DNA of 53,028 nt from Candidatus Epulonipiscium sp. (GTDB taxonomy: Bacteria; Bacillota; Clostridia; Lachnospirales; Defluviitaleaceae): contig JAAYQR010000002.1 of assembly GCA_012519205.1 (NCBI GenBank), positions 1 to 53,028 of the forward strand, given 5' to 3'. Made by a program: the position numbers and the translations under genes. Shown here piece after piece: positions 1-53,028 of this stretch; the first letter of the stretch is position 1, and the number at the start of each line of letters is the position of its first letter. The notes under the pieces are model-generated. The model did no database searches. It worked only from the letters and a program-made list of their open reading frames with translations, and was not told the origin of the DNA.

Positions 1-26
1 ACTACGTTTTTTGGTATAATGGTCAT
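1..26 (-). CDS. 5' end of a probable transposase (partial)
   Basis: On the minus strand an ATG at 26 is preceded by AGAAAGGAG with workable spacing and opens a frame reading MTIIPKNV before the window ends. It sits just inside the IS end shared with the right edge, so a transposase is the natural reading. Only eight residues are visible, so the product cannot be confirmed. Confidence 0.4.
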
Positions 27-123
27 GAGACTTGAACGCTCCTTTCTGGGAGGTAATGGTTGTTTGGCAATTTCCATTATACCAGAGGCGTTTCAGGTCT
101 CATTTTTTTATTAAGTTAACAGA
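1..123 (-). mobile_element. left-edge insertion-sequence end
   Basis: Read on the minus strand, this stretch begins with CTGTTAACTTA and continues through TGAGACCTGAAACGCCTCTG before the start of an ORF that leaves the window. The same sequence, with a few substitutions and a short indel, occurs on the plus strand at the right edge (from 52906). Two matching ends placed in outward orientation are what two copies of one IS family would give. The transposase is not visible beyond its first codons, so the family is not named. Confidence 0.6.
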
Positions 124-150
124 ACAATATAATTAAAAAGGAGGATTCTT

Positions 151-552
151 ATGGAGCTAAGCCTTACAACCCCAGCTTTACTATTTCCTGCTATTTCCTT
201 ACTGCTATTAGCTTATACAAATCGCTTTCTTGTATTAGCACAATTGGTAAGAGAACTGCATGAAAAATTTAACGAGAACCCCGATGAGATACTATCGGGA
301 CAAATCGATAATCTTCAAAAAAGAATCAACCTAATTCGTAATATGCAAATCCTAGGGGTATCAAGCTTTTTTTTATGCGTATTGTGTATGTTTTTGATAT
401 TTGCCAAATACTATGTTTTAGCTGATTTAACTTTTGGGATAAGTTTGATTTTTCTAATGACATCCCTAGGTTTTTCCATTAGAGAATTACTTATTTCCGT
501 TAAAGCGCTTACACTACAGCTTAGTAATGTTGAAAGCAAAAAAAACAAATAG
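151..552 (+). CDS. DUF2721 family membrane protein
   Basis: Small integral membrane protein of 133 residues with no known activity. A hydrophobic N-terminal helix (about residues 8-30) is followed by a charged segment (about 33-64, predicted helical) and two closely spaced membrane helices (about 66-86 and 90-112), the layout of DUF2721 proteins. AAAGGAGGA lies just upstream of the ATG. It stands alone between the left IS end and glyA. Family assignment rests on overall pattern only; function is unknown. Confidence 0.65.
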   Translation: MELSLTTPALLFPAISLLLLAYTNRFLVLAQLVRELHEKFNENPDEILSGQIDNLQKRINLIRNMQILGVSSFFLCVLCMFLIFAKYYVLADLTFGISLIFLMTSLGFSIRELLISVKALTLQLSNVESKKNK

Positions 553-650
553 CAGTCCAATATAAAATCTATATATTATAAAAGACATTTAATTTTTTTG
601 CAAATTATGCTATAATCTTTCTATTAGAAAACTCGGGAGGAATGTATACA

Positions 651-1886
651 ATGTACTCATTTGATGAAATACAAAAGATTGATTTTGAAGTAGCACAAGC
701 GGTGGAGCAGGAAATAGGAAGACAAAATAGTAAAATAGAGCTTATTGCTTCTGAAAACTTTGTTTCAAAGGCAGTAATGGCAGCAATGGGTTCCCCACTT
801 ACGAACAAATACGCAGAAGGCTATCCGGGAAAGAGGTATTATGGAGGCTGTGAATATGTTGATATTGTAGAAGAATTAGCAATTGAAAGGGCAAAAGAAA
901 TTTTTGGTGCCGAACATGCTAATGTACAGCCACACTCAGGGGCACAGGCAAATATGGCGGTATTTTTTGCAGTCTTAAACCCCGGTGATACAGTAATGGG
1001 GATGAATCTTTCTCATGGGGGACATTTAACCCATGGAAGTCCTGTCAATATGTCAGGAAAACATTATAACATAGTAGCCTATGGTGTGGATGAAAAAACA
1101 GGATACATAGATTATGAAGCCGTAATGGAACTTGCTAAAGAACATAAACCAAAACTTATTATTGCAGGAGCCAGTGCTTATTCTAGAGTCATTGATTTTG
1201 TGAAATTTAGAGAAATAGCTGATGCAGTAGGCGCTTACTTGATGGTGGATATGGCACATATCGCGGGATTAGTTGCGGCAGGACTCCACCCAAATCCAGT
1301 ACCCTTTGCTGAATTTGTTACAACAACAACCCATAAAACCCTAAGAGGACCTAGGGGCGGTATGATTCTTTGTAGAGAAGAATTTGCAAAAGCTATCGAT
1401 AAATCCATATTTCCCGGTATACAGGGAGGACCTTTAATGCATGTGATAGCAGCAAAAGCAGTAAGCTTTAAAGAGGCACTATCCGATGAATTTAGGGCTT
1501 ACCAAAAACAAATAATAAATAACGCAAAAGCCTTAGCAGAAGCCCTTATAGAAAAAGGATTAAACCTAGTATCTAGGGGGACAGATAATCACCTTATGAT
1601 GATTGACCTTAGAAATTTAGATATAACTGGTAAGGAAGCAGAAAAAAGATTGGATGAGGTTGGTGTGACCTGTAACAAAAACACTATTCCTTTTGACCCT
1701 CAAAGTCCATTTGTGACCAGTGGAATTCGTCTAGGAACCCCTGCAGTAACAACAAGGGGAATGAAAGAAGAGGATATGAAGGTTATAGCAGACATTATAT
1801 ATATGACCTTAAAGGATTTTGAAGCTAATAAAGAACAAGCGGTTAAGAAAGTGGCAGAGTTAGTAGCCAAATATCCATTGTATTAG
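651..1886 (+). CDS. glyA: serine hydroxymethyltransferase
   Basis: PLP enzyme converting serine and tetrahydrofolate to glycine and methylene-tetrahydrofolate, the main source of one-carbon units. The protein (411 residues) matches the family end to end: SENF near the N-terminus, the glycine-rich [15 protein letters not shown] segment, the DMAHIAGL segment, and [14 protein letters not shown] carrying the PLP-binding lysine. An ATG at 642 is in frame but only two bases after GGGAGG; the ATG at 651 has normal spacing and is chosen. TATAAT at 611-616 is a possible -10, although no good -35 accompanies it. Monocistronic, cytoplasmic. Confidence 0.97.
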
Positions 1887-1903
1887 TAACCATTTAAAAA
1901 AAT

Positions 1904-2010
1904 AAGATTCTTCGCTGCGTTCAGAATGACAAGGGGGGTAATTCCTCGTTATGCTAGAATGATAGGGACACTACGACCCTATGTCATCCTGAACGGTAGA
2001 GAAGGATCTT
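1904..2010. repeat. dispersed inverted-repeat element, copy 1
   Basis: A unit reading AAGATTCTTCGCTGCGTTCA followed by GAATGACA is mirrored about 60 bases later by TGTCATCCTGAACGG..GAAGGATCTT, so the region can fold into a long imperfect hairpin. Related units occur at 8801-8876, 36219-36247 (single, degenerate) and 52802-52861 (degenerate). It lies between glyA and the thioesterase gene and encodes nothing. Non-autonomous short repeats of this look are common in Clostridia. Confidence 0.75.
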
Positions 2011-2033
2011 TTTTATAGGGAAGGAGTTTAATT

Positions 2034-2450
2034 ATGTATATACATAAAACACATCTTATGGTCCGCTATGTCGAGACCGACCAAATGGGCATTGTCCATC
2101 ATTCTAATTATTATCCTTGGTTTGAGGTAGCTAGGACAGAGTTTTTTGAAGGGATTGGTCTGCCCTACGATAAAATTGAGGAAGATGGTATTTTATTTCC
2201 CCTTATAGAAAGTGGCTGTATTTATAAAGAAGGTGCAAAATATCCTGATGATATCCTAATCAAATCATGGATTGAAGAAATAAAAGGAGCCAAAATCACA
2301 TTCCTTTACGAGGTAATAAGGGAAAAGGACAATAGGCTCCTTGCACAGGGTAAAACGGTACATGTACCGGTTGATAAGGATTTTAGACTTGTAAACATGA
2401 GAAAGCAAAGCCCCAAAATTTGGAGTACAATTCAAAAACTAATATCCTAA
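2034..2450 (+). CDS. acyl-CoA thioesterase, YbgC/FadM (4HBT) family
   Basis: Hot-dog-fold thioesterase of 138 residues, the usual family size. The N-terminal active-site segment is clear: RYVETDQMGIVHHSNYYPWFE, with the catalytic Asp of the D-x-M-G-x-V/I-x-H motif. The family hydrolyses short-chain acyl-CoA or hydroxybenzoyl-CoA thioesters; the substrate here cannot be told. AAGGAG at 2021-2026 supports the ATG at 2034. Its 3' end overlaps the convergent LUD gene by 12 bases. Confidence 0.85.
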   Translation: MYIHKTHLMVRYVETDQMGIVHHSNYYPWFEVARTEFFEGIGLPYDKIEEDGILFPLIESGCIYKEGAKYPDDILIKSWIEEIKGAKITFLYEVIREKDNRLLAQGKTVHVPVDKDFRLVNMRKQSPKIWSTIQKLIS

Positions 2451-3089
2451 CTCTTCACCAACTAGTATCACTTTAATTCTATTTGGATTCCTTGACATTC
2501 GGGTAACTAATATCTGACAACAAATACTATCGGGGGAAAGGCAGTTATGGCAATTTCCCTTGCTTGAGCAAGGAGTCCCTTTATTAAGTCGAATGGAATT
2601 AATAGGGGAGGCGAAACTACGGACTCTAGTTAGAGCCGCATCCAAGTCAGGGGCAATTTTATTCATTCCTGCAATTACGATTACGTTTTTAGGTCCGTAG
2701 ATTAAGGCAGCAATACGATTTCCATTGCCATCGATATTTACTAGCTTACCATCCAAAGTAATAGCATTAGAGCTCATCAAATAATAATCGCAGCTTAAGG
2801 CTTTATGATAAATATCTTCAACTTCTTTGGGAGATTTAGCAAGGTCCCTATCTAATAGGGTATAATTATGTATAGAATTTTCCCCGTCTTTTAGGGCTTC
2901 TAATAAACCAATTTCCTTAAGGGTTTCAGATCCACCCCAAGAGATACTTGAATCCTTATCCATAAGAGATAAGGCTTTTTTTACTGCATCACTGTAATTT
3001 TCGCAATAATACCCTTCTATTTGTCTTTTTTCGAACCCTAATAATACTTTTTTAGCAGTTAATTTATAAAATTCTTGTTTTGGTGTCAT
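2439..3089 (-). CDS. LUD-domain protein (LutC/YkgG-like)
   Basis: Protein of 216 residues with the lactate-utilisation (LUD, formerly DUF162) fold: a WGGSET strand-loop near residue 50, IDGNGNRIAALIYGP in the middle and a C-terminal segment with several cysteines (CSSKGNCHNC, ICC). Family members take part in lactate oxidation with Fe-S partners (LutABC), but no lutA or lutB is nearby, so the role is open. The frame extends 22 codons further upstream; the ATG at 3089 is preferred because AAAGGAG lies about nine bases before it. Convergent with the thioesterase gene. Confidence 0.8.
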   Translation of the reverse strand: MTPKQEFYKLTAKKVLLGFEKRQIEGYYCENYSDAVKKALSLMDKDSSISWGGSETLKEIGLLEALKDGENSIHNYTLLDRDLAKSPKEVEDIYHKALSCDYYLMSSNAITLDGKLVNIDGNGNRIAALIYGPKNVIVIAGMNKIAPDLDAALTRVRSFASPINSIRLNKGTPCSSKGNCHNCLSPDSICCQILVTRMSRNPNRIKVILVGEELGY

Positions 3090-3325
3090 ATAGATTTCTC
3101 CTTTCTTTTCATCTATTATAACGCATATAAGCTTGTTTTTCCAAGGAAGATCCAAACATATAAAATCTGTTTGCTAGCAATTTTTTTCTGATATAATAAG
3201 TTTGCTATATATATTATAAGTTTTTTGACGTAGATTTATTAAAGTTTTTCATTAAAGATGAAAACCATAATATAATGAGGCAAAATAACAAATACTGTGT
3301 AATACTAATGGATGGGAGGAAAAAA

Positions 3326-5985
3326 ATGAAAGCTTTTTATCAGAAAACTATAAATGAAGTCCTTAGAGAACTACATACGGATATCGATAATGGAATAACC
3401 AAAGAAGAAGCATCTATAAGGCTTTCTAAATACGGAGAAAATCACCTACAAGGAGAAAAAAGTAGGGGATTGCTACAGATGTTCATAGATCAATTTAAAG
3501 ATTTTCTGGTACTTATCCTAATTGGAGCAAGTATTGTATCCATGGTTGTTGGGGAGCCAAAAGATGCTATTATTATTCTAGCTATTGTTCTTTTGAATTC
3601 GATATTAGGTGTATTTCAAGAAAGTCGTGCAAGTAATGCCCTTAAGGCATTAAAGGACATGGCAGCTCCTCAAGCAAAGGTCATTAGGGATGGAAATTTA
3701 GAAAAGCTATCTTCATCAGAATTAGTTCCGGGGGATGTAGTAGTATTAGAAGCTGGCGACTACATACCGGCAGATCTTAGATTAGTCCAAAGTGTTAACC
3801 TTAAGATTGAGGAAGCGGCTCTTACCGGAGAATCTGTTCCAGTAGAAAAATTTGCTGGGGAAATGGTTGAGGATAATGCCGGTATAGGGGATAGGATAAA
3901 CTCTGCTTTTATGAGTACTATTGTTACATATGGCAGAGGAAAAGGTGTTGTTGTAGGGACAGGGATGAATACCGAAATAGGAAGGGTAGCCTCCATGTTA
4001 GAAGCAGTGAAAGAAGAACAGACCCCTTTACAAAAAAAGCTTACACAACTTGGGAAGCTACTTGGTACAGTGTGCCTAGGTATTTGTGCTATCATATTTG
4101 TTTTGGGGCTTTTAAGAGGTCAAGAACTAATCGATATTTTTATGACTTCAATTAGTTTAGCGGTTGCGGCAATTCCTGAAGGCCTTCCCACAGTGGTAAC
4201 AGTGGTTTTGGCCCTAGGAATGCAAAAGATGATAAAGCGTCATGCAATTATGAAAAGACTTGGTGCCGTAGAAACCCTAGGAAGTACCACCGTTATATGT
4301 ACAGATAAAACAGGAACTTTGACCCAAAACAAGATGACAGTTGTGAAGATATTTGATGGAGAAAATGTGTGGGATGTATCAGGAAGGGGATATACAACAG
4401 AAGGAGAAATAAAAAGAACTGACGATTCTAAAGCGGAAACATCCCCTGCCTTAGAACGACTTCTTAGAGCCGGGGTTCTTTGTAACGATGCCCAAATAAA
4501 AAGCGGAGCTAATGATATAATAGGAGATCCCACAGAGGGAGCTCTAGTGGTCTTAGGAGCTAAGGGAGGGTATCTTAAGGATACTTTATCTGTTGAAATG
4601 CCTCGTGTAGGAGAGATTCCTTTTGATTCCAAAAGGAAGTTAATGAGTACTTTTCATCAGCATAAAGAAGGTATTGTCATGTATACTAAAGGAGCTCCCG
4701 ATATTATCCTTAGCCGCTGTAAGTATATTCTTATTGATGGTAAGGTAATGGAGGTTACAGACAGTCATAAAAAAGCATAATGGAACAAAATACATCTTTT
4801 GCAAATGAGGCCCTTAGGGTTTTGGCTTTATCCTATAAGATGCCCAAAGAATTAAAAGAAGATTCAGAAGAAGAAAGTAACCTGATATTTTTGGGCCTTA
4901 TAGGGATGATGGATCCCCCAAGGGATGAGGCCAAGGAGGCAGTGGCTATCTGCAAAAAAGCAGGTATCCGTGTGGTTATGATTACGGGGGATCATAAGAC
5001 AACCGGAAGTGCCATAGGACGAGCCATAGGTATTATAGATACCGATGAAGGGGCAATGGATGGAAAAGAAATAGATGCCCTTGGTGATGAAGAACTAAAG
5101 GAAAAAGTAAAAACAATCAATGTATTTGCAAGGGTTTCTCCTGAGCACAAGGTTAGGATAATAAGGGCCGTAAGGGCTAATGGGGAAATTGCTGCTATGA
5201 CAGGAGATGGAGTAAACGACGCTCCTGCCTTAAAGCAAGCAGATATTGGCATTGCCATGGGCATCACTGGGACTGATGTTGCTAAGGAAGCGGCTGATAT
5301 GATACTTACCGATGATAATTTTGCCAGTATTGTTGATGCAGTTGAAGAAGGTAGAATTATATTTAGCAATATAAGAAAATTTGTAGGGTTTTTACTATCT
5401 TGCAATATTGGAGAATTACTTTTGATATTTGTTGCAATGTTATTTGGAAGTCCAGTGCCCCTTTTGCCAATACATCTACTATGGATTAATCTTATTACAG
5501 ATGCTTTTCCAGCGTTTGCCCTAGGGGTGGAACTTAAAGAAGAAGGGATAATGGATATGGCCCCTAGAAGTCCTGAGGAGCCAATCGTTAATAAAAAGAT
5601 GGGTATTGCTATCGGGATTCAAAGCACAGCCCTAGCATTGGCAGCATTATTATCCTTTTGGTATGGACTGAATAATTTCAAAGGAGAAGGTGCCCTTATA
5701 GCAGCAAGAACTTATTGCTTTATAACACTAGTAGTGGGCGAACTTCTAAGGGCATATTCGGCTCGTTCCGAGGAAAAAACAATATTCAAAATGAAAGTGT
5801 TTTCTAATAGGTTTTTAAACATAAGTGTTTTATGTTCACTACTATTGCTTATTGCAGTGGTATATATTCCATTCTTACAACCTATTTTTAATACTATGCC
5901 GTTATCATTTATGGATTTGGATATAGCACTACTCTTTGCACTTATTCCTACGATAGCCGGAGAAATTGCAAAAAAGCTAAAATAA
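3326..5985 (+). CDS. calcium-type P-ATPase (PMCA/SERCA-like), interrupted by one frameshift
   Basis: Cation pump of P-type class IIA, exporting Ca2+ at the expense of ATP. The first part (3326-4780) has the actuator TGES motif (T167-S170), the PEGLP membrane motif typical of Ca pumps, and the phosphorylation site DKTGTLTQ (D327). The second part (4780-5985) holds MTGDGVNDAP and the C-terminal membrane helices. Together about 887 residues, normal length. The break is in the nucleotide-binding domain: frame 1 stops at 4778-4780 just after an A6 run (4769-4774). One more A would restore ..HKKSIMEQN.. and a full-length protein. GGGAGGA supports the start at 3326. Either a sequencing or assembly error or a recent inactivation. 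Confidence 0.9.
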
Positions 5986-6003
5986 GATGCACATAAATCT
6001 GCT

Positions 6004-6032
6004 TAGACAAATAAAATATAGTATGATATAAT
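6004..6032 (+). promoter_or_regulatory. sigma-A type promoter for the flavoprotein gene
   Basis: TAGACA (-35, five of six consensus bases) and TATAAT (-10, perfect) are separated by 17 bases, about 30 bases upstream of the start codon at 6064. This is one of the best constitutive-looking promoters in the window. Confidence 0.7.
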
Positions 6033-6063
6033 ATTGTAATAATACAATATAGGGGTGTGGGAT

Positions 6064-6933
6064 ATGTTAGATATCGCCATTATTGGTGCTGGGCCAGCGG
6101 GTCTTTCTGCAGCTATAAATGGAATTATAAGAAATAAAAAAGTAATCGTATTTGGGAGAAACCCCAAAAGCAGTTATTTGTATAAAGCAGAAAAAGTAGA
6201 TAATTATTTGGGTATGCCTAATATTACGGGGCCCGGTATGGTCGAAGAGTTTGTTAGTCATGCCATTAAATTAGGAGTAGAATTCAGGGAAGGAAGGATA
6301 TTGGAGGTTTTCCCCATGGGTGATTACTATACCTTAAATGTGGAAAATGAATTCTTTGAGGCAAAAACTATAATTATTGCTACTGGTATTCCAAAGGCAA
6401 AATATATCCCTGGTGAAAAGGAACTCTTAGGAAAAGGGGTTAGCTACTGTGGAACTTGTGACGGCCCACTATACAGGGGCAAAACTACTATAGTAGTAGG
6501 GGAAATTGAAGAAGCAGAAGAAGATGTAAACTTTCTTGGGGAAATTTGTGATAAAGTATACTTTTTGCCTACCTATAAAGAAATAAAAAATATCAATCCT
6601 AAGGTAGAAATATTAAAGGGAAAACCTAAAGAAATTTTCGGAGAACCTTTTGTTTCGGGAATCCGTATAGATAATAAGGAGCTAAAGGTAGATGGGGTAT
6701 TTTTGATTAAGGAAACTATCCCCGTTACCGAGCTTATAAAGGGTCTAGAAATGGAAGATAGAACGATTAAAGTAAACCGCAAGCTAGAGACTAACTTTCC
6801 TGGGGTGTATGCCGCAGGGGATTGTACAGGAAGACCATTCCAGGTAACTAAAGCTGTAGGAGAAGGGGCAGTAGCTGCTCTAGAGGCAGTGAGCTATCTG
6901 CATAATATTGAAAGCAAGAAAAAACAAAAATAG
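6064..6933 (+). CDS. thioredoxin-reductase-like flavoprotein, NADPH motif absent
   Basis: FAD disulfide reductase fold, 289 residues. The FAD-binding IIGAGPAGLSAA motif is at the N-terminus, the redox pair is Y-CGTC-DG (C129, C132), and the C-terminal GVYAAGDCTGRPFQ motif contacts FAD. The second Rossmann domain is unusual: where thioredoxin reductases have GGG-x-A and HRR, this protein reads VVGEIEEAEED and FLPTYKE. That fits ferredoxin-dependent, pyridine-nucleotide-independent reductases (FFTR type, described in Clostridium) better than NADPH enzymes, though reductase activity is only inferred. A GTG at 6055 is in frame, but AGGGGTG spacing favours ATG 6064. No thioredoxin gene lies nearby. 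Confidence 0.8.
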   Translation: MLDIAIIGAGPAGLSAAINGIIRNKKVIVFGRNPKSSYLYKAEKVDNYLGMPNITGPGMVEEFVSHAIKLGVEFREGRILEVFPMGDYYTLNVENEFFEAKTIIIATGIPKAKYIPGEKELLGKGVSYCGTCDGPLYRGKTTIVVGEIEEAEEDVNFLGEICDKVYFLPTYKEIKNINPKVEILKGKPKEIFGEPFVSGIRIDNKELKVDGVFLIKETIPVTELIKGLEMEDRTIKVNRKLETNFPGVYAAGDCTGRPFQVTKAVGEGAVAALEAVSYLHNIESKKKQK

Positions 6934-6941
6934 GGGTTTGC

Positions 6942-7119
6942 GGGGCATTGGGGCATTGGGGACGGTTCTTTTTGATTACTTTGTGTATTAGAACCTTCTA
7001 TCAATAATTTGATAGAAGGTAGTTTTATGCCGAGAGTAGCAGAAAAAGAAACAGTAGTTATTTTAAATTCATATATCTTAAATAGTACTCAAGCTATTTC
7101 CATTCGTAGCCCTAAATAA
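6942..7119 (+). mobile_element. remnant of an IS200-like/RAYT (Y1 transposase) element
   Basis: A short tandem (GGGGCATTG repeated) runs into GGGACGGTTCT, a sequence often found in front of Y1 (REP-associated, IS200-like) transposase genes in Firmicutes. At 7027 an ORF starts MPRVAEK, like the MPRVARK start of those transposases, but it diverges at once and stops after 30 residues. I read this as the leading edge of a decayed element; the catalytic HUH and Tyr motifs are absent. Confidence 0.45.
6993..7020. terminator. hairpin after the flavoprotein gene
   Basis: Perfect 11-bp stem (ACCTTCTATCA / TGATAGAAGGT) with a six-base loop. The following T run is short (AGTTTT), so it may be a terminator for the flavoprotein gene or a hairpin belonging to the decayed Y1 element. 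Confidence 0.45.
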
Positions 7120-7132
7120 AAAACATTCAGGG

Positions 7133-7170
7133 AGTATTAGTGTTACTAGCACTAATACTTTATTTATTTT
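7133..7170 (+). terminator. AT-rich intrinsic terminator
   Basis: A 10-bp perfect stem (AGTATTAGTG / CACTAATACT) with a seven-base loop is followed by TTATTTATTTTT. It separates the preceding region from the Crp/Fnr gene. Confidence 0.5.
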
Positions 7171-7200
7171 TAAATCAAAAATATGTAGAAACCATAAACT

Positions 7201-7235
7201 AAATAAAATAGGTAAACAAGTTACCTGCTTTATTT
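7201..7235. promoter_or_regulatory. two-part palindrome in front of the FNR-like gene
   Basis: AAATAAA and GGTAA on the left are mirrored by TTACC and TTTATTT on the right around ACAAG, ending about 16 bases before the start codon at 7252. It could be an operator for the regulator's own gene or an mRNA hairpin near the ribosome site. No promoter hexamers stand out. Confidence 0.35.
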
Positions 7236-7251
7236 GATAGGAGAAAAGTAG

Positions 7252-7962
7252 ATGAACAATATATGTAACTGTGATAATTGTCAGCACAAGCTTTGTGCTA
7301 GGAATGTACCAATATTCTCATCTCTTGATGCTGAAGAAATTCAAAATGTAGTAAGCCTGATTGTACACAAGCAATACTCAAAGGGTGAATTAATAATATT
7401 TGAAGGCTCTAATTTAGAAAGCCTTATTATAATTAATGAAGGAAGAGTCAAGGCTTTTAGACATACTTATGAAGGCAAAGAACAGATACTATATATTTTT
7501 TCTGCAGGGGATTTTTTTGGTGAAAAGAACTTAATTATAAACCAAGAGGCTACCTATAGTGTCGAAGCCTTAGAAGAGACAAATATATGTATGATTAGGA
7601 AAGATGATTTTAGGAGATTACTAAAAGAATACCCCATGCTTAGCTTTAAAATTATGGAAGAACTTGTTATACGCCTAGCGCATATGGAAGATTTAGTAGA
7701 AAATATGGGGGCAAAAAATGTTGAATCAAGAATTAATGGGGTACTATTGGAGTTTGCAAAAAAATACGGTAGATCTAATTCCAAAGGGATTATAGTAGAA
7801 CTTCCCTTAAGTCGTGAAGGCATAGCCAATTATATTGGATTAACTAGGGAAACCGTAAGTCGTAAAATGAGCCTCCTTCAAGATGAGGGAATTATAGAAA
7901 TGGTAGGAAATAAAAAGATTATCATAATAGATATAAAATCTTTAGAGAAATCTGTTGAATAA
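7252..7962 (+). CDS. Crp/Fnr family regulator with N-terminal cysteine cluster
   Basis: Transcription factor of 236 residues: cyclic-nucleotide-binding-like beta barrel (about 20-130), long dimerisation helix (about 130-155) and C-terminal winged helix (about 165-230). The N-terminus carries C5, C7, C10 and C15. C7-x2-C10-x4-C15 resembles the C-x2-C-x5-C of E. coli FNR, so an oxygen/NO-labile Fe-S cluster is plausible (inference). The recognition helix reads TRETVSR, combining residues that contact TGA-type half-sites in Crp and Fnr. A TGA-N6-TCA box lies just after the gene, in front of ric. Start supported by ATAGGAG upstream. Candidate regulator of the stress regulon described in the findings. 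Confidence 0.88.
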   Translation: MNNICNCDNCQHKLCARNVPIFSSLDAEEIQNVVSLIVHKQYSKGELIIFEGSNLESLIIINEGRVKAFRHTYEGKEQILYIFSAGDFFGEKNLIINQEATYSVEALEETNICMIRKDDFRRLLKEYPMLSFKIMEELVIRLAHMEDLVENMGAKNVESRINGVLLEFAKKYGRSNSKGIIVELPLSREGIANYIGLTRETVSRKMSLLQDEGIIEMVGNKKIIIIDIKSLEKSVE

Positions 7963-7973
7963 TTCAAAAATCA

Positions 7974-8014
7974 TGACTCTGGTCACAGTTTTATTTCCAT
8001 AAATACCTTAATAT
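7974..8014 (+). promoter_or_regulatory. Crp/Fnr box and class II promoter for ric
   Basis: TGACTCTGGTCACAG (TGA-N6-TCA at 7974-7985) is followed by a -10-like TAATAT at 8009-8014. Its first base is 29.5 bases from the palindrome centre, which puts the box near -41.5. No -35 hexamer is present, as expected for an activator-dependent promoter. Matching arrangements precede the flavodiiron gene, hcp, gapN and the second Crp/Fnr gene. Confidence 0.65.
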
Positions 8015-8039
8015 TTAACCATCAGTTGTTGATGGTTAA
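8015..8039 (+). terminator. hairpin ending the FNR-like gene, overlapping the ric start site
   Basis: TTAACCATCA / TGATGGTTAA form a 10-bp stem with a five-base loop, followed by TTTTATT. The predicted ric transcription start (about 8021) lies inside the first arm, so ric mRNA would not carry the complete hairpin while read-through from the upstream gene would. Confidence 0.5.
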
Positions 8040-8090
8040 TTTTATTGCCCATAAATCTATGATTTTATAATATGAATGGAGGATATAAAT

Positions 8091-8783
8091 ATGAAAACAT
8101 TTAATGTATCTCAAAGTATAGGAGATATTGTATCAATTATGCCAAAAGCCAGTGAAGTTTTTAAAACCTATCATATTGATTTTTGTTGCGGAGGGAATAG
8201 GCCCTTAGAGGAAGCAATCAAAGAACAGGGATTAAACAAGGAAGAAGTGTTGGAAAAACTAGAGGAAGCATACAACGAAACTAAAAAAATCACAAATCAA
8301 GTCGATTTTAGAAGCTTAAGTTCCGGTGAGTTAGTTGATTATGTTGTTAATACCCATCATAGTTATGCGAAAAAACTACTTCCTAGCATTAGCGAGCTTG
8401 CAACAACTATTTTGAGGGTTCATGGTCCAAGTCATAACTATCTCTTTAAGATTCATAAGCTTTTTCATGAGTTAAAGGCAGAATTAGAGCAACATTTTAT
8501 TAAAGAAGAACAAATTCTATTTCCTTTAATTAAAAAATATGATGATGAGGCTTCTAGTGATTTATTTGATAAGGTAAAAGAAGTTATAAAAGAAACAGAA
8601 GACGAACATGATGCAGCAGGAGATATTCTTAAGGAACTTAGAAAAACAACAGAAGATTATAAAGTTCCGGATGATGGATGTGCAACTTTTGATTTAACCT
8701 ATAGACAGCTTCAAGACCTTGAAGGAGATTTATTCGAACATATACATTTGGAAAACAATATACTATTTAAGAGATTCGAGTAA
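8091..8783 (+). CDS. ric: iron-sulfur cluster repair di-iron protein (RIC/ScdA/YtfE)
   Basis: Cytoplasmic hemerythrin-like di-iron protein (231 residues) that helps restore Fe-S clusters damaged by NO or peroxide. The N-terminal ScdA domain contains FCCGG (HIDFCCGGNRPLEEAI). The four-helix bundle supplies the ligands: HHSYAKK, HGPSHNY, EQHFIKEEQILFP, EDEHDAAG and FEHIHLENNILF. A frame extension to 8076 exists, but GGAGG at 8078-8082 lies inside it and sets the start at ATG 8091. First gene of a likely unit with the DUF1858 and DUF438 genes, although a repeat (8801-8876) lies between. Preceded by a Crp/Fnr box. Confidence 0.95.
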   Translation: MKTFNVSQSIGDIVSIMPKASEVFKTYHIDFCCGGNRPLEEAIKEQGLNKEEVLEKLEEAYNETKKITNQVDFRSLSSGELVDYVVNTHHSYAKKLLPSISELATTILRVHGPSHNYLFKIHKLFHELKAELEQHFIKEEQILFPLIKKYDDEASSDLFDKVKEVIKETEDEHDAAGDILKELRKTTEDYKVPDDGCATFDLTYRQLQDLEGDLFEHIHLENNILFKRFE

Positions 8784-8800
8784 ACATATCTTAAGCCCCC

Positions 8801-8876
8801 TGTCATCCTGAGCGATAGCAAAGGGATCTTATCTAAAACAAGAAGGATTAAGATTCTTCGCTCCGCTCAGAATGAT
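8801..8876. repeat. dispersed inverted-repeat element, copy 2
   Basis: TGTCATCCTGAGCGATAGCA..GGGATCTT is followed after about 20 bases by its inverse, AAGATTCTTCGCTCCGCTCA then GAATGATA. The arms occur in the opposite order from copy 1 (1904-2010), so the unit is paired head-to-head in one copy and tail-to-tail in the other. It lies between ric and the DUF1858 gene and could act as an mRNA hairpin. Confidence 0.75.
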
Positions 8877-8943
8877 AAAATAAATTCAGATGTATATTTT
8901 AAATATTATAGCAAAAAATAGAGAGCATAAAGAGGTGATACCG

Positions 8944-9171
8944 GTGGGAAAATCAATAGACTTCTCTAAGACAGTATACGAACTATGGAGAGAATCCCCC
9001 GAGATTATAGACATTATGAAAGATCTAGGATTTGAGAGCATTACAAGCCAAATTATGTTAAATACAGCTGGCAGGGTGATGACGATTCCCAAGGGTGCCA
9101 TAATGAAAGGTATAGAATTAAAAAAGATAAAAGACGAATTTACAAAAAAAGGCTACAATATTAAAGAGTAA
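8944..9171 (+). CDS. DUF1858 domain protein
   Basis: Protein of 75 residues made almost entirely of a DUF1858 domain (SIDFSKTVYELWRESPEIID, then IMKDLGFESI), a small helical module often found at the N-terminus of, or beside, hemerythrin-type DUF438 proteins. It lacks the CxxC seen in the second DUF1858 protein (42389-42574). An ATG at 8890 is in frame, but GAGGTG at 8932-8937 sits six bases before the GTG at 8944, which also starts exactly at the domain boundary. Eleven bases upstream of the DUF438 gene, so very likely co-transcribed and functionally linked. Confidence 0.75.
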   Translation: MGKSIDFSKTVYELWRESPEIIDIMKDLGFESITSQIMLNTAGRVMTIPKGAIMKGIELKKIKDEFTKKGYNIKE

Positions 9172-9182
9172 GGAGGTAAGCT

Positions 9183-10412
9183 ATGAGTGAAATGATTAAT
9201 AATCGTGAACACAGACAAAAAGTATTAAAAGAAATCATCAAAGAGCTCCATGATGGTAAAACTGTAGAAGAGGTAAAGACTCGATTTGAAAAGCTTATTG
9301 AGGGTATTGAGGTCACAGAAATAACACAGATGGAGCAGGCACTCATTATGGAAGGTATGCCTGTTAAGGAGATACAAAGACTTTGCGATGTTCATGCTGC
9401 TGTATTTAAAGGTTCTATAGAAGAAATACATAGGCCCGAGAAGGAAGAAGAAGTTCCAGGACACCCTGTTCATACCTTCAGGCAAGAAAACAAGGCCATA
9501 GAAAAACTTATCAAGGATAAAATAGAGCCCCATCTAAAAGAATTTGAAATTTCCGATAGAAGTGAAAGCCTTAATAATCTTATAGAAGACTTTGATTTGC
9601 TATGGGAAATAGATAAACATTACTTAAGGAAAGAAAATATTATGTTCCCCTTCATGGAAAAGTATGGGATAACAGCACCTCCTCAAGTTATGTGGGGGGT
9701 AGACGATGAGATAAGGGGAGAAATAAAAGAAGTGAAAAATCTCCTATCAAGCTATAATAGTAATAAAGAAGAAGTATTAGAAAAGGCAAATAATGCAGTA
9801 TACAGGGTGAATGAAATGATCTTCAAAGAGGAAAATATTCTATTTCCTATGGCATTAGAAACCTTGGTACAGGATGAATGGTTAAAGATAGCAGAAGATA
9901 GCGATGAAATAGGATATTCCCTTATTGATGTTAAGGAAAAATGGACACCACGCAAGTCTAATGTAGAGGAAAAAGCAAAAAAAGACGGAGAACATCCTTC
10001 CAATAACGGTTATATTAAGTTTGATGCAGGTATTTTGTTACCGGAAGAAATAAATTCTATGCTTAATACCTTGCCTTTTGATATAACTTTTGTAGACAAG
10101 GATGGTTATGTTAAATACTTTTCCCAAGGAAAAGAAAGAATTTTTCCCAGGACTAGGGCCGCTATAGGCAGGGAAGTGAAAAACTGTCATCCCCCAGGGA
10201 GCGTTCATATAGTAGAACAAATTATTGAAGATTTGATGAATGGGAAAAAGGACCATGAAGACTTTTGGATTAAAATGAAAGATATGTATGTGTTTATTAG
10301 ATATTTTGCAGTTAGAGATGAAAGTGGAGAGTTTTTGGGTGTAATGGAAGTATCCCAAAATATTAAACCTATACAAGAAATAACAGGAGAGAAAAGATTA
10401 TTATCTGAGTAA
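9183..10412 (+). CDS. DUF438 protein with hemerythrin and PAS domains
   Basis: Protein of 409 residues in three parts: DUF438 (about 10-80, HRQKVLKEIIKELHDGKTVEE), a hemerythrin-like helical bundle (about 95-235; HPVHTFRQEN, DKHYLRKENIMFPFMEKY, FKEENILFPMALE), and a C-terminal PAS domain (about 285-395; LPFDITFVDKDGYVKYFSQG). The bundle has the His/Glu pattern of a di-iron site, so it may bind O2 or NO, with PAS adding a second sensor or heme/flavin site (inference). AAGGAGGTAAGCT precedes the ATG. Ends the ric gene group and is followed by a strong terminator. Confidence 0.9.
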   Translation: MSEMINNREHRQKVLKEIIKELHDGKTVEEVKTRFEKLIEGIEVTEITQMEQALIMEGMPVKEIQRLCDVHAAVFKGSIEEIHRPEKEEEVPGHPVHTFRQENKAIEKLIKDKIEPHLKEFEISDRSESLNNLIEDFDLLWEIDKHYLRKENIMFPFMEKYGITAPPQVMWGVDDEIRGEIKEVKNLLSSYNSNKEEVLEKANNAVYRVNEMIFKEENILFPMALETLVQDEWLKIAEDSDEIGYSLIDVKEKWTPRKSNVEEKAKKDGEHPSNNGYIKFDAGILLPEEINSMLNTLPFDITFVDKDGYVKYFSQGKERIFPRTRAAIGREVKNCHPPGSVHIVEQIIEDLMNGKKDHEDFWIKMKDMYVFIRYFAVRDESGEFLGVMEVSQNIKPIQEITGEKRLLSE

Positions 10413-10420
10413 GAATACGA

Positions 10421-10456
10421 AACGGCTACCATCCTAACGGAGGGTAGCCGTTTTTT
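10421..10456 (+). terminator. intrinsic terminator after the DUF438 gene
   Basis: AACGGCTACC / GGTAGCCGTT form a 10-bp GC-containing stem followed by a T run (TTTTTT), nine bases past the stop codon. It closes the ric-DUF1858-DUF438 group. Confidence 0.9.
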
Positions 10457-10504
10457 AGGCTATAATATTATTATTTACAACAAATAAACAAGGAGAGGAT
10501 ATAA

Positions 10505-11302
10505 TTTGGCCTAAAGGATGCTATTCTTATAGCAATAAAAATTGATGACAAAAACCATGTTGTTTTAGTTATTGATGATATTACCGAAAGGGAACAAACC
10601 AGAAAAGAGCTAGAAAGAGCTCGGGAAAAGGCAGAGGCTGCTAATCATGCCAAGAGCGAGTTTTTAGCCAATATGAGCCATGAAATACGTACCCCCTTAA
10701 ATGGAATGCTAGGTATGATAGATTTAACCTTGCTTTCTAGTTTAACAAAAGAACAAAAAGATAATCTCTATATAGCAAAGGACTGCGCATATACTTTACT
10801 TAACCTAATTAATGATATCTTAGATTTTTCTAAAATAGAAGCTAGAAAACTAACTTTGGAAAACATAAATTTTAACTTTAGGAGTTTTATATCTCAATCC
10901 ATGAAATCCCATGCCTTAAGAATACAGGAAAAAGGATTAGATTTTCAATATGAGATTGATTCTAAAATATCCTATGGGGAATGTGATATTACAGTAGATG
11001 GGCTAGAGGCCTTAGAAGCATTTATGATTGCCCATGACGAAGGGGAACCTTATGATTTAATTTGTTTGGACATAATGATGCCTAATCTTGATGGAGAAAA
11101 GACACTTAAAGTAATACGGGATATCGAAAGACAAAAGGGAATCGAAGATTTCAACCGTGTAAAAGTTATCATGACCACTGCTTTAAATGATACAGATAGG
11201 GTTTTTAATGCTTTTGATACTGGATGCGAAGCCTATGCCTCAAAACCAATTAATACTGAAAAGTTAGTTGAAGTTATTAAAAAGTTGGGGCTAATTCAAT
11301 AA
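10505..11302 (+). pseudogene. decayed hybrid sensor histidine kinase
   Basis: The open frame begins after a stop at 10502-10504 with no usable start codon. It reads the end of a PAS domain (HVVLVIDDITEREQTRKELE), a coiled coil, and a HisKA domain with an intact H box (MSHEIRTPLNGMLGM). After about 60 further residues it jumps in frame into the middle of a receiver domain (YGECDITVDGLEALEAF, ICLDIMMPNLDG with the acceptor Asp, and IMTTA and SKP). The whole ATPase domain and the first strand of the receiver, with its acidic pair, are missing. AAGGAGAGG upstream may be the old ribosome site. No kinase activity is possible; the first in-frame ATG is 10673, inside HisKA. Confidence 0.8.
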
Positions 11303-11389
11303 TAATCCCCTTAATACCATTTTTCAATCTTTCCTGCATGGACTTGTTCTTATTCACATAAAATATATAAAAAGAACAGGAGGGGGATT

Positions 11390-12076
11390 ATGGGACTAGG
11401 GATATTTTTCATTATGATATTTTGTACTTTATTAATAATATGCCTTAATATAGTACAAATAAAAAGTCATCCAAATATCTGTATAAGGGTCATCTGTTGT
11501 ATACTTTTTATATTTACGGGCCTTAGATATATTTCTTTAATTGTTTTTACTTTGGGGGCAAAAATTAGTGTTTTAAAGTTATTATCTTATTTTTACTTTG
11601 CTTCATCCATAGGTATTACCATTCCTTCGGCTTTGGCATTGTGGTATATTATACCACGATTTAGAGAAAGAATAAGATTATGGGTATTGTTTTTGTTATT
11701 ATCTCCTTTTTTCTTTTTTTATTTGATTTTGATATATTTGCAGCCATTAAAGATAATAATAAAACCAGGATTCGGGTATAGGCTCATGATTTTGCAGCCT
11801 TGGTCTAACTATTTTAGTATCTTACAGGCTATTTTTATTATTTTAGTTTTCCTAGGATGTTTTTTAGGATTTAAGTGGTATCAATACAAATCTCCGAGAA
11901 GTCAGTATTTACTATTTGCACTAGGATATGGTTTAATGTTTATAGATGGGGTAAGTGTACTAATTAACAAAAATACACCCATAGAACCTTTTATCTTATC
12001 TGAGGCATTTGTAATGGTTGCAATACTATATGCTTTTTCCACAAAACCTATAAAAGAGAGGGTTAATACCGCCTAG
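11390..12076 (+). CDS. multi-pass membrane protein of unknown function
   Basis: Very hydrophobic protein of 228 residues with about seven predicted membrane helices (roughly 3-23, 31-55, 61-87, 97-117, 143-163, 173-193, 197-217) and a short basic tail (KPIKERVNTA). The layout resembles the N-terminal 7TM modules of sensor kinases, but no signalling domain follows. ACAGGAGGGGGATT precedes the ATG. It lies between the kinase remnant and a dehydrogenase gene; whether it was once part of that signalling locus cannot be told. I do not recognise the family. Confidence 0.55.
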   Translation: MGLGIFFIMIFCTLLIICLNIVQIKSHPNICIRVICCILFIFTGLRYISLIVFTLGAKISVLKLLSYFYFASSIGITIPSALALWYIIPRFRERIRLWVLFLLLSPFFFFYLILIYLQPLKIIIKPGFGYRLMILQPWSNYFSILQAIFIILVFLGCFLGFKWYQYKSPRSQYLLFALGYGLMFIDGVSVLINKNTPIEPFILSEAFVMVAILYAFSTKPIKERVNTA

Positions 12077-12133
12077 TTACACAAATGCTATTTTAGATTA
12101 CTTATCAAAGTATTAGAGGCTAAGGAGGAAAAG

Positions 12134-13084
12134 ATGAAAGTAGTTACTTCACTAGATATTGGACAAGAAAATCTAAATTTCTTACGAAAAGAATATCCAC
12201 ATATCGAATTTTGTATTTACAATAAGATAGAAAAGGCAAGCAAGGATTTGAAAGATGCCGAGGTTTTTTTAACTTATGGTTTTGACACTACAGAGGAAAT
12301 ACTTAATACCATGCCTAATCTAAAATGGATTCAGTGTATGTCAACAGGAGTAGATGCCCTCCCCTTTAAAAAAATTAGTAAAAAAAATATACTTCTGACA
12401 AATGTGACAGGAATCCATGGTATACCCATAGCTGAATATGTAATGGCAATCATCTTAAGTCATCGTATAGAGATATTTCAATTTTATGAACAACAAAAAA
12501 CCAAGGCTTGGAAAAGGAAAAATGATTTTAAGGAAATATATAATAAAACAATAACTATTGTCGGCACAGGTACCATTGGAAAAGAAATTGCAAGGAAGGC
12601 AAAAGCATTTGATATGAAAACCATAGGTGTGAATACTAGTGGAAAAGCTGTGGATTATTTTGATAAAACCTATTCAGCCTGTGAATTAAATAAGGCATTA
12701 TCTAAAGGAAACTTCATAGTACAAACCGTCCCTCTAATAAAGGAAACTTATAAAATGATAGGTATGGAACAATTTAAAGCTATGGGAGAGGATGCTTATT
12801 TTATCAATATAGGTAGAGGTAAAACTGTAGATGAAAAAGCCCTAATCGAGGCACTGAAAAGCCATGTAATAAAAGGTGCTGCCATAGATGTATTTGAGAT
12901 TGAGCCTTTACCAAAGGAAAGTCCCCTTTGGGCAATGGAAAATGCACTAATAACTCCTCATATTTCAGGGTTATCTAATATGTATATGAATAGAGCACTT
13001 CCCATATTTGAACACAATTTAAAGGTGTACCTAGGGGGTATTGGAGAATATATCAATAAGATTGATTTAAATAAAAAGTATTAA
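12134..13084 (+). CDS. D-isomer-specific 2-hydroxyacid dehydrogenase
   Basis: NAD(P)-dependent oxidoreductase (316 residues) of the phosphoglycerate/glyoxylate/hydroxypyruvate reductase family. The Rossmann motif is GTGTIGKEIARK; the catalytic triad is visible as Arg in NIGRGKTVDE, Glu in AIDVFEIEPLP and His in ITPHISG. The substrate cannot be assigned: the protein lacks the ACT domain of SerA and is closest in length to hydroxypyruvate or glyoxylate reductases. TAAGGAGGAAAAG precedes the ATG. Single gene with a terminator directly after it. Confidence 0.88.
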   Translation: MKVVTSLDIGQENLNFLRKEYPHIEFCIYNKIEKASKDLKDAEVFLTYGFDTTEEILNTMPNLKWIQCMSTGVDALPFKKISKKNILLTNVTGIHGIPIAEYVMAIILSHRIEIFQFYEQQKTKAWKRKNDFKEIYNKTITIVGTGTIGKEIARKAKAFDMKTIGVNTSGKAVDYFDKTYSACELNKALSKGNFIVQTVPLIKETYKMIGMEQFKAMGEDAYFINIGRGKTVDEKALIEALKSHVIKGAAIDVFEIEPLPKESPLWAMENALITPHISGLSNMYMNRALPIFEHNLKVYLGGIGEYINKIDLNKKY

Positions 13085-13116
13085 TAATGACCACCAATAT
13101 ATGAGTGGTCATTATT
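13083..13116. terminator. bidirectional terminator
   Basis: AATAATGACCAC / GTGGTCATTATT form a 12-bp stem with a 10-base loop between the convergent dehydrogenase and glycosyltransferase genes. Confidence 0.75.
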
Positions 13117-13125
13117 AATACTTAT

Positions 13126-14340
13126 CTAAAATCGGACGGTTTTATCCCAAGATATGATTTGATTTTTATTCTTTGCCTTAATGTATAGAATCAAACTTCT
13201 AAAATAAAGAAACACAAATAATTGGGAATAGGTAAAATAGGTGATAAAACTAATCAAGATATTTTTAGGGGATATAGTCCTTTCGGCAATCTGAGCCCCA
13301 AACAATTGTATTGCGTAAAATATATACGAAGTATACCAAATAAGAAGCAAGGGCAGGGATGCAGTAGAATTGCTATAACCTAAAAGCCCGGCAATAAACC
13401 AGCCATGGGAGAGAAGTAAAAACATTAAAAAGATAATATATACTAAAATCTGTTGTAGGGTATGAACCAGCATTTTACCTTTATAATAATCAAAGGAAGT
13501 AAACATTTTTTCTAATATATAAAGATTTCCTTGAAGCCAGCGAGTCCTTTGTTTTATAAAAATTCCCAGTTGTTCAGGCTCTTGTTCCCAAGTTACTGCT
13601 TCAGGAACAATGGGCAAAAGTTTTCCGATGCTTGTTATTCTTAAGGTTAATTCCGCATCCTCCGCTATGGCATACACATCGTATTTTCCAACTATATCCA
13701 AAACGGAACGCTTAACTAACATATTTGTTCCTGTTAAGGAACCAGTTTTAAATAGGAACCATCTTCCGCACTGCATCAATAATTGGAATACCTGAAATTC
13801 TAGGGAAATCATTCTAGTAAGGATGTTTTTATTTTCATTTATTGTTCTTACATAGCCAACAGCCCCAGCAGCTTCGGGGGTGCTTACAGCAGCATCCACT
13901 AGCAATTTTAAGGAGCCGGGTTCCGGTTGATTATCCCCGTCATACACTACAAAATATTCACCTTTAGAGATGCTTAATCCATAGTTTAGAACCCTGGATT
14001 TACCCTTTGGTTCCCCAGGAGGGACTTTAATATGATGAGCATTTTTATAGGCCTTATCGAATTCCTCTGCGATATCCCCGGTTTCATCCTGAGAATTATC
14101 ATTTAAAACATAAATATTTAATTCTCCTGGGTAATCTAATTTTGTCATTGATTCTATGGTTTTTTTAATTACCTTGCCTTCATTATGGGCTGGTATTAAG
14201 ACATCTACATTAGGATAACTATTTAATGTCTTAAAAGGCTTCTTTTTAAGTCGATAATACAAACCGAATATTGCAAGTAGGGAATAATAAACTACTATGA
14301 TAGAGAAGATAAGGGAATTAATGAGCAAGATATATTTCAT
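13126..14340 (-). CDS. processive family 2 glycosyltransferase (exopolysaccharide synthase-like)
   Basis: Membrane glycosyltransferase, 404 residues: one N-terminal membrane helix (about 4-28), a GT2 catalytic domain (VDVLIPAHNEG, YDGDNQPEPGS with the DxD-type metal site, AEDAEL with the catalytic Asp, QRTRWLQG as the QxxRW motif) and about three C-terminal membrane helices. QxxRW is the mark of processive synthases such as hyaluronan, poly-GlcNAc and cellulose synthases; the polymer is unknown. It follows the degenerate-GGDEF gene with its start overlapping that gene's stop by one base, so the two are translationally coupled and probably act together. GGAGGTG precedes the start. Confidence 0.85.
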   Translation of the reverse strand: MKYILLINSLIFSIIVVYYSLLAIFGLYYRLKKKPFKTLNSYPNVDVLIPAHNEGKVIKKTIESMTKLDYPGELNIYVLNDNSQDETGDIAEEFDKAYKNAHHIKVPPGEPKGKSRVLNYGLSISKGEYFVVYDGDNQPEPGSLKLLVDAAVSTPEAAGAVGYVRTINENKNILTRMISLEFQVFQLLMQCGRWFLFKTGSLTGTNMLVKRSVLDIVGKYDVYAIAEDAELTLRITSIGKLLPIVPEAVTWEQEPEQLGIFIKQRTRWLQGNLYILEKMFTSFDYYKGKMLVHTLQQILVYIIFLMFLLLSHGWFIAGLLGYSNSTASLPLLLIWYTSYIFYAIQLFGAQIAERTISPKNILISFITYFTYSQLFVFLYFRSLILYIKAKNKNQIISWDKTVRF

Positions 14341-15095
14341 TATTTCACCTCCGTCTTTTCATTTGGGTTCAATTCTTCCTTAATTATATCAATTTTAATT
14401 TCGTCTAAATTAATGATTTCTCCAATCTTTGTAAGATACCTATTTAAGGCGGTATGGACCCCTGTTTCATCGGTATTTTGCAATAATACGACGAAGGAAT
14501 TATCCTTCCACTCACCCACCAGGTCATATTCATTTCTAAAAATAGTTACGGCTAAATGTGTTAAGGTTTCAAAGATTGAATTCCTAATGGATTTATTGAT
14601 TTTATTTAATGAAAAATAGACTAAATATCCTTTTTCATCCCGTCGAATCATAGCGTTTTTAATCATTTTGCTTCTTGTTTCAAATTCGTTTTTTGTTAAT
14701 AATTTTGTAGAACCTACATATTGTTCAAGTTGGGAAATCTTTTCTTTTAGTAGAATACTTTCGTGTTCTAGTTTATGGGAGAGATAAACTAGAGCATAAA
14801 GAATAGCTCCATTAGAAACTAATATTATCTGATAAAAGATAATATGAAGCTGCTGGGAAAAATCCCATTTCTTAATAAACCCTAAAAATAGCAAGGCTAT
14901 TCCAAGAGCTGAAATATATCCCACAAATAATATAAATCCCTTGTTCCTTGGCAAAAGGACAAATAATACTGCTAAAGCAATATATTGAAAAATAAAGTAA
15001 ATCATATAATTTTTAGGTATAGAATATGTGATTGTAACTAATAAAAGTACAATCTGAATAATTTGAAGAAATATATAAGAAAATTTTCTAGTCAT
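14340..15095 (-). CDS. membrane protein with degenerate GGDEF-like domain
   Basis: Protein of 251 residues. About four membrane helices (10-110) lead into a coiled coil (about 115-140) and a C-terminal domain of about 110 residues. This domain has GGDEF topology (RSKMIKNAMIRRDEKGYLVYFSLNKI, then VGEWKDNSFVVLLQ), but the signature is EWKDNSF instead of GGDEF, so it cannot make c-di-GMP. Coupled to a processive GT2 gene, it recalls PelD, a membrane c-di-GMP receptor for exopolysaccharide synthesis; a GAF domain is lacking. Regulation of the synthase is an inference. The frame opens at GTG 15104, but GAGGTG overlaps that codon; ATG 15095 fits better. Confidence 0.6.
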   Translation of the reverse strand: MTRKFSYIFLQIIQIVLLLVTITYSIPKNYMIYFIFQYIALAVLFVLLPRNKGFILFVGYISALGIALLFLGFIKKWDFSQQLHIIFYQIILVSNGAILYALVYLSHKLEHESILLKEKISQLEQYVGSTKLLTKNEFETRSKMIKNAMIRRDEKGYLVYFSLNKINKSIRNSIFETLTHLAVTIFRNEYDLVGEWKDNSFVVLLQNTDETGVHTALNRYLTKIGEIINLDEIKIDIIKEELNPNEKTEVK

Positions 15096-15137
15096 AAATT
15101 TCACCTCGCTGCCAATTGAAAGTAAAAGTTCAAGTAA

Positions 15138-15269
15138 TATACATTACTATATAATAATAACTATGGAATTGCTACAGGAAAAAGCAGCCAACCCTTTATC
15201 GGGGAAGATTTTCACGGTCATCATCTTGCTGTAGATTTAATAATTAAGATTAAAAAAGTCAATAAATAA
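15138..15269 (+). other. orphan C-terminal-like coding fragment
   Basis: An open frame without a start codon reads NYGIATGKSSQPFIGEDFHG then HHLAVDLIIKIKK before a stop. The composition looks like protein rather than random AT-rich DNA, as if the 3' end of a lost gene had been left behind. I do not recognise the family, and chance is possible. Confidence 0.2.
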
Positions 15270-15300
15270 AGAAGAGTCATATCAAAAGACAGACTCTTCT
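15270..15300 (-). terminator. terminator for the DegV gene
   Basis: AGAAGAGTC / GACTCTTCT, a 9-bp stem. On the minus strand it is followed by TTTATTTATTGAC, suitable for ending the degV-type transcript. Confidence 0.65.
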
Positions 15301-15304
15301 CTAT

Positions 15305-16183
15305 TTATATTTTGTCGTATTTTTTAATGAAACAAATTCCTAGGGCATCAGGGCCTGTATTTGTCCCTATGGTTGTACCTATTTCAAAGTAGGGAAGTTC
15401 TAATATGATACCAAATTCTTCTTCTAGCATTTCCTTCAAATTATGGGCCTCATCTATACAATCTCCATGAGCAATACAAAAGTCATAATTTGAAAAATCA
15501 TCTTTTATGATTTCTTCTGCCATCTCAATAATCTTTTTTAAGGCTTTTTTTCTTCCACGTATTTTGCCATAGGGGTTTAACTCCCCATCTTTTACCACGA
15601 TGAGGGGCTTGAAATTTAAGACACCTCCTATTAATGCTCCTACCTTTCCTATGCGTCCTCCCTTTTCAAGATATTCTAAGGTATCAACAAAAAAAGTGAT
15701 TCTAGCAGTTTCTTTGAGGATTTCTATTTTCTCTATGGTATCTTCCATAGTATAACCATCCTTTTGCATTTTTGCTGCCTGCAGTACAACAAGACCTTGG
15801 CCAGCTGTAGCCTGGATGGAATTAATTACCTCAATTTTGGCATCGGGGAACTCCTCAAGAAGAATATTTTTTGCGTTGATTGCCGCTTGATATGACCCAC
15901 TAAATTTTGAGGTTAGGCAAAAACATATGACTCCTTTATTTTCCTTTATATATGATGTAAAGGTTTTCATATAATCATCCACAGAAGGAAGGGAAGTTTT
16001 TGGAAAAACATTTTGATTTCGCAATGTATGATAAAAGTCCTTAAAAGTTAATTCAACCCTTTCTTTGTAGTATGCATTTTGATCGAAGGATGTATAAAAA
16101 GGAATTAATTCAATATTGTATTCATTAATCAAAGAATCTGGCAAATCACAGGAACTGTCAGATATAATTGCAAAACTAGACAT
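15305..16183 (-). CDS. DegV family fatty-acid-binding protein
   Basis: DegV/FakB-type protein of 292 residues. Members bind a fatty acid and present it to the kinase FakA for phosphorylation and entry into phospholipid synthesis. The family is recognised from the N-terminal AIISDSSCDLP, the ICFCLTSKFSGSYQAA segment, TLEYLEKGGRIGKVGALIG in the middle, and the C-terminal FEIGTTIGTNTGPDALG. The frame opens at 16201, but AGGAGG at 16191-16196 lies just before ATG 16183. No fakA is visible nearby; Clostridia often have several scattered copies. Confidence 0.93.
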   Translation of the reverse strand: MSSFAIISDSSCDLPDSLINEYNIELIPFYTSFDQNAYYKERVELTFKDFYHTLRNQNVFPKTSLPSVDDYMKTFTSYIKENKGVICFCLTSKFSGSYQAAINAKNILLEEFPDAKIEVINSIQATAGQGLVVLQAAKMQKDGYTMEDTIEKIEILKETARITFFVDTLEYLEKGGRIGKVGALIGGVLNFKPLIVVKDGELNPYGKIRGRKKALKKIIEMAEEIIKDDFSNYDFCIAHGDCIDEAHNLKEMLEEEFGIILELPYFEIGTTIGTNTGPDALGICFIKKYDKI

Positions 16184-16390
16184 TAAAAGTCCTCCTATCA
16201 TCTTCTAATATGTATCTTATATTATTGTAGTATGTTGGATTATTTATGTCAATTACAGTTATGATTCCTTGTCCATTTCTTTAAAGTATAAATTGGAAAG
16301 ATTCTTCACTATATGCAATAAAAACAAGGAATATATGGCTGTGGTTATGAATATACTTCTTGTGAATAAACATGATTGGAGAATAAATAT

Positions 16391-16828
16391 ATGTTATCCC
16401 CCAGCTTGCAGGATTACTTAGAAGAAATGTATAGATTATCAACAAATCAAGATGAAATTCGTGTATCTGATGTCGCTCAGGTATTAGAGGTATCCCTTCC
16501 ATCTGTCGTAAAAGCCTTACATAAATTAAAAAGTAGGGGATACGTTATTTATCAACCGTATGAAACAATTAAATTAACCGATAAGGGTATTGCCGAAGGA
16601 ACATTTCTAGTCCAAAGAAATCAACTTTTAAAGGAATTCTTATTGGTCTTAAGGACTGCTTCCGATATTGATAGAGAGGCTGAGGCCATGGAGCATTATT
16701 TATCTCTTTCAACCATACAGTCTATAGAAAAATTTGTTCATTTTATGAAGGAGAATCCGAATATACAAAGAGAATACGATGAGTTTTATAAAAAAGATAA
16801 TGTGCATTATTTATTTAACACAGACTAG
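16391..16828 (+). CDS. DtxR/MntR-family metal-dependent regulator
   Basis: Regulator of 145 residues: N-terminal winged helix (about 5-70) and helical dimerisation domain (about 72-140), without the SH3 domain of DtxR, so MntR-like. Compared with B. subtilis MntR the metal ligands appear as D8, E11, E98, E101 and H102. The position of His77 is Asn (QRN77QLLKEF), so the metal site is altered. The frame opens at TTG 16376, but GGAG at 16378-16381 sets ATG 16391. Convergent with the feo genes, it is the obvious candidate to control iron uptake, which is an inference from position. Confidence 0.83.
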   Translation: MLSPSLQDYLEEMYRLSTNQDEIRVSDVAQVLEVSLPSVVKALHKLKSRGYVIYQPYETIKLTDKGIAEGTFLVQRNQLLKEFLLVLRTASDIDREAEAMEHYLSLSTIQSIEKFVHFMKENPNIQREYDEFYKKDNVHYLFNTD

Positions 16829-16840
16829 GATAATAAAAGA

Positions 16841-16860
16841 GGTCGGCCTTTCTGCCGACC
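16841..16860. terminator. terminator between the MntR-like gene and feoB
   Basis: GGTCGGC / GCCGACC, a 7-bp GC-rich stem with a six-base loop. On the minus strand it is followed by TCTTTTATTA, fitting the end of the feo transcript. Confidence 0.7.
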
Positions 16861-16864
16861 CATA

Positions 16865-18223
16865 TTATATTAGATTAAAAATATAAGCTATTTTGGTGGT
16901 GATAAAACATATTAAAATAGCAATTATAGTGGGAATCACAAAGGAAGCCAAGGTCCATTTTATACTTTGGGTTTCTTTTTTTATAGTCCAAAGAGTTGTG
17001 CCACAAGGAAAATGAAGAAGGGAAAATAGCATTACATTTAAACATGTAAGGATGGTCCAGCCATTAGAAATAAAAAGATTTCTCATTTCTACAATAGAAT
17101 CTATCTCAATCATAGCATCAGTTGATAGGTAACCCATAAAAATAATAGGCAGCACAATTTCATTAGCAGGTAAACCTAAGATAAAGGCTAAGAGAATAAT
17201 CCCATCAAGCCCTATAGCTAATCCAAAAGGATTAAGAAAGTCAGCTACATAGGTTAATATACTTGTATCTCCTATCATAATATTAGCAACCAACCAAGTG
17301 ATAACACCGGCAGGAAGGGCAATAGCTACGGCACGACCCAAAACAAATATAGTTCTATCAAATATAGACCTTATAATAACCTTACCAATTTTAGGTTTTC
17401 TATAAGGGGGAAGTTCAAGATTGAAGGTAGAAGGTGTTCCTTTTAATACCGTCTTAGATAATAAAAAGGATACAATAAATGTAATACCTATTCCAACAAG
17501 CACAAGCCCTATAACCATGCCGGAGGCAAGGAAAGAACTTAAAGAGGAATTAGCTGCAGCCCCCATAAATATCATTGATAGGGCTATTAAAGTAGGAAAT
17601 CTTCCATTACAAGGAACAAAATTATTGGTTAGAATCGCAATAAGCCTTTCTCTGGGGGAATCAATGATGCGACAGGCGACAACCCCTGCTGCATTGCATC
17701 CGAATCCCATAGACATGGTTAAAGCTTGTTTTCCATGGGTCCCAGCTTTTTTGAATAATCTATCCAAATTAAACGCCACCCTTGGCAGATAGCCTAGGTC
17801 TTCTAGAAGGGTAAAGCAAGGGAAGAATATAGCCATAGGAGGAAGCATAACAGATATAACCCATGCCCCAGTACGATACATTCCAAGAATTAAGATTCCA
17901 TGAAGCCAATCGGGAGCCTTAAAGTATAGGAATACTTCCGTTAATCTATCTTCTACCCAAAATAGAGCATTAGCTAGCATTGTGGAGGGGACATTAGCCC
18001 CTACAATAGTAATCCAAAAGATAATAGTAAGGATGAGAAGCATAATAGGAAAACCAGCCCATCTAGAGGTAAGGAGTGAATCTAATTTTTCATCCCAGTT
18101 TTTAGTCTTTTCTTTAGGTTTGATTACAACTTTTTCTGATATTTCCTTTGCACGGTTATAAAGGGTGGTAACCATATAATCTCTAAAAATATCCGAAGTA
18201 GTCGCGGAGTTCTTACTGGGCAT
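16865..18223 (-). CDS. feoB: FeoB membrane (Gate) domain as a separate protein
   Basis: Transport half of ferrous iron transporter B, 452 residues. After a soluble start it has about eight membrane helices, two Gate (nucleoside recognition) domains and the FeoB_C region; typical segments are GFGCNAAGVVACRIIDSPRERL, ILTNNFVPCNGRFPTL and GLPANEIVLPIIFMGYL. The G-domain is encoded by the preceding gene in another frame. This is a real split, not a lost base: AAGGAGG lies eight bases before ATG 18223 inside the end of the G-domain gene, and the two ORFs overlap by 11 bases, implying translational coupling. The halves presumably assemble at the membrane to take up Fe2+. Confidence 0.88.
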   Translation of the reverse strand: MPSKNSATTSDIFRDYMVTTLYNRAKEISEKVVIKPKEKTKNWDEKLDSLLTSRWAGFPIMLLILTIIFWITIVGANVPSTMLANALFWVEDRLTEVFLYFKAPDWLHGILILGMYRTGAWVISVMLPPMAIFFPCFTLLEDLGYLPRVAFNLDRLFKKAGTHGKQALTMSMGFGCNAAGVVACRIIDSPRERLIAILTNNFVPCNGRFPTLIALSMIFMGAAANSSLSSFLASGMVIGLVLVGIGITFIVSFLLSKTVLKGTPSTFNLELPPYRKPKIGKVIIRSIFDRTIFVLGRAVAIALPAGVITWLVANIMIGDTSILTYVADFLNPFGLAIGLDGIILLAFILGLPANEIVLPIIFMGYLSTDAMIEIDSIVEMRNLFISNGWTILTCLNVMLFSLLHFPCGTTLWTIKKETQSIKWTLASFVIPTIIAILICFITTKIAYIFNLI

Positions 18224-18983
18224 GGTAGCATCCTCCTTTGCGGCTGCCATAATTGTATATTTTATCCAAGATGCCTTTATCTCCATCCAGCATTCTAAGT
18301 GCTACCCACCTGGGATTAAAATCATTTTGAACCAAGGGCTCTATAGTAGGCAAAATTTTTTCCAGTTCTTCCTCTATTTCTATGGAATAAGTGATATGTT
18401 TTGGGTTTGGAATAATTTTATTGGCACATACCCCGTAAACTGCATTCATTAATTCTTCTAAGCCCTTTTTATCTCTAGCAATAGTCCCTACTACAGGAAT
18501 TCCCAATTCTTTAGAAAGGGCATTTAAATCGATTTTAATTTGCTTCTTTTTTGCCTCATCCAAAAGATTTACACATAATACTACATTATTTGTAATTTCT
18601 ATCACTTGGAGAACGAGATTGAGATTTCTTTCTAAGCAAGTAGCATCTACAACTACAATCGTAGCATCGGGTTTTCCAAAACATATAAAATCCCTTGCTA
18701 TTTCTTCTTCAACCGAATTTGCAAGTAGAGAATAAGTTCCCGGCAAATCAACCAATATAAATTCTTTATCCTTCCTTTTGAAGGTACCTTTGGCATTGGT
18801 AACGGTTTTGCCAGGCCAATTTCCAGTATGCTGTTTTAAACCTGTTAGCTCATTGAATATGGTACTTTTTCCTGTATTGGGGTTGCCGGCTAGGGCAACT
18901 ACCATTTGCTTATTGGATGCCTTTTCTATATTGTATAGGTCAATCAGGGCTTTTCTTTTACAAGATTTGCAGGTTAATCCCAT
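18213..18983 (-). CDS. feoB: FeoB GTPase domain as a separate protein
   Basis: Soluble G-protein half of FeoB, 256 residues. G1 GNPNTGKST, G2 region GNWPGKTV, G3 DLPGTYSL and G4 NLLDE are all present, followed by the helical GDI-like domain (WVALRMLDGDKGIL). The N-terminus has an additional CKSC pair (C5, C8), a possible metal or redox site. Length ends where the membrane half of ordinary FeoB would begin, and the membrane half starts at 18223 with its own ribosome site. Fifteen bases after feoA. AAGGAGGATTGCT precedes the start. Confidence 0.9.
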   Translation of the reverse strand: MGLTCKSCKRKALIDLYNIEKASNKQMVVALAGNPNTGKSTIFNELTGLKQHTGNWPGKTVTNAKGTFKRKDKEFILVDLPGTYSLLANSVEEEIARDFICFGKPDATIVVVDATCLERNLNLVLQVIEITNNVVLCVNLLDEAKKKQIKIDLNALSKELGIPVVGTIARDKKGLEELMNAVYGVCANKIIPNPKHITYSIEIEEELEKILPTIEPLVQNDFNPRWVALRMLDGDKGILDKIYNYGSRKGGCYHAQ

Positions 18984-18998
18984 AGCAATCCTCCTTAA

Positions 18999-19238
18999 TT
19001 AAACAACTTTTACTAAGATTTTTGATGCCTCTTCTTTTCTTAGGGCAATTATGGTGTCACGAACCATATAAGCTGTAGGATCCCCTAGGGGGCTGCGACG
19101 CATGACTTTTACTTCTGTATCTTTGATAAAACCTAAATCAAGCATTCTTCTTCTTTGAGTTCCTGTTGCCTTTAAGTCTTGGATAATACATACTTGATTG
19201 ATTTTTACTTTATTTAGGGGAATATAAATGGCTTTCAT
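18999..19238 (-). CDS. feoA: FeoA iron transport accessory protein
   Basis: Small SH3-fold cytoplasmic protein (79 residues) that supports FeoB-dependent Fe2+ uptake. Matches the family throughout: IPLNKVKINQ, then RRRMLDLGFIKDTEVKVMRRSPLGDP and the C-terminal ALRKEEASKILV. First gene of the feoA-feoB-feoB unit; AAAGGAGAG lies before the ATG. Upstream, a perfect 12-bp palindrome (19294-19305) sits where a regulator could bind. Confidence 0.93.
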   Translation of the reverse strand: MKAIYIPLNKVKINQVCIIQDLKATGTQRRRMLDLGFIKDTEVKVMRRSPLGDPTAYMVRDTIIALRKEEASKILVKVV

Positions 19239-19293
19239 AGTATAACTCTCCTTTACGCAATGTTAGACGCGGCAAAGATATTTATTTAGTACA

Positions 19294-19305
19294 ATAGTAT
19301 ACTAT
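19294..19305. promoter_or_regulatory. palindrome upstream of feoA, candidate operator
   Basis: ATAGTATACTAT is a perfect 12-bp palindrome about 55 bases upstream of the feoA start. TTTACA on the minus strand (19317-19312) with TATTGT (19296-19291) would be a promoter with a 15-base spacer overlapping it. An operator for the MntR-like regulator is a guess from position. Confidence 0.3.
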
Positions 19306-19314
19306 GCATAATGT

Positions 19315-19346
19315 AAAAACATGGAAACTTGTCATTCCATGTTTTT
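19315..19346. terminator. hairpin between feoA and the EAL remnant
   Basis: AAAAACATGGAA / TTCCATGTTTTT, a 12-bp stem with an eight-base loop and T runs on both strands. It lies downstream of the PAS-GGDEF gene (minus strand), where it would act as terminator. Confidence 0.55.
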
Positions 19347-19355
19347 GGTTTTTTG

Positions 19356-19607
19356 CTATATATTATATTTTTTACTTTTAAGGAGCACCTTAAATCTTTT
19401 GCAGGAACAGGGGGCTAAATAAAACCCTTGAGCTTTTGTACATAGATTACTATTGAATATTGAAGTGTTATTTTGAAGCCTAGCCCCTTCCTTACTAACC
19501 TCCAAATGTGAGGTACTAGCCAAACCTAGAAGTTCTTTGAAAAAATAAAGTTGTTCCTTCGTTTCTATGCCTTCAGGTATTACGCTAAGATTAAGGGTGT
19601 TGGCCAT
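19356..19607 (-). pseudogene. EAL-domain C-terminal remnant with an in-frame insertion
   Basis: The frame reads MANTLNLSVIPEGIETKEQL then YFFKELLG, the end of an EAL phosphodiesterase domain, and resumes with KAQGFYLAPC. In between, about 26 residues (STSHLEVSKEGARLQNNTSI and flanks) have no counterpart in EAL proteins and look like an in-frame insertion of a short DNA element. The catalytic EAL, DDFGTG and earlier motifs are missing. The ORF overlaps the preceding PAS-GGDEF gene in another frame, so a deletion removed most of the EAL domain from an ancestral PAS-GGDEF-EAL gene. Not functional as a phosphodiesterase. Confidence 0.7.
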
Positions 19608-20598
19608 TTTCTAATGCAAATTCCGTGAAGGATGTGATATTGGCTGGAGAAGTGTAAAATTGATAGTTATTAGAACCAAAACTTTTAGCGTTATACATAG
19701 CTATATCCGCAGCCCTTAGAAGAGATTCAGAATCATTTCCATCATAGGGGCTAATGCTTATTCCGATACTAATTGTCATAAATACCTTTCTTCCCTGAAT
19801 GAAAAAGGGCCTCTCAAATTGCTCTTTGACTTTTTCAGCTGTTCTAATAATATTTTCAATATGATAGACTTCAGGTAAGAGTATAGTGAATTCATCTCCG
19901 CCAAATCTAGCTAGTGTATAGTTATTATTAGGGACTTTTTTAAGCCTATTACTTACGGACTGAAGAAGCAAATCTCCTGCAGAATGCCCGAATATATCAT
20001 TTACATGTTTAAATTTATCTAAATCTAGAAACATAATAGCAAGCATATGGATAGAATCATCGGAGTTTTCAATGGCGGCTTTTAAAGCCTCTGTGAAGTA
20101 CTTTCTATTAGGCAGCTCGGTGAGAAGATCATGGTAAGCTAGATATCGAAAATCTTCCTCTGTTTTTTTCCTTTCTGTAATATCAATGACATAGGAGGCC
20201 TTTTTTGGGGAATTGTCCTTATCTATGAAATATATCGAAGTTACCATAACTGAAAACTGAATCCCATTTTTGTTTACAACTTTGAATTCTTTTGTAGTCG
20301 TAGAAGGATTCCTCATAAATTCTTGATGTTGGATAATAAGGTCATTTTTAATCTCGGGGGGAATAATAATTGAAAAATGATTCTTTAGGAGTTCTTTTTC
20401 CGTATATCCATATAACTTACAATAAAATTCATTAACATATTCAAATACTCCCTGCTCATCTACGATACATAGTCCTATGGGTGCTAAATCACAGATGATT
20501 TCAAGTTTATCATATTTTCTTTTTAACAATTGAAAAGGGGTTTTGATCTTTTTATGGTTTTTAATTAAATTTTGTTTGATCCTATTGGGTTTTCTCAT
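19591..20598 (-). CDS. PAS-GGDEF diguanylate cyclase (truncated PAS-GGDEF-EAL)
   Basis: Protein of 335 residues: basic N-terminus, PAS domain (about 35-150; APIGLCIVDEQGVFEYVNEF, ending VIDITERKKTEED) and GGDEF domain (about 155-315). The active site is intact (LARFGGDEFTILL), as are DLDKFKHVND and FGHSAGD; no RxxD inhibitory site precedes GGDEF. It should make c-di-GMP. The C-terminus (FALENGQHP) ends where a linker to an EAL domain would start, and the EAL remains lie out of frame just after. AGGGAGGTGCT precedes the start. No membrane segment, so cytoplasmic. Confidence 0.85.
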   Translation of the reverse strand: MRKPNRIKQNLIKNHKKIKTPFQLLKRKYDKLEIICDLAPIGLCIVDEQGVFEYVNEFYCKLYGYTEKELLKNHFSIIIPPEIKNDLIIQHQEFMRNPSTTTKEFKVVNKNGIQFSVMVTSIYFIDKDNSPKKASYVIDITERKKTEEDFRYLAYHDLLTELPNRKYFTEALKAAIENSDDSIHMLAIMFLDLDKFKHVNDIFGHSAGDLLLQSVSNRLKKVPNNNYTLARFGGDEFTILLPEVYHIENIIRTAEKVKEQFERPFFIQGRKVFMTISIGISISPYDGNDSESLLRAADIAMYNAKSFGSNNYQFYTSPANITSFTEFALENGQHP

Positions 20599-20754
20599 TA
20601 TAGCACCTCCCTATGTAAGTGAAAATAAAATAGATGTCCTATGTAATTTAATATATGCAAAGAAGTTGAAAAATGATAATGATTTGTAGAAAAATGAAGA
20701 AAAAGCATGGTTGTTTTTATTAGAAAAATATTCTATGAAAAATCAAATTTCTTA

Positions 20755-20783
20755 TTGACTTTCAAAAATATCCATGCTATAGT
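20755..20783 (+). promoter_or_regulatory. promoter of the leuA leader
   Basis: TTGACT (-35) and TATAGT (-10) with a 17-base spacer. Transcription would start near 20790, about 425 bases before leuA, giving a long T-box leader. Confidence 0.75.
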
Positions 20784-20789
20784 AATTAA

Positions 20790-21185
20790 CAATTCAAATT
20801 ATTAAAAACTATGAAGAGGAATAGTAGATTTTTAGAGGATTATAGAGAACTGTTGGATGGTGTGAAACAGTATCTGAAAAAAATTGAACTCGCCTTGGAG
20901 TTGCTCACTGAAAATTAGTAGGATGGGACGGCAATCAACCGTTAACATGATGGGATATCAGCAGTACCTAAATATATCTAGCTCGTATCTTCTAAAGCTT
21001 TTTGTAAAGAGTGGATAACGAATTCTTTCGTCTCTTTTAGGGATGGAAGATTTTTTATTTGGGATATATTTATACTTACTGTTAGTATCTTTTAAGTTGT
21101 ATTCTACCTTGTAGAATGAAAAAGAGTGGTACCGCGGAAGAAGGTCTTTCGTCTCTAGTATTAGGGATGATAGGCCTTTAATTTT
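20790..21185 (+). ncRNA. leucine T-box riboswitch upstream of leuA
   Basis: tRNA-sensing leader. Stem I features include AGAGAACTG and GGTGTGAAACAG; the specifier reads GAA-CTC-GCCTTG-GAG, giving CTC (20889-20891), a leucine codon. The T-box element is AGAGTGGTACCGCGG (21123-21137), where TGGT would pair with an NCCA end having A at the discriminator. The terminator (about 21140-21185) pairs AAGGTCTTTCGTCTCT with AGGGATGATAGGCCTT. A second, degenerate T-box/terminator pair lies earlier (21006-21060). Uncharged tRNA-Leu should switch leuA on. Confidence 0.9.
21006..21060 (+). terminator. extra terminator with degenerate T-box inside the leuA leader
   Basis: AAAGAGTGGATAACGAA resembles the T-box sequence, and TCTTTCGTCTCT / AGGGATGGAAGA form a 12-bp stem (with G-T wobbles) followed by TTTTTT. 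It parallels the main unit at 21121-21185 in order and sequence, so it looks like a partial tandem duplication. Confidence 0.6.
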
Positions 21186-21214
21186 GTCTAAAATAATTTA
21201 TAGGAGGAATAAGT

Positions 21215-22864
21215 ATGAATTATCAAAAGTATAAACCATACCCAACAATTAAACTAGAAAACAGGAAATGGCCTAGTAAAACAATTACCAAGGCACCAAT
21301 TTGGTGTAGTGTAGACCTTCGAGACGGAAATCAGGCATTGGAGATTCCTATGAATTTAGACCAAAAGGTTAAATTCTTTCAGTTCCTTGTTAATATGGGC
21401 TTTAAGGAAATTGAAGTAGGATTTCCTGCCGCCTCGGAAACAGAATTTATTTTTTTAAGAAAGTTAATCGAAGAGGATTTAATTCCCGAAGATGTAACCG
21501 TACAAGTATTAACTCAGGCTAGGGAACATATCATAAGAAGGACCTTTGAGGCATTAGAAGGGGTCAAAAAAGCTGTTGTACATTTATATAACTCCACATC
21601 GATTCTTCAAAGAAAAGTTGTGTTTAAAAAGAATAAGGAAGAAATAAAAGCCTTAGCAGTAGAAGGTGCTAAAATAGTAAAGCAATTTGCTGATGAAAGA
21701 CCAAAAGGCAGTATCATATATGAATATTCTCCGGAAAGCTTCACGGGGACAGAACTTGACTATGCTATAGAAATTTGCGAGGCAGTCTTAGATGTATGGC
21801 AGCCAACTCCCGATAATAGAGCAATTATTAATTTGCCTTCTACAGTAGAAATGTCAACCCCTAATGTGTACGCTGATCAAATCGAATATTTTGGAGATAA
21901 GATTAAAAATAGGGATTCCATTATTATAAGTGTTCATGCTCACAATGACAGAGGGTGTGCTGTTGCTGCCAGTGAACTTGCAATCTTAGCTGGAGCTGAT
22001 AGGGTAGAAGGCACATTATTTGGCAATGGAGAAAGAACAGGAAATGCCGATATCATTACCATAGGAATGAATCTATTCTCCCAGGGTATTGACCCTGAAT
22101 TGGATTTTAGCAACGCCGATGCTATCGTAGATATTTTTAGGGAATCGACCAGGATGGAAGTCTCCCTAAGACACCCCTATGTAGGAGACTTGGTATACAC
22201 CGCCTTTTCAGGATCCCATCAAGATGCTATCAAAAAAGGAATGGATAGATACAAAAAGGAAAATCCAAGATATTGGGAGGTGCCTTATCTTCCCATTGAT
22301 CCTATGGACATCGGGAAAAATTATGATCCCATTATCCGTATCAACAGCCAATCAGGAAAAGGGGGCGTAAGCTATATCCTAGAAAATGACTTTGGATTCC
22401 GTTTGCCAAAAAAGATGCAGCAGGATTTTAGCATAATAATAACCAACGAATCCGATAAAAAACAAGAGGAATTATCTTCACAGAGGATTTATGAATTATT
22501 TGTGCAGGAATATATGAATATTAACAAGCCATTTTCTTTAAAAAATTATCATGTTCATACAGAAGATGATAAGGTTGTAGTTTCCGCAATAATTAAGAAT
22601 AATGAAATGGAAGAACAAATCAGCGGAAGGGGTAATGGGCCTATCGATGCCCTATGTAATGCCATTAGAAAATATGCTCCAGTAAGCTTCAAAGTAGTAT
22701 CCTACGATGAACACTCCCTAGACCAAGGTTCTGATTCACGAGCCGTTGCCTATATACAAATAAAAGATGAAAATGGAAAAAGCTATTATGGGGCAGGGAT
22801 TGATAGTAACATCAGTACGTCCTCCATGAAAGCCTATATCAGTGCATTTAATAAAATGATATAA
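21215..22864 (+). CDS. leuA: 2-isopropylmalate synthase
   Basis: First committed step of leucine synthesis, condensing acetyl-CoA with 2-oxoisovalerate. The long form (549 residues) with an N-terminal extension (NYQKYKPYPTIKLENRKWPS), HMGL-like TIM barrel (SVDLRDGNQAL at about residue 32; HAHNDRGCAVA with metal-binding His pair; GNGERTGNAD) and a C-terminal LeuA dimer/regulatory domain (about 410-549). This is LeuA rather than citramalate or homocitrate synthase, judging from the extension and from its Leu T-box; a separate citramalate synthase is at 49408. ATAGGAGGAATAAGT precedes the ATG. Monocistronic. Confidence 0.93.
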   Translation: MNYQKYKPYPTIKLENRKWPSKTITKAPIWCSVDLRDGNQALEIPMNLDQKVKFFQFLVNMGFKEIEVGFPAASETEFIFLRKLIEEDLIPEDVTVQVLTQAREHIIRRTFEALEGVKKAVVHLYNSTSILQRKVVFKKNKEEIKALAVEGAKIVKQFADERPKGSIIYEYSPESFTGTELDYAIEICEAVLDVWQPTPDNRAIINLPSTVEMSTPNVYADQIEYFGDKIKNRDSIIISVHAHNDRGCAVAASELAILAGADRVEGTLFGNGERTGNADIITIGMNLFSQGIDPELDFSNADAIVDIFRESTRMEVSLRHPYVGDLVYTAFSGSHQDAIKKGMDRYKKENPRYWEVPYLPIDPMDIGKNYDPIIRINSQSGKGGVSYILENDFGFRLPKKMQQDFSIIITNESDKKQEELSSQRIYELFVQEYMNINKPFSLKNYHVHTEDDKVVVSAIIKNNEMEEQISGRGNGPIDALCNAIRKYAPVSFKVVSYDEHSLDQGSDSRAVAYIQIKDENGKSYYGAGIDSNISTSSMKAYISAFNKMI

Positions 22865-23028
22865 TAGGGTGCGTATTTGTCCATATATCCACATTTGAAT
22901 CAAATTTATAAGTTTAACAATTTCTGGGGATTAATCTGAAAAGGAAATTAAATCAATAAAATAACTTGTTTTCTTTTCGGTATCCGATAAAATAATTGAT
23001 GATATATCATAAGACAAGGAATGATAAA

Positions 23029-24291
23029 ATGTATAAACTCAAAACTTCTATACTATTTATAGTAATTTTTGTTCTTGCTACTGGTTGTTTGGCTAAAAAG
23101 CAAGAAGATTATAACAAGGATTCTAAATTAGATTCACCTAAACAAAAAATTCCTATAAAAGAACAAATACAAGGGGATAATGATACACCAGACCAGAAAG
23201 AGATAAATCTGATAGAGAAACAGATTTCTAGGATGACTCTTGATGAGAAAATCGGTCAGCTGGTGATAGTTGGCTTCGAAGGATATATGCCAGATGAAAA
23301 TATAAGGGATATAATAGAAAACTATCATGTAGGAGGAGTAATTTTGTTTGGCAGAAATGTAGAAAATTCAACCCAGCTTCTTGGATTAACGAATGCTCTT
23401 AAGGGGTTAAATTCTGACAATAAGATTCCTCTGTTTATTTCTGTTGATGAAGAGGGTGGGATGGTTAGCAGGATGCCAAATGAGTTGCTAGATATTCCAG
23501 ACAGTAGAACCATAGGGAAGAAAAATGATAAAAATCTTTCTCATAATATAGGTAGAATAATTGCCAAAGAAATAAAATCTTTTGGTTTTAATATGAATTT
23601 TGCTCCTGTATTAGATGTTGACAGTAATAAAGACAATCCTGTTATCGGGGAACGCTCTTTTAGTTCTGATGTGAAAATAGTAAGCGAGCTTGGAATAGAG
23701 GCAATGAAAGGTATGAAGGATGGGGGAGCTATTCCTATTGTAAAGCATTTCCCAGGGCATGGCGATACCTCTATAGATTCTCATGTAGGTTTACCTGTTG
23801 TGAATAAGGATCTAGACAGCTTAAAAGAATTGGAACTAGCACCATTTATGGTGGCTATAGATAATGGCGCAGAGGGTATAATGATTGCTCATATTCTTTT
23901 TAACCAGATAGATGCCGAAAATCCTGCCTCATTATCCAATACAATTATTACTGATATTCTTAGGAAAGAATTAAATTATAAAGGAATTGTTATTACAGAT
24001 GATTTAACTATGGGGGCAATTATTGAAAGTTATGGCATTGGAGATGCCGCAGTAAAATCTATAAATGCAGGAAGTGATATTATTTTAGTTTGCCATGGGT
24101 ATGAAAATGAGATAGAAGTATTAAATAGACTAAAAAGTGCAGTGGAAAACGGAATATTATCAAAAGAAAGAATAGATGAAAGTGTATACAGGATATTGTC
24201 TTTAAAAGAAGAGTATGTCATAAAAGATGAGATGATAGAATCTATTGACATTAATAAGATAAATAGCGAAATTGACAAAATCATTAATTAA
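23029..24291 (+). CDS. GH3 beta-N-acetylhexosaminidase lipoprotein (NagZ-like)
   Basis: Secreted lipoprotein of 420 residues. A hydrophobic signal ends in the lipobox LATGC, followed by a charged linker (about 25-60) and the glycoside hydrolase family 3 domain (about 65-400). The NagZ signature KHFPGHGDTSIDSH with the catalytic His/Asp loop, and the nucleophile-containing ITDDLTMGAI, are present; the second GH3 domain is absent. It probably trims N-acetylglucosamine from peptidoglycan fragments outside the membrane. The frame opens at TTG 22996, but AAGGA at 23016-23020 favours ATG 23029. Confidence 0.9.
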   Translation: MYKLKTSILFIVIFVLATGCLAKKQEDYNKDSKLDSPKQKIPIKEQIQGDNDTPDQKEINLIEKQISRMTLDEKIGQLVIVGFEGYMPDENIRDIIENYHVGGVILFGRNVENSTQLLGLTNALKGLNSDNKIPLFISVDEEGGMVSRMPNELLDIPDSRTIGKKNDKNLSHNIGRIIAKEIKSFGFNMNFAPVLDVDSNKDNPVIGERSFSSDVKIVSELGIEAMKGMKDGGAIPIVKHFPGHGDTSIDSHVGLPVVNKDLDSLKELELAPFMVAIDNGAEGIMIAHILFNQIDAENPASLSNTIITDILRKELNYKGIVITDDLTMGAIIESYGIGDAAVKSINAGSDIILVCHGYENEIEVLNRLKSAVENGILSKERIDESVYRILSLKEEYVIKDEMIESIDINKINSEIDKIIN

Positions 24292-24314
24292 GGGCGCCTA
24301 TGGCGCCCTTAATT
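24286..24314. terminator. strong bidirectional terminator
   Basis: AATTAAGGGCGCC / GGCGCCCTTAATT, a 13-bp perfect stem with a three-base loop between convergent genes; it overlaps the GH3 stop codon. Confidence 0.9.
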
Positions 24315-24319
24315 AATAT

Positions 24320-24697
24320 TTACATTGTTCTTCCAGGTGTAAGTGCATTTATAACTCCTATAATCAGTGCCCCAATAACCGCACCCCAGAAGGATACATT
24401 AAAACCAGCTACTATAAATTGAGTAAAGTAAATAATAGCTACAGCTACAATAAAACCAACAATACCTCTTCCAAAGGGAGAAGCATCAATACCAGTTAAC
24501 TTTTCAATCAAATAATCCGCCAAAACAATAACGATAGTGGCAACGATAAGTGCCCAAATACCATTGATGTTAAAACCAGGGGTTAAAAAAGCAGTTACAG
24601 CTAAAACAATTGCTGTTCCGATTAATCTCATTATTACATGTCCAAATCCTGAGTTGCCTTCATTGTCATTTCTATTGCCCATAGTTTGATCAGCCAT
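24320..24697 (-). CDS. phage-holin-family-like small membrane protein
   Basis: 125 residues: a polar, Asn-rich N-terminus (about 1-18) and four membrane helices (about 22-42, 45-65, 78-95, 100-118) with repeated GFN.NG/S turns (PGFNINGIWAL, AGFNVSFWGA). The pattern fits the four-helix holin superfamily IV/DUF-type membrane proteins often found as single bacterial genes, not phage lysis modules. TTGGAGGTATTAAG precedes the ATG. Function unknown. Confidence 0.65.
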   Translation of the reverse strand: MADQTMGNRNDNEGNSGFGHVIMRLIGTAIVLAVTAFLTPGFNINGIWALIVATIVIVLADYLIEKLTGIDASPFGRGIVGFIVAVAIIYFTQFIVAGFNVSFWGAVIGALIIGVINALTPGRTM

Positions 24698-24969
24698 CTT
24701 AATACCTCCAATTTATTAATAAAATCTAAAACAAACTTATTAAATAATAAATGTATAGCATAACTATTAAGTTTATTATTTAGGTTTTCCATTTTAGCTA
24801 TTATAATTCAAGAATTTATATGGAATATTATTACAACGCTAGAAGTCTTTAGGCAAAGCAATGTTTTTATTTATTAAATCGATATTATTTTTAAAAATTT
24901 GATAGCTTTATTTTCCATGGATTAATACTTACAGAACGATAATACTATAATCGTCGGGAGGTAAACTAT

Positions 24970-25164
24970 ATGAATAATATAAAATTAGCGCCCTATGAAG
25001 CTATCGAAGTTCGTGAATTCATATATAGTACATCAAAAAACAGAGTATGTATCATGAAAGATGATATACTCTGTTTTTTCTTGGGTTCATTTCATTACAA
25101 TTGTTTTTTAAAAGAAAGGAAATTCGAAATCAAAATAAATATGATGAATTTTAACAAAATATGA
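24970..25164 (+). CDS. small ORF, possible spore-coat-protein remnant
   Basis: A GGGAGGT ribosome site precedes an ORF starting MNNIKLAPYEAIEVREFI, reminiscent of the LAPHE..E..EL start of short ferritin-like spore coat (CotF-type) proteins. After about 20 residues the resemblance ends, and a strong terminator hairpin (25035-25079) lies inside the frame. The rest (64 residues in total) is probably read-through of non-coding DNA. A decayed coat gene or a leader peptide ending at the hairpin are both possible. The flanking region 24698-24969 shows nothing else. Confidence 0.35.
   Translation: MNNIKLAPYEAIEVREFIYSTSKNRVCIMKDDILCFFLGSFHYNCFLKERKFEIKINMMNFNKI
25035..25079 (+). terminator. strong intrinsic terminator inside the small ORF
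   Basis: AAAAAACAGAGTAT / ATACTCTGTTTTTT (14 bp) encloses a second paired segment (ATCAT / ATGAT) with a GAAAG loop, then TTTTTTC. It ends transcription before the flavodiiron promoter. Confidence 0.85.
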
Positions 25165-25202
25165 ATACGGTCACAGTTTTACTTTGGTGTATACAGTATT
25201 AT
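25162..25202 (+). promoter_or_regulatory. Crp/Fnr box and class II promoter for the flavodiiron gene
   Basis: TGAATACGGTCACAGTTTT (TGA-N6-TCA at 25162-25173) followed by TATTAT at 25197-25202, 29.5 bases from the centre. The right half, GGTCACAGTTTTA, is identical to that of the ric box. The flavodiiron start is 47 bases after the -10. Confidence 0.65.
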
Positions 25203-25248
25203 TTAGATATAAAAGAAAATTACATCATAAATAAATGGAGGTATATAC

Positions 25249-26478
25249 ATGGGAAAAGTAAAATTAGCTGAAAATATATTTTGGGTAGGGAAAGTAGATG
25301 ATAGAAAGGTACCTTTTCACAGGCTTATTTTAGAAAGAGGCACCACATACAATAGTTATCTTTTAGAAACCAAAAAACCAACCATTATCGATACAGTAGA
25401 CATTGCTTTTGCAAAAGAATATGTGGATAATTTAAGTGAAATGATAAATCTAGAAAAAATAGAATACATTATTATTAACCATGTGGAACCAGATCATGCA
25501 GGGGCACTGCCCGCGCTGGCTGCAAGAGCAAAAAATGCTAAGATTGTAACAACAAAATTGGGTTGTGAATTCTTAAAGAATATGTTTAAGCTTCATAACC
25601 GCGAATTCATCATCATAAAAGATAAAGGTACATTAGACATAGGAGGAAAGACCCTACAATTCTTTGAAACTCCTTATCTTCATACAGAGGAAACAATGAT
25701 AACTTATGAAATCGAAGATAAGATTTTATTCCCCTGTGATATTTTTAGCACCCATATAGCAAATGATGAGCTATTTAATGATTTGGCAAAGGGTGAATAT
25801 ATCGAAGATTTCAAGGTCTATTATAAGCTTATTATGGCACCCCATAGACCCTATGTGCGTCAGATGCTTGATAAAATAAGGAATTTAGATATTAATATCA
25901 TTGCCCCATCCCATGGCTATATCTTAAGAAAAGATACCAAGGATTTTATAAAAATATATGATGAAATGAGTACCCTAGAAGATTCTACAAAAGGTAAAAA
26001 AGTAACCATCCTATTCTCCACTATGACAGGAAACACAAGTAAAGTGGCAGGGGAACTGGTAGAAGGCCTTAAAACTTCAGGTGTGGAAACCTTCGTATTT
26101 AATTTAAAAAATGCAAATTTAGATGAAATCATAAGTAGAATTAAGGATTCAGATGGAATTTTAATAGGAAGTTCAACAAAATATGCCGATATGGTGGGCA
26201 ATGTTGAAGAACTCCTTAAAGAGTTAAAAAATATTGATAACAATGGGAAATGTGCTGCAGCCTTTGGTTCCTATGGATGGAGTGGAGAAGGGATTACCCA
26301 TGTGGAGGACTATTTAAATGATGCTGGATTTACTGTAATCAATCAAAGATACCTTATAATAAATAGGGGGGTAGATACCCCAGTATTTCCCTTAAGAGTA
26401 AAGTTCTCTAGTAGAGAAGGTTTAGAAACTGCAAGGGAAGCAGGTAAGATATTTGGAGAGCAAATTTTGACACATTAA
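25249..26478 (+). CDS. fprA: flavodiiron protein (O2/NO reductase)
   Basis: Cytoplasmic A-type flavoprotein (409 residues) reducing NO to N2O or O2 to water, a main detoxifier in anaerobes. The metallo-beta-lactamase-like domain has the di-iron ligands H78-x-E80-x-D82 (HVEPDHAG), H145 (YLHTEE), D164 (FPCDIFS) and H222 (PSHGYI). A flavodoxin domain follows (about 255-405) with the FMN loop FSTMTGNTSK. No rubredoxin fusion. ATGGAGGTATATAC precedes the start. Single gene between strong terminators, behind a Crp/Fnr box. Confidence 0.95.
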   Translation: MGKVKLAENIFWVGKVDDRKVPFHRLILERGTTYNSYLLETKKPTIIDTVDIAFAKEYVDNLSEMINLEKIEYIIINHVEPDHAGALPALAARAKNAKIVTTKLGCEFLKNMFKLHNREFIIIKDKGTLDIGGKTLQFFETPYLHTEETMITYEIEDKILFPCDIFSTHIANDELFNDLAKGEYIEDFKVYYKLIMAPHRPYVRQMLDKIRNLDINIIAPSHGYILRKDTKDFIKIYDEMSTLEDSTKGKKVTILFSTMTGNTSKVAGELVEGLKTSGVETFVFNLKNANLDEIISRIKDSDGILIGSSTKYADMVGNVEELLKELKNIDNNGKCAAAFGSYGWSGEGITHVEDYLNDAGFTVINQRYLIINRGVDTPVFPLRVKFSSREGLETAREAGKIFGEQILTH

Positions 26479-26483
26479 AGTAG

Positions 26484-26527
26484 AAGCACTTCTGATTATC
26501 ATTTAAAGATAATCGGAAGTGCTTTTT
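26484..26527 (+). terminator. terminator after the flavodiiron gene
   Basis: AAGCACTTC..GATTATC pairs with GATAATC..GAAGTGCTT with one mismatch, followed by TTTTT. Confidence 0.9.
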
Positions 26528-26631
26528 AATAGGATTACTTAATTATATAATAAATTTATATACTAACAGCTTACTATCAATCCTTGATTTATGTTAAAAT
26601 AAGCTAAAGACATTTTCAAAGGATGAATCAA

Positions 26632-28773
26632 ATGGGAAAAATATTAGTGATTGCGGAAAAACCTTCTGTAGGGAGAGATATAGCCAAGGTCCTCGGCTGC
26701 AAGGGGAAGGGAGATGGCTGTATTATAGGAAATAGCTATATTGTTACTTGGGCTATAGGGCATCTAATCACTTTATTAGAGCCTGAGGAGTACGATATTA
26801 AATATAAAAGATGGGCTTATGAGACTTTGCCGATTATTCCTAAGGAAATGAAGATTAAGCCCATAAGGCAAACAAAAAAACAGTTTGATATTGTTAAAAA
26901 GCTTATGAATGCTAAAGAGATAGATTCTCTTATTTGTGCTACAGATAGTGGACGGGAAGGAGAACTTATTTTTAGGTATATATATGAAGCAGCAAAATGT
27001 AAAAAGTCTTTTAAAAGACTTTGGATTTCCAGTATGACGGATGCAGCTATCAAAAAAGGCTTTGAAACCCTAAAGTCTGGGCAGGAATACGATGCCCTAT
27101 ATTATTCAGCTAGATGCCGTTCTGAGGCTGATTGGTTAGTGGGAATGAATGCTTCTAGGGCATTTACCATTAGATATCATGTTCTTTTGCCTATTGGAAG
27201 GGTGCAGACCCCGACGCTTAGTATTTTGGTGCAAAGGCAAAAAGAAATTAATGAATTTATTCCTAGGGACTATTGGGAAGTTAAAGCGGACTTTCATGGG
27301 TTTAGTGGAACTTGGACAGATATTAAGTCAAATGAAACAAAGATTTACAAAGAAGAAAAGGCTAATAGTATTGTAGAAAAGGTGCTTGGCAAAGAGGGTA
27401 TCGTGGAAGAAATAACGGAAGATGAAAAAAGACAAGCCCCTCCACTTCTGTATGATTTAACAGAACTACAAAGGGATGGAAATAAAAATTTTGGATTTTC
27501 CGCTAGCAAAACCCTATCCATTGCCCAAGATTTATATGAAAAGAAAAAGATGATTACCTACCCAAGGACTGACAGCCGCTATGTAAGTACCGATATGGTT
27601 CCGGTACTTACCAGTACCCTTGAAAAGCTTAACATACCGACTTATAGTAGATTTATTAAACCTATTTTAGAAAAAGGCAATTTTCCTATAACAAAAAGGA
27701 TAGTAGATGATAGTAAGGTAACAGACCACCATGCAATTATCCCCACAGATTCCTACCCAAAGTTGGAGAGCTTATCGGAGGATGAGAAAAAGATTTATAA
27801 GCTTATTGTAAAGAGATTCTTTGCAGTATTTTATCCGGCTTATGAATATACCATAACAAAGATTCTTACCGAGGTAGAAAATGAGTTTTTTATTACTAAA
27901 GGAAAAACCATCAAGAGTTTAGGTTGGATGTTATTTTACCGAGGCGATACCAAAAAGGACGAAAAAGAACAAGAGCTTCCAATCCTAAAAAAAGGGGATA
28001 TTGTTACCGTAAAGGATGCGGTGGCGGAAAAGAAAAAAACTACTCCACCCAAGCCCTACACAGAAGCTACACTCTTATCGGCCATGGAGAATGCAGGAAG
28101 ATTTGTTGAGGATGAGGATTTGAAAGAGCAACTTAAGGATAGTGGCCTGGGGACTCCTGCCACTAGAGCGTCTATTATAGAAAGATTAATACAGGTAGGA
28201 TATATAGAAAGAAAGGGGAAAGCCTTGTATCCCACGGAAAAAGGAATGAAGTTAATAGAGGTTGTCCCAAAGGAATTAAAATCTCCGGAAACCACGGGAA
28301 AGTGGGAAAAAGGCCTTTTGTCCATATCAAAAAACAAGATGGAACCAAAAAGGTTTATGGAAAGCATTGTAAGGTATGTTTATTATATCGTTAATAAAGC
28401 AGAGAAATCAGAAACTGATATTACATTCCCCAAAGAAAATACAAATAAATTAACTAAAAGAATAAAAGGACTTGGAAAATGTCCGTTATGTAAAAAGGGG
28501 ACAATTGGGGAAAATAGCAAAGCTTTTTTTTGTAGTCAATGGAAATCAGGATGTAAGTTTACCCTTTGGAAAGATAGCATAAAGCAGTATGGGCAGACCA
28601 TAACTCCAGAAATTGTTAGTGAATTACTAAAAAATAATATAATAAAGGCCATGGATATGGTACTACCCCAAACCCATGAAAGATGTAGGGCGGATTTGCA
28701 ATTCAAACAGAATGGGAATGGAACTGTAGAATTTATTAATCTCCAGAGAATAAATAACGAAAAAATCCAATAA
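26632..28773 (+). CDS. topB: DNA topoisomerase III
   Basis: Type IA topoisomerase, 713 residues, that decatenates and relaxes DNA. N-terminal TOPRIM (VIAEKPSVGRDIAKVLGC, then DSGREGE), catalytic Tyr310 in MITYPRTDSRYVS, and LPIGRVQTPTL from the core. A C-terminal zinc-finger-like segment CPLC..C..C (KCPLCKKGTIGENSKAFFCS, QWKSGCKF) follows. An in-frame ATG at 26623 is only two bases after AAAGG; ATG 26632 is better spaced. A housekeeping single gene, although topB-like genes are also common on mobile elements; nothing around it suggests that here. Confidence 0.93.
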   Translation: MGKILVIAEKPSVGRDIAKVLGCKGKGDGCIIGNSYIVTWAIGHLITLLEPEEYDIKYKRWAYETLPIIPKEMKIKPIRQTKKQFDIVKKLMNAKEIDSLICATDSGREGELIFRYIYEAAKCKKSFKRLWISSMTDAAIKKGFETLKSGQEYDALYYSARCRSEADWLVGMNASRAFTIRYHVLLPIGRVQTPTLSILVQRQKEINEFIPRDYWEVKADFHGFSGTWTDIKSNETKIYKEEKANSIVEKVLGKEGIVEEITEDEKRQAPPLLYDLTELQRDGNKNFGFSASKTLSIAQDLYEKKKMITYPRTDSRYVSTDMVPVLTSTLEKLNIPTYSRFIKPILEKGNFPITKRIVDDSKVTDHHAIIPTDSYPKLESLSEDEKKIYKLIVKRFFAVFYPAYEYTITKILTEVENEFFITKGKTIKSLGWMLFYRGDTKKDEKEQELPILKKGDIVTVKDAVAEKKKTTPPKPYTEATLLSAMENAGRFVEDEDLKEQLKDSGLGTPATRASIIERLIQVGYIERKGKALYPTEKGMKLIEVVPKELKSPETTGKWEKGLLSISKNKMEPKRFMESIVRYVYYIVNKAEKSETDITFPKENTNKLTKRIKGLGKCPLCKKGTIGENSKAFFCSQWKSGCKFTLWKDSIKQYGQTITPEIVSELLKNNIIKAMDMVLPQTHERCRADLQFKQNGNGTVEFINLQRINNEKIQ

Positions 28774-28856
28774 ACAAATTGTGTTTTTATCAGATTTTAA
28801 ATAATGTTATAATAAAAAAGTATTAAATTTAAATGACGATTTATGGAGGTAAACTT

Positions 28857-29486
28857 ATGGGAAGAGGATTATTTGATTTAGACGGGCCTTTTAATCGATT
28901 TGGAACCTTTGTTTTTGATATTATATTTTTAAATATGCTTTGGATTATTTTTAGTATTCCTTTTGTTACTATAGGAGCATCTACAACAGCTATGTTTTAT
29001 GTAACCGGCAAAAAAATTAGAAAGGAAGAGGGATACATATTCAGGGATTTTTGGAAGAGCTTTAAAATGAATTTTAAACAATCTTCAGTTGTTTGGCTTC
29101 TGATGGTCGTTGTTATTGTTATAGCCCAGTTTAATTTAACGAACATAGGGATATTCGGAAAATTAGGAAGTGCCATTGCCGTTTTCCAATTTGCTGTCTT
29201 ACTACAAATGATTATTGTAGGAATATACATCTTTCCTTTATTATCTAGGTTATATCTTAGCCTGTTTAATGCCTTTAAGATTGCATTTATAATGGGCAAT
29301 AAACATCTTCTTACGACTATTATATCTGTTATACTATTGGCAACCTTATTTCTTGTCATATTCATACTACCTCCAATATTATTTGTAGGGGTGAGTTTTT
29401 ATGCCCTTATGGTTTCTTTTTTTATGGAAAAGGTTCTTGTAAAATATTTACCCGAACAAAAGGGAGAGACAAGGCAACAGGAATAA
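28857..29486 (+). CDS. DUF624 (YesL family) membrane protein
   Basis: Membrane protein of 209 residues with about five helices. The N-terminal block MGRGLFDLDGPFNRFG followed by FDIIFLNMLWIIFSIPFVTIGASTTAMFYV is the hallmark of DUF624/YesL proteins, often linked to carbohydrate uptake loci but without proven activity. The frame opens earlier at 28833; GGAGG directly before sets ATG 28857. TATAAT at 28808-28813 could be its -10. The adjacent C39-like protease gene follows 55 bases later and may be co-transcribed. Confidence 0.88.
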   Translation: MGRGLFDLDGPFNRFGTFVFDIIFLNMLWIIFSIPFVTIGASTTAMFYVTGKKIRKEEGYIFRDFWKSFKMNFKQSSVVWLLMVVVIVIAQFNLTNIGIFGKLGSAIAVFQFAVLLQMIIVGIYIFPLLSRLYLSLFNAFKIAFIMGNKHLLTTIISVILLATLFLVIFILPPILFVGVSFYALMVSFFMEKVLVKYLPEQKGETRQQE

Positions 29487-29541
29487 TTTCTATATAGGGA
29501 AATATATTATAGTGTAATCTATTTTATAAAGGATAGAGAAA

Positions 29542-30441
29542 ATGAAAAATATAACCTATAAGAAGTATTTCATGTTTCTTTTAATTGTTTTACTTATTTT
29601 CATATTTTATAGAGAATATAGAGGATATAGGGAATATGAAAGTATTAATGTTATTAGTAATGAGGGAAGTTGGAACCGTGAAATCCCCTTTATCGTGTAC
29701 CAAAATAATAAATATTTAAAGGCTTTTAGTTCTTTTTCTGAGGCATCAAACTACGCAGGAAAAAATGAAAGTGCTTATATATATTATTATGATGGCAAAA
29801 CTAAAAAGCAAATATGGAGCAATGCAGCTAAAATAAAGGAATCTACGGTTTTAAATGTGCCTATGGTTTCCCAGATGCCAGAATTAGCAAGGGGCTGTGA
29901 GGTTACAAGTCTTGCTATGATGCTTCAATTTGCCGGAATTAAAATAGATAAGATGACTTTAGCTAAGGAGATTAAGAAGGATAATACCCCCTACGAAAAA
30001 AAGAATGGTAAAATATACTATGGCCATCCTAATGTAGGATTTGTGGGAGATATATATACTTTCGAAAACAAGGGATATGGTGTATACCATAAGCCCATTA
30101 AGGTATTGGCAGAGGAATATTTGCCTGGACAGATTATAGATTTAACAGGTTGTAACTGGAAGGATTTATTGTATTTTGTTAGCCAGGAAACCCCGGTTTG
30201 GGTGATTTCCAATGGCAGCTTTAAAGAGTTAGGTGCGGATTATTTTCAAGAATGGAATACCCCCCAAGGGATTATACATATTACTATGAAAGAGCATTCT
30301 GTACTTATTACAGGGTACGATAAGGATTATGTATATATCAATAATCCATTAAAAGATAAACCTAATCAGAAGGTTCCTATGAAAGATTTTTATGCTTCTT
30401 GGAAGCAGATGGGGAAACAAGCAGTAACATATATTAAATGA
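29542..30441 (+). CDS. secreted C39-like cysteine peptidase (peptidase_C39_2)
   Basis: 299 residues. An N-terminal signal-anchor helix (about 8-23) is followed by a short extracytoplasmic linker domain and a papain-like C39_2 domain (about 108-299). The catalytic Cys lies in VSQMPELARGCEVTSLAMML, the His in KEHSVLITGYD, and the third residue in YINNPL, where most relatives have DP. Such proteins are probably exported peptidases acting on cell-wall or peptide substrates; the substrate is unknown. AAAGGATAGAGAAA precedes the ATG. Ends with a terminator. Confidence 0.85.
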   Translation: MKNITYKKYFMFLLIVLLIFIFYREYRGYREYESINVISNEGSWNREIPFIVYQNNKYLKAFSSFSEASNYAGKNESAYIYYYDGKTKKQIWSNAAKIKESTVLNVPMVSQMPELARGCEVTSLAMMLQFAGIKIDKMTLAKEIKKDNTPYEKKNGKIYYGHPNVGFVGDIYTFENKGYGVYHKPIKVLAEEYLPGQIIDLTGCNWKDLLYFVSQETPVWVISNGSFKELGADYFQEWNTPQGIIHITMKEHSVLITGYDKDYVYINNPLKDKPNQKVPMKDFYASWKQMGKQAVTYIK

Positions 30442-30462
30442 AAATGTATAGAGTAAATAAGA

Positions 30463-30486
30463 AGAGCCGATTTTATCGGCTTTTTT
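30463..30486 (+). terminator. terminator after the C39-like gene
   Basis: AGCCGA / TCGGCT with flanking A and T runs (AAG..TTTTTT), a compact intrinsic terminator. Confidence 0.85.
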
Positions 30487-30556
30487 GTATGTAAGAAAGG
30501 TTTAATCTATAAAGTTTTAGCTTTTAGAAAAAACAATGGAAATAAATACAAGCATT

Positions 30557-30565
30557 TGGTATAAT
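30557..30565 (+). promoter_or_regulatory. extended -10 promoter of pfp
   Basis: TTGGTATAAT contains the TGn extension and a perfect TATAAT, 35 bases before the pfp start; no -35 match is needed in such promoters. Confidence 0.5.
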
Positions 30566-30599
30566 ATACATATAATGGAAAACACAAAGGAGGATTTAT

Positions 30600-31835
30600 A
30601 TGAAACTGGATGGGAAGGTACTTGTAGCACAAGGAGGGGGACCAACGGCAGTCATCAATCAATCCCTCGTAGGAGTTGTCTTAGAGTCTAGAAAGTTTAC
30701 TCAAGTTACAAAGGTGTATGGAGCAGTAAATGGGGTTAGCGGGATAATAAATGAAGACTTCGTTGATTTAACCCAAGAAACTACCAATAATTTAGAACAA
30801 GTAGCTAGGACTCCTTCATCAGCATTACTTTCCACAAGAGATAAACCAGATGCAAAATACTGTAAGGAGATATTTAATGTGCTAAAGGCCCATGATGTAA
30901 GGTATTTTTTCTATATAGGGGGCAATGACTCTGCAGATACAGTGCGTATAGTTAATGAAAATGCAAAGAAATCTGACTATGAGTTTAGGGCTATCCATAT
31001 CCCCAAGACTATTGACAATGATCTAGTTCTAAATGATCATACCCCGGGATACGGTTCTGCTGCTAGATTTGTTGCCCAATCGTTTATAGGAGCTAATTTA
31101 GATAATAGGGCTCTGCCCGGGATATACATAGGAGTGGTGATGGGAAGACATGCAGGATTTTTAGCAGCTGCCTCATGTTTAGCCCAAAAGTATCCAGATG
31201 ACGGGCCACATCTTATATATCTGCCGGAAAGGGCATTCAATATTGATAGCTTCCTTAAGGATGTAAAGAAGGTATATGATAAATATGGCAGGTGCGTAAT
31301 TGCTGTTTCAGAGGGAATTCAAGATGAAAGTGGAATCCCGATTATTACAAAATTAATGGAAAATGTTGAAAAAGATGCCCATGGTAATGTTCAGCTTTCA
31401 GGCACAGGGGCCCTGGGAGATTTACTGGCAAGACATATTAAGGAAAAACTAAATATATCAAGGGTACGCTCAGATACTTTAGGATATTTACAGCGCTCAT
31501 TTATGGGCTGCGTTTCCGATGTAGACCAATATGAAGCTAGGGAGGTGGGAGAAAAGGCAGCTCAGTTTGCTATATGGTATAATATTGATGGTTCCATAAC
31601 AATACAAAGAACAGGTTTTTATTCTGTTAATTACGAACTAAAAAAATTAGAAGATATAGCGGGCAAAACAAAGGTTATGGCCGATAACTTTATTAATAAG
31701 GCAGGAAACAACATAACTGATGATTTTAAATATTATGTTCGCCCCCTTGTCGGCTCCGGACTTCCCGTAGCCCATAGAATAAGAGCACCAAAGACACCTA
31801 AAATTCTAAATAATAGAGAAAGCATATGTGGTTAA
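30600..31835 (+). CDS. pfp: pyrophosphate-dependent 6-phosphofructokinase
   Basis: Glycolytic enzyme using PPi to phosphorylate fructose 6-phosphate, 411 residues. The PPi preference is read from GGNDSADT (Asp where ATP enzymes have Gly at the second position of GGDG) and the Lys of PKTIDNDL. Other family blocks are AQGGGPTAVINQ at the N-terminus, TPGYGSAAR, MGRHAGFLAA and LGYLQRS. Reversible and energy-saving, typical of anaerobes. AAAGGAGGATTTAT precedes the ATG. Single gene; its terminator doubles as the hcp operator candidate. Confidence 0.94.
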   Translation: MKLDGKVLVAQGGGPTAVINQSLVGVVLESRKFTQVTKVYGAVNGVSGIINEDFVDLTQETTNNLEQVARTPSSALLSTRDKPDAKYCKEIFNVLKAHDVRYFFYIGGNDSADTVRIVNENAKKSDYEFRAIHIPKTIDNDLVLNDHTPGYGSAARFVAQSFIGANLDNRALPGIYIGVVMGRHAGFLAAASCLAQKYPDDGPHLIYLPERAFNIDSFLKDVKKVYDKYGRCVIAVSEGIQDESGIPIITKLMENVEKDAHGNVQLSGTGALGDLLARHIKEKLNISRVRSDTLGYLQRSFMGCVSDVDQYEAREVGEKAAQFAIWYNIDGSITIQRTGFYSVNYELKKLEDIAGKTKVMADNFINKAGNNITDDFKYYVRPLVGSGLPVAHRIRAPKTPKILNNRESICG

Positions 31836-31851
31836 GATTTTTATATATTTT

Positions 31852-31899
31852 AAATCCGTGATAAATATCACGGATTTATTTTTTGCTTTGTGTTATTAT
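31852..31899 (+). promoter_or_regulatory. pfp terminator hairpin overlapping a Crp/Fnr box, with the hcp promoter
   Basis: AAATCCGTGAT / ATCACGGATTT form an 11-bp stem followed by ATTTTTT, a good terminator for pfp. The same bases contain TGATAAATATCA (TGA-N6-TCA at 31859-31870), and TATTAT lies at 31894-31899, exactly 29.5 bases from the centre as in the ric and flavodiiron promoters. Predicted start near 31906, about 60 bases before hcp. Confidence 0.6.
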
Positions 31900-31967
31900 A
31901 TTCTTAGAAATCATACTAACTTTATATGAATAGTTTATAATTAAATTAAAATAGAGGAGGAATTTTA

Positions 31968-33599
31968 ATGTTTTGTTATCAATGTCAAGAGGCATCAAAG
32001 GGAATTGGTTGTACTGTAAGGGGTGTGTGTGGAAAGACGGGAGACGTTGCAAATCTGCAAGACTTATTAATCTACGCCCTAAAAGGAATCTCCATGTATA
32101 CAACAGAGGGTAGAAAAGTAGGAGTAGAATGCAAAGAAGCAGATAAATTTATTATGGAAAATTTATTTGCAACCATCACAAATGCTAATTTCGATAGAAA
32201 TGACTTTATTAAGAGAATTACAAGAGCATTAGAAATTCGTGATGAAGTTAAAAATAAAGTAGTAAATGCAGGGGGTAATGTGACTCTTGACCATGATGCG
32301 GCTAACTTTACATTAAGCGAAGCAGAATATGATAAAAAAGCAGAAGTTGTGGGGATTTTAGCTACAGAAAATGAAGATATCCGTTCTCTAAGGGAATTAA
32401 TAACCTATGGGTTAAAGGGAATGGCAGCTTATGGCAAACATGCCCTAAATCTAAACTATGAAAATAATGAAATTCATGCTTTCTTACAAAGGGCTTTGGC
32501 AGCCACTCTAGATGATACCTTGTCAGCTGATGATTTGGTTGCTCTCACATTAGAAACAGGAAAAGTAGGGGTGGATGTAATGGCACTTCTTGATGAGGCA
32601 AATACATCAACATATGGACATCCTGAAATTACAAAGGTAAATATAGGAGTTAGAAATAATCCTGCTATCTTAATCAGTGGTCATGACTTAAAAGATATGG
32701 AAGAACTTCTAAAACAAACAGAAGGTACAGGGGTTGACGTATATACCCATAGTGAAATGCTTCCGGCTAACTACTACCCAGCATTCAAAAAGTATTTACA
32801 TTTTGTAGGAAACTATGGAAATGCTTGGTGGAAACAAGATAGAGAATTCGAACAATTTAATGGACCAATCCTTATGACTACAAACTGCCTTGTACCACCA
32901 AAAGACTCTTATAGGGACAGGGTATATACAACAGGTTCTGTAGGATTTGAAGGACTTAAACATATCGAAGATGCTAAAGATGGAAAAAAGGATTTCACAG
33001 AAATCATTGAACATGCTAAGAAATGTGCATCCCCAATAGAAATTGAAAGAGGAGAGATTGTAGGAGGATTTGCTCATAACACAGTTTTATCCCTCGCAGA
33101 TAAAGTAGTAGATGCAGTTAAGTCAGGAGCTATCAAACGTTTCTTTGTAATGGCAGGTTGTGACGGAAGGATGAAGAGTAGAGACTACTATACAGAATTT
33201 GCAAAAGCTATTCCTGAAGATACTGTTATCCTGACAGCGGGATGTGCAAAATATAAATACAACAAATTAGAATTAGGAGATATCGGAGGAATTCCAAGGA
33301 TACTTGACGCAGGGCAATGTAATGACTCATATTCTCTTGCAGTTATTGCTCTTAAATTAAAAGAAGTATTTGAACTAAATGATATCAATGAATTACCTAT
33401 TTCCTATAATATTGCATGGTATGAACAAAAAGCAGTTATTGTACTTCTTGCCCCATTATATCTAGGGGTTAAGAATATCCACTTAGGACCAACCCTACCG
33501 GCATTCCTTTCACCAAATGTTGTTAAAGTACTAGTAGAGAACTTTGGAATTGGCGGAATCACCAATGTAGAAGATGATTTAGCAATGTTTATGGCATAA
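31968..33599 (+). CDS. hcp: hybrid cluster protein (NO reductase/hydroxylamine reductase)
   Basis: 543-residue Fe-S protein carrying a cubane cluster and the hybrid Fe-S-O cluster, active in NO reduction and protein S-nitrosylation chemistry; it also reduces hydroxylamine in vitro. The N-terminal motif C3-x2-C6-x8-C15-x5-C21 is the class I pattern of strict anaerobes. Further conserved segments include [27 protein letters not shown] and [19 protein letters not shown], with the late CAKYKYNKL and AGQCNDSYS cysteines. AGAGGAGGAATTTTA precedes the ATG. Its cytoplasmic reductase hcr is not adjacent. Predicted member of the Crp/Fnr regulon. Confidence 0.97.
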
Positions 33600-33614
33600 G
33601 AATATAGATAAATA

Positions 33615-33648
33615 TTAAAAACGCCCCTTTAGGAAGGGGCGTTTTTAA
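33615..33648. terminator. bidirectional terminator between hcp and the bactofilin gene
   Basis: TTAAAAACGCCCCTT / AAGGGGCGTTTTTAA, a 15-bp perfect stem with a four-base loop, with T runs on both strands. Confidence 0.95.
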
Positions 33649-33659
33649 TTGAAACAAAG

Positions 33660-34070
33660 TTAAATACTTGTATCTGTCTTTAAATCGGTTATATTTGGAT
33701 TACTATTAATAGAGGATTCGGAGGGGTTGCCAGCTATGCAGCACCCAGAGATACTTGCACCATAATCAATCACTAAAGAACTACATGTAACATTACCCCT
33801 AACTTTAGAATCAGCAGTTAAATGTACTAGGTCCTTTGAGATAATATCCCCAATGACGATTCCGGCAACTTCAATATTCTCTACCTGTACTGAGCCTTCG
33901 ACAATTCCCTTTTCTCCTATAACTAAATCGCTATCCAAAAATATATCTCCTTTATATTTCCCGTCAATTCTAACAGAACCTTCACCCTTTAAAACATCTG
34001 ATACTAGTACTGTATTTTCTCCAATAATAGTGGAGTAGTTATCGAATTTATGCTGTTTTTTAAAAAGCAT
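33660..34070 (-). CDS. bactofilin (polymer-forming cytoskeletal protein)
   Basis: 136-residue bactofilin: a short N-terminal tail, then a right-handed beta-helix of short repeats (GEGSVRIDGKYKGDIFLDSD, LVIGEKGIVEGSVQVENIEV) and a Ser/Asn-rich C-terminus. Bactofilins form filaments at the membrane and often recruit cell-wall enzymes. The gene directly follows that of an M23 endopeptidase with its AGGAGGTG ribosome site overlapping the end of that gene, the classic pairing, so the two probably act together in local peptidoglycan remodelling. Confidence 0.92.
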   Translation of the reverse strand: MLFKKQHKFDNYSTIIGENTVLVSDVLKGEGSVRIDGKYKGDIFLDSDLVIGEKGIVEGSVQVENIEVAGIVIGDIISKDLVHLTADSKVRGNVTCSSLVIDYGASISGCCIAGNPSESSINSNPNITDLKTDTSI

Positions 34071-34084
34071 TTTTTATACACCTC

Positions 34085-35071
34085 CTAGTCTATAACAAAA
34101 TCCCTAGGATTTTGAGGTTCGTTATGTAATAAAACTTCATAATGGACATGGGGACCTGTACTATTTCCTGTATTTCCTGACTTGGCTATAATGTCTCCAC
34201 GATTGACCCATTCTCCTTCAGTTACTAGTAAAGAAGAATTATGGGCATAACGGGTTTCAATGCCGAAGCCATGATCTATAGTAACTAAATAGCCATAACC
34301 CTTATTATAGCCCGAAAAGGTAACGATTCCTTTTCCCGTAGCTATAACATCAGTGCCTATATCAGCAGCAAAATCTATACCGGAGTGAAATTCATCTGCC
34401 CGTCTATTAAAGGGATTTTTTCTCCAACCCATTTCGGAAGTTACTCTTCCCTGAACTGGGAAAATAGAGGGATAAGCTTCTAGATAGGGTATAAGGGCAT
34501 CGATTTTTTTATTTAAATCCTTCAATGATTTGAATTCATTTTTAATTTGGGTATTACTAGAATCCACAATACTATTTAATTCATGGGCCATTTCATTAAA
34601 GTTGAGGTTATCCCCCCACCTTTGGGCATTTCTAAGTCAATACTAGATACATTAAAGGAAATAGGAGAATTTTTTGGGCTTGGATTGGGGAAAGTAGAAT
34701 TATTAATCTTTTCATAAATTAGACTCTTAAAATTTTCAATAGAATTAAGTTCGTTTTTAATTTCCCTCGTTTTACTTTGAAGTTGGGAAATCTCAGAAAG
34801 ATATTCTCCATTATTTTCTAACAAGGTGGATATTTCTTCTTGTTGAGCTTGAATTTGGTTGGCATACATGCCAATTTTCTTTTGTTGGGATAAGGAAAGT
34901 AATATTGATCCTCCCAAGGATATTAGTAAGCATATAAAGAAGAAGCCCACTGCATAGGAGGTCCATTGTGAAAAAGAAAGCTTGATTATTTTTTTGTGAA
35001 TTACTAGGTACAAACATGAGGGTAATACGTTGTGAAATTTTAGTTTTCCGTTTTTTAGATACTTTTATCAT
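34085..35071 (-). CDS. M23 family endopeptidase, interrupted by two frameshifts
   Basis: Membrane-anchored LytM/M23 metallopeptidase of about 328 residues if intact. Three overlapping frames belong together: MIKVSKKRKTKISQRITLMF then VPSNSQK (from 35071), a membrane helix and coiled coil (KLSFSQWTSYAVGFFFICLL onward), and the peptidase domain (from 34600 down). That domain has the Zn ligands in HSGIDFAAD and HVHYEV and the PFNRR-type loop. The first break is at a T7 run (34989-34995; one base too many), the second at a C6 run (34612-34617; one too few). Both restore a normal M23 protein when corrected. AGGGTGA precedes the start. Peptidoglycan cleavage; partner of the bactofilin. Confidence 0.85.
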
Positions 35072-35213
35072 TTTGACTCACCCTAAATAATTTATATTTC
35101 ACTAAGGTTGGACTTTACCAAAAATATAAACTATTATAACATAAAAGTAAAGAAAAAGTAATAATTTTATAATAATATGTTAATAAAAATGGGTATTTCC
35201 GGGTCTTTTAAGT

Positions 35214-36023
35214 TTATACGAATAGGAGTAGGCTTATAGCCATAACAATCATTCCCGCTACAACTCCATATATGGATAAATGATGTTCACCGTATTTTTC
35301 AGCAGCAGGTAGCAGTTCATCTAGGGATATATAAACCATAATTCCGGCCACGGCAGCAAATAAGACCCCAAAGGTAACATCATTAAATATAAAAGATAAA
35401 AGAACATATCCAACCAAGGCTCCTACGGGTTCTGAAAGCCCAGATAAAAACGAATAAATAAAGGCTTTTTTTCTACTGCCTGTGGCATAGTAAATAGGCA
35501 CGGAAACAGCTATTCCCTCTGGTATATTATGAATTGCAATAGCCACAGCTATAGGGATACCAAGGGATGGATCTTTAAGAGCTGCCGTGAAGGTTGCAAG
35601 ACCTTCAGGGAAATTGTGGATTGCAATAGCCAAAGCAGTGAATACCCCCATACGGAGTAAGTTTTGATTATTAGAAGAATGAGATTTATCCATATCTTCT
35701 ACTTCATACATTTCATGGGGATTTTCAGATGAAGGTATGAATGCATCTATTAATGCAATTAAAAACATTCCAACAAAAAAACCTATCACTGTAAGCCAGG
35801 AACCTTTAACGGTGCCGAGGGCCAAAGTAAGAGAATCCTTTGCTTTTACGAATATTTCTATCATTGATACATAAATCATTACTCCTGCTGAGAATCCTAA
35901 GCTTATGGAAAGGAATTTTGTATTGGTTCTCTTTGCAAAAAAGGCTATTATGCTCCCAATTCCGGTAGATAATCCAGCAAACAGTGTTAATCCAAAAGCA
36001 ATAAGTAAATTTTCAAGTTCCAT
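35214..36023 (-). CDS. ZIP family metal transporter (ZupT-like)
   Basis: Inner-membrane importer of Zn2+/Fe2+ and related divalent ions, 269 residues with about eight helices. The paired metal-binding motifs [10 protein letters not shown] and [12 protein letters not shown] in helices IV and V, and [13 protein letters not shown], are diagnostic for the ZupT group. A charged loop (about 105-130, [13 protein letters not shown]) contains possible metal-binding residues. AGGAGGAATCC precedes the start. Divergent from gapN; the Crp/Fnr box between them lies correctly for gapN but not clearly for this gene. Confidence 0.92.
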
Positions 36024-36131
36024 GGGATTCCTCCTGTACTTTAATTATAATATTATTCTAACGAAACAGCTTATTATATGCAAGTATATACTAAATAAAA
36101 GAAATTATTAAGTTGTTATAAGGATAATATG

Positions 36132-36171
36132 TGACTTTAATCACAGTTATTAAAATAATAGCTGATATAAT
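36132..36171 (+). promoter_or_regulatory. Crp/Fnr box and class II promoter for gapN
   Basis: TGTGACTTTAATCACAGTT contains TGA-N6-TCA at 36132-36143 and a full TGTGA-N6-TCACA palindrome, the best box in the window. TATAAT at 36166-36171 begins 28.5 bases from the centre, placing the box near -40.5. The predicted leader of about 120 bases includes a degenerate repeat unit (36219-36247). Confidence 0.7.
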
Positions 36172-36218
36172 AAAAATCATATATTTAAAACCAAAATTCC
36201 ATGAACTGGAATAATATA

Positions 36219-36247
36219 ATATCCTTCACTTCATTCAGGATGCTAGG
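36219..36247. repeat. single degenerate unit of the dispersed repeat
   Basis: ATATCCTTCACTTCATTCAG followed by GATGCTA matches the AAGATCCTTCGCT..CAGGATGACA unit of copies 1 and 2 in order and spacing, without an inverted partner. Confidence 0.5.
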
Positions 36248-36296
36248 TAGAGCTTTAGTTCTATATGAAGGAATAAAACATTTAAGAGGTGATTAT

Positions 36297-37763
36297 ATGT
36301 TTTCATGTATTTTTAAAGAGGGAAATATTTATAAAAACCTATCCGGTGGACGCTGGATGGAATCTGAAGATGGGCAAAGGATAAAAATATTTTCCCCTGT
36401 AGATGATTCTTTGATAGGCGAGATACAAGCCCAAAGCAGAAATGATGTAGACTTTGCAATAAAGAGCGCTAGGAAAGCCCAAAAGGAATGGGGAAAGGTG
36501 CCGATAAGTGAGCGGGCTGAAATTATCCATAAGGCTGCAAGAATCATGGAAAAATATGAAGAAGAGATTGCCAATATTTTAGCAAAGGAAATTGCAAAAG
36601 CAAAAAGTTCCGCTATATCCGAAGTGAAACGTACAGTTGATTTTATGCATTTTACCGCAGAAACAGGCAAGAGAATGACAGGAGAAACAATCTATGGGGA
36701 TGCTTTTCCGGGATTTGATAAAACAAAAATATCCCTCGTGGAGAGGGTACCACTGGGAGTTATTTTATGTATTTCCCCCTTTAATTATCCTGTTAATCTA
36801 TCTATATCAAAAATTGCTCCAGCTTTGGTTGGAGGGAATAGTGTTGTGTTTAAGCCCCCAACCCAGGGCTCTATTAGTGCTATGTATTTGGGTCAAATTT
36901 TCTGTGAGGCAGGTTTACCGGCAGGAGTGCTAAATATTGTAACAGGAAGAGGCTCCGAAATAGGTGACTACCTTATTACTCATTCGGATATTGATATGAT
37001 TAACTTTACCGGTAGTACTGAGGTAGGTCATCATATTGCCAAGGAAGCATCGATGATGCCACTTTTACTTGAATTAGGGGGAAAGGATGCGGCTATCGTC
37101 TTAGAAGACTGTGACCTAGGCGAAACAGCCCAAAACATAGTAAAAGGAGCATTTAATTATTCAGGGCAGAGATGTACTGCTGTTAAAAGAGTATTAGTAA
37201 TGGATAGTATAGCAGATGAATTATCAGCAAAAATAGTAAAAGAAGTAGAAAAGCTAACCGTAGGAAAACCGGAAGATGATGCGCAAATTACTCCTTTGAT
37301 TAACGATAGGGCAGCCGATTTTGTACAAGAACTTATGGATGATGCAATTAATAAGGGGGCAAAGCTTCTAATAGGCAATAAAAGAGAAAAAAGATACATC
37401 TGGCCTACTGTGTTTGATAATGTCACTGAGGATATGAGGCTAGCTTGGGAGGAACCCTTTGGACCTGTGCTTCCTATAATAAGGGTGAAAACTATAGATG
37501 ATGCCATAAGAATTTCTAATGAATCAGAATATGGGCTTCAAGGCTGTGTATTTACCAAAAACATTGATAAGGCATTTGCAGTTGCCAGGAAACTAGAAGT
37601 TGGAACAGTACAAATAAATAATAAAAGCGAAAGAGGACCGGATCATTTTCCATTCCTTGGGATAAAGGCATCGGGACTTGGTACACAGGGGATTAGATAT
37701 AGTATTGAAGCAATGACAAGATCAAAGGCTATAGTTATTAATCTTGATAAGGACTTTGTATAA
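36297..37763 (+). CDS. gapN: NADP-dependent non-phosphorylating glyceraldehyde-3-phosphate dehydrogenase
   Basis: Aldehyde dehydrogenase superfamily enzyme (488 residues) oxidising glyceraldehyde 3-phosphate directly to 3-phosphoglycerate and yielding NADPH instead of NADH and ATP. It parallels streptococcal GapN closely: ISPFNYPVNLSISKIAPAL, FKPPTQGSISAM, NFTGSTEVG, E259 in LLELGGKD, C293 in YSGQRCTAVKRV, and WEEPFGPVLPIIRV. The frame opens at 36201, inside the promoter region; AGAGGTGATTAT sets the start at 36297. Preceded by a Crp/Fnr box, so NADPH supply is probably raised under the same stress as ric, fprA and hcp. Confidence 0.9.
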   Translation: MFSCIFKEGNIYKNLSGGRWMESEDGQRIKIFSPVDDSLIGEIQAQSRNDVDFAIKSARKAQKEWGKVPISERAEIIHKAARIMEKYEEEIANILAKEIAKAKSSAISEVKRTVDFMHFTAETGKRMTGETIYGDAFPGFDKTKISLVERVPLGVILCISPFNYPVNLSISKIAPALVGGNSVVFKPPTQGSISAMYLGQIFCEAGLPAGVLNIVTGRGSEIGDYLITHSDIDMINFTGSTEVGHHIAKEASMMPLLLELGGKDAAIVLEDCDLGETAQNIVKGAFNYSGQRCTAVKRVLVMDSIADELSAKIVKEVEKLTVGKPEDDAQITPLINDRAADFVQELMDDAINKGAKLLIGNKREKRYIWPTVFDNVTEDMRLAWEEPFGPVLPIIRVKTIDDAIRISNESEYGLQGCVFTKNIDKAFAVARKLEVGTVQINNKSERGPDHFPFLGIKASGLGTQGIRYSIEAMTRSKAIVINLDKDFV

Positions 37764-37794
37764 AAAGCTGCACCTATTTAAGGTGCAGCTTTTT
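37762..37794. terminator. bidirectional terminator between gapN and the AraC gene
   Basis: AAAAAGCTGCACCT / AGGTGCAGCTTTTT, a 14-bp perfect stem with a five-base loop that overlaps the ends of both convergent genes. Confidence 0.92.
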
Positions 37795-38626
37795 TTAGTG
37801 ATTTATGCCTAGAAGGCGGATACCCATAGTATTTTTTAAATAATTTACTAAAATAGTAAGCATCACTATACCCAACTTTTTTCGCTATTTCCTTTATGGA
37901 TAAATCACTGGTTTCCATGATTTCCAAAGCTTTCTTAAGCCTTGTTTTAATCAAATAATTAATAGGTGATTCCCCAGTTTCCTCCTTAAATATCTTTGAG
38001 ATGTATACGGAGCTTAGATACATATTGTTTGCAATTTTTCCGAGGGATATTTCACCCATGTAATTTTCATTTATAAAAGAAATAATACGGTTTACGATAT
38101 AAGTTTTATTGGAGGATTCAAAATCACAGCCTTGAAATTCTATTGGCTGTTCTTTCCAAAGGGTTTCGCGGAGCAGTAAAATAATACATTTCATAACCAG
38201 AGCCTTTAACATAAGGTTATTTCCTGGATCGCCTTTTTGCTGCTCAAGTAAAATGGAATTACAGGTTTCAAAAAACTCCTTGTGATATTTTAAAAGATGA
38301 ATGATAGGGACATCACTTTCATTTATTAAATGATTTTTGGGAAGATTTTTGATATATATATTTGTAAATCCTATTAAAAACTCCAAAGTTTCTTGTTCCT
38401 CCGATAAAATGTTTTTATGATGAATATTTGGATTAAGAACAATGATATCGCCTTTTTTTACAGTATATAAATTATCATTTATTTTATACACACAGGAACC
38501 AGATAAAATATAGTGAAGTTCTATATGGTCATGACAGTGATAGTCTATTTCCCTATCCATCATTTTTTTAACCACATAAAAAACTTTTGGATTAAAACAT
38601 TGGGGAGTAATTCCTAAATCACACAT
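37778..38626 (-). CDS. AraC family transcriptional regulator
   Basis: 282 residues: N-terminal cupin-like sensing domain (about 15-150; HCHDHIELHYILSGSCVYKI, then VKKGDIIVLNPNIHH) and C-terminal double helix-turn-helix (about 180-280; SLGKIANNMYLSSVYISKIF, IKEIAKKVGYSDAYYFSKLFKKYYGYPPS). Such regulators sense sugars or other small molecules. GAGGTG precedes the ATG. It is transcribed away from the ABC exporter genes at 38832, the likeliest target by position; the 205-base gap between them shows no clear operator. Confidence 0.9.
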   Translation of the reverse strand: MCDLGITPQCFNPKVFYVVKKMMDREIDYHCHDHIELHYILSGSCVYKINDNLYTVKKGDIIVLNPNIHHKNILSEEQETLEFLIGFTNIYIKNLPKNHLINESDVPIIHLLKYHKEFFETCNSILLEQQKGDPGNNLMLKALVMKCIILLLRETLWKEQPIEFQGCDFESSNKTYIVNRIISFINENYMGEISLGKIANNMYLSSVYISKIFKEETGESPINYLIKTRLKKALEIMETSDLSIKEIAKKVGYSDAYYFSKLFKKYYGYPPSRHKSLKKAAP

Positions 38627-38831
38627 TACAACACCTCAATTTATTGGAATTAGATTTTATTCTTGTCTTTATAATAATATACATTATTAGTTTAAGAAAG
38701 TACATTTCACTTTAAGTTAAATTAATTAATAATAGAATGAGTTGATTATAAATTAGATATCCTAAAGGTTTAAACCATGTATTGTATAGGCCTTATAATA
38801 TTACAATTAAGCAAAAGGAGGTATTATAAAA

Positions 38832-40574
38832 ATGTTCAAGTGGTATTGGGATTTTTTAAAAAAGTATAAATTTAAAATGGCATTAGGACTTATGCTAACC
38901 CTTTTAGTATCCTTGATGCAATTGATTAATCCTTATATTGAAGGAACTATAATCGATCGCGTGTTGATTAAAGGGGAAGTAGGGGTACTTATACCACTAT
39001 TATCTATTATTATTGGAGTTACAGTATTTAGATGTATCGTGAAATTTGGATATCAGATGATGTATGAGCATATATCTCAAGATTTGATTTTTAAAATGAG
39101 GGAGGAAATATATTGTCATCTACAAAATCAAGATTTTAATTTTTTCGATACCACAAGAACAGGGGATATAATGGCTAGATTAACGGGAGATATTGATGCT
39201 GTAAGGCATTTTACTGCCTGGGTAATATACAATGTTTTTGATAACTTTCTCACATTTACTTTTGCGGTTGTCATGATATTTTTTGTTAATGCAAAAATGG
39301 CGCGTATTCTTCTTGCTATCACCCCTATTATTGCAGTAGTTGCATATAAAATGACAAATACGGTGAGACCTAGTTTTTTTGCTATTAGGGAACAGTTTTC
39401 AAAATTAAATTCTGTTGTTCAGGAAAACATTAGTGGGAATAGGGTAGTAAAGGCCTTTGCAAAGGAAGAATATGAAATAGAGAAGTTTTCAAGACAAAAT
39501 GAACTGTTCAAAGAAAAAAACCTAGATTCCTCACGGATCTGGGAAAAATATCTTCCAGTACTAGAGTTTTTTGCTAGCATGTTAAGTATTGTATTGATTA
39601 TAGTTGGTGGAATAATGGTTATCAGAAAGAATTTGACACTTGGGGAACTGGTAATTATAAATGGATACATATGGGCATTGAATAATCCCCTTCGTATGGC
39701 AGGATGGCTAATTAACGATATCCAAAGGTTTTTTGCATCTATAGATAGACTTATTAACCTTGTAAATGAGGAACCTAAGATAAAAAACCCAAAGCATCCT
39801 ATTCAAAAGGAAAAAGTCAGGGGATTTGTGGAATTTGAAAATGTAAGCTTTTGTTACAGGGATATACCTGTTTTAAAAAATATATCTTTTGAAGTTCACC
39901 CTGGGCAAACCGTAGCTATCGTTGGTCCCACAGGTTCAGGAAAATCTACTTTAATAAATCTTATTTGTAGATTTTATGATTGTAATAGCGGGAAAATTCG
40001 GATTGATAATGTAGATATCAAAGATATGGATAAGAAAGAACTAAGGGACAATATTGCTGCATCTATGCAGGATATTTTCCTTTTCTCGGATACCATAGAG
40101 GGTAATATATCCTATGGAAACCCCAATGCATCTATGAAGCAAGTACAATGGGCAGCGCAGGTAGCTGATGCCCATGAATTTATAGAAAGCTTTCCTGAAG
40201 GCTATGATACTATTATTGGGGAGAGGGGAGTAGGCCTTTCGGGGGGACAAAAACAAAGGATAGCTCTTGCAAGGGCTCTTCTTAAAAACCCCTCAATATT
40301 GATATTAGATGATACAACATCTAGCGTGGATATAGAAACGGAATATAAGATACATAAAACTCTAAAGCCTTTTTGCGAAAATAAAACTACATTTATTATT
40401 GCCCATAGAATCTCATCTGTTAAAAATGCCGATTTAATTTTAGTGCTGAACCATGGGAAAATAGTTGAAAGGGGAACCCATGGTGAATTACTACAAAAAA
40501 GGGGTTATTACTACGATGTATTTAAAAATCAAATGGGTGATTTTGATGTGTCAGCAGTGGGGGAGGTTTGTTAA
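38832..40574 (+). CDS. ABC exporter, half-transporter A (degenerate ATP site)
   Basis: Membrane-spanning half ABC exporter, 580 residues: six-helix domain (about 15-305) and ATPase domain (about 335-570). Walker A GPTGSGKST, signature LSGGQKQR, H-loop AHR. Walker B reads LILDDTTSS, with Asp replacing the catalytic Glu, the usual sign of the non-hydrolysing site in heterodimeric exporters such as BmrCD or TM287/288. AAAGGAGGTATTATAAAA precedes the ATG, and the partner gene starts on the base after its stop. Probable multidrug or lipid/peptide export; the substrate is not predictable. Confidence 0.92.
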   Translation: MFKWYWDFLKKYKFKMALGLMLTLLVSLMQLINPYIEGTIIDRVLIKGEVGVLIPLLSIIIGVTVFRCIVKFGYQMMYEHISQDLIFKMREEIYCHLQNQDFNFFDTTRTGDIMARLTGDIDAVRHFTAWVIYNVFDNFLTFTFAVVMIFFVNAKMARILLAITPIIAVVAYKMTNTVRPSFFAIREQFSKLNSVVQENISGNRVVKAFAKEEYEIEKFSRQNELFKEKNLDSSRIWEKYLPVLEFFASMLSIVLIIVGGIMVIRKNLTLGELVIINGYIWALNNPLRMAGWLINDIQRFFASIDRLINLVNEEPKIKNPKHPIQKEKVRGFVEFENVSFCYRDIPVLKNISFEVHPGQTVAIVGPTGSGKSTLINLICRFYDCNSGKIRIDNVDIKDMDKKELRDNIAASMQDIFLFSDTIEGNISYGNPNASMKQVQWAAQVADAHEFIESFPEGYDTIIGERGVGLSGGQKQRIALARALLKNPSILILDDTTSSVDIETEYKIHKTLKPFCENKTTFIIAHRISSVKNADLILVLNHGKIVERGTHGELLQKRGYYYDVFKNQMGDFDVSAVGEVC

Positions 40575-42356
40575 ATGGCAAGAAATAAATTTGATGTAGA
40601 TGAAAAGCTAGAAGTTGAATTTAATATAAAACATTTCAAAAGATTATTTGGGTATTTAAAACCTTATAGGCTTCAAGTTTATTTAGTTATGTTTCTAATG
40701 ATAGCTGCTAGTGTTGCTAGTATGTTAGGACCTTACCTTACTAAAGTAGCAATTGATGAAAAGATACCAAACGGTGATATAAGAGGGCTTTTAGTATTAG
40801 CAGGTATTTTCCTAGGAACCCTTATAATTAATTCTTTGTGTCTAAAATATAAAATAAGGACAATGTCCGATGTGGGTCAAAAGGTAATTTATAAAATCAG
40901 AGAAGATTTATTTGTGCATCTGCAAAAACTTCCCTTTAGCTATTATGATAGCCGGCCCCATGGAAAAATATTAGTAAGGGTAGTAAACTACGTCAATTCC
41001 TTAGATAACCTTTTATCCAACGGGCTTATTAATGTCGTTACGGATTTGTTTAGTTTAATTGTTATTGTGGGATTTATGCTAGCTATCAATATTAAACTTA
41101 CATTTATTTGCCTTATAGGCCTTCCAATCCTAATCTTTGCAATATTCCTCATTAAGAACTTGCAAAGGAAGGCGTGGCAGGTCCTAAGCAGTAAGCGCTC
41201 TAATATGAATGCTTATATCCATGAAAGTATTGCCGGTATGAAAGTAACCCAGTCCTTTGTTCGTGAGGATGAAAACTTAAAAATATTCAGGGAAGTAAAT
41301 GATGCTTATAGAAGTGCATGGTTTAAGGCTGTTAGAAACAACTTCCTATTATGGCCTACGGTGCAGGTCATTTCAGTATTAGTGGTTTCAGCGGTATATA
41401 TAGTAGGCATAACCTGGATTGGAAACGGAATTACGGTGGGGGTATTGGTTGCATTTATGGGATATATAGGCAGATTTTGGGCCCCTATTTCTAACTTAGG
41501 TAATTTTTATAATACCATCATAGAGACAATGGCATACTTAGAGAGAATTTTTGAAACAATGGATGAGGAAGTTCTAGTTCGGGATACCAAAGAAGCTGCC
41601 ACTATGCCTAACATAAAAGGAAATGTGGAATTTAGGAATGTATGTTTCGAATATGAAAAGGATAATCCGATTTTAAAGGATGTAAACCTTATTGCCAAGG
41701 AAGGAGAAACCATTGCCATAGTGGGTCCTACGGGAGCAGGTAAAACTACAATAATTAATCTTATTAGTCGTTTTTATAATTTGACCAGTGGGAAAGTACT
41801 AATCGATGGGATTGACATTTCAACAGTGACACTTAACTCCCTTCGGAGTCAAATGGGAATAATGCTTCAAGATACATTTATTTTTTCTGGAACAATCATT
41901 GACAATATAAGATACAGTAAGCTAGATGCCACGGATGAAGAAGTTATGGCAGCGGCAAAGGCAGTAAAAGCCCATGATTTTATAATAGAAATGGAAAAAG
42001 GCTACAACACAGAAGTAAATGAGAGGGGAACAAGACTTTCAGTTGGGCAAAGGCAGCTTATTTCTTTTGCTAGAGCACTTTTAGCAGACCCTAGGATTTT
42101 GATACTTGACGAAGCAACTTCTAGCATAGATACAGAAACAGAAAAAGCACTACAAGAAGGGCTTAACCGACTTCTAAGGGGTAGGACCTCTTTTGTAATA
42201 GCCCATAGGTTATCCACAATAAAAAATGCATCAAAAATTATTTATATAGATAGCGGAAGGATTATAGAAGAGGGCAGCCATGATGAGTTAATTAAAGAAA
42301 GAGGAGCATATTGGAAGCTTTATACATCTCAAAATAGCTTCTTGCAAGCAATGTAG
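40575..42356 (+). CDS. ABC exporter, half-transporter B
   Basis: 593-residue partner of the preceding half-transporter: six membrane helices (about 30-320) and an ATPase domain (about 345-580). Walker A GPTGAGKTT and Walker B LILDEATSS are canonical with the catalytic Glu, but the signature is LSVGQRQ in place of LSGGQ. In such pairs the catalytically competent site combines this Walker A/B with the LSGGQ of the partner. Directly abuts the first gene, with GGGGGAGG before the start inside that gene's end. Terminator follows. Confidence 0.92.
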   Translation: MARNKFDVDEKLEVEFNIKHFKRLFGYLKPYRLQVYLVMFLMIAASVASMLGPYLTKVAIDEKIPNGDIRGLLVLAGIFLGTLIINSLCLKYKIRTMSDVGQKVIYKIREDLFVHLQKLPFSYYDSRPHGKILVRVVNYVNSLDNLLSNGLINVVTDLFSLIVIVGFMLAINIKLTFICLIGLPILIFAIFLIKNLQRKAWQVLSSKRSNMNAYIHESIAGMKVTQSFVREDENLKIFREVNDAYRSAWFKAVRNNFLLWPTVQVISVLVVSAVYIVGITWIGNGITVGVLVAFMGYIGRFWAPISNLGNFYNTIIETMAYLERIFETMDEEVLVRDTKEAATMPNIKGNVEFRNVCFEYEKDNPILKDVNLIAKEGETIAIVGPTGAGKTTIINLISRFYNLTSGKVLIDGIDISTVTLNSLRSQMGIMLQDTFIFSGTIIDNIRYSKLDATDEEVMAAAKAVKAHDFIIEMEKGYNTEVNERGTRLSVGQRQLISFARALLADPRILILDEATSSIDTETEKALQEGLNRLLRGRTSFVIAHRLSTIKNASKIIYIDSGRIIEEGSHDELIKERGAYWKLYTSQNSFLQAM

Positions 42357-42394
42357 CATAAAAAAGGACACTTATTTAGTGTCCTTTTTTATGC
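42356..42394. terminator. bidirectional terminator after the ABC exporter genes
   Basis: GCATAAAAAAGGACAC / GTGTCCTTTTTTATGC, a 16-bp perfect stem with a seven-base loop, serving the exporter operon and the convergent DUF1858 gene. Confidence 0.95.
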
Positions 42395-42574
42395 ATTTAG
42401 TTTTTTTAGTAATTCATCAGCTTCTATTCCATGGACAGCTGCAGCCTGTTCCAAGGTTTCAGCTTGTGAAGAAGGGCAGCCAATACATCCCATTCCATTT
42501 GCCATTAGTATAGTGGCTGCATCGGGATTAAGGTTTAAGATTTCTGAAATAAGCATATCTTTTGTGATGTTCAT
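42389..42574 (-). CDS. DUF1858 protein with CxxC motif
   Basis: 61 residues, one DUF1858 domain: MNITKDMLISEILNLNPDAA then TILMANGMGCIGCPSSQAET. The C-IG-C pair matches the redox/metal-type cysteines of ScdA-like N-terminal domains, as in the FCCGG segment of the RIC protein here. Second gene of a unit with the unknown protein upstream (one-base gap, AGGAGGAAAATAAT before the ATG). Transcribed away from a Crp/Fnr gene. A role in NO or Fe-S stress follows from context only. Confidence 0.85.
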   Translation of the reverse strand: MNITKDMLISEILNLNPDAATILMANGMGCIGCPSSQAETLEQAAAVHGIEADELLKKLNA

Positions 42575-42575
42575 A

Positions 42576-43235
42576 TTATTTTCCTCCTAATATAATTTTG
42601 TGTGATAGTGAATCCTGAGTTTTAATAAACTCATATTTATATTCTGGATTTGCATTTTCCACAAATGCAGCAATCCAGTGTTTTCTAAGTTCATAAAATA
42701 TTTTATCATCTGCTCCGACAGATTGCCAGTAGCCTATATGAAGGCAAGATACAGTATTCCATTCTAGATAACCCTCTTCGGAAGTTATAATTTTATTTAC
42801 ATGATCACAGGGCATCCCGTCTAAAATATAATTATTCATTGCCTTAAGTAACTCCTGGGGCGAAGATGGATTTTCATTATCATGGATTTTTTTACCAATA
42901 TCTTTACCTTGGGAGCTATATACATCTAAGGCTATCCCTATTGCTTCATCTCCATAAGTAATAAATATTTCATTTAAAAAAGCCGCCTGTCGGATTTCGG
43001 CAATGCTGATTTTTTTCTGAAGCCATCCGTGAATATTGTCTAAGTCAATTATTTTTTCTAAGGGTTCATCTGTAATAATTGGGTAATCATATTTATCGCA
43101 ATGTTTTATAAACATCTTTTCTATAATATTACCATACTTTTTTGTATATGTATCTAACAAGTAACTTTCTAATTCTTCAAATAAAATAATTTTGTTATAC
43201 AGCCAATAGTGTATAGGACCTAAAAAAGCGCTCAC
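42576..43235 (-). CDS. unknown conserved-looking protein with CxH and HxW motifs
   Basis: 219 residues, mostly helical by appearance, no signal or membrane segment. Repeated His/Trp and Cys/His features stand out: GPIHYWLYNKI at the N-terminus, NIHGWLQKKISIAEIRQAAF, then MPCDHVNKIIT and VSCLHIGYWQSVG. The paired C-x-H motifs could bind metal or heme (inference). I recall similar unnamed proteins beside DUF1858 genes in anaerobes but cannot assign a function. The frame opens at 43268; AAGGGGG lies seven bases before GTG 43235, and a predicted promoter -10 overlaps 43267-43272, so 43235 is the start. Followed by DUF1858. Confidence 0.7.
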   Translation of the reverse strand: MSAFLGPIHYWLYNKIILFEELESYLLDTYTKKYGNIIEKMFIKHCDKYDYPIITDEPLEKIIDLDNIHGWLQKKISIAEIRQAAFLNEIFITYGDEAIGIALDVYSSQGKDIGKKIHDNENPSSPQELLKAMNNYILDGMPCDHVNKIITSEEGYLEWNTVSCLHIGYWQSVGADDKIFYELRKHWIAAFVENANPEYKYEFIKTQDSLSHKIILGGK

Positions 43236-43266
43236 TTTAATCCCCCTTGCGTTTAATTGTGGTTTC

Positions 43267-43335
43267 ATTATAAAATATAAAGAGAAATTCGGATATGATA
43301 TATATCACATTAATATAAGATGAAAAGTGTAATAT
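43267..43335. promoter_or_regulatory. shared Crp/Fnr box with two divergent class II promoters
   Basis: TGATATATATCACA (TGA-N6-TCA at 43296-43307) lies between divergent genes. To the right TAATAT (43330-43335) begins 28.5 bases from the centre; to the left, on the minus strand, TATAAT (43272-43267) begins 29.5 bases away. One dimer site could thus drive both the second Crp/Fnr gene and the unknown-protein/DUF1858 pair. Confidence 0.6.
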
Positions 43336-43375
43336 CAAAAGCATTTGACTGTATGATAATAGTAGGGAGGATAAA

Positions 43376-44061
43376 ATGGAAAAACATGTATCAGCACTAA
43401 AAAAGATTCCTATATTTTCACGATTATCAGATAACCGACTTATGGAAATCGCTAATCTCGAAGTTAAAAAAAATATATAAAAGGCGATATTATTTTTTCA
43501 GAAGGTGAAAAAGGAGAAGCATTTTACTATATAGAATCTGGTAAAATTAAGATGTATAAGACCTCCTTTGACGGACGAGAAGTTATCTTAAATATTTTCA
43601 AAGAAGGGGCCATTTTGGCAGAAGTAACTATGTTTAACAATATGGAATATCCTGCTACAGCAGAGGTGATTGAGGATGCAGTCGTTGGCATGATATATAA
43701 TAGGGATATTGAAAAAATGGTATTAGAAAATCGAGAACTGTCCTTGCAGATAATTAAGGAGCTAAGCAGCAGACTATTCTATTCCCAGATGAATGTAAAG
43801 GAAATGGCATTAAATGATGTATACATTCGAACAATTAAGGTATTAATTAACCTAGCAGAACAACATGGGGAAAAAACCAGTAGGGGGATAGAGTTTGATA
43901 TCGGAATAACAAGACAAGATATTGCTAGTATTATAGGTACGACAAGGGAAACTGCAAGCCGTGCTATGAGTCAGCTAAAAAAGAAAAGATATATCGATGT
44001 TGATGGAAAGAACATTATTATAAGAGATATTGAAAATTTAAAAGAGGAAATACAAGACTAA
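43376..44061 (+). CDS. second Crp/Fnr family regulator, interrupted by one frameshift
   Basis: About 228 residues if intact. The start (MEKHVSALKKIPIFSRLSDN) follows AGGGAGG. The frame stops at 43478-43480 just after an A8 run (43466-43473); one more A would give EVKKKYIKGDIIFSEG and run on into the cNMP-binding barrel (FYYIESGKIKMYKTSFDGRE), dimer helix and winged helix (ITRQDIASIIGTTRETASRA). The remaining open frame begins internally at 43552. Unlike the regulator at 7252 it has no N-terminal cysteines, but its recognition helix carries the same R-E-T-x-S-R pattern. Possibly autoregulated through the box just upstream. Confidence 0.85.
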
Positions 44062-44215
44062 AGTATAATCTATGGTTTTTATGAGAAGTTTACTTAAGGC
44101 ACGGACTTAATTTTATATCAAGGGAAGATAGTACGATTTACATTGGGAACAAAATAGTATATAATAATTATTATGGTTTCAGAAGATTTCTATTAAGCCA
44201 TATGGAGTTGATAAA

Positions 44216-45850
44216 ATGAAACTTCGGGGTAATCCAAAAAACAAAACCAACTCAAAAAAGAATAGAACGGGATTTTCTGAAAAAGAATTGTATTCCAACA
44301 ATAAAATTTATTTTGGAATAGTTACCACAGGGGCAGTCTTGCTTCTGTCAACCTTAATATACATAATAAGTAAAATCCTTACATGGGAAAAAAACATACC
44401 AAGCCAAAATAAAGAATTGCTCAAAGGTATGAATAGTCTAAAAAACATATCTGCAAGATTAGTCATATTTGCAATTATACTTTTTATTATTATAACGCTT
44501 CTAATAATATCCCAAGAAAAAGATAAAAAGAAAATATTTCAACTTGCATATTATGACAATTTAACCAAGCTTCCTAATAGAAGATTTTTTGAAGACATAT
44601 TACAAAAGTTTATTGAGGAATCTGAGAAGTTTAAGCAAAAAGTAGGGTTGGTGTATATAGATTTAGATAATTTCAAAGTAGTAAATGATACCTTAAGCCA
44701 TACCGTAGGGGATGGTATTTTAAGACAAGTGGGAGATTTAATTAAAGGAACCCTAAGGCAAAGCGACATGGTATGTCGCTTTGAGGGAGATGAATTTGTG
44801 GTACTGCTTCCAGGAATCAGTGGAAGAAATGATGCCATGAATATAGTAAAAAGAATGATTAATATTCTTCAGGCACCTTTTATATCCAATGAAAAGAAGT
44901 TCTATATCACTGCTAGCATGGGTATAGCTATATATCCTGATGATGCAGAAGATATAGATACTATTCTTCAATATTCCAATATGGCCATGAATAGGGCAAA
45001 AGAAAATGGAAAAAATACATACTCACTATTTGAGTCCCATATGAATATAAAGCTGTTAGAAAAATATGAGTTAGAAGAAGACTTAAGACAGGCAATCAAA
45101 AAACAAGAATTGATTCTTTATTATCAGCCTCAAATAGATATAAAAACTGGTAAGATGGTAGGAGTGGAAGCATTAATACGATGGAATCATCCTACTAAAG
45201 GGTTGATTCCACCCATGAAGTTTATACCTTTAGCTGAGGAAACGGGACTCATTATCCCAATAGGGGAATGGGTGCTTCGTACAGCTTGTAGCCAAAGTTC
45301 AAAATGGACTAAAAAGGGTTTTGAAAATCTTCGAATTTCCGTGAATTTATCTGCTAAACAGTTTCAACAACCAGACTTGGTCGAAATGATAGTAGGTATA
45401 TTAAAAGAAACCAATATGAGACCTGAACTTTTAGATTTAGAAATAACAGAAAGTGTGGCAATGATGGATCTTGATTTAACAAAACGAGTCCTTCAGCATT
45501 TAAGGAGCAAGAAAATAAATATTTCCTTGGATGACTTTGGTACAGGGTATTCCTCCTTAAATTATCTGAAACAACTTCCTATAAATACAGTGAAAATAGA
45601 TAAAACCTTTGTTGATAATATCACCGATGATGTGAGCCAACAAACAATCGCTAAGGCTGTAATCGATTTATCACATAATATGGATCTTTATGTTACGGCA
45701 GAGGGAGTAGAAACATGGGAGCAATTCACCTTTTTAAAGTTCCAAAAATGTGATAAGGTCCAAGGATATTTATTTAGTACACCTCTTCCTTTAGATGAAA
45801 TTGAAAAAATCATCTCCCAGGATAAAGGATTTATAGAAAAAAGCAATTAA
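44216..45850 (+). CDS. membrane GGDEF-EAL c-di-GMP turnover protein
   Basis: 544 residues: two N-terminal membrane helices (about 34-58 and 82-102) with only a short extracytoplasmic loop, then GGDEF (about 115-275) and EAL (about 285-540) domains. The EAL domain looks active (GVEALIRW, NLSAKQFQ, EITESVAM, DDFGTGYSSL, EGVETWEQ). The cyclase motif is EGDEF (CRFEGDEFVVLL), with Glu at the first glycine, so synthase activity is doubtful and the protein is probably a phosphodiesterase. GGAG before the ATG fits the start. Single gene, the most complete c-di-GMP enzyme in the window. Confidence 0.9.
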   Translation: MKLRGNPKNKTNSKKNRTGFSEKELYSNNKIYFGIVTTGAVLLLSTLIYIISKILTWEKNIPSQNKELLKGMNSLKNISARLVIFAIILFIIITLLIISQEKDKKKIFQLAYYDNLTKLPNRRFFEDILQKFIEESEKFKQKVGLVYIDLDNFKVVNDTLSHTVGDGILRQVGDLIKGTLRQSDMVCRFEGDEFVVLLPGISGRNDAMNIVKRMINILQAPFISNEKKFYITASMGIAIYPDDAEDIDTILQYSNMAMNRAKENGKNTYSLFESHMNIKLLEKYELEEDLRQAIKKQELILYYQPQIDIKTGKMVGVEALIRWNHPTKGLIPPMKFIPLAEETGLIIPIGEWVLRTACSQSSKWTKKGFENLRISVNLSAKQFQQPDLVEMIVGILKETNMRPELLDLEITESVAMMDLDLTKRVLQHLRSKKINISLDDFGTGYSSLNYLKQLPINTVKIDKTFVDNITDDVSQQTIAKAVIDLSHNMDLYVTAEGVETWEQFTFLKFQKCDKVQGYLFSTPLPLDEIEKIISQDKGFIEKSN

Positions 45851-45865
45851 TTATTAAAAAAGTTA

Positions 45866-45894
45866 TTGACTTTATTATTGAATCTTGCTACAAT
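45866..45894 (+). promoter_or_regulatory. promoter of the ilv-leu operon leader
   Basis: TTGACT (-35) and TACAAT (-10) separated by 17 bases; transcription should start near 45901, some 320 bases before ilvB. Confidence 0.8.
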
Positions 45895-45900
45895 ACATAC

Positions 45901-46177
45901 AAATTAATTTTCTGACAAATGCAATGAAGGAGCCTGGTATTTTGCAAAACATAGGTTACAGAGAATCGGTGGTTGGTGCGAACCGATCCTATAGCAGGAT
46001 ATAAATCTCTCCAGAGCAGTTTCTTCGAACCTTGATTGGTGTAGAAGACAAACGGAAAGCCCCGTTATAGGCAAAGGTTTGTTAGAACCTAGTAAGTGAA
46101 CTTTATTATTTAATAAGGTTAATAAGGGTGGTAACGCGTGGAGTATATCCTCGTCCCTGCTAAGCAGGGATGGGGTT
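45901..46177 (+). ncRNA. T-box riboswitch of the ilv-leu operon, probably Ile-specific
   Basis: Stem I includes AGAGAATCGGTGG and GGTGCGAACCGAT. Aligning AAATCTCTCCAGAG with the specifier region of the leuA leader (codon, six bases, GAG) gives ATC (46005-46007), an isoleucine codon; an overlapping CTC (Leu) is two bases further. The T-box is AGGGTGGTAACGCG (46125-46138). The terminator pairs CGTCCCTGC with GCAGGGATG, then a T run (to 46177). Ile control agrees with cimA lying in the operon. Confidence 0.9.
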
Positions 46178-46223
46178 TTTTTATACTTTTTTACTAAGTT
46201 TATAAAATAAAAGGAGGGATTAG

Positions 46224-47834
46224 ATGAAAGCTGCAGCAGCCATTATTGAATGTCTAAAACGAGAAGGTGTAAAAACAGTCTTTGGTTATCCTGGGGCCGC
46301 CATTATGCCGGTTTATGAAGCACTAAGAAAATCTGACATAAAGCATATCCTAGTTCGTCAGGAACAATCTGCTGCCCATAGTGCCAGTGGGTACGCCCGT
46401 GCATCTTTGGATGTTGGGGTTTGTATTGTTACCTCAGGACCGGGAGCTACTAATTTAATTACCGGTATTGCAACCGCATATATGGATTCCATCCCTCTTG
46501 TTGCGATTACGGGCCAAGTAAAGACCTCTTTAATTGGTAGGGATGTTTTTCAAGAGGTCGATATAACAGGGGCTACGGAACCCTTTATAAAACATAGTTA
46601 TCTCATAAAAAACGCAGAAGATATTCCGAGGGTTATGAAAGAGGCATTCCATATTGCCAAAACAGGAAGGCCTGGGCCGGTGCTAGTTGATATTCCATCG
46701 GATATACAGATAGAAGATATTCAATTTTCCTATGATAACGAAGTAAATATTAGGGGGTATAAACCCACATATATGGGGCATATCGGTCAGATTAAAAGGG
46801 CTCTAAGGAGGCTTAAGGCAAGTAAAAAACCGATTATATGTGTTGGCGGTGGGGTTGTTGCTGCAAAAGCAGAAAAAGAACTGCTTTCCTTTGCAGAGAA
46901 GGCAAGGATTCCCGTAGTATCTACGATGATGGGAATAGGGGGCATCAGCCATAAATCCCCCTACTACATTGGGATGATTGGTTCTCATGGAAAAAACTAT
47001 GCGAACAGAGCTATGGCTCAGGCAGATGTAGCCATGTTCATAGGGGCAAGGATTGCTGATAGGGCTACCGGAGGCAGTAAGTTATTTGCAAAAAATGCTG
47101 ATATCATCCATATTGATATTGATCCGGCAGAAATAGGAAAAAATCTAGGAACCCTAATCCCGGTTGTGGGAGATGCTAAAAATGCCTTAGAAAAATTCTT
47201 GGAAATGGCTGAACCTCTAGATACAGGTGAATGGGTAAAACAATTAACCGAGGCAAAGCTCAATTATAAAAAGAAAAAAAAACCCACGGAATATATAAAT
47301 CCCAAATATGCAATCGAACTTCTTTCGAAGACTTTAGAAAATGATGCTATTTTAGTTTCAGATGTTGGACAGAACCAATTATGGTCCATGCTAAACTTTG
47401 AAATATTCGGGAATAGAAAACATTTTACATCAGGGGGATTTGGAACCATGGGATATAGTCTTCCTGCTGCAATCGGGGCGGCTATAGCATCACCCAAGTG
47501 TCAGGTTATTGCAACCATGGGTGATGGGGGCTTTCAGATGAGTTTATTTGAACTAGCAACTATAAGACAAAATGATGTAAAAGTGATTATTGTATTATTT
47601 AACAATCAGGGACTAGGCATGGTAAGAGAAATGCAGTATAAATCCTATAATGCAGAATATGCAGTAGATTTAAACAAAAACCCCGATTTTATTAAGTTAG
47701 CAGAAGCTTATGGCATCAGGGGTAAAAGAGTTTTGAGAGATTCAGAGTTAGAAGAGGCATTTGAAGAAGCCATCAATTCTAAAGATTCTTTCTTGATTGA
47801 ATGTGTTGTTGATTCTAAAGAAAGTACTCTTTAA
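46224..47834 (+). CDS. ilvB: acetolactate synthase large subunit
   Basis: Thiamine-diphosphate enzyme (536 residues) making acetolactate and acetohydroxybutyrate, the first common step to valine/leucine and isoleucine. N-terminal FGYPGAAIMPVYEAL (usual active-site Glu region RQEQSAAHSASGYAR), QEVDITGATEPFIKHSY, central FAD-binding domain, and the ThDP motif GDGGFQMSLFELAT..NNQGLGMVRE. AAAGGAGGGATTAG precedes the ATG. First gene of ilvB-ilvN-ilvC-cimA-leuC-leuD, under the T-box. Confidence 0.96.
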   Translation: MKAAAAIIECLKREGVKTVFGYPGAAIMPVYEALRKSDIKHILVRQEQSAAHSASGYARASLDVGVCIVTSGPGATNLITGIATAYMDSIPLVAITGQVKTSLIGRDVFQEVDITGATEPFIKHSYLIKNAEDIPRVMKEAFHIAKTGRPGPVLVDIPSDIQIEDIQFSYDNEVNIRGYKPTYMGHIGQIKRALRRLKASKKPIICVGGGVVAAKAEKELLSFAEKARIPVVSTMMGIGGISHKSPYYIGMIGSHGKNYANRAMAQADVAMFIGARIADRATGGSKLFAKNADIIHIDIDPAEIGKNLGTLIPVVGDAKNALEKFLEMAEPLDTGEWVKQLTEAKLNYKKKKKPTEYINPKYAIELLSKTLENDAILVSDVGQNQLWSMLNFEIFGNRKHFTSGGFGTMGYSLPAAIGAAIASPKCQVIATMGDGGFQMSLFELATIRQNDVKVIIVLFNNQGLGMVREMQYKSYNAEYAVDLNKNPDFIKLAEAYGIRGKRVLRDSELEEAFEEAINSKDSFLIECVVDSKESTL

Positions 47835-47857
47835 AATATACGAGTAAGGAGGATTTT

Positions 47858-48373
47858 ATGAAAAGACATATATTATCTGTTTTGGTGGAGAACCATTCAG
47901 GGGTATTAAGCCGAGTATCAGGTTTGTTTAGTCGGCGGGGTTATAATATAGATAGTCTTTCAGTAGGAGTAACTGAAGATCCCAATATATCCCGCATGAC
48001 TATTGTTGCAAGGGGAGATGAATACATATTAGAGCAGATTAAAAAACAACTTAATAAGCTCATAGATGTCATAAAGGTCATCGAGCTTAAGTCTGATATA
48101 TCTGTATACAGAGAGTTGATTCTCCTAAAAGTAGCTGCAACTACAAAGCAGCGAGCAGAAATTATCGAAATTGTGAATGTCTTTAGAGGGCGAGTAGTAG
48201 ATGTCGCTAGTGAATCCCTAATGATTGAGATGACTGGGGATGAAGAAAAACTATCAGCATTAGTCAGCATGATGGAACCTTATGGAATTAAGGAAATGAT
48301 CCGCACCGGGCTCACCGCCTTGGAGCGAGGAAATAAAGAAATAAAACAACATAATAAATATGAGGAGGAGTAA
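47858..48373 (+). CDS. ilvN: acetolactate synthase small (regulatory) subunit
   Basis: 171 residues: N-terminal ACT domain (about 3-75; HILSVLVENHSGVLSRVSGL, FSRRGYNIDSL) and a C-terminal domain (ELILLKVAATTKQRAEI, DVASESLMIEMTGDEEKL). It binds valine or other branched-chain products and activates the catalytic subunit. Also called ilvH in some species. AAGGAGGATTTT precedes the ATG, 23 bases after ilvB. Confidence 0.95.
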   Translation: MKRHILSVLVENHSGVLSRVSGLFSRRGYNIDSLSVGVTEDPNISRMTIVARGDEYILEQIKKQLNKLIDVIKVIELKSDISVYRELILLKVAATTKQRAEIIEIVNVFRGRVVDVASESLMIEMTGDEEKLSALVSMMEPYGIKEMIRTGLTALERGNKEIKQHNKYEEE

Positions 48374-49372
<999 letters not shown>

Positions 49373-49407
49373 TCTTGTATCCTCCAAAGTCACATAAGGG
49401 GTGGGAT

Positions 49408-51006
49408 ATGCAGGTAATGAATAAAATAGAGATTTTTGACTCTACTCTAAGGGATGGGGCACAGGCAGAGGGGATTTCCTTTTCTGTAGAAGATAAGCTA
49501 AAGATTGTAAAATCTCTTGACAAACTAGGGGTTGCCTATATAGAAGCTGGCAACCCCGGCTCAAATCCCAAGGATTTAGAATTCTTTGAAAAGGTAAAAA
49601 GTCTAGATTTAAAAAACTCTAAATTAACGGCTTTCGGCAGTACAAGGCGAAGGGATATTGATGTTAGCGAAGATGATAATGTAAAGTCCCTTTTAGGTGC
49701 TAATACTCCAGTGGTCGCAATCTTCGGTAAGTGCTGGGATTTTCATGTGACGGATATTATTAAGACTTCCTTAGAAGAAAACCTTGAGATGATAAAGGAC
49801 ACTTTACGATTTTTTAAGGAAAAAGGGAAAGAAGTAATATTCGATGCGGAACATTTTTTTGATGGATATAAATCCAATCCTGAGTATGCCATGGCGGCTC
49901 TTTTGGCAGCAGTCGAGGGAGGAGCAGACCGTTTAGTTCTCTGTGAAACTAATGGTGGAGCATTTCCTAATGAGGTATATGAAATCACTAAAAAGGTAGT
50001 ATCCTCTTTTGATGTTCCTGTTGGAATTCACCCCCATAATGATGGGGGTATGGCAGTAGCTAATGCTGTTATGGCTGTAGAGGCAGGTGCTTTTCATGTT
50101 CAAGGTACTCTCATAGGTTTTGGTGAACGTTGTGGTAATGTGAACTTATCGACAGTTATAGGAAATCTTCAGTTAAAGAAAAACCTTAACTGCATCGCAG
50201 AAGAAAATTTACGAAATCTTACTAAAACTGCAAGAAAGATAGCAGAAATTGCTAACATCACTTTAAGTGATGGAATGCCATATGTAGGCAAAAGTGCCTT
50301 TGCCCATAAGGGTGGCATGCATATTGATGGGGTTGCCAAAGCTACTCACTCTTTTGAACATATGAATCCTGAATTAGTAGGAAACGAAAGAAGATTCCTT
50401 ATGTCAGAAGTGGCGGGAAGAAGTACTATCTTATCAAAAATACAAAAAGTAAACTCAGATATTACAAAGGATTCCCCAGAAACGAAGGACATTATCGATA
50501 GATTAAAGGCCCTAGAACATATAGGATATCAATTTGAAGGAGCTGAAAGTTCCTTTGAACTTATTATCCGTAAGCAGTTAGGAAAGTATAGACCATTTTT
50601 TGAGCTAGAAAATTTTAAAATAATAGGTGAGCATCCTTCAGGGGAAGGGCGGGTTAGTTCCTCTGCTATGATAAAAGTAAAGGTAGATAATGAAGTTGAA
50701 ATTACAGCAGCAGAAGGGGACGGTCCGGTAAACGCTCTAGATAAGGCCCTAAGAAAAGCCCTAGAAATATTCTATCCAGAACTTAAAAATGTGCATCTTA
50801 CGGATTATAAGGTTAGAGTATTGGATACTAAGACTGCTACAGCGGCAAAAGTTAGGGTACTCATCGAATCCACTGATGGGGAAGATATTTGGACCACAGT
50901 TGGGGTTTCTACTGATATTATTGAGGCCAGTTGGGTTGCTTTAGTAGATTCCATCGAATATAAATTAATCAAAGATATAGAAAAAAAGTTTAAAGCATAT
51001 TTGTGA
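49408..51006 (+). CDS. cimA: (R)-citramalate synthase
   Basis: Condenses pyruvate and acetyl-CoA to citramalate, opening the threonine-independent route to 2-oxobutyrate and isoleucine. 532 residues: HMGL barrel (FDSTLRDGAQAEGISFSVED, HPHNDGGMAVANAV, GFGERCGNVNL) and C-terminal regulatory dimer domain (about 400-532). DSTLRDGAQAEGISFS and ETNGG are typical of CimA rather than LeuA. The frame opens at TTG 49375; AAGGGG at 49396-49401 favours ATG 49408 (ATG 49417 possible). The only route to isoleucine precursors visible here; no ilvA is present. Confidence 0.93.
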   Translation: MQVMNKIEIFDSTLRDGAQAEGISFSVEDKLKIVKSLDKLGVAYIEAGNPGSNPKDLEFFEKVKSLDLKNSKLTAFGSTRRRDIDVSEDDNVKSLLGANTPVVAIFGKCWDFHVTDIIKTSLEENLEMIKDTLRFFKEKGKEVIFDAEHFFDGYKSNPEYAMAALLAAVEGGADRLVLCETNGGAFPNEVYEITKKVVSSFDVPVGIHPHNDGGMAVANAVMAVEAGAFHVQGTLIGFGERCGNVNLSTVIGNLQLKKNLNCIAEENLRNLTKTARKIAEIANITLSDGMPYVGKSAFAHKGGMHIDGVAKATHSFEHMNPELVGNERRFLMSEVAGRSTILSKIQKVNSDITKDSPETKDIIDRLKALEHIGYQFEGAESSFELIIRKQLGKYRPFFELENFKIIGEHPSGEGRVSSSAMIKVKVDNEVEITAAEGDGPVNALDKALRKALEIFYPELKNVHLTDYKVRVLDTKTATAAKVRVLIESTDGEDIWTTVGVSTDIIEASWVALVDSIEYKLIKDIEKKFKAYL

Positions 51007-51021
51007 CAAGGAGATGAAACT

Positions 51022-52284
51022 ATGGGAATGACGATGACACAAAAAATATTGGCAGCCCATGCAGGACTTGAAAGCGTTGTGGCGGGGCAATTAATTGAAG
51101 CTAATCTGGATTTGGTACTGGGAAACGATGTAACAACTCCAGTTGCGGTAAAAGAATTTGCTAAAATAGGAACAGATAAGGTATTTGATAAGAAGAAAGT
51201 GGCAATTGTACCAGACCACTTTACACCAAATAAGGATATAAAGGCAGCAGAACAGTGCAAATTTATCCGTGAATTTGCTCACGATAAAGAGGTTGAGAAC
51301 TATTTTGAAGTAGGAGAAATGGGAATAGAACATGCATTAATTCCTGAAAAAGGCTTAGTTGTACCTGGGGATGTGGTGATAGGAGCGGACTCTCATACAT
51401 GCACTTATGGAGCCCTTGGAGCATTTTCAACAGGTATAGGAAGTACCGATATGGCAGCAGGAATGGCAACAGGTAAAGCATGGTTTAAGGTACCTTCTGC
51501 TATCCAATTTGTTCTAAAAGGGAAATTACAAAAATGGGCAAGTGGTAAAGATGTTATATTACACATCATAGGCATGATAGGCGTAGATGGAGCATTATAT
51601 AAATCTATGGAATTTATAGGGGAAGGGGTAAACAGTCTTTCTATGGATGCTCGATTCACCATGGCAAATATGGCTATAGAAGCAGGGGCTAAAAATGGCA
51701 TCTTCCCTGTAGATGAAAAGACCCTAGCATATGTAAAAGAACATTCTACAAAAGAATATAAAGTTTTCGAAGCTGATGCCGATGCTAAGTACGATAAAGT
51801 GTATGAAATAGATTTAAACACAATTCGCCCAACCGTAGCATTTCCACACCTTCCAGAAAACACCCGTACTATTGATGAGGTAGGGGATATTAAGGTAGAC
51901 CAAGTAGTTATCGGCTCTTGTACCAATGGAAGGATGGAAGACCTTAGGGTTGCAGCTGGAATCTTAAGAGGAAAAAAGGTTGCAAAGGGAGTTCGGGTAA
52001 TTGTTTTCCCGGGAACGCAGAAAATCTATCTACAGGCACTAAAAGAGGGATTAATTACTGATATAGTAGAAGCAGGAGCAGTATTTAGCACCCCTACTTG
52101 CGGACCTTGTCTGGGAGGACATATGGGAATACTTGCTAAAGGGGAAAGAGCTATAGCAACAACTAATCGAAATTTCGTAGGTCGCATGGGACATCCTGAA
52201 TCGGAAGTATATCTTGCAAGTCCTGCGGTAGCAGCGGCATCAGCTCTGACAGGAAAAATTACAAATCCGGAAGATATTGCGTAA
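51022..52284 (+). CDS. leuC: 3-isopropylmalate/citramalate dehydratase large subunit
   Basis: Aconitase-family Fe-S subunit, 420 residues, isomerising 2- to 3-isopropylmalate and also citramalate to methylmalate. Cluster ligands lie in [11 protein letters not shown] and [13 protein letters not shown]; the substrate region includes [23 protein letters not shown]. The 420-residue form is the archaeal/clostridial HacA-like type. AAGGAGATGAAACT precedes the ATG, 15 bases after cimA. Serves both leucine (with leuA) and isoleucine (with cimA). Confidence 0.95.
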
Positions 52285-52298
52285 AGGAGGACATGAGC

Positions 52299-52781
52299 AT
52301 GAAAACACAAGGAAGAGTATTCAAATATGGAGACAATGTAGATACAGATGTAATAATTCCAGCTCGGTATTTAAACACATCTGATCCACAGGAACTAGCT
52401 AAACATTGTATGGAAGATATAGATATTGACTTCCCTAAGAATGTTAATAAAGGGGATATCATAGTAGCAAACAAAAACTTTGGTTGTGGTTCTTCAAGGG
52501 AACATGCACCCATTGCTATAAAAGCATCAGGAATTTCCTGCGTTATAGCAAGTACTTTTGCAAGGATATTTTATCGTAATGCAATAAATATCGGCCTTCC
52601 GATATTGGAATGCGAAGAAGCTGTAAAGGGAATCGATGCAGGGGATGAGGTAGAAATAGATTTTGGAACAGGAACAATCACAAACAAGACAAAAAATGAA
52701 ACCTATAAGGCTCAACCATTCCCAGAATTTATGCAAAAGATTATCGCAGCAGATGGTCTTATAAAATATATCCAAGTATAG
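52299..52781 (+). CDS. leuD: 3-isopropylmalate/citramalate dehydratase small subunit
   Basis: 160-residue swivelling-domain partner of Leu[37 protein letters not shown] and [15 protein letters not shown]. An ATG at 52293 is in frame but only two bases after GGAGG; ATG 52299 has normal spacing. Last gene of the operon in the window: leuB and ilvD, needed to finish the pathways, are not found, and a repeat plus an IS end follow. Confidence 0.95.
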
Positions 52782-52801
52782 GTGAATATCTTCAAACTTA
52801 T

Positions 52802-52861
52802 TTGTCATTTTGGAAGTAGCGAAGGATTTCCAACCAGTATTCTACGCTGCCCCAAAATGAT
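52802..52861. repeat. dispersed inverted-repeat element, degenerate copy
   Basis: TGTCATTTTGGAAGTAGCGA..GGATTT is mirrored by TTCTACGCTGCCCCAAAATG; TCATTTTGG / CCAAAATGA pair perfectly and GTAGCG / CGCTGC nearly so. The core (TGTCAT..GTAGCGAAGGAT) matches copies 1 and 2. It may also act as the hairpin ending the operon. Confidence 0.6.
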
Positions 52862-52905
52862 AGATTTTCAGATTACGAACAATGTGTTTTATTTTGAAAC
52901 TAAGG

Positions 52906-53028
52906 CTCTGTTAACTTAGTATGAAAGAAATGAGATCTGAAAGGCCTCTGGTAGGTTTAAAAAAGGAAAAAAACCTACAAATGGAAACGACTATGTGTAA
53001 GATAACACGAAAAAAAGATACGTGCAAG
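52906..53028 (+). mobile_element. right-edge insertion-sequence end
   Basis: CTGTTAACTTAGTATGAAAG then AAATGAGATCTGAAAGGCCTCTGGTA closely parallels the minus-strand sequence at 1-123. The element continues past the window. It lies about 125 bases after leuD and may have separated leuD from further operon genes. Confidence 0.6.
52981..53028 (+). CDS. 5' end of a probable transposase or IS ORF (partial)
   Basis: An ORF opens with METTMCKITRKKDTCK and runs off the window; AAAAGGA lies about 13 bases upstream. It sits just inside the IS end shared with the left edge, but its first residues differ from the left-edge ORF (MTIIPKNV), so the two copies are diverged or belong to related elements. Product not confirmed. 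Confidence 0.3.
   Translation, partial: METTMCKITRKKDTCK

Follow-up and report, generated by a model that had tools for sequence, protein, structure and literature searches.

One palindrome between pfp and hcp in a Candidatus Epulonipiscium genome very probably does two jobs, as the RNA hairpin that ends the pfp transcript and as the DNA docking site of a Crp/Fnr-family activator of hcp. The window, that is, the whole stretch of DNA analysed here, comprises 53,028 nucleotides, and the elements on and around the palindrome are as follows.

30600..31835, + strand, pfp, encoding diphosphate--fructose-6-phosphate 1-phosphotransferase (NCBIfam PRK14072.1, 494 bits, cut-off 273)
31851..31878, + strand, predicted terminator stem-loop TAAATCCGTGAT-AAAT-ATCACGGATTTA (-15.1 kcal/mol), with pfp as the co-directional upstream gene
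31859..31870, + strand, predicted Crp/Fnr-type activator box TGATAAATATCA, centred at about -41.5 of hcp and called from spacing and conservation
31879..31886, + strand, T-run TTTTTTGC after the stem, where pfp transcripts are predicted to end, about -27 to -20 relative to hcp
31894..31899, + strand, TATTAT, the -10 element of hcp, with no recognisable -35
31968..33599, + strand, hcp, encoding hybrid cluster protein / hydroxylamine reductase, the target gene (NCBIfam PRK05290.1, 883 bits, cut-off 367)

The sequence from 31851 onward, between the two + strand genes, reads TAAATCCGTGATAAATATCACGGATTTATTTTTTGCTTTGTGTTATTAT. The stem begins 16 nt beyond the pfp stop codon, and its arms (31851-31862 and 31867-31878) form 12 perfect pairs, four of them G-C, around a 4-nt loop and are followed by TTTTTT. 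The RNA hairpin has a minimum free energy of -15.1 kcal/mol (z = -4.5 against shuffles), and folding revealed no second stable hairpin in the interval between pfp and the box. A stable stem with G-C pairs, a short loop, a U-run and a position behind a co-directional gene, which are the marks of an intrinsic terminator, are all present. With shuffled flanks, a box extended into such a hairpin and followed by such a T-run arose with P ~4e-4.

The original prediction placed a TGA-N6-TCA box in the pfp terminator stem, at a distance from TATTAT equal to that at other promoters of the regulon, and both statements hold: TGATAAATATCA sits inside the perfect 12-bp hairpin, and its centre lies 29.5 bp from the first base of TATTAT (31894), a distance shared with fprA and a DUF2249 gene, and with a weaker TAATAT at ric. 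This position matches the class II geometry (about -41.5), and the hexamer 17 nt upstream of the -10 element, CGGATT, agrees with TTGACA at only two of six positions. The bare motif TGA-N6-TCA was rejected as evidence, being found at chance frequency in the window (14 observed vs 13.3 expected); it is the spacing and the conservation, not the bare motif, that carry weight for the predicted hcp box. Two further boxes of the same type are found in the window.

25162..25173, + strand, box before the fprA-like flavodiiron gene (25249-26478), 29.5 bp from TATTAT
7974..7985, + strand, box before ric (8076-8783), kept in relatives, with the weaker TAATAT at 29.5 bp

The genome-wide scan for the regulon was a pattern search, in which the long form TGANNNNNNTCACNGNTTTW matched the 2.13-Mb genome at four forward positions, before ric, fprA, hcp and the DUF2249 gene, against one match for the reversed-pattern control. 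Among the four sites the reverse strand also matches at hcp only, because the stem makes the half-sites identical there. The fourth box, on contig C12 at 19115, is 29.5 bp from TATTAT, as at hcp and fprA; the gene behind it we take to encode a DUF2249 protein from a reading of its sequence, with no family search behind the name. A composite pattern of box plus -10 element matched 13 times in the eight genomes of the family, compared with one match for the reversed control. Judged from these predicted sites, ric, fprA, hcp and the DUF2249 gene make up a coherent NO-stress (nitrosative-stress) set. In addition, a box GTGACTTTAATCAC at 36132-36143 of the window lies 28.5 bp from TATAAT before a gene for an aldehyde dehydrogenase (36201-37763); the ORF at 35214-36023 on its other side is divergent.

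The family comparison covered eight genomes (G000 to G007, the window's own included), and hcp of the seven others is 84-89% identical to that of the window. TGA-N6-TCA is present upstream of hcp in all eight, 98-119 nt before the matched hcp start, and in seven of them it keeps the 29.5-bp spacing to a -10 element TATTAT or TATCAT. The -10 of hcp in G002 is poor. The closing CCG/CGG stem and the T-run are found in three genomes only (G000, G002 and G004, from two genera), all with pfp upstream, and between the pfp stop and the box of these three no other stable hairpin was found. In G003, G005 and G007 pfp is also upstream and has its own terminator, and G006 has one for a different upstream gene; these separate terminators fold with -15 to -17 kcal/mol. 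In one example, the separate pfp terminator AAGTGATGTACCTCTAGGTGCATCACTTTTTG (-17.3 kcal/mol with flanks) precedes a box TTGTGATATAAATCACTGA that has no closing stem. At hcp of G001 the upstream gene is different; the box there is not extended into a longer hairpin, and no separate terminator is obvious. As a further observation on this region, a stretch of the hcp 5' leader (31912-31938 in the window) is conserved in most family members, reading ACATACTAAACATGTATGAAT in relatives, with the core TAAAC..TGT.

In the alignment of the seven distinct sequences, pairing reaches 97% in the box helix, where four of the five pairs never vary, and drops to 67% in the outer helix. The T/T mismatch, the T/G wobble and the mismatched third position that flank the box in species with a separate terminator are replaced by C-G, C-G and T-A in G000 and G002. 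Of these, G004 has the two C-G pairs beside the box, in a stem of 7 bp (-9.8) whose extension, taken alone, has P ~0.05 and is not unlikely by chance. Over the whole stem no compensatory changes were counted, as the box does not vary and the non-fused species, those that keep terminator and box apart, lack the outer stem altogether. Since the box is kept in 8/8 genomes and the outer stem only where pfp has no other terminator, the predicted hcp box is conserved beyond the requirement of pairing, which was the question posed with the original prediction for the TGA and TCA positions. The case that would have spoken against this, a stem kept with TGA-N6-TCA destroyed, was not seen in any of the eight genomes. 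Thus the proposal that the element may have two jobs is well supported by sequence (box 8/8, outer stem 3/8). The accompanying idea that a terminator was turned into a binding site fares less well, as the opposite direction, a constant box to which the hairpin was added, is favoured, although the tree does not polarise gain and loss within the family, as it does not resolve G000 against g3 and g2+g4. The fused species are a handful and do not clearly form a single clade.

Two candidate regulators are encoded in the window, and one of them is itself preceded by a box.

7252..7962, + strand, regulator A, an FNR-type Crp/Fnr protein with the HTH TRETVSRK, candidate activator, adjoining ric
43377..44061, + strand, regulator B, a Crp/Fnr protein without a Cys cluster, HTH TTRETASRA, its frame broken in this copy
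43296..43307, + strand, box TGATATATATCA before regulator B, also found before the orthologues in G001 and G006

Regulator A has Cys 7, 10 and 15 and the central Cys of ETNICM, all conserved in orthologues; these are the cysteines expected of FNR-type [4Fe-4S] regulators, the cluster itself being predicted. A hairpin TTTAACCATCAGTTGTTGATGGTTAA followed by TTTTATT (8014-8042), just 3' of its gene, overlaps the predicted -10 element and start of ric and is possibly the regulator A terminator lying on the ric promoter. Regulator B is a single frame in relatives, while the copy in the window has an in-frame stop after a run of eight A (about 43466-43473), which is either a real frameshift or an assembly error. 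In several relatives its orthologues are about 6-10 kb from hcp, and the box before the gene indicates that it is probably autoregulated. Elsewhere in the window a calcium-type P-type ATPase (3275-5985) appears as two abutting ORFs of 501 and 401 aa, which suggests a frameshift. The recognition helices R-E-T-V-S-R (A) and R-E-T-A-S-R (B) both fit R-E-x-x-S-R. It is known that R180 and E181 of the Crp/Fnr recognition helix correlate with TGTGA-type sites (Rodionov et al. 2005, PMC1274295), and this correlation predicts the site type TGTGA-N6-TCACA for both regulators. At high identity, regulator A was not found in G002 and G004 (85-91% complete), while regulator B was found in both, and both keep the hcp box; therefore B seems the better ancestral candidate for this box. 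If the frameshift in B is real and not an assembly artefact, A may act instead of B in the window genome.

Taken together, we consider it very probable that the 28-bp palindrome has two functions. In double-stranded DNA its inner 14 bp GTGATAAATATCAC, centred at about -41.5, would be the class II site on which a dimer of the Crp/Fnr family recruits RNA polymerase to the -35-less hcp promoter; in RNA the whole 12-bp stem with its U-run would end the pfp transcript. The box would be the family-wide constraint, and the outer stem would have been added in the fused lineage through mutually complementary flanks, so that pfp would need no terminator besides the box. What we infer from these features is the binding of regulator A or B, hcp activation and the efficiency of termination, and the two jobs would most likely be independent functions of one sequence. 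With pfp transcripts predicted to end at about -27 to -20 relative to hcp, mutual interference might be imagined, speculatively: a polymerase terminating there would lie over the core promoter of hcp, and an activator on the box would stand in the way of polymerase arriving from pfp. It is an extension of the dual-function explanation, and not an alternative to it, that activator binding might alter pfp termination or the read-through from pfp into hcp, so that pfp expression or its 3' ends would follow NO stress. We regard this as unlikely: what speaks for it is the geometry only, namely a box within the hairpin-coding DNA and a U-run close to the hcp start, whereas the relatives that separate the pfp terminator from the box keep the hcp box all the same, so that such cross-talk is not something the family as a whole depends on.

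Each component has precedents, since terminators, class II Crp/Fnr sites and the CRP-like regulation of hcp are all known. The predicted arrangement shares with class II Crp/Fnr promoters a palindromic TGA-N6-TCA near -41.5, 29.5 bp from the -10 element, the lack of a -35 and the NO-stress target hcp, but differs in that the site doubles as the terminator stem of the preceding gene. In Desulfovibrio wTGTGAnnnnnnTCACAw sites precede hcp, a CRP-like site is found in Thermoanaerobacter tengcongensis, and many clostridial hcp genes use GTAAC-N4-GTTAC, the HcpR2 box (PMC1274295). The hcp box analysed here is CRP-like, as in HcpR or Crp2-type regulation, and the R180/E181 rule fits both regulators; however, regulator A has FNR-type cysteines, which HcpR lacks. 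The core of the Desulfovibrio HcpR box is matched with C/G flanks (CCGTGA..TCACGG), and the non-fused relatives have TGTGA..TCACT. No HcpR2 box was found at the hcp genes of the family, which have TGTGA/CGTGA-N6-TCAC; GTAAC boxes occur in other families. Inverted-repeat pairs of the neisserial DNA uptake sequences form Rho-independent terminators (PMC2397512) and are likewise short DNA-recognised words with one role in DNA and one in RNA, although their DNA role is uptake and not activation of the next gene, and they are a genome-wide repeat. The CRP site at aatS is also a class II Crp-family site at gene ends, but it lies between convergent genes, and the part of that report available to us describes no terminator stem containing the site (PMC4892627). 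A limited literature search, which is not proof of absence, found no published case of a terminator stem that contains an activator box. The element is a clear case in which DNA recognition and RNA folding constrain the same sequence at once, and natural relatives carry the box alone. It illustrates how, in a compact genome, a handful of base changes beside an operator can create a terminator, and it cautions against treating a predicted terminator and a predicted operator as mutually exclusive. The element also offers a setting in which the effect of activator binding on termination can be tested.

A second overlap was found by the family pattern search in G001, which belongs to another genus.

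G001, contig C2, 33427-33468, minus strand, locus L196, hairpin containing TGTGATAAAAATCACA before a nitrite/formate transporter gene, which is followed by an asrA-like gene

The sequence AAAAAAGTCTGTGATAAAAATCACAGATTTTTTATTTG before this transporter gene, presumably nirC (the gene names at the locus are our reading of the sequence), forms a 14-bp hairpin of -15.4 kcal/mol with TATAAT at 29.5 bp. An ABC-transporter gene of the same direction, with no other obvious terminator, ends about 74 nt before it. The locus differs from the hcp overlap in flank, gene and genus; counted without G-U pairs, the extension is weak (P ~0.05). Outside the family, some hcp boxes of the GTAAC-N4-GTTAC type also have terminator-like extensions (L016 and L112), and the apparent overlaps (L015, L016 and L112) are not equally convincing. 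At L015 a near-identical hairpin, out of register with HcpR2, precedes the overlap by about 36 nt, so that L015 may simply be a normal terminator. In the wide genome set, 20/63 hcp boxes have at least three extra pairs vs 9.7 in permutations, with T-runs at 11/63 vs A-runs on the other side at 5/63, not clearly commoner. At L014 a 12-bp extended box has a T-rich tail, yet its upstream gene is divergent; a palindromic box before a T-rich promoter spacer can thus resemble a terminator by chance. Because such a structure occurs where there is no upstream gene to terminate, a general convergence across all hcp boxes is treated as suggestive only. A broader reading, which covers hcp in two genera and the nitrite/formate transporter in a third, is that stress-regulon boxes were repeatedly recruited as terminators of the preceding gene, coupling the two units, so that occupancy alters termination and a terminating polymerase occludes the promoter; we hold this to be doubtful.

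The same data bear on whether the palindrome is an activator box only, its RNA hairpin being incidental or reflecting a high-affinity symmetrical site, with pfp reading into hcp or ended by Rho. The excess of extra symmetry over the permutations and the extended box of L014, whose divergent upstream gene needs no terminator, are consistent with this, and half-sites may be selected for symmetry. We nevertheless consider it rather improbable, as a T-run lies directly 3' of the stem, the GC clamp is restricted to genomes where pfp has no other terminator, extension and T-run together are rare in shuffled flanks, and a second overlap exists at nirC in another genus. That the stem is a terminator only, with a coincidental TGA-N6-TCA and hcp using another activator site or a constitutive promoter, agrees with the chance frequency of the motif in the window but appears close to refuted and highly improbable, since the box is kept in five relatives without the stem at a fixed spacing to the -10 element and recurs in the same regulon of the window genome. 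The dual-function explanation is therefore preferred. Finally, the window has at 8795-8880 a repeat with TGTCATCCTGAGCGA...GCTCAG..TGA, perhaps a mobile repeat, and a similar stretch precedes hcp in the distant Clostridiales genome of L112.
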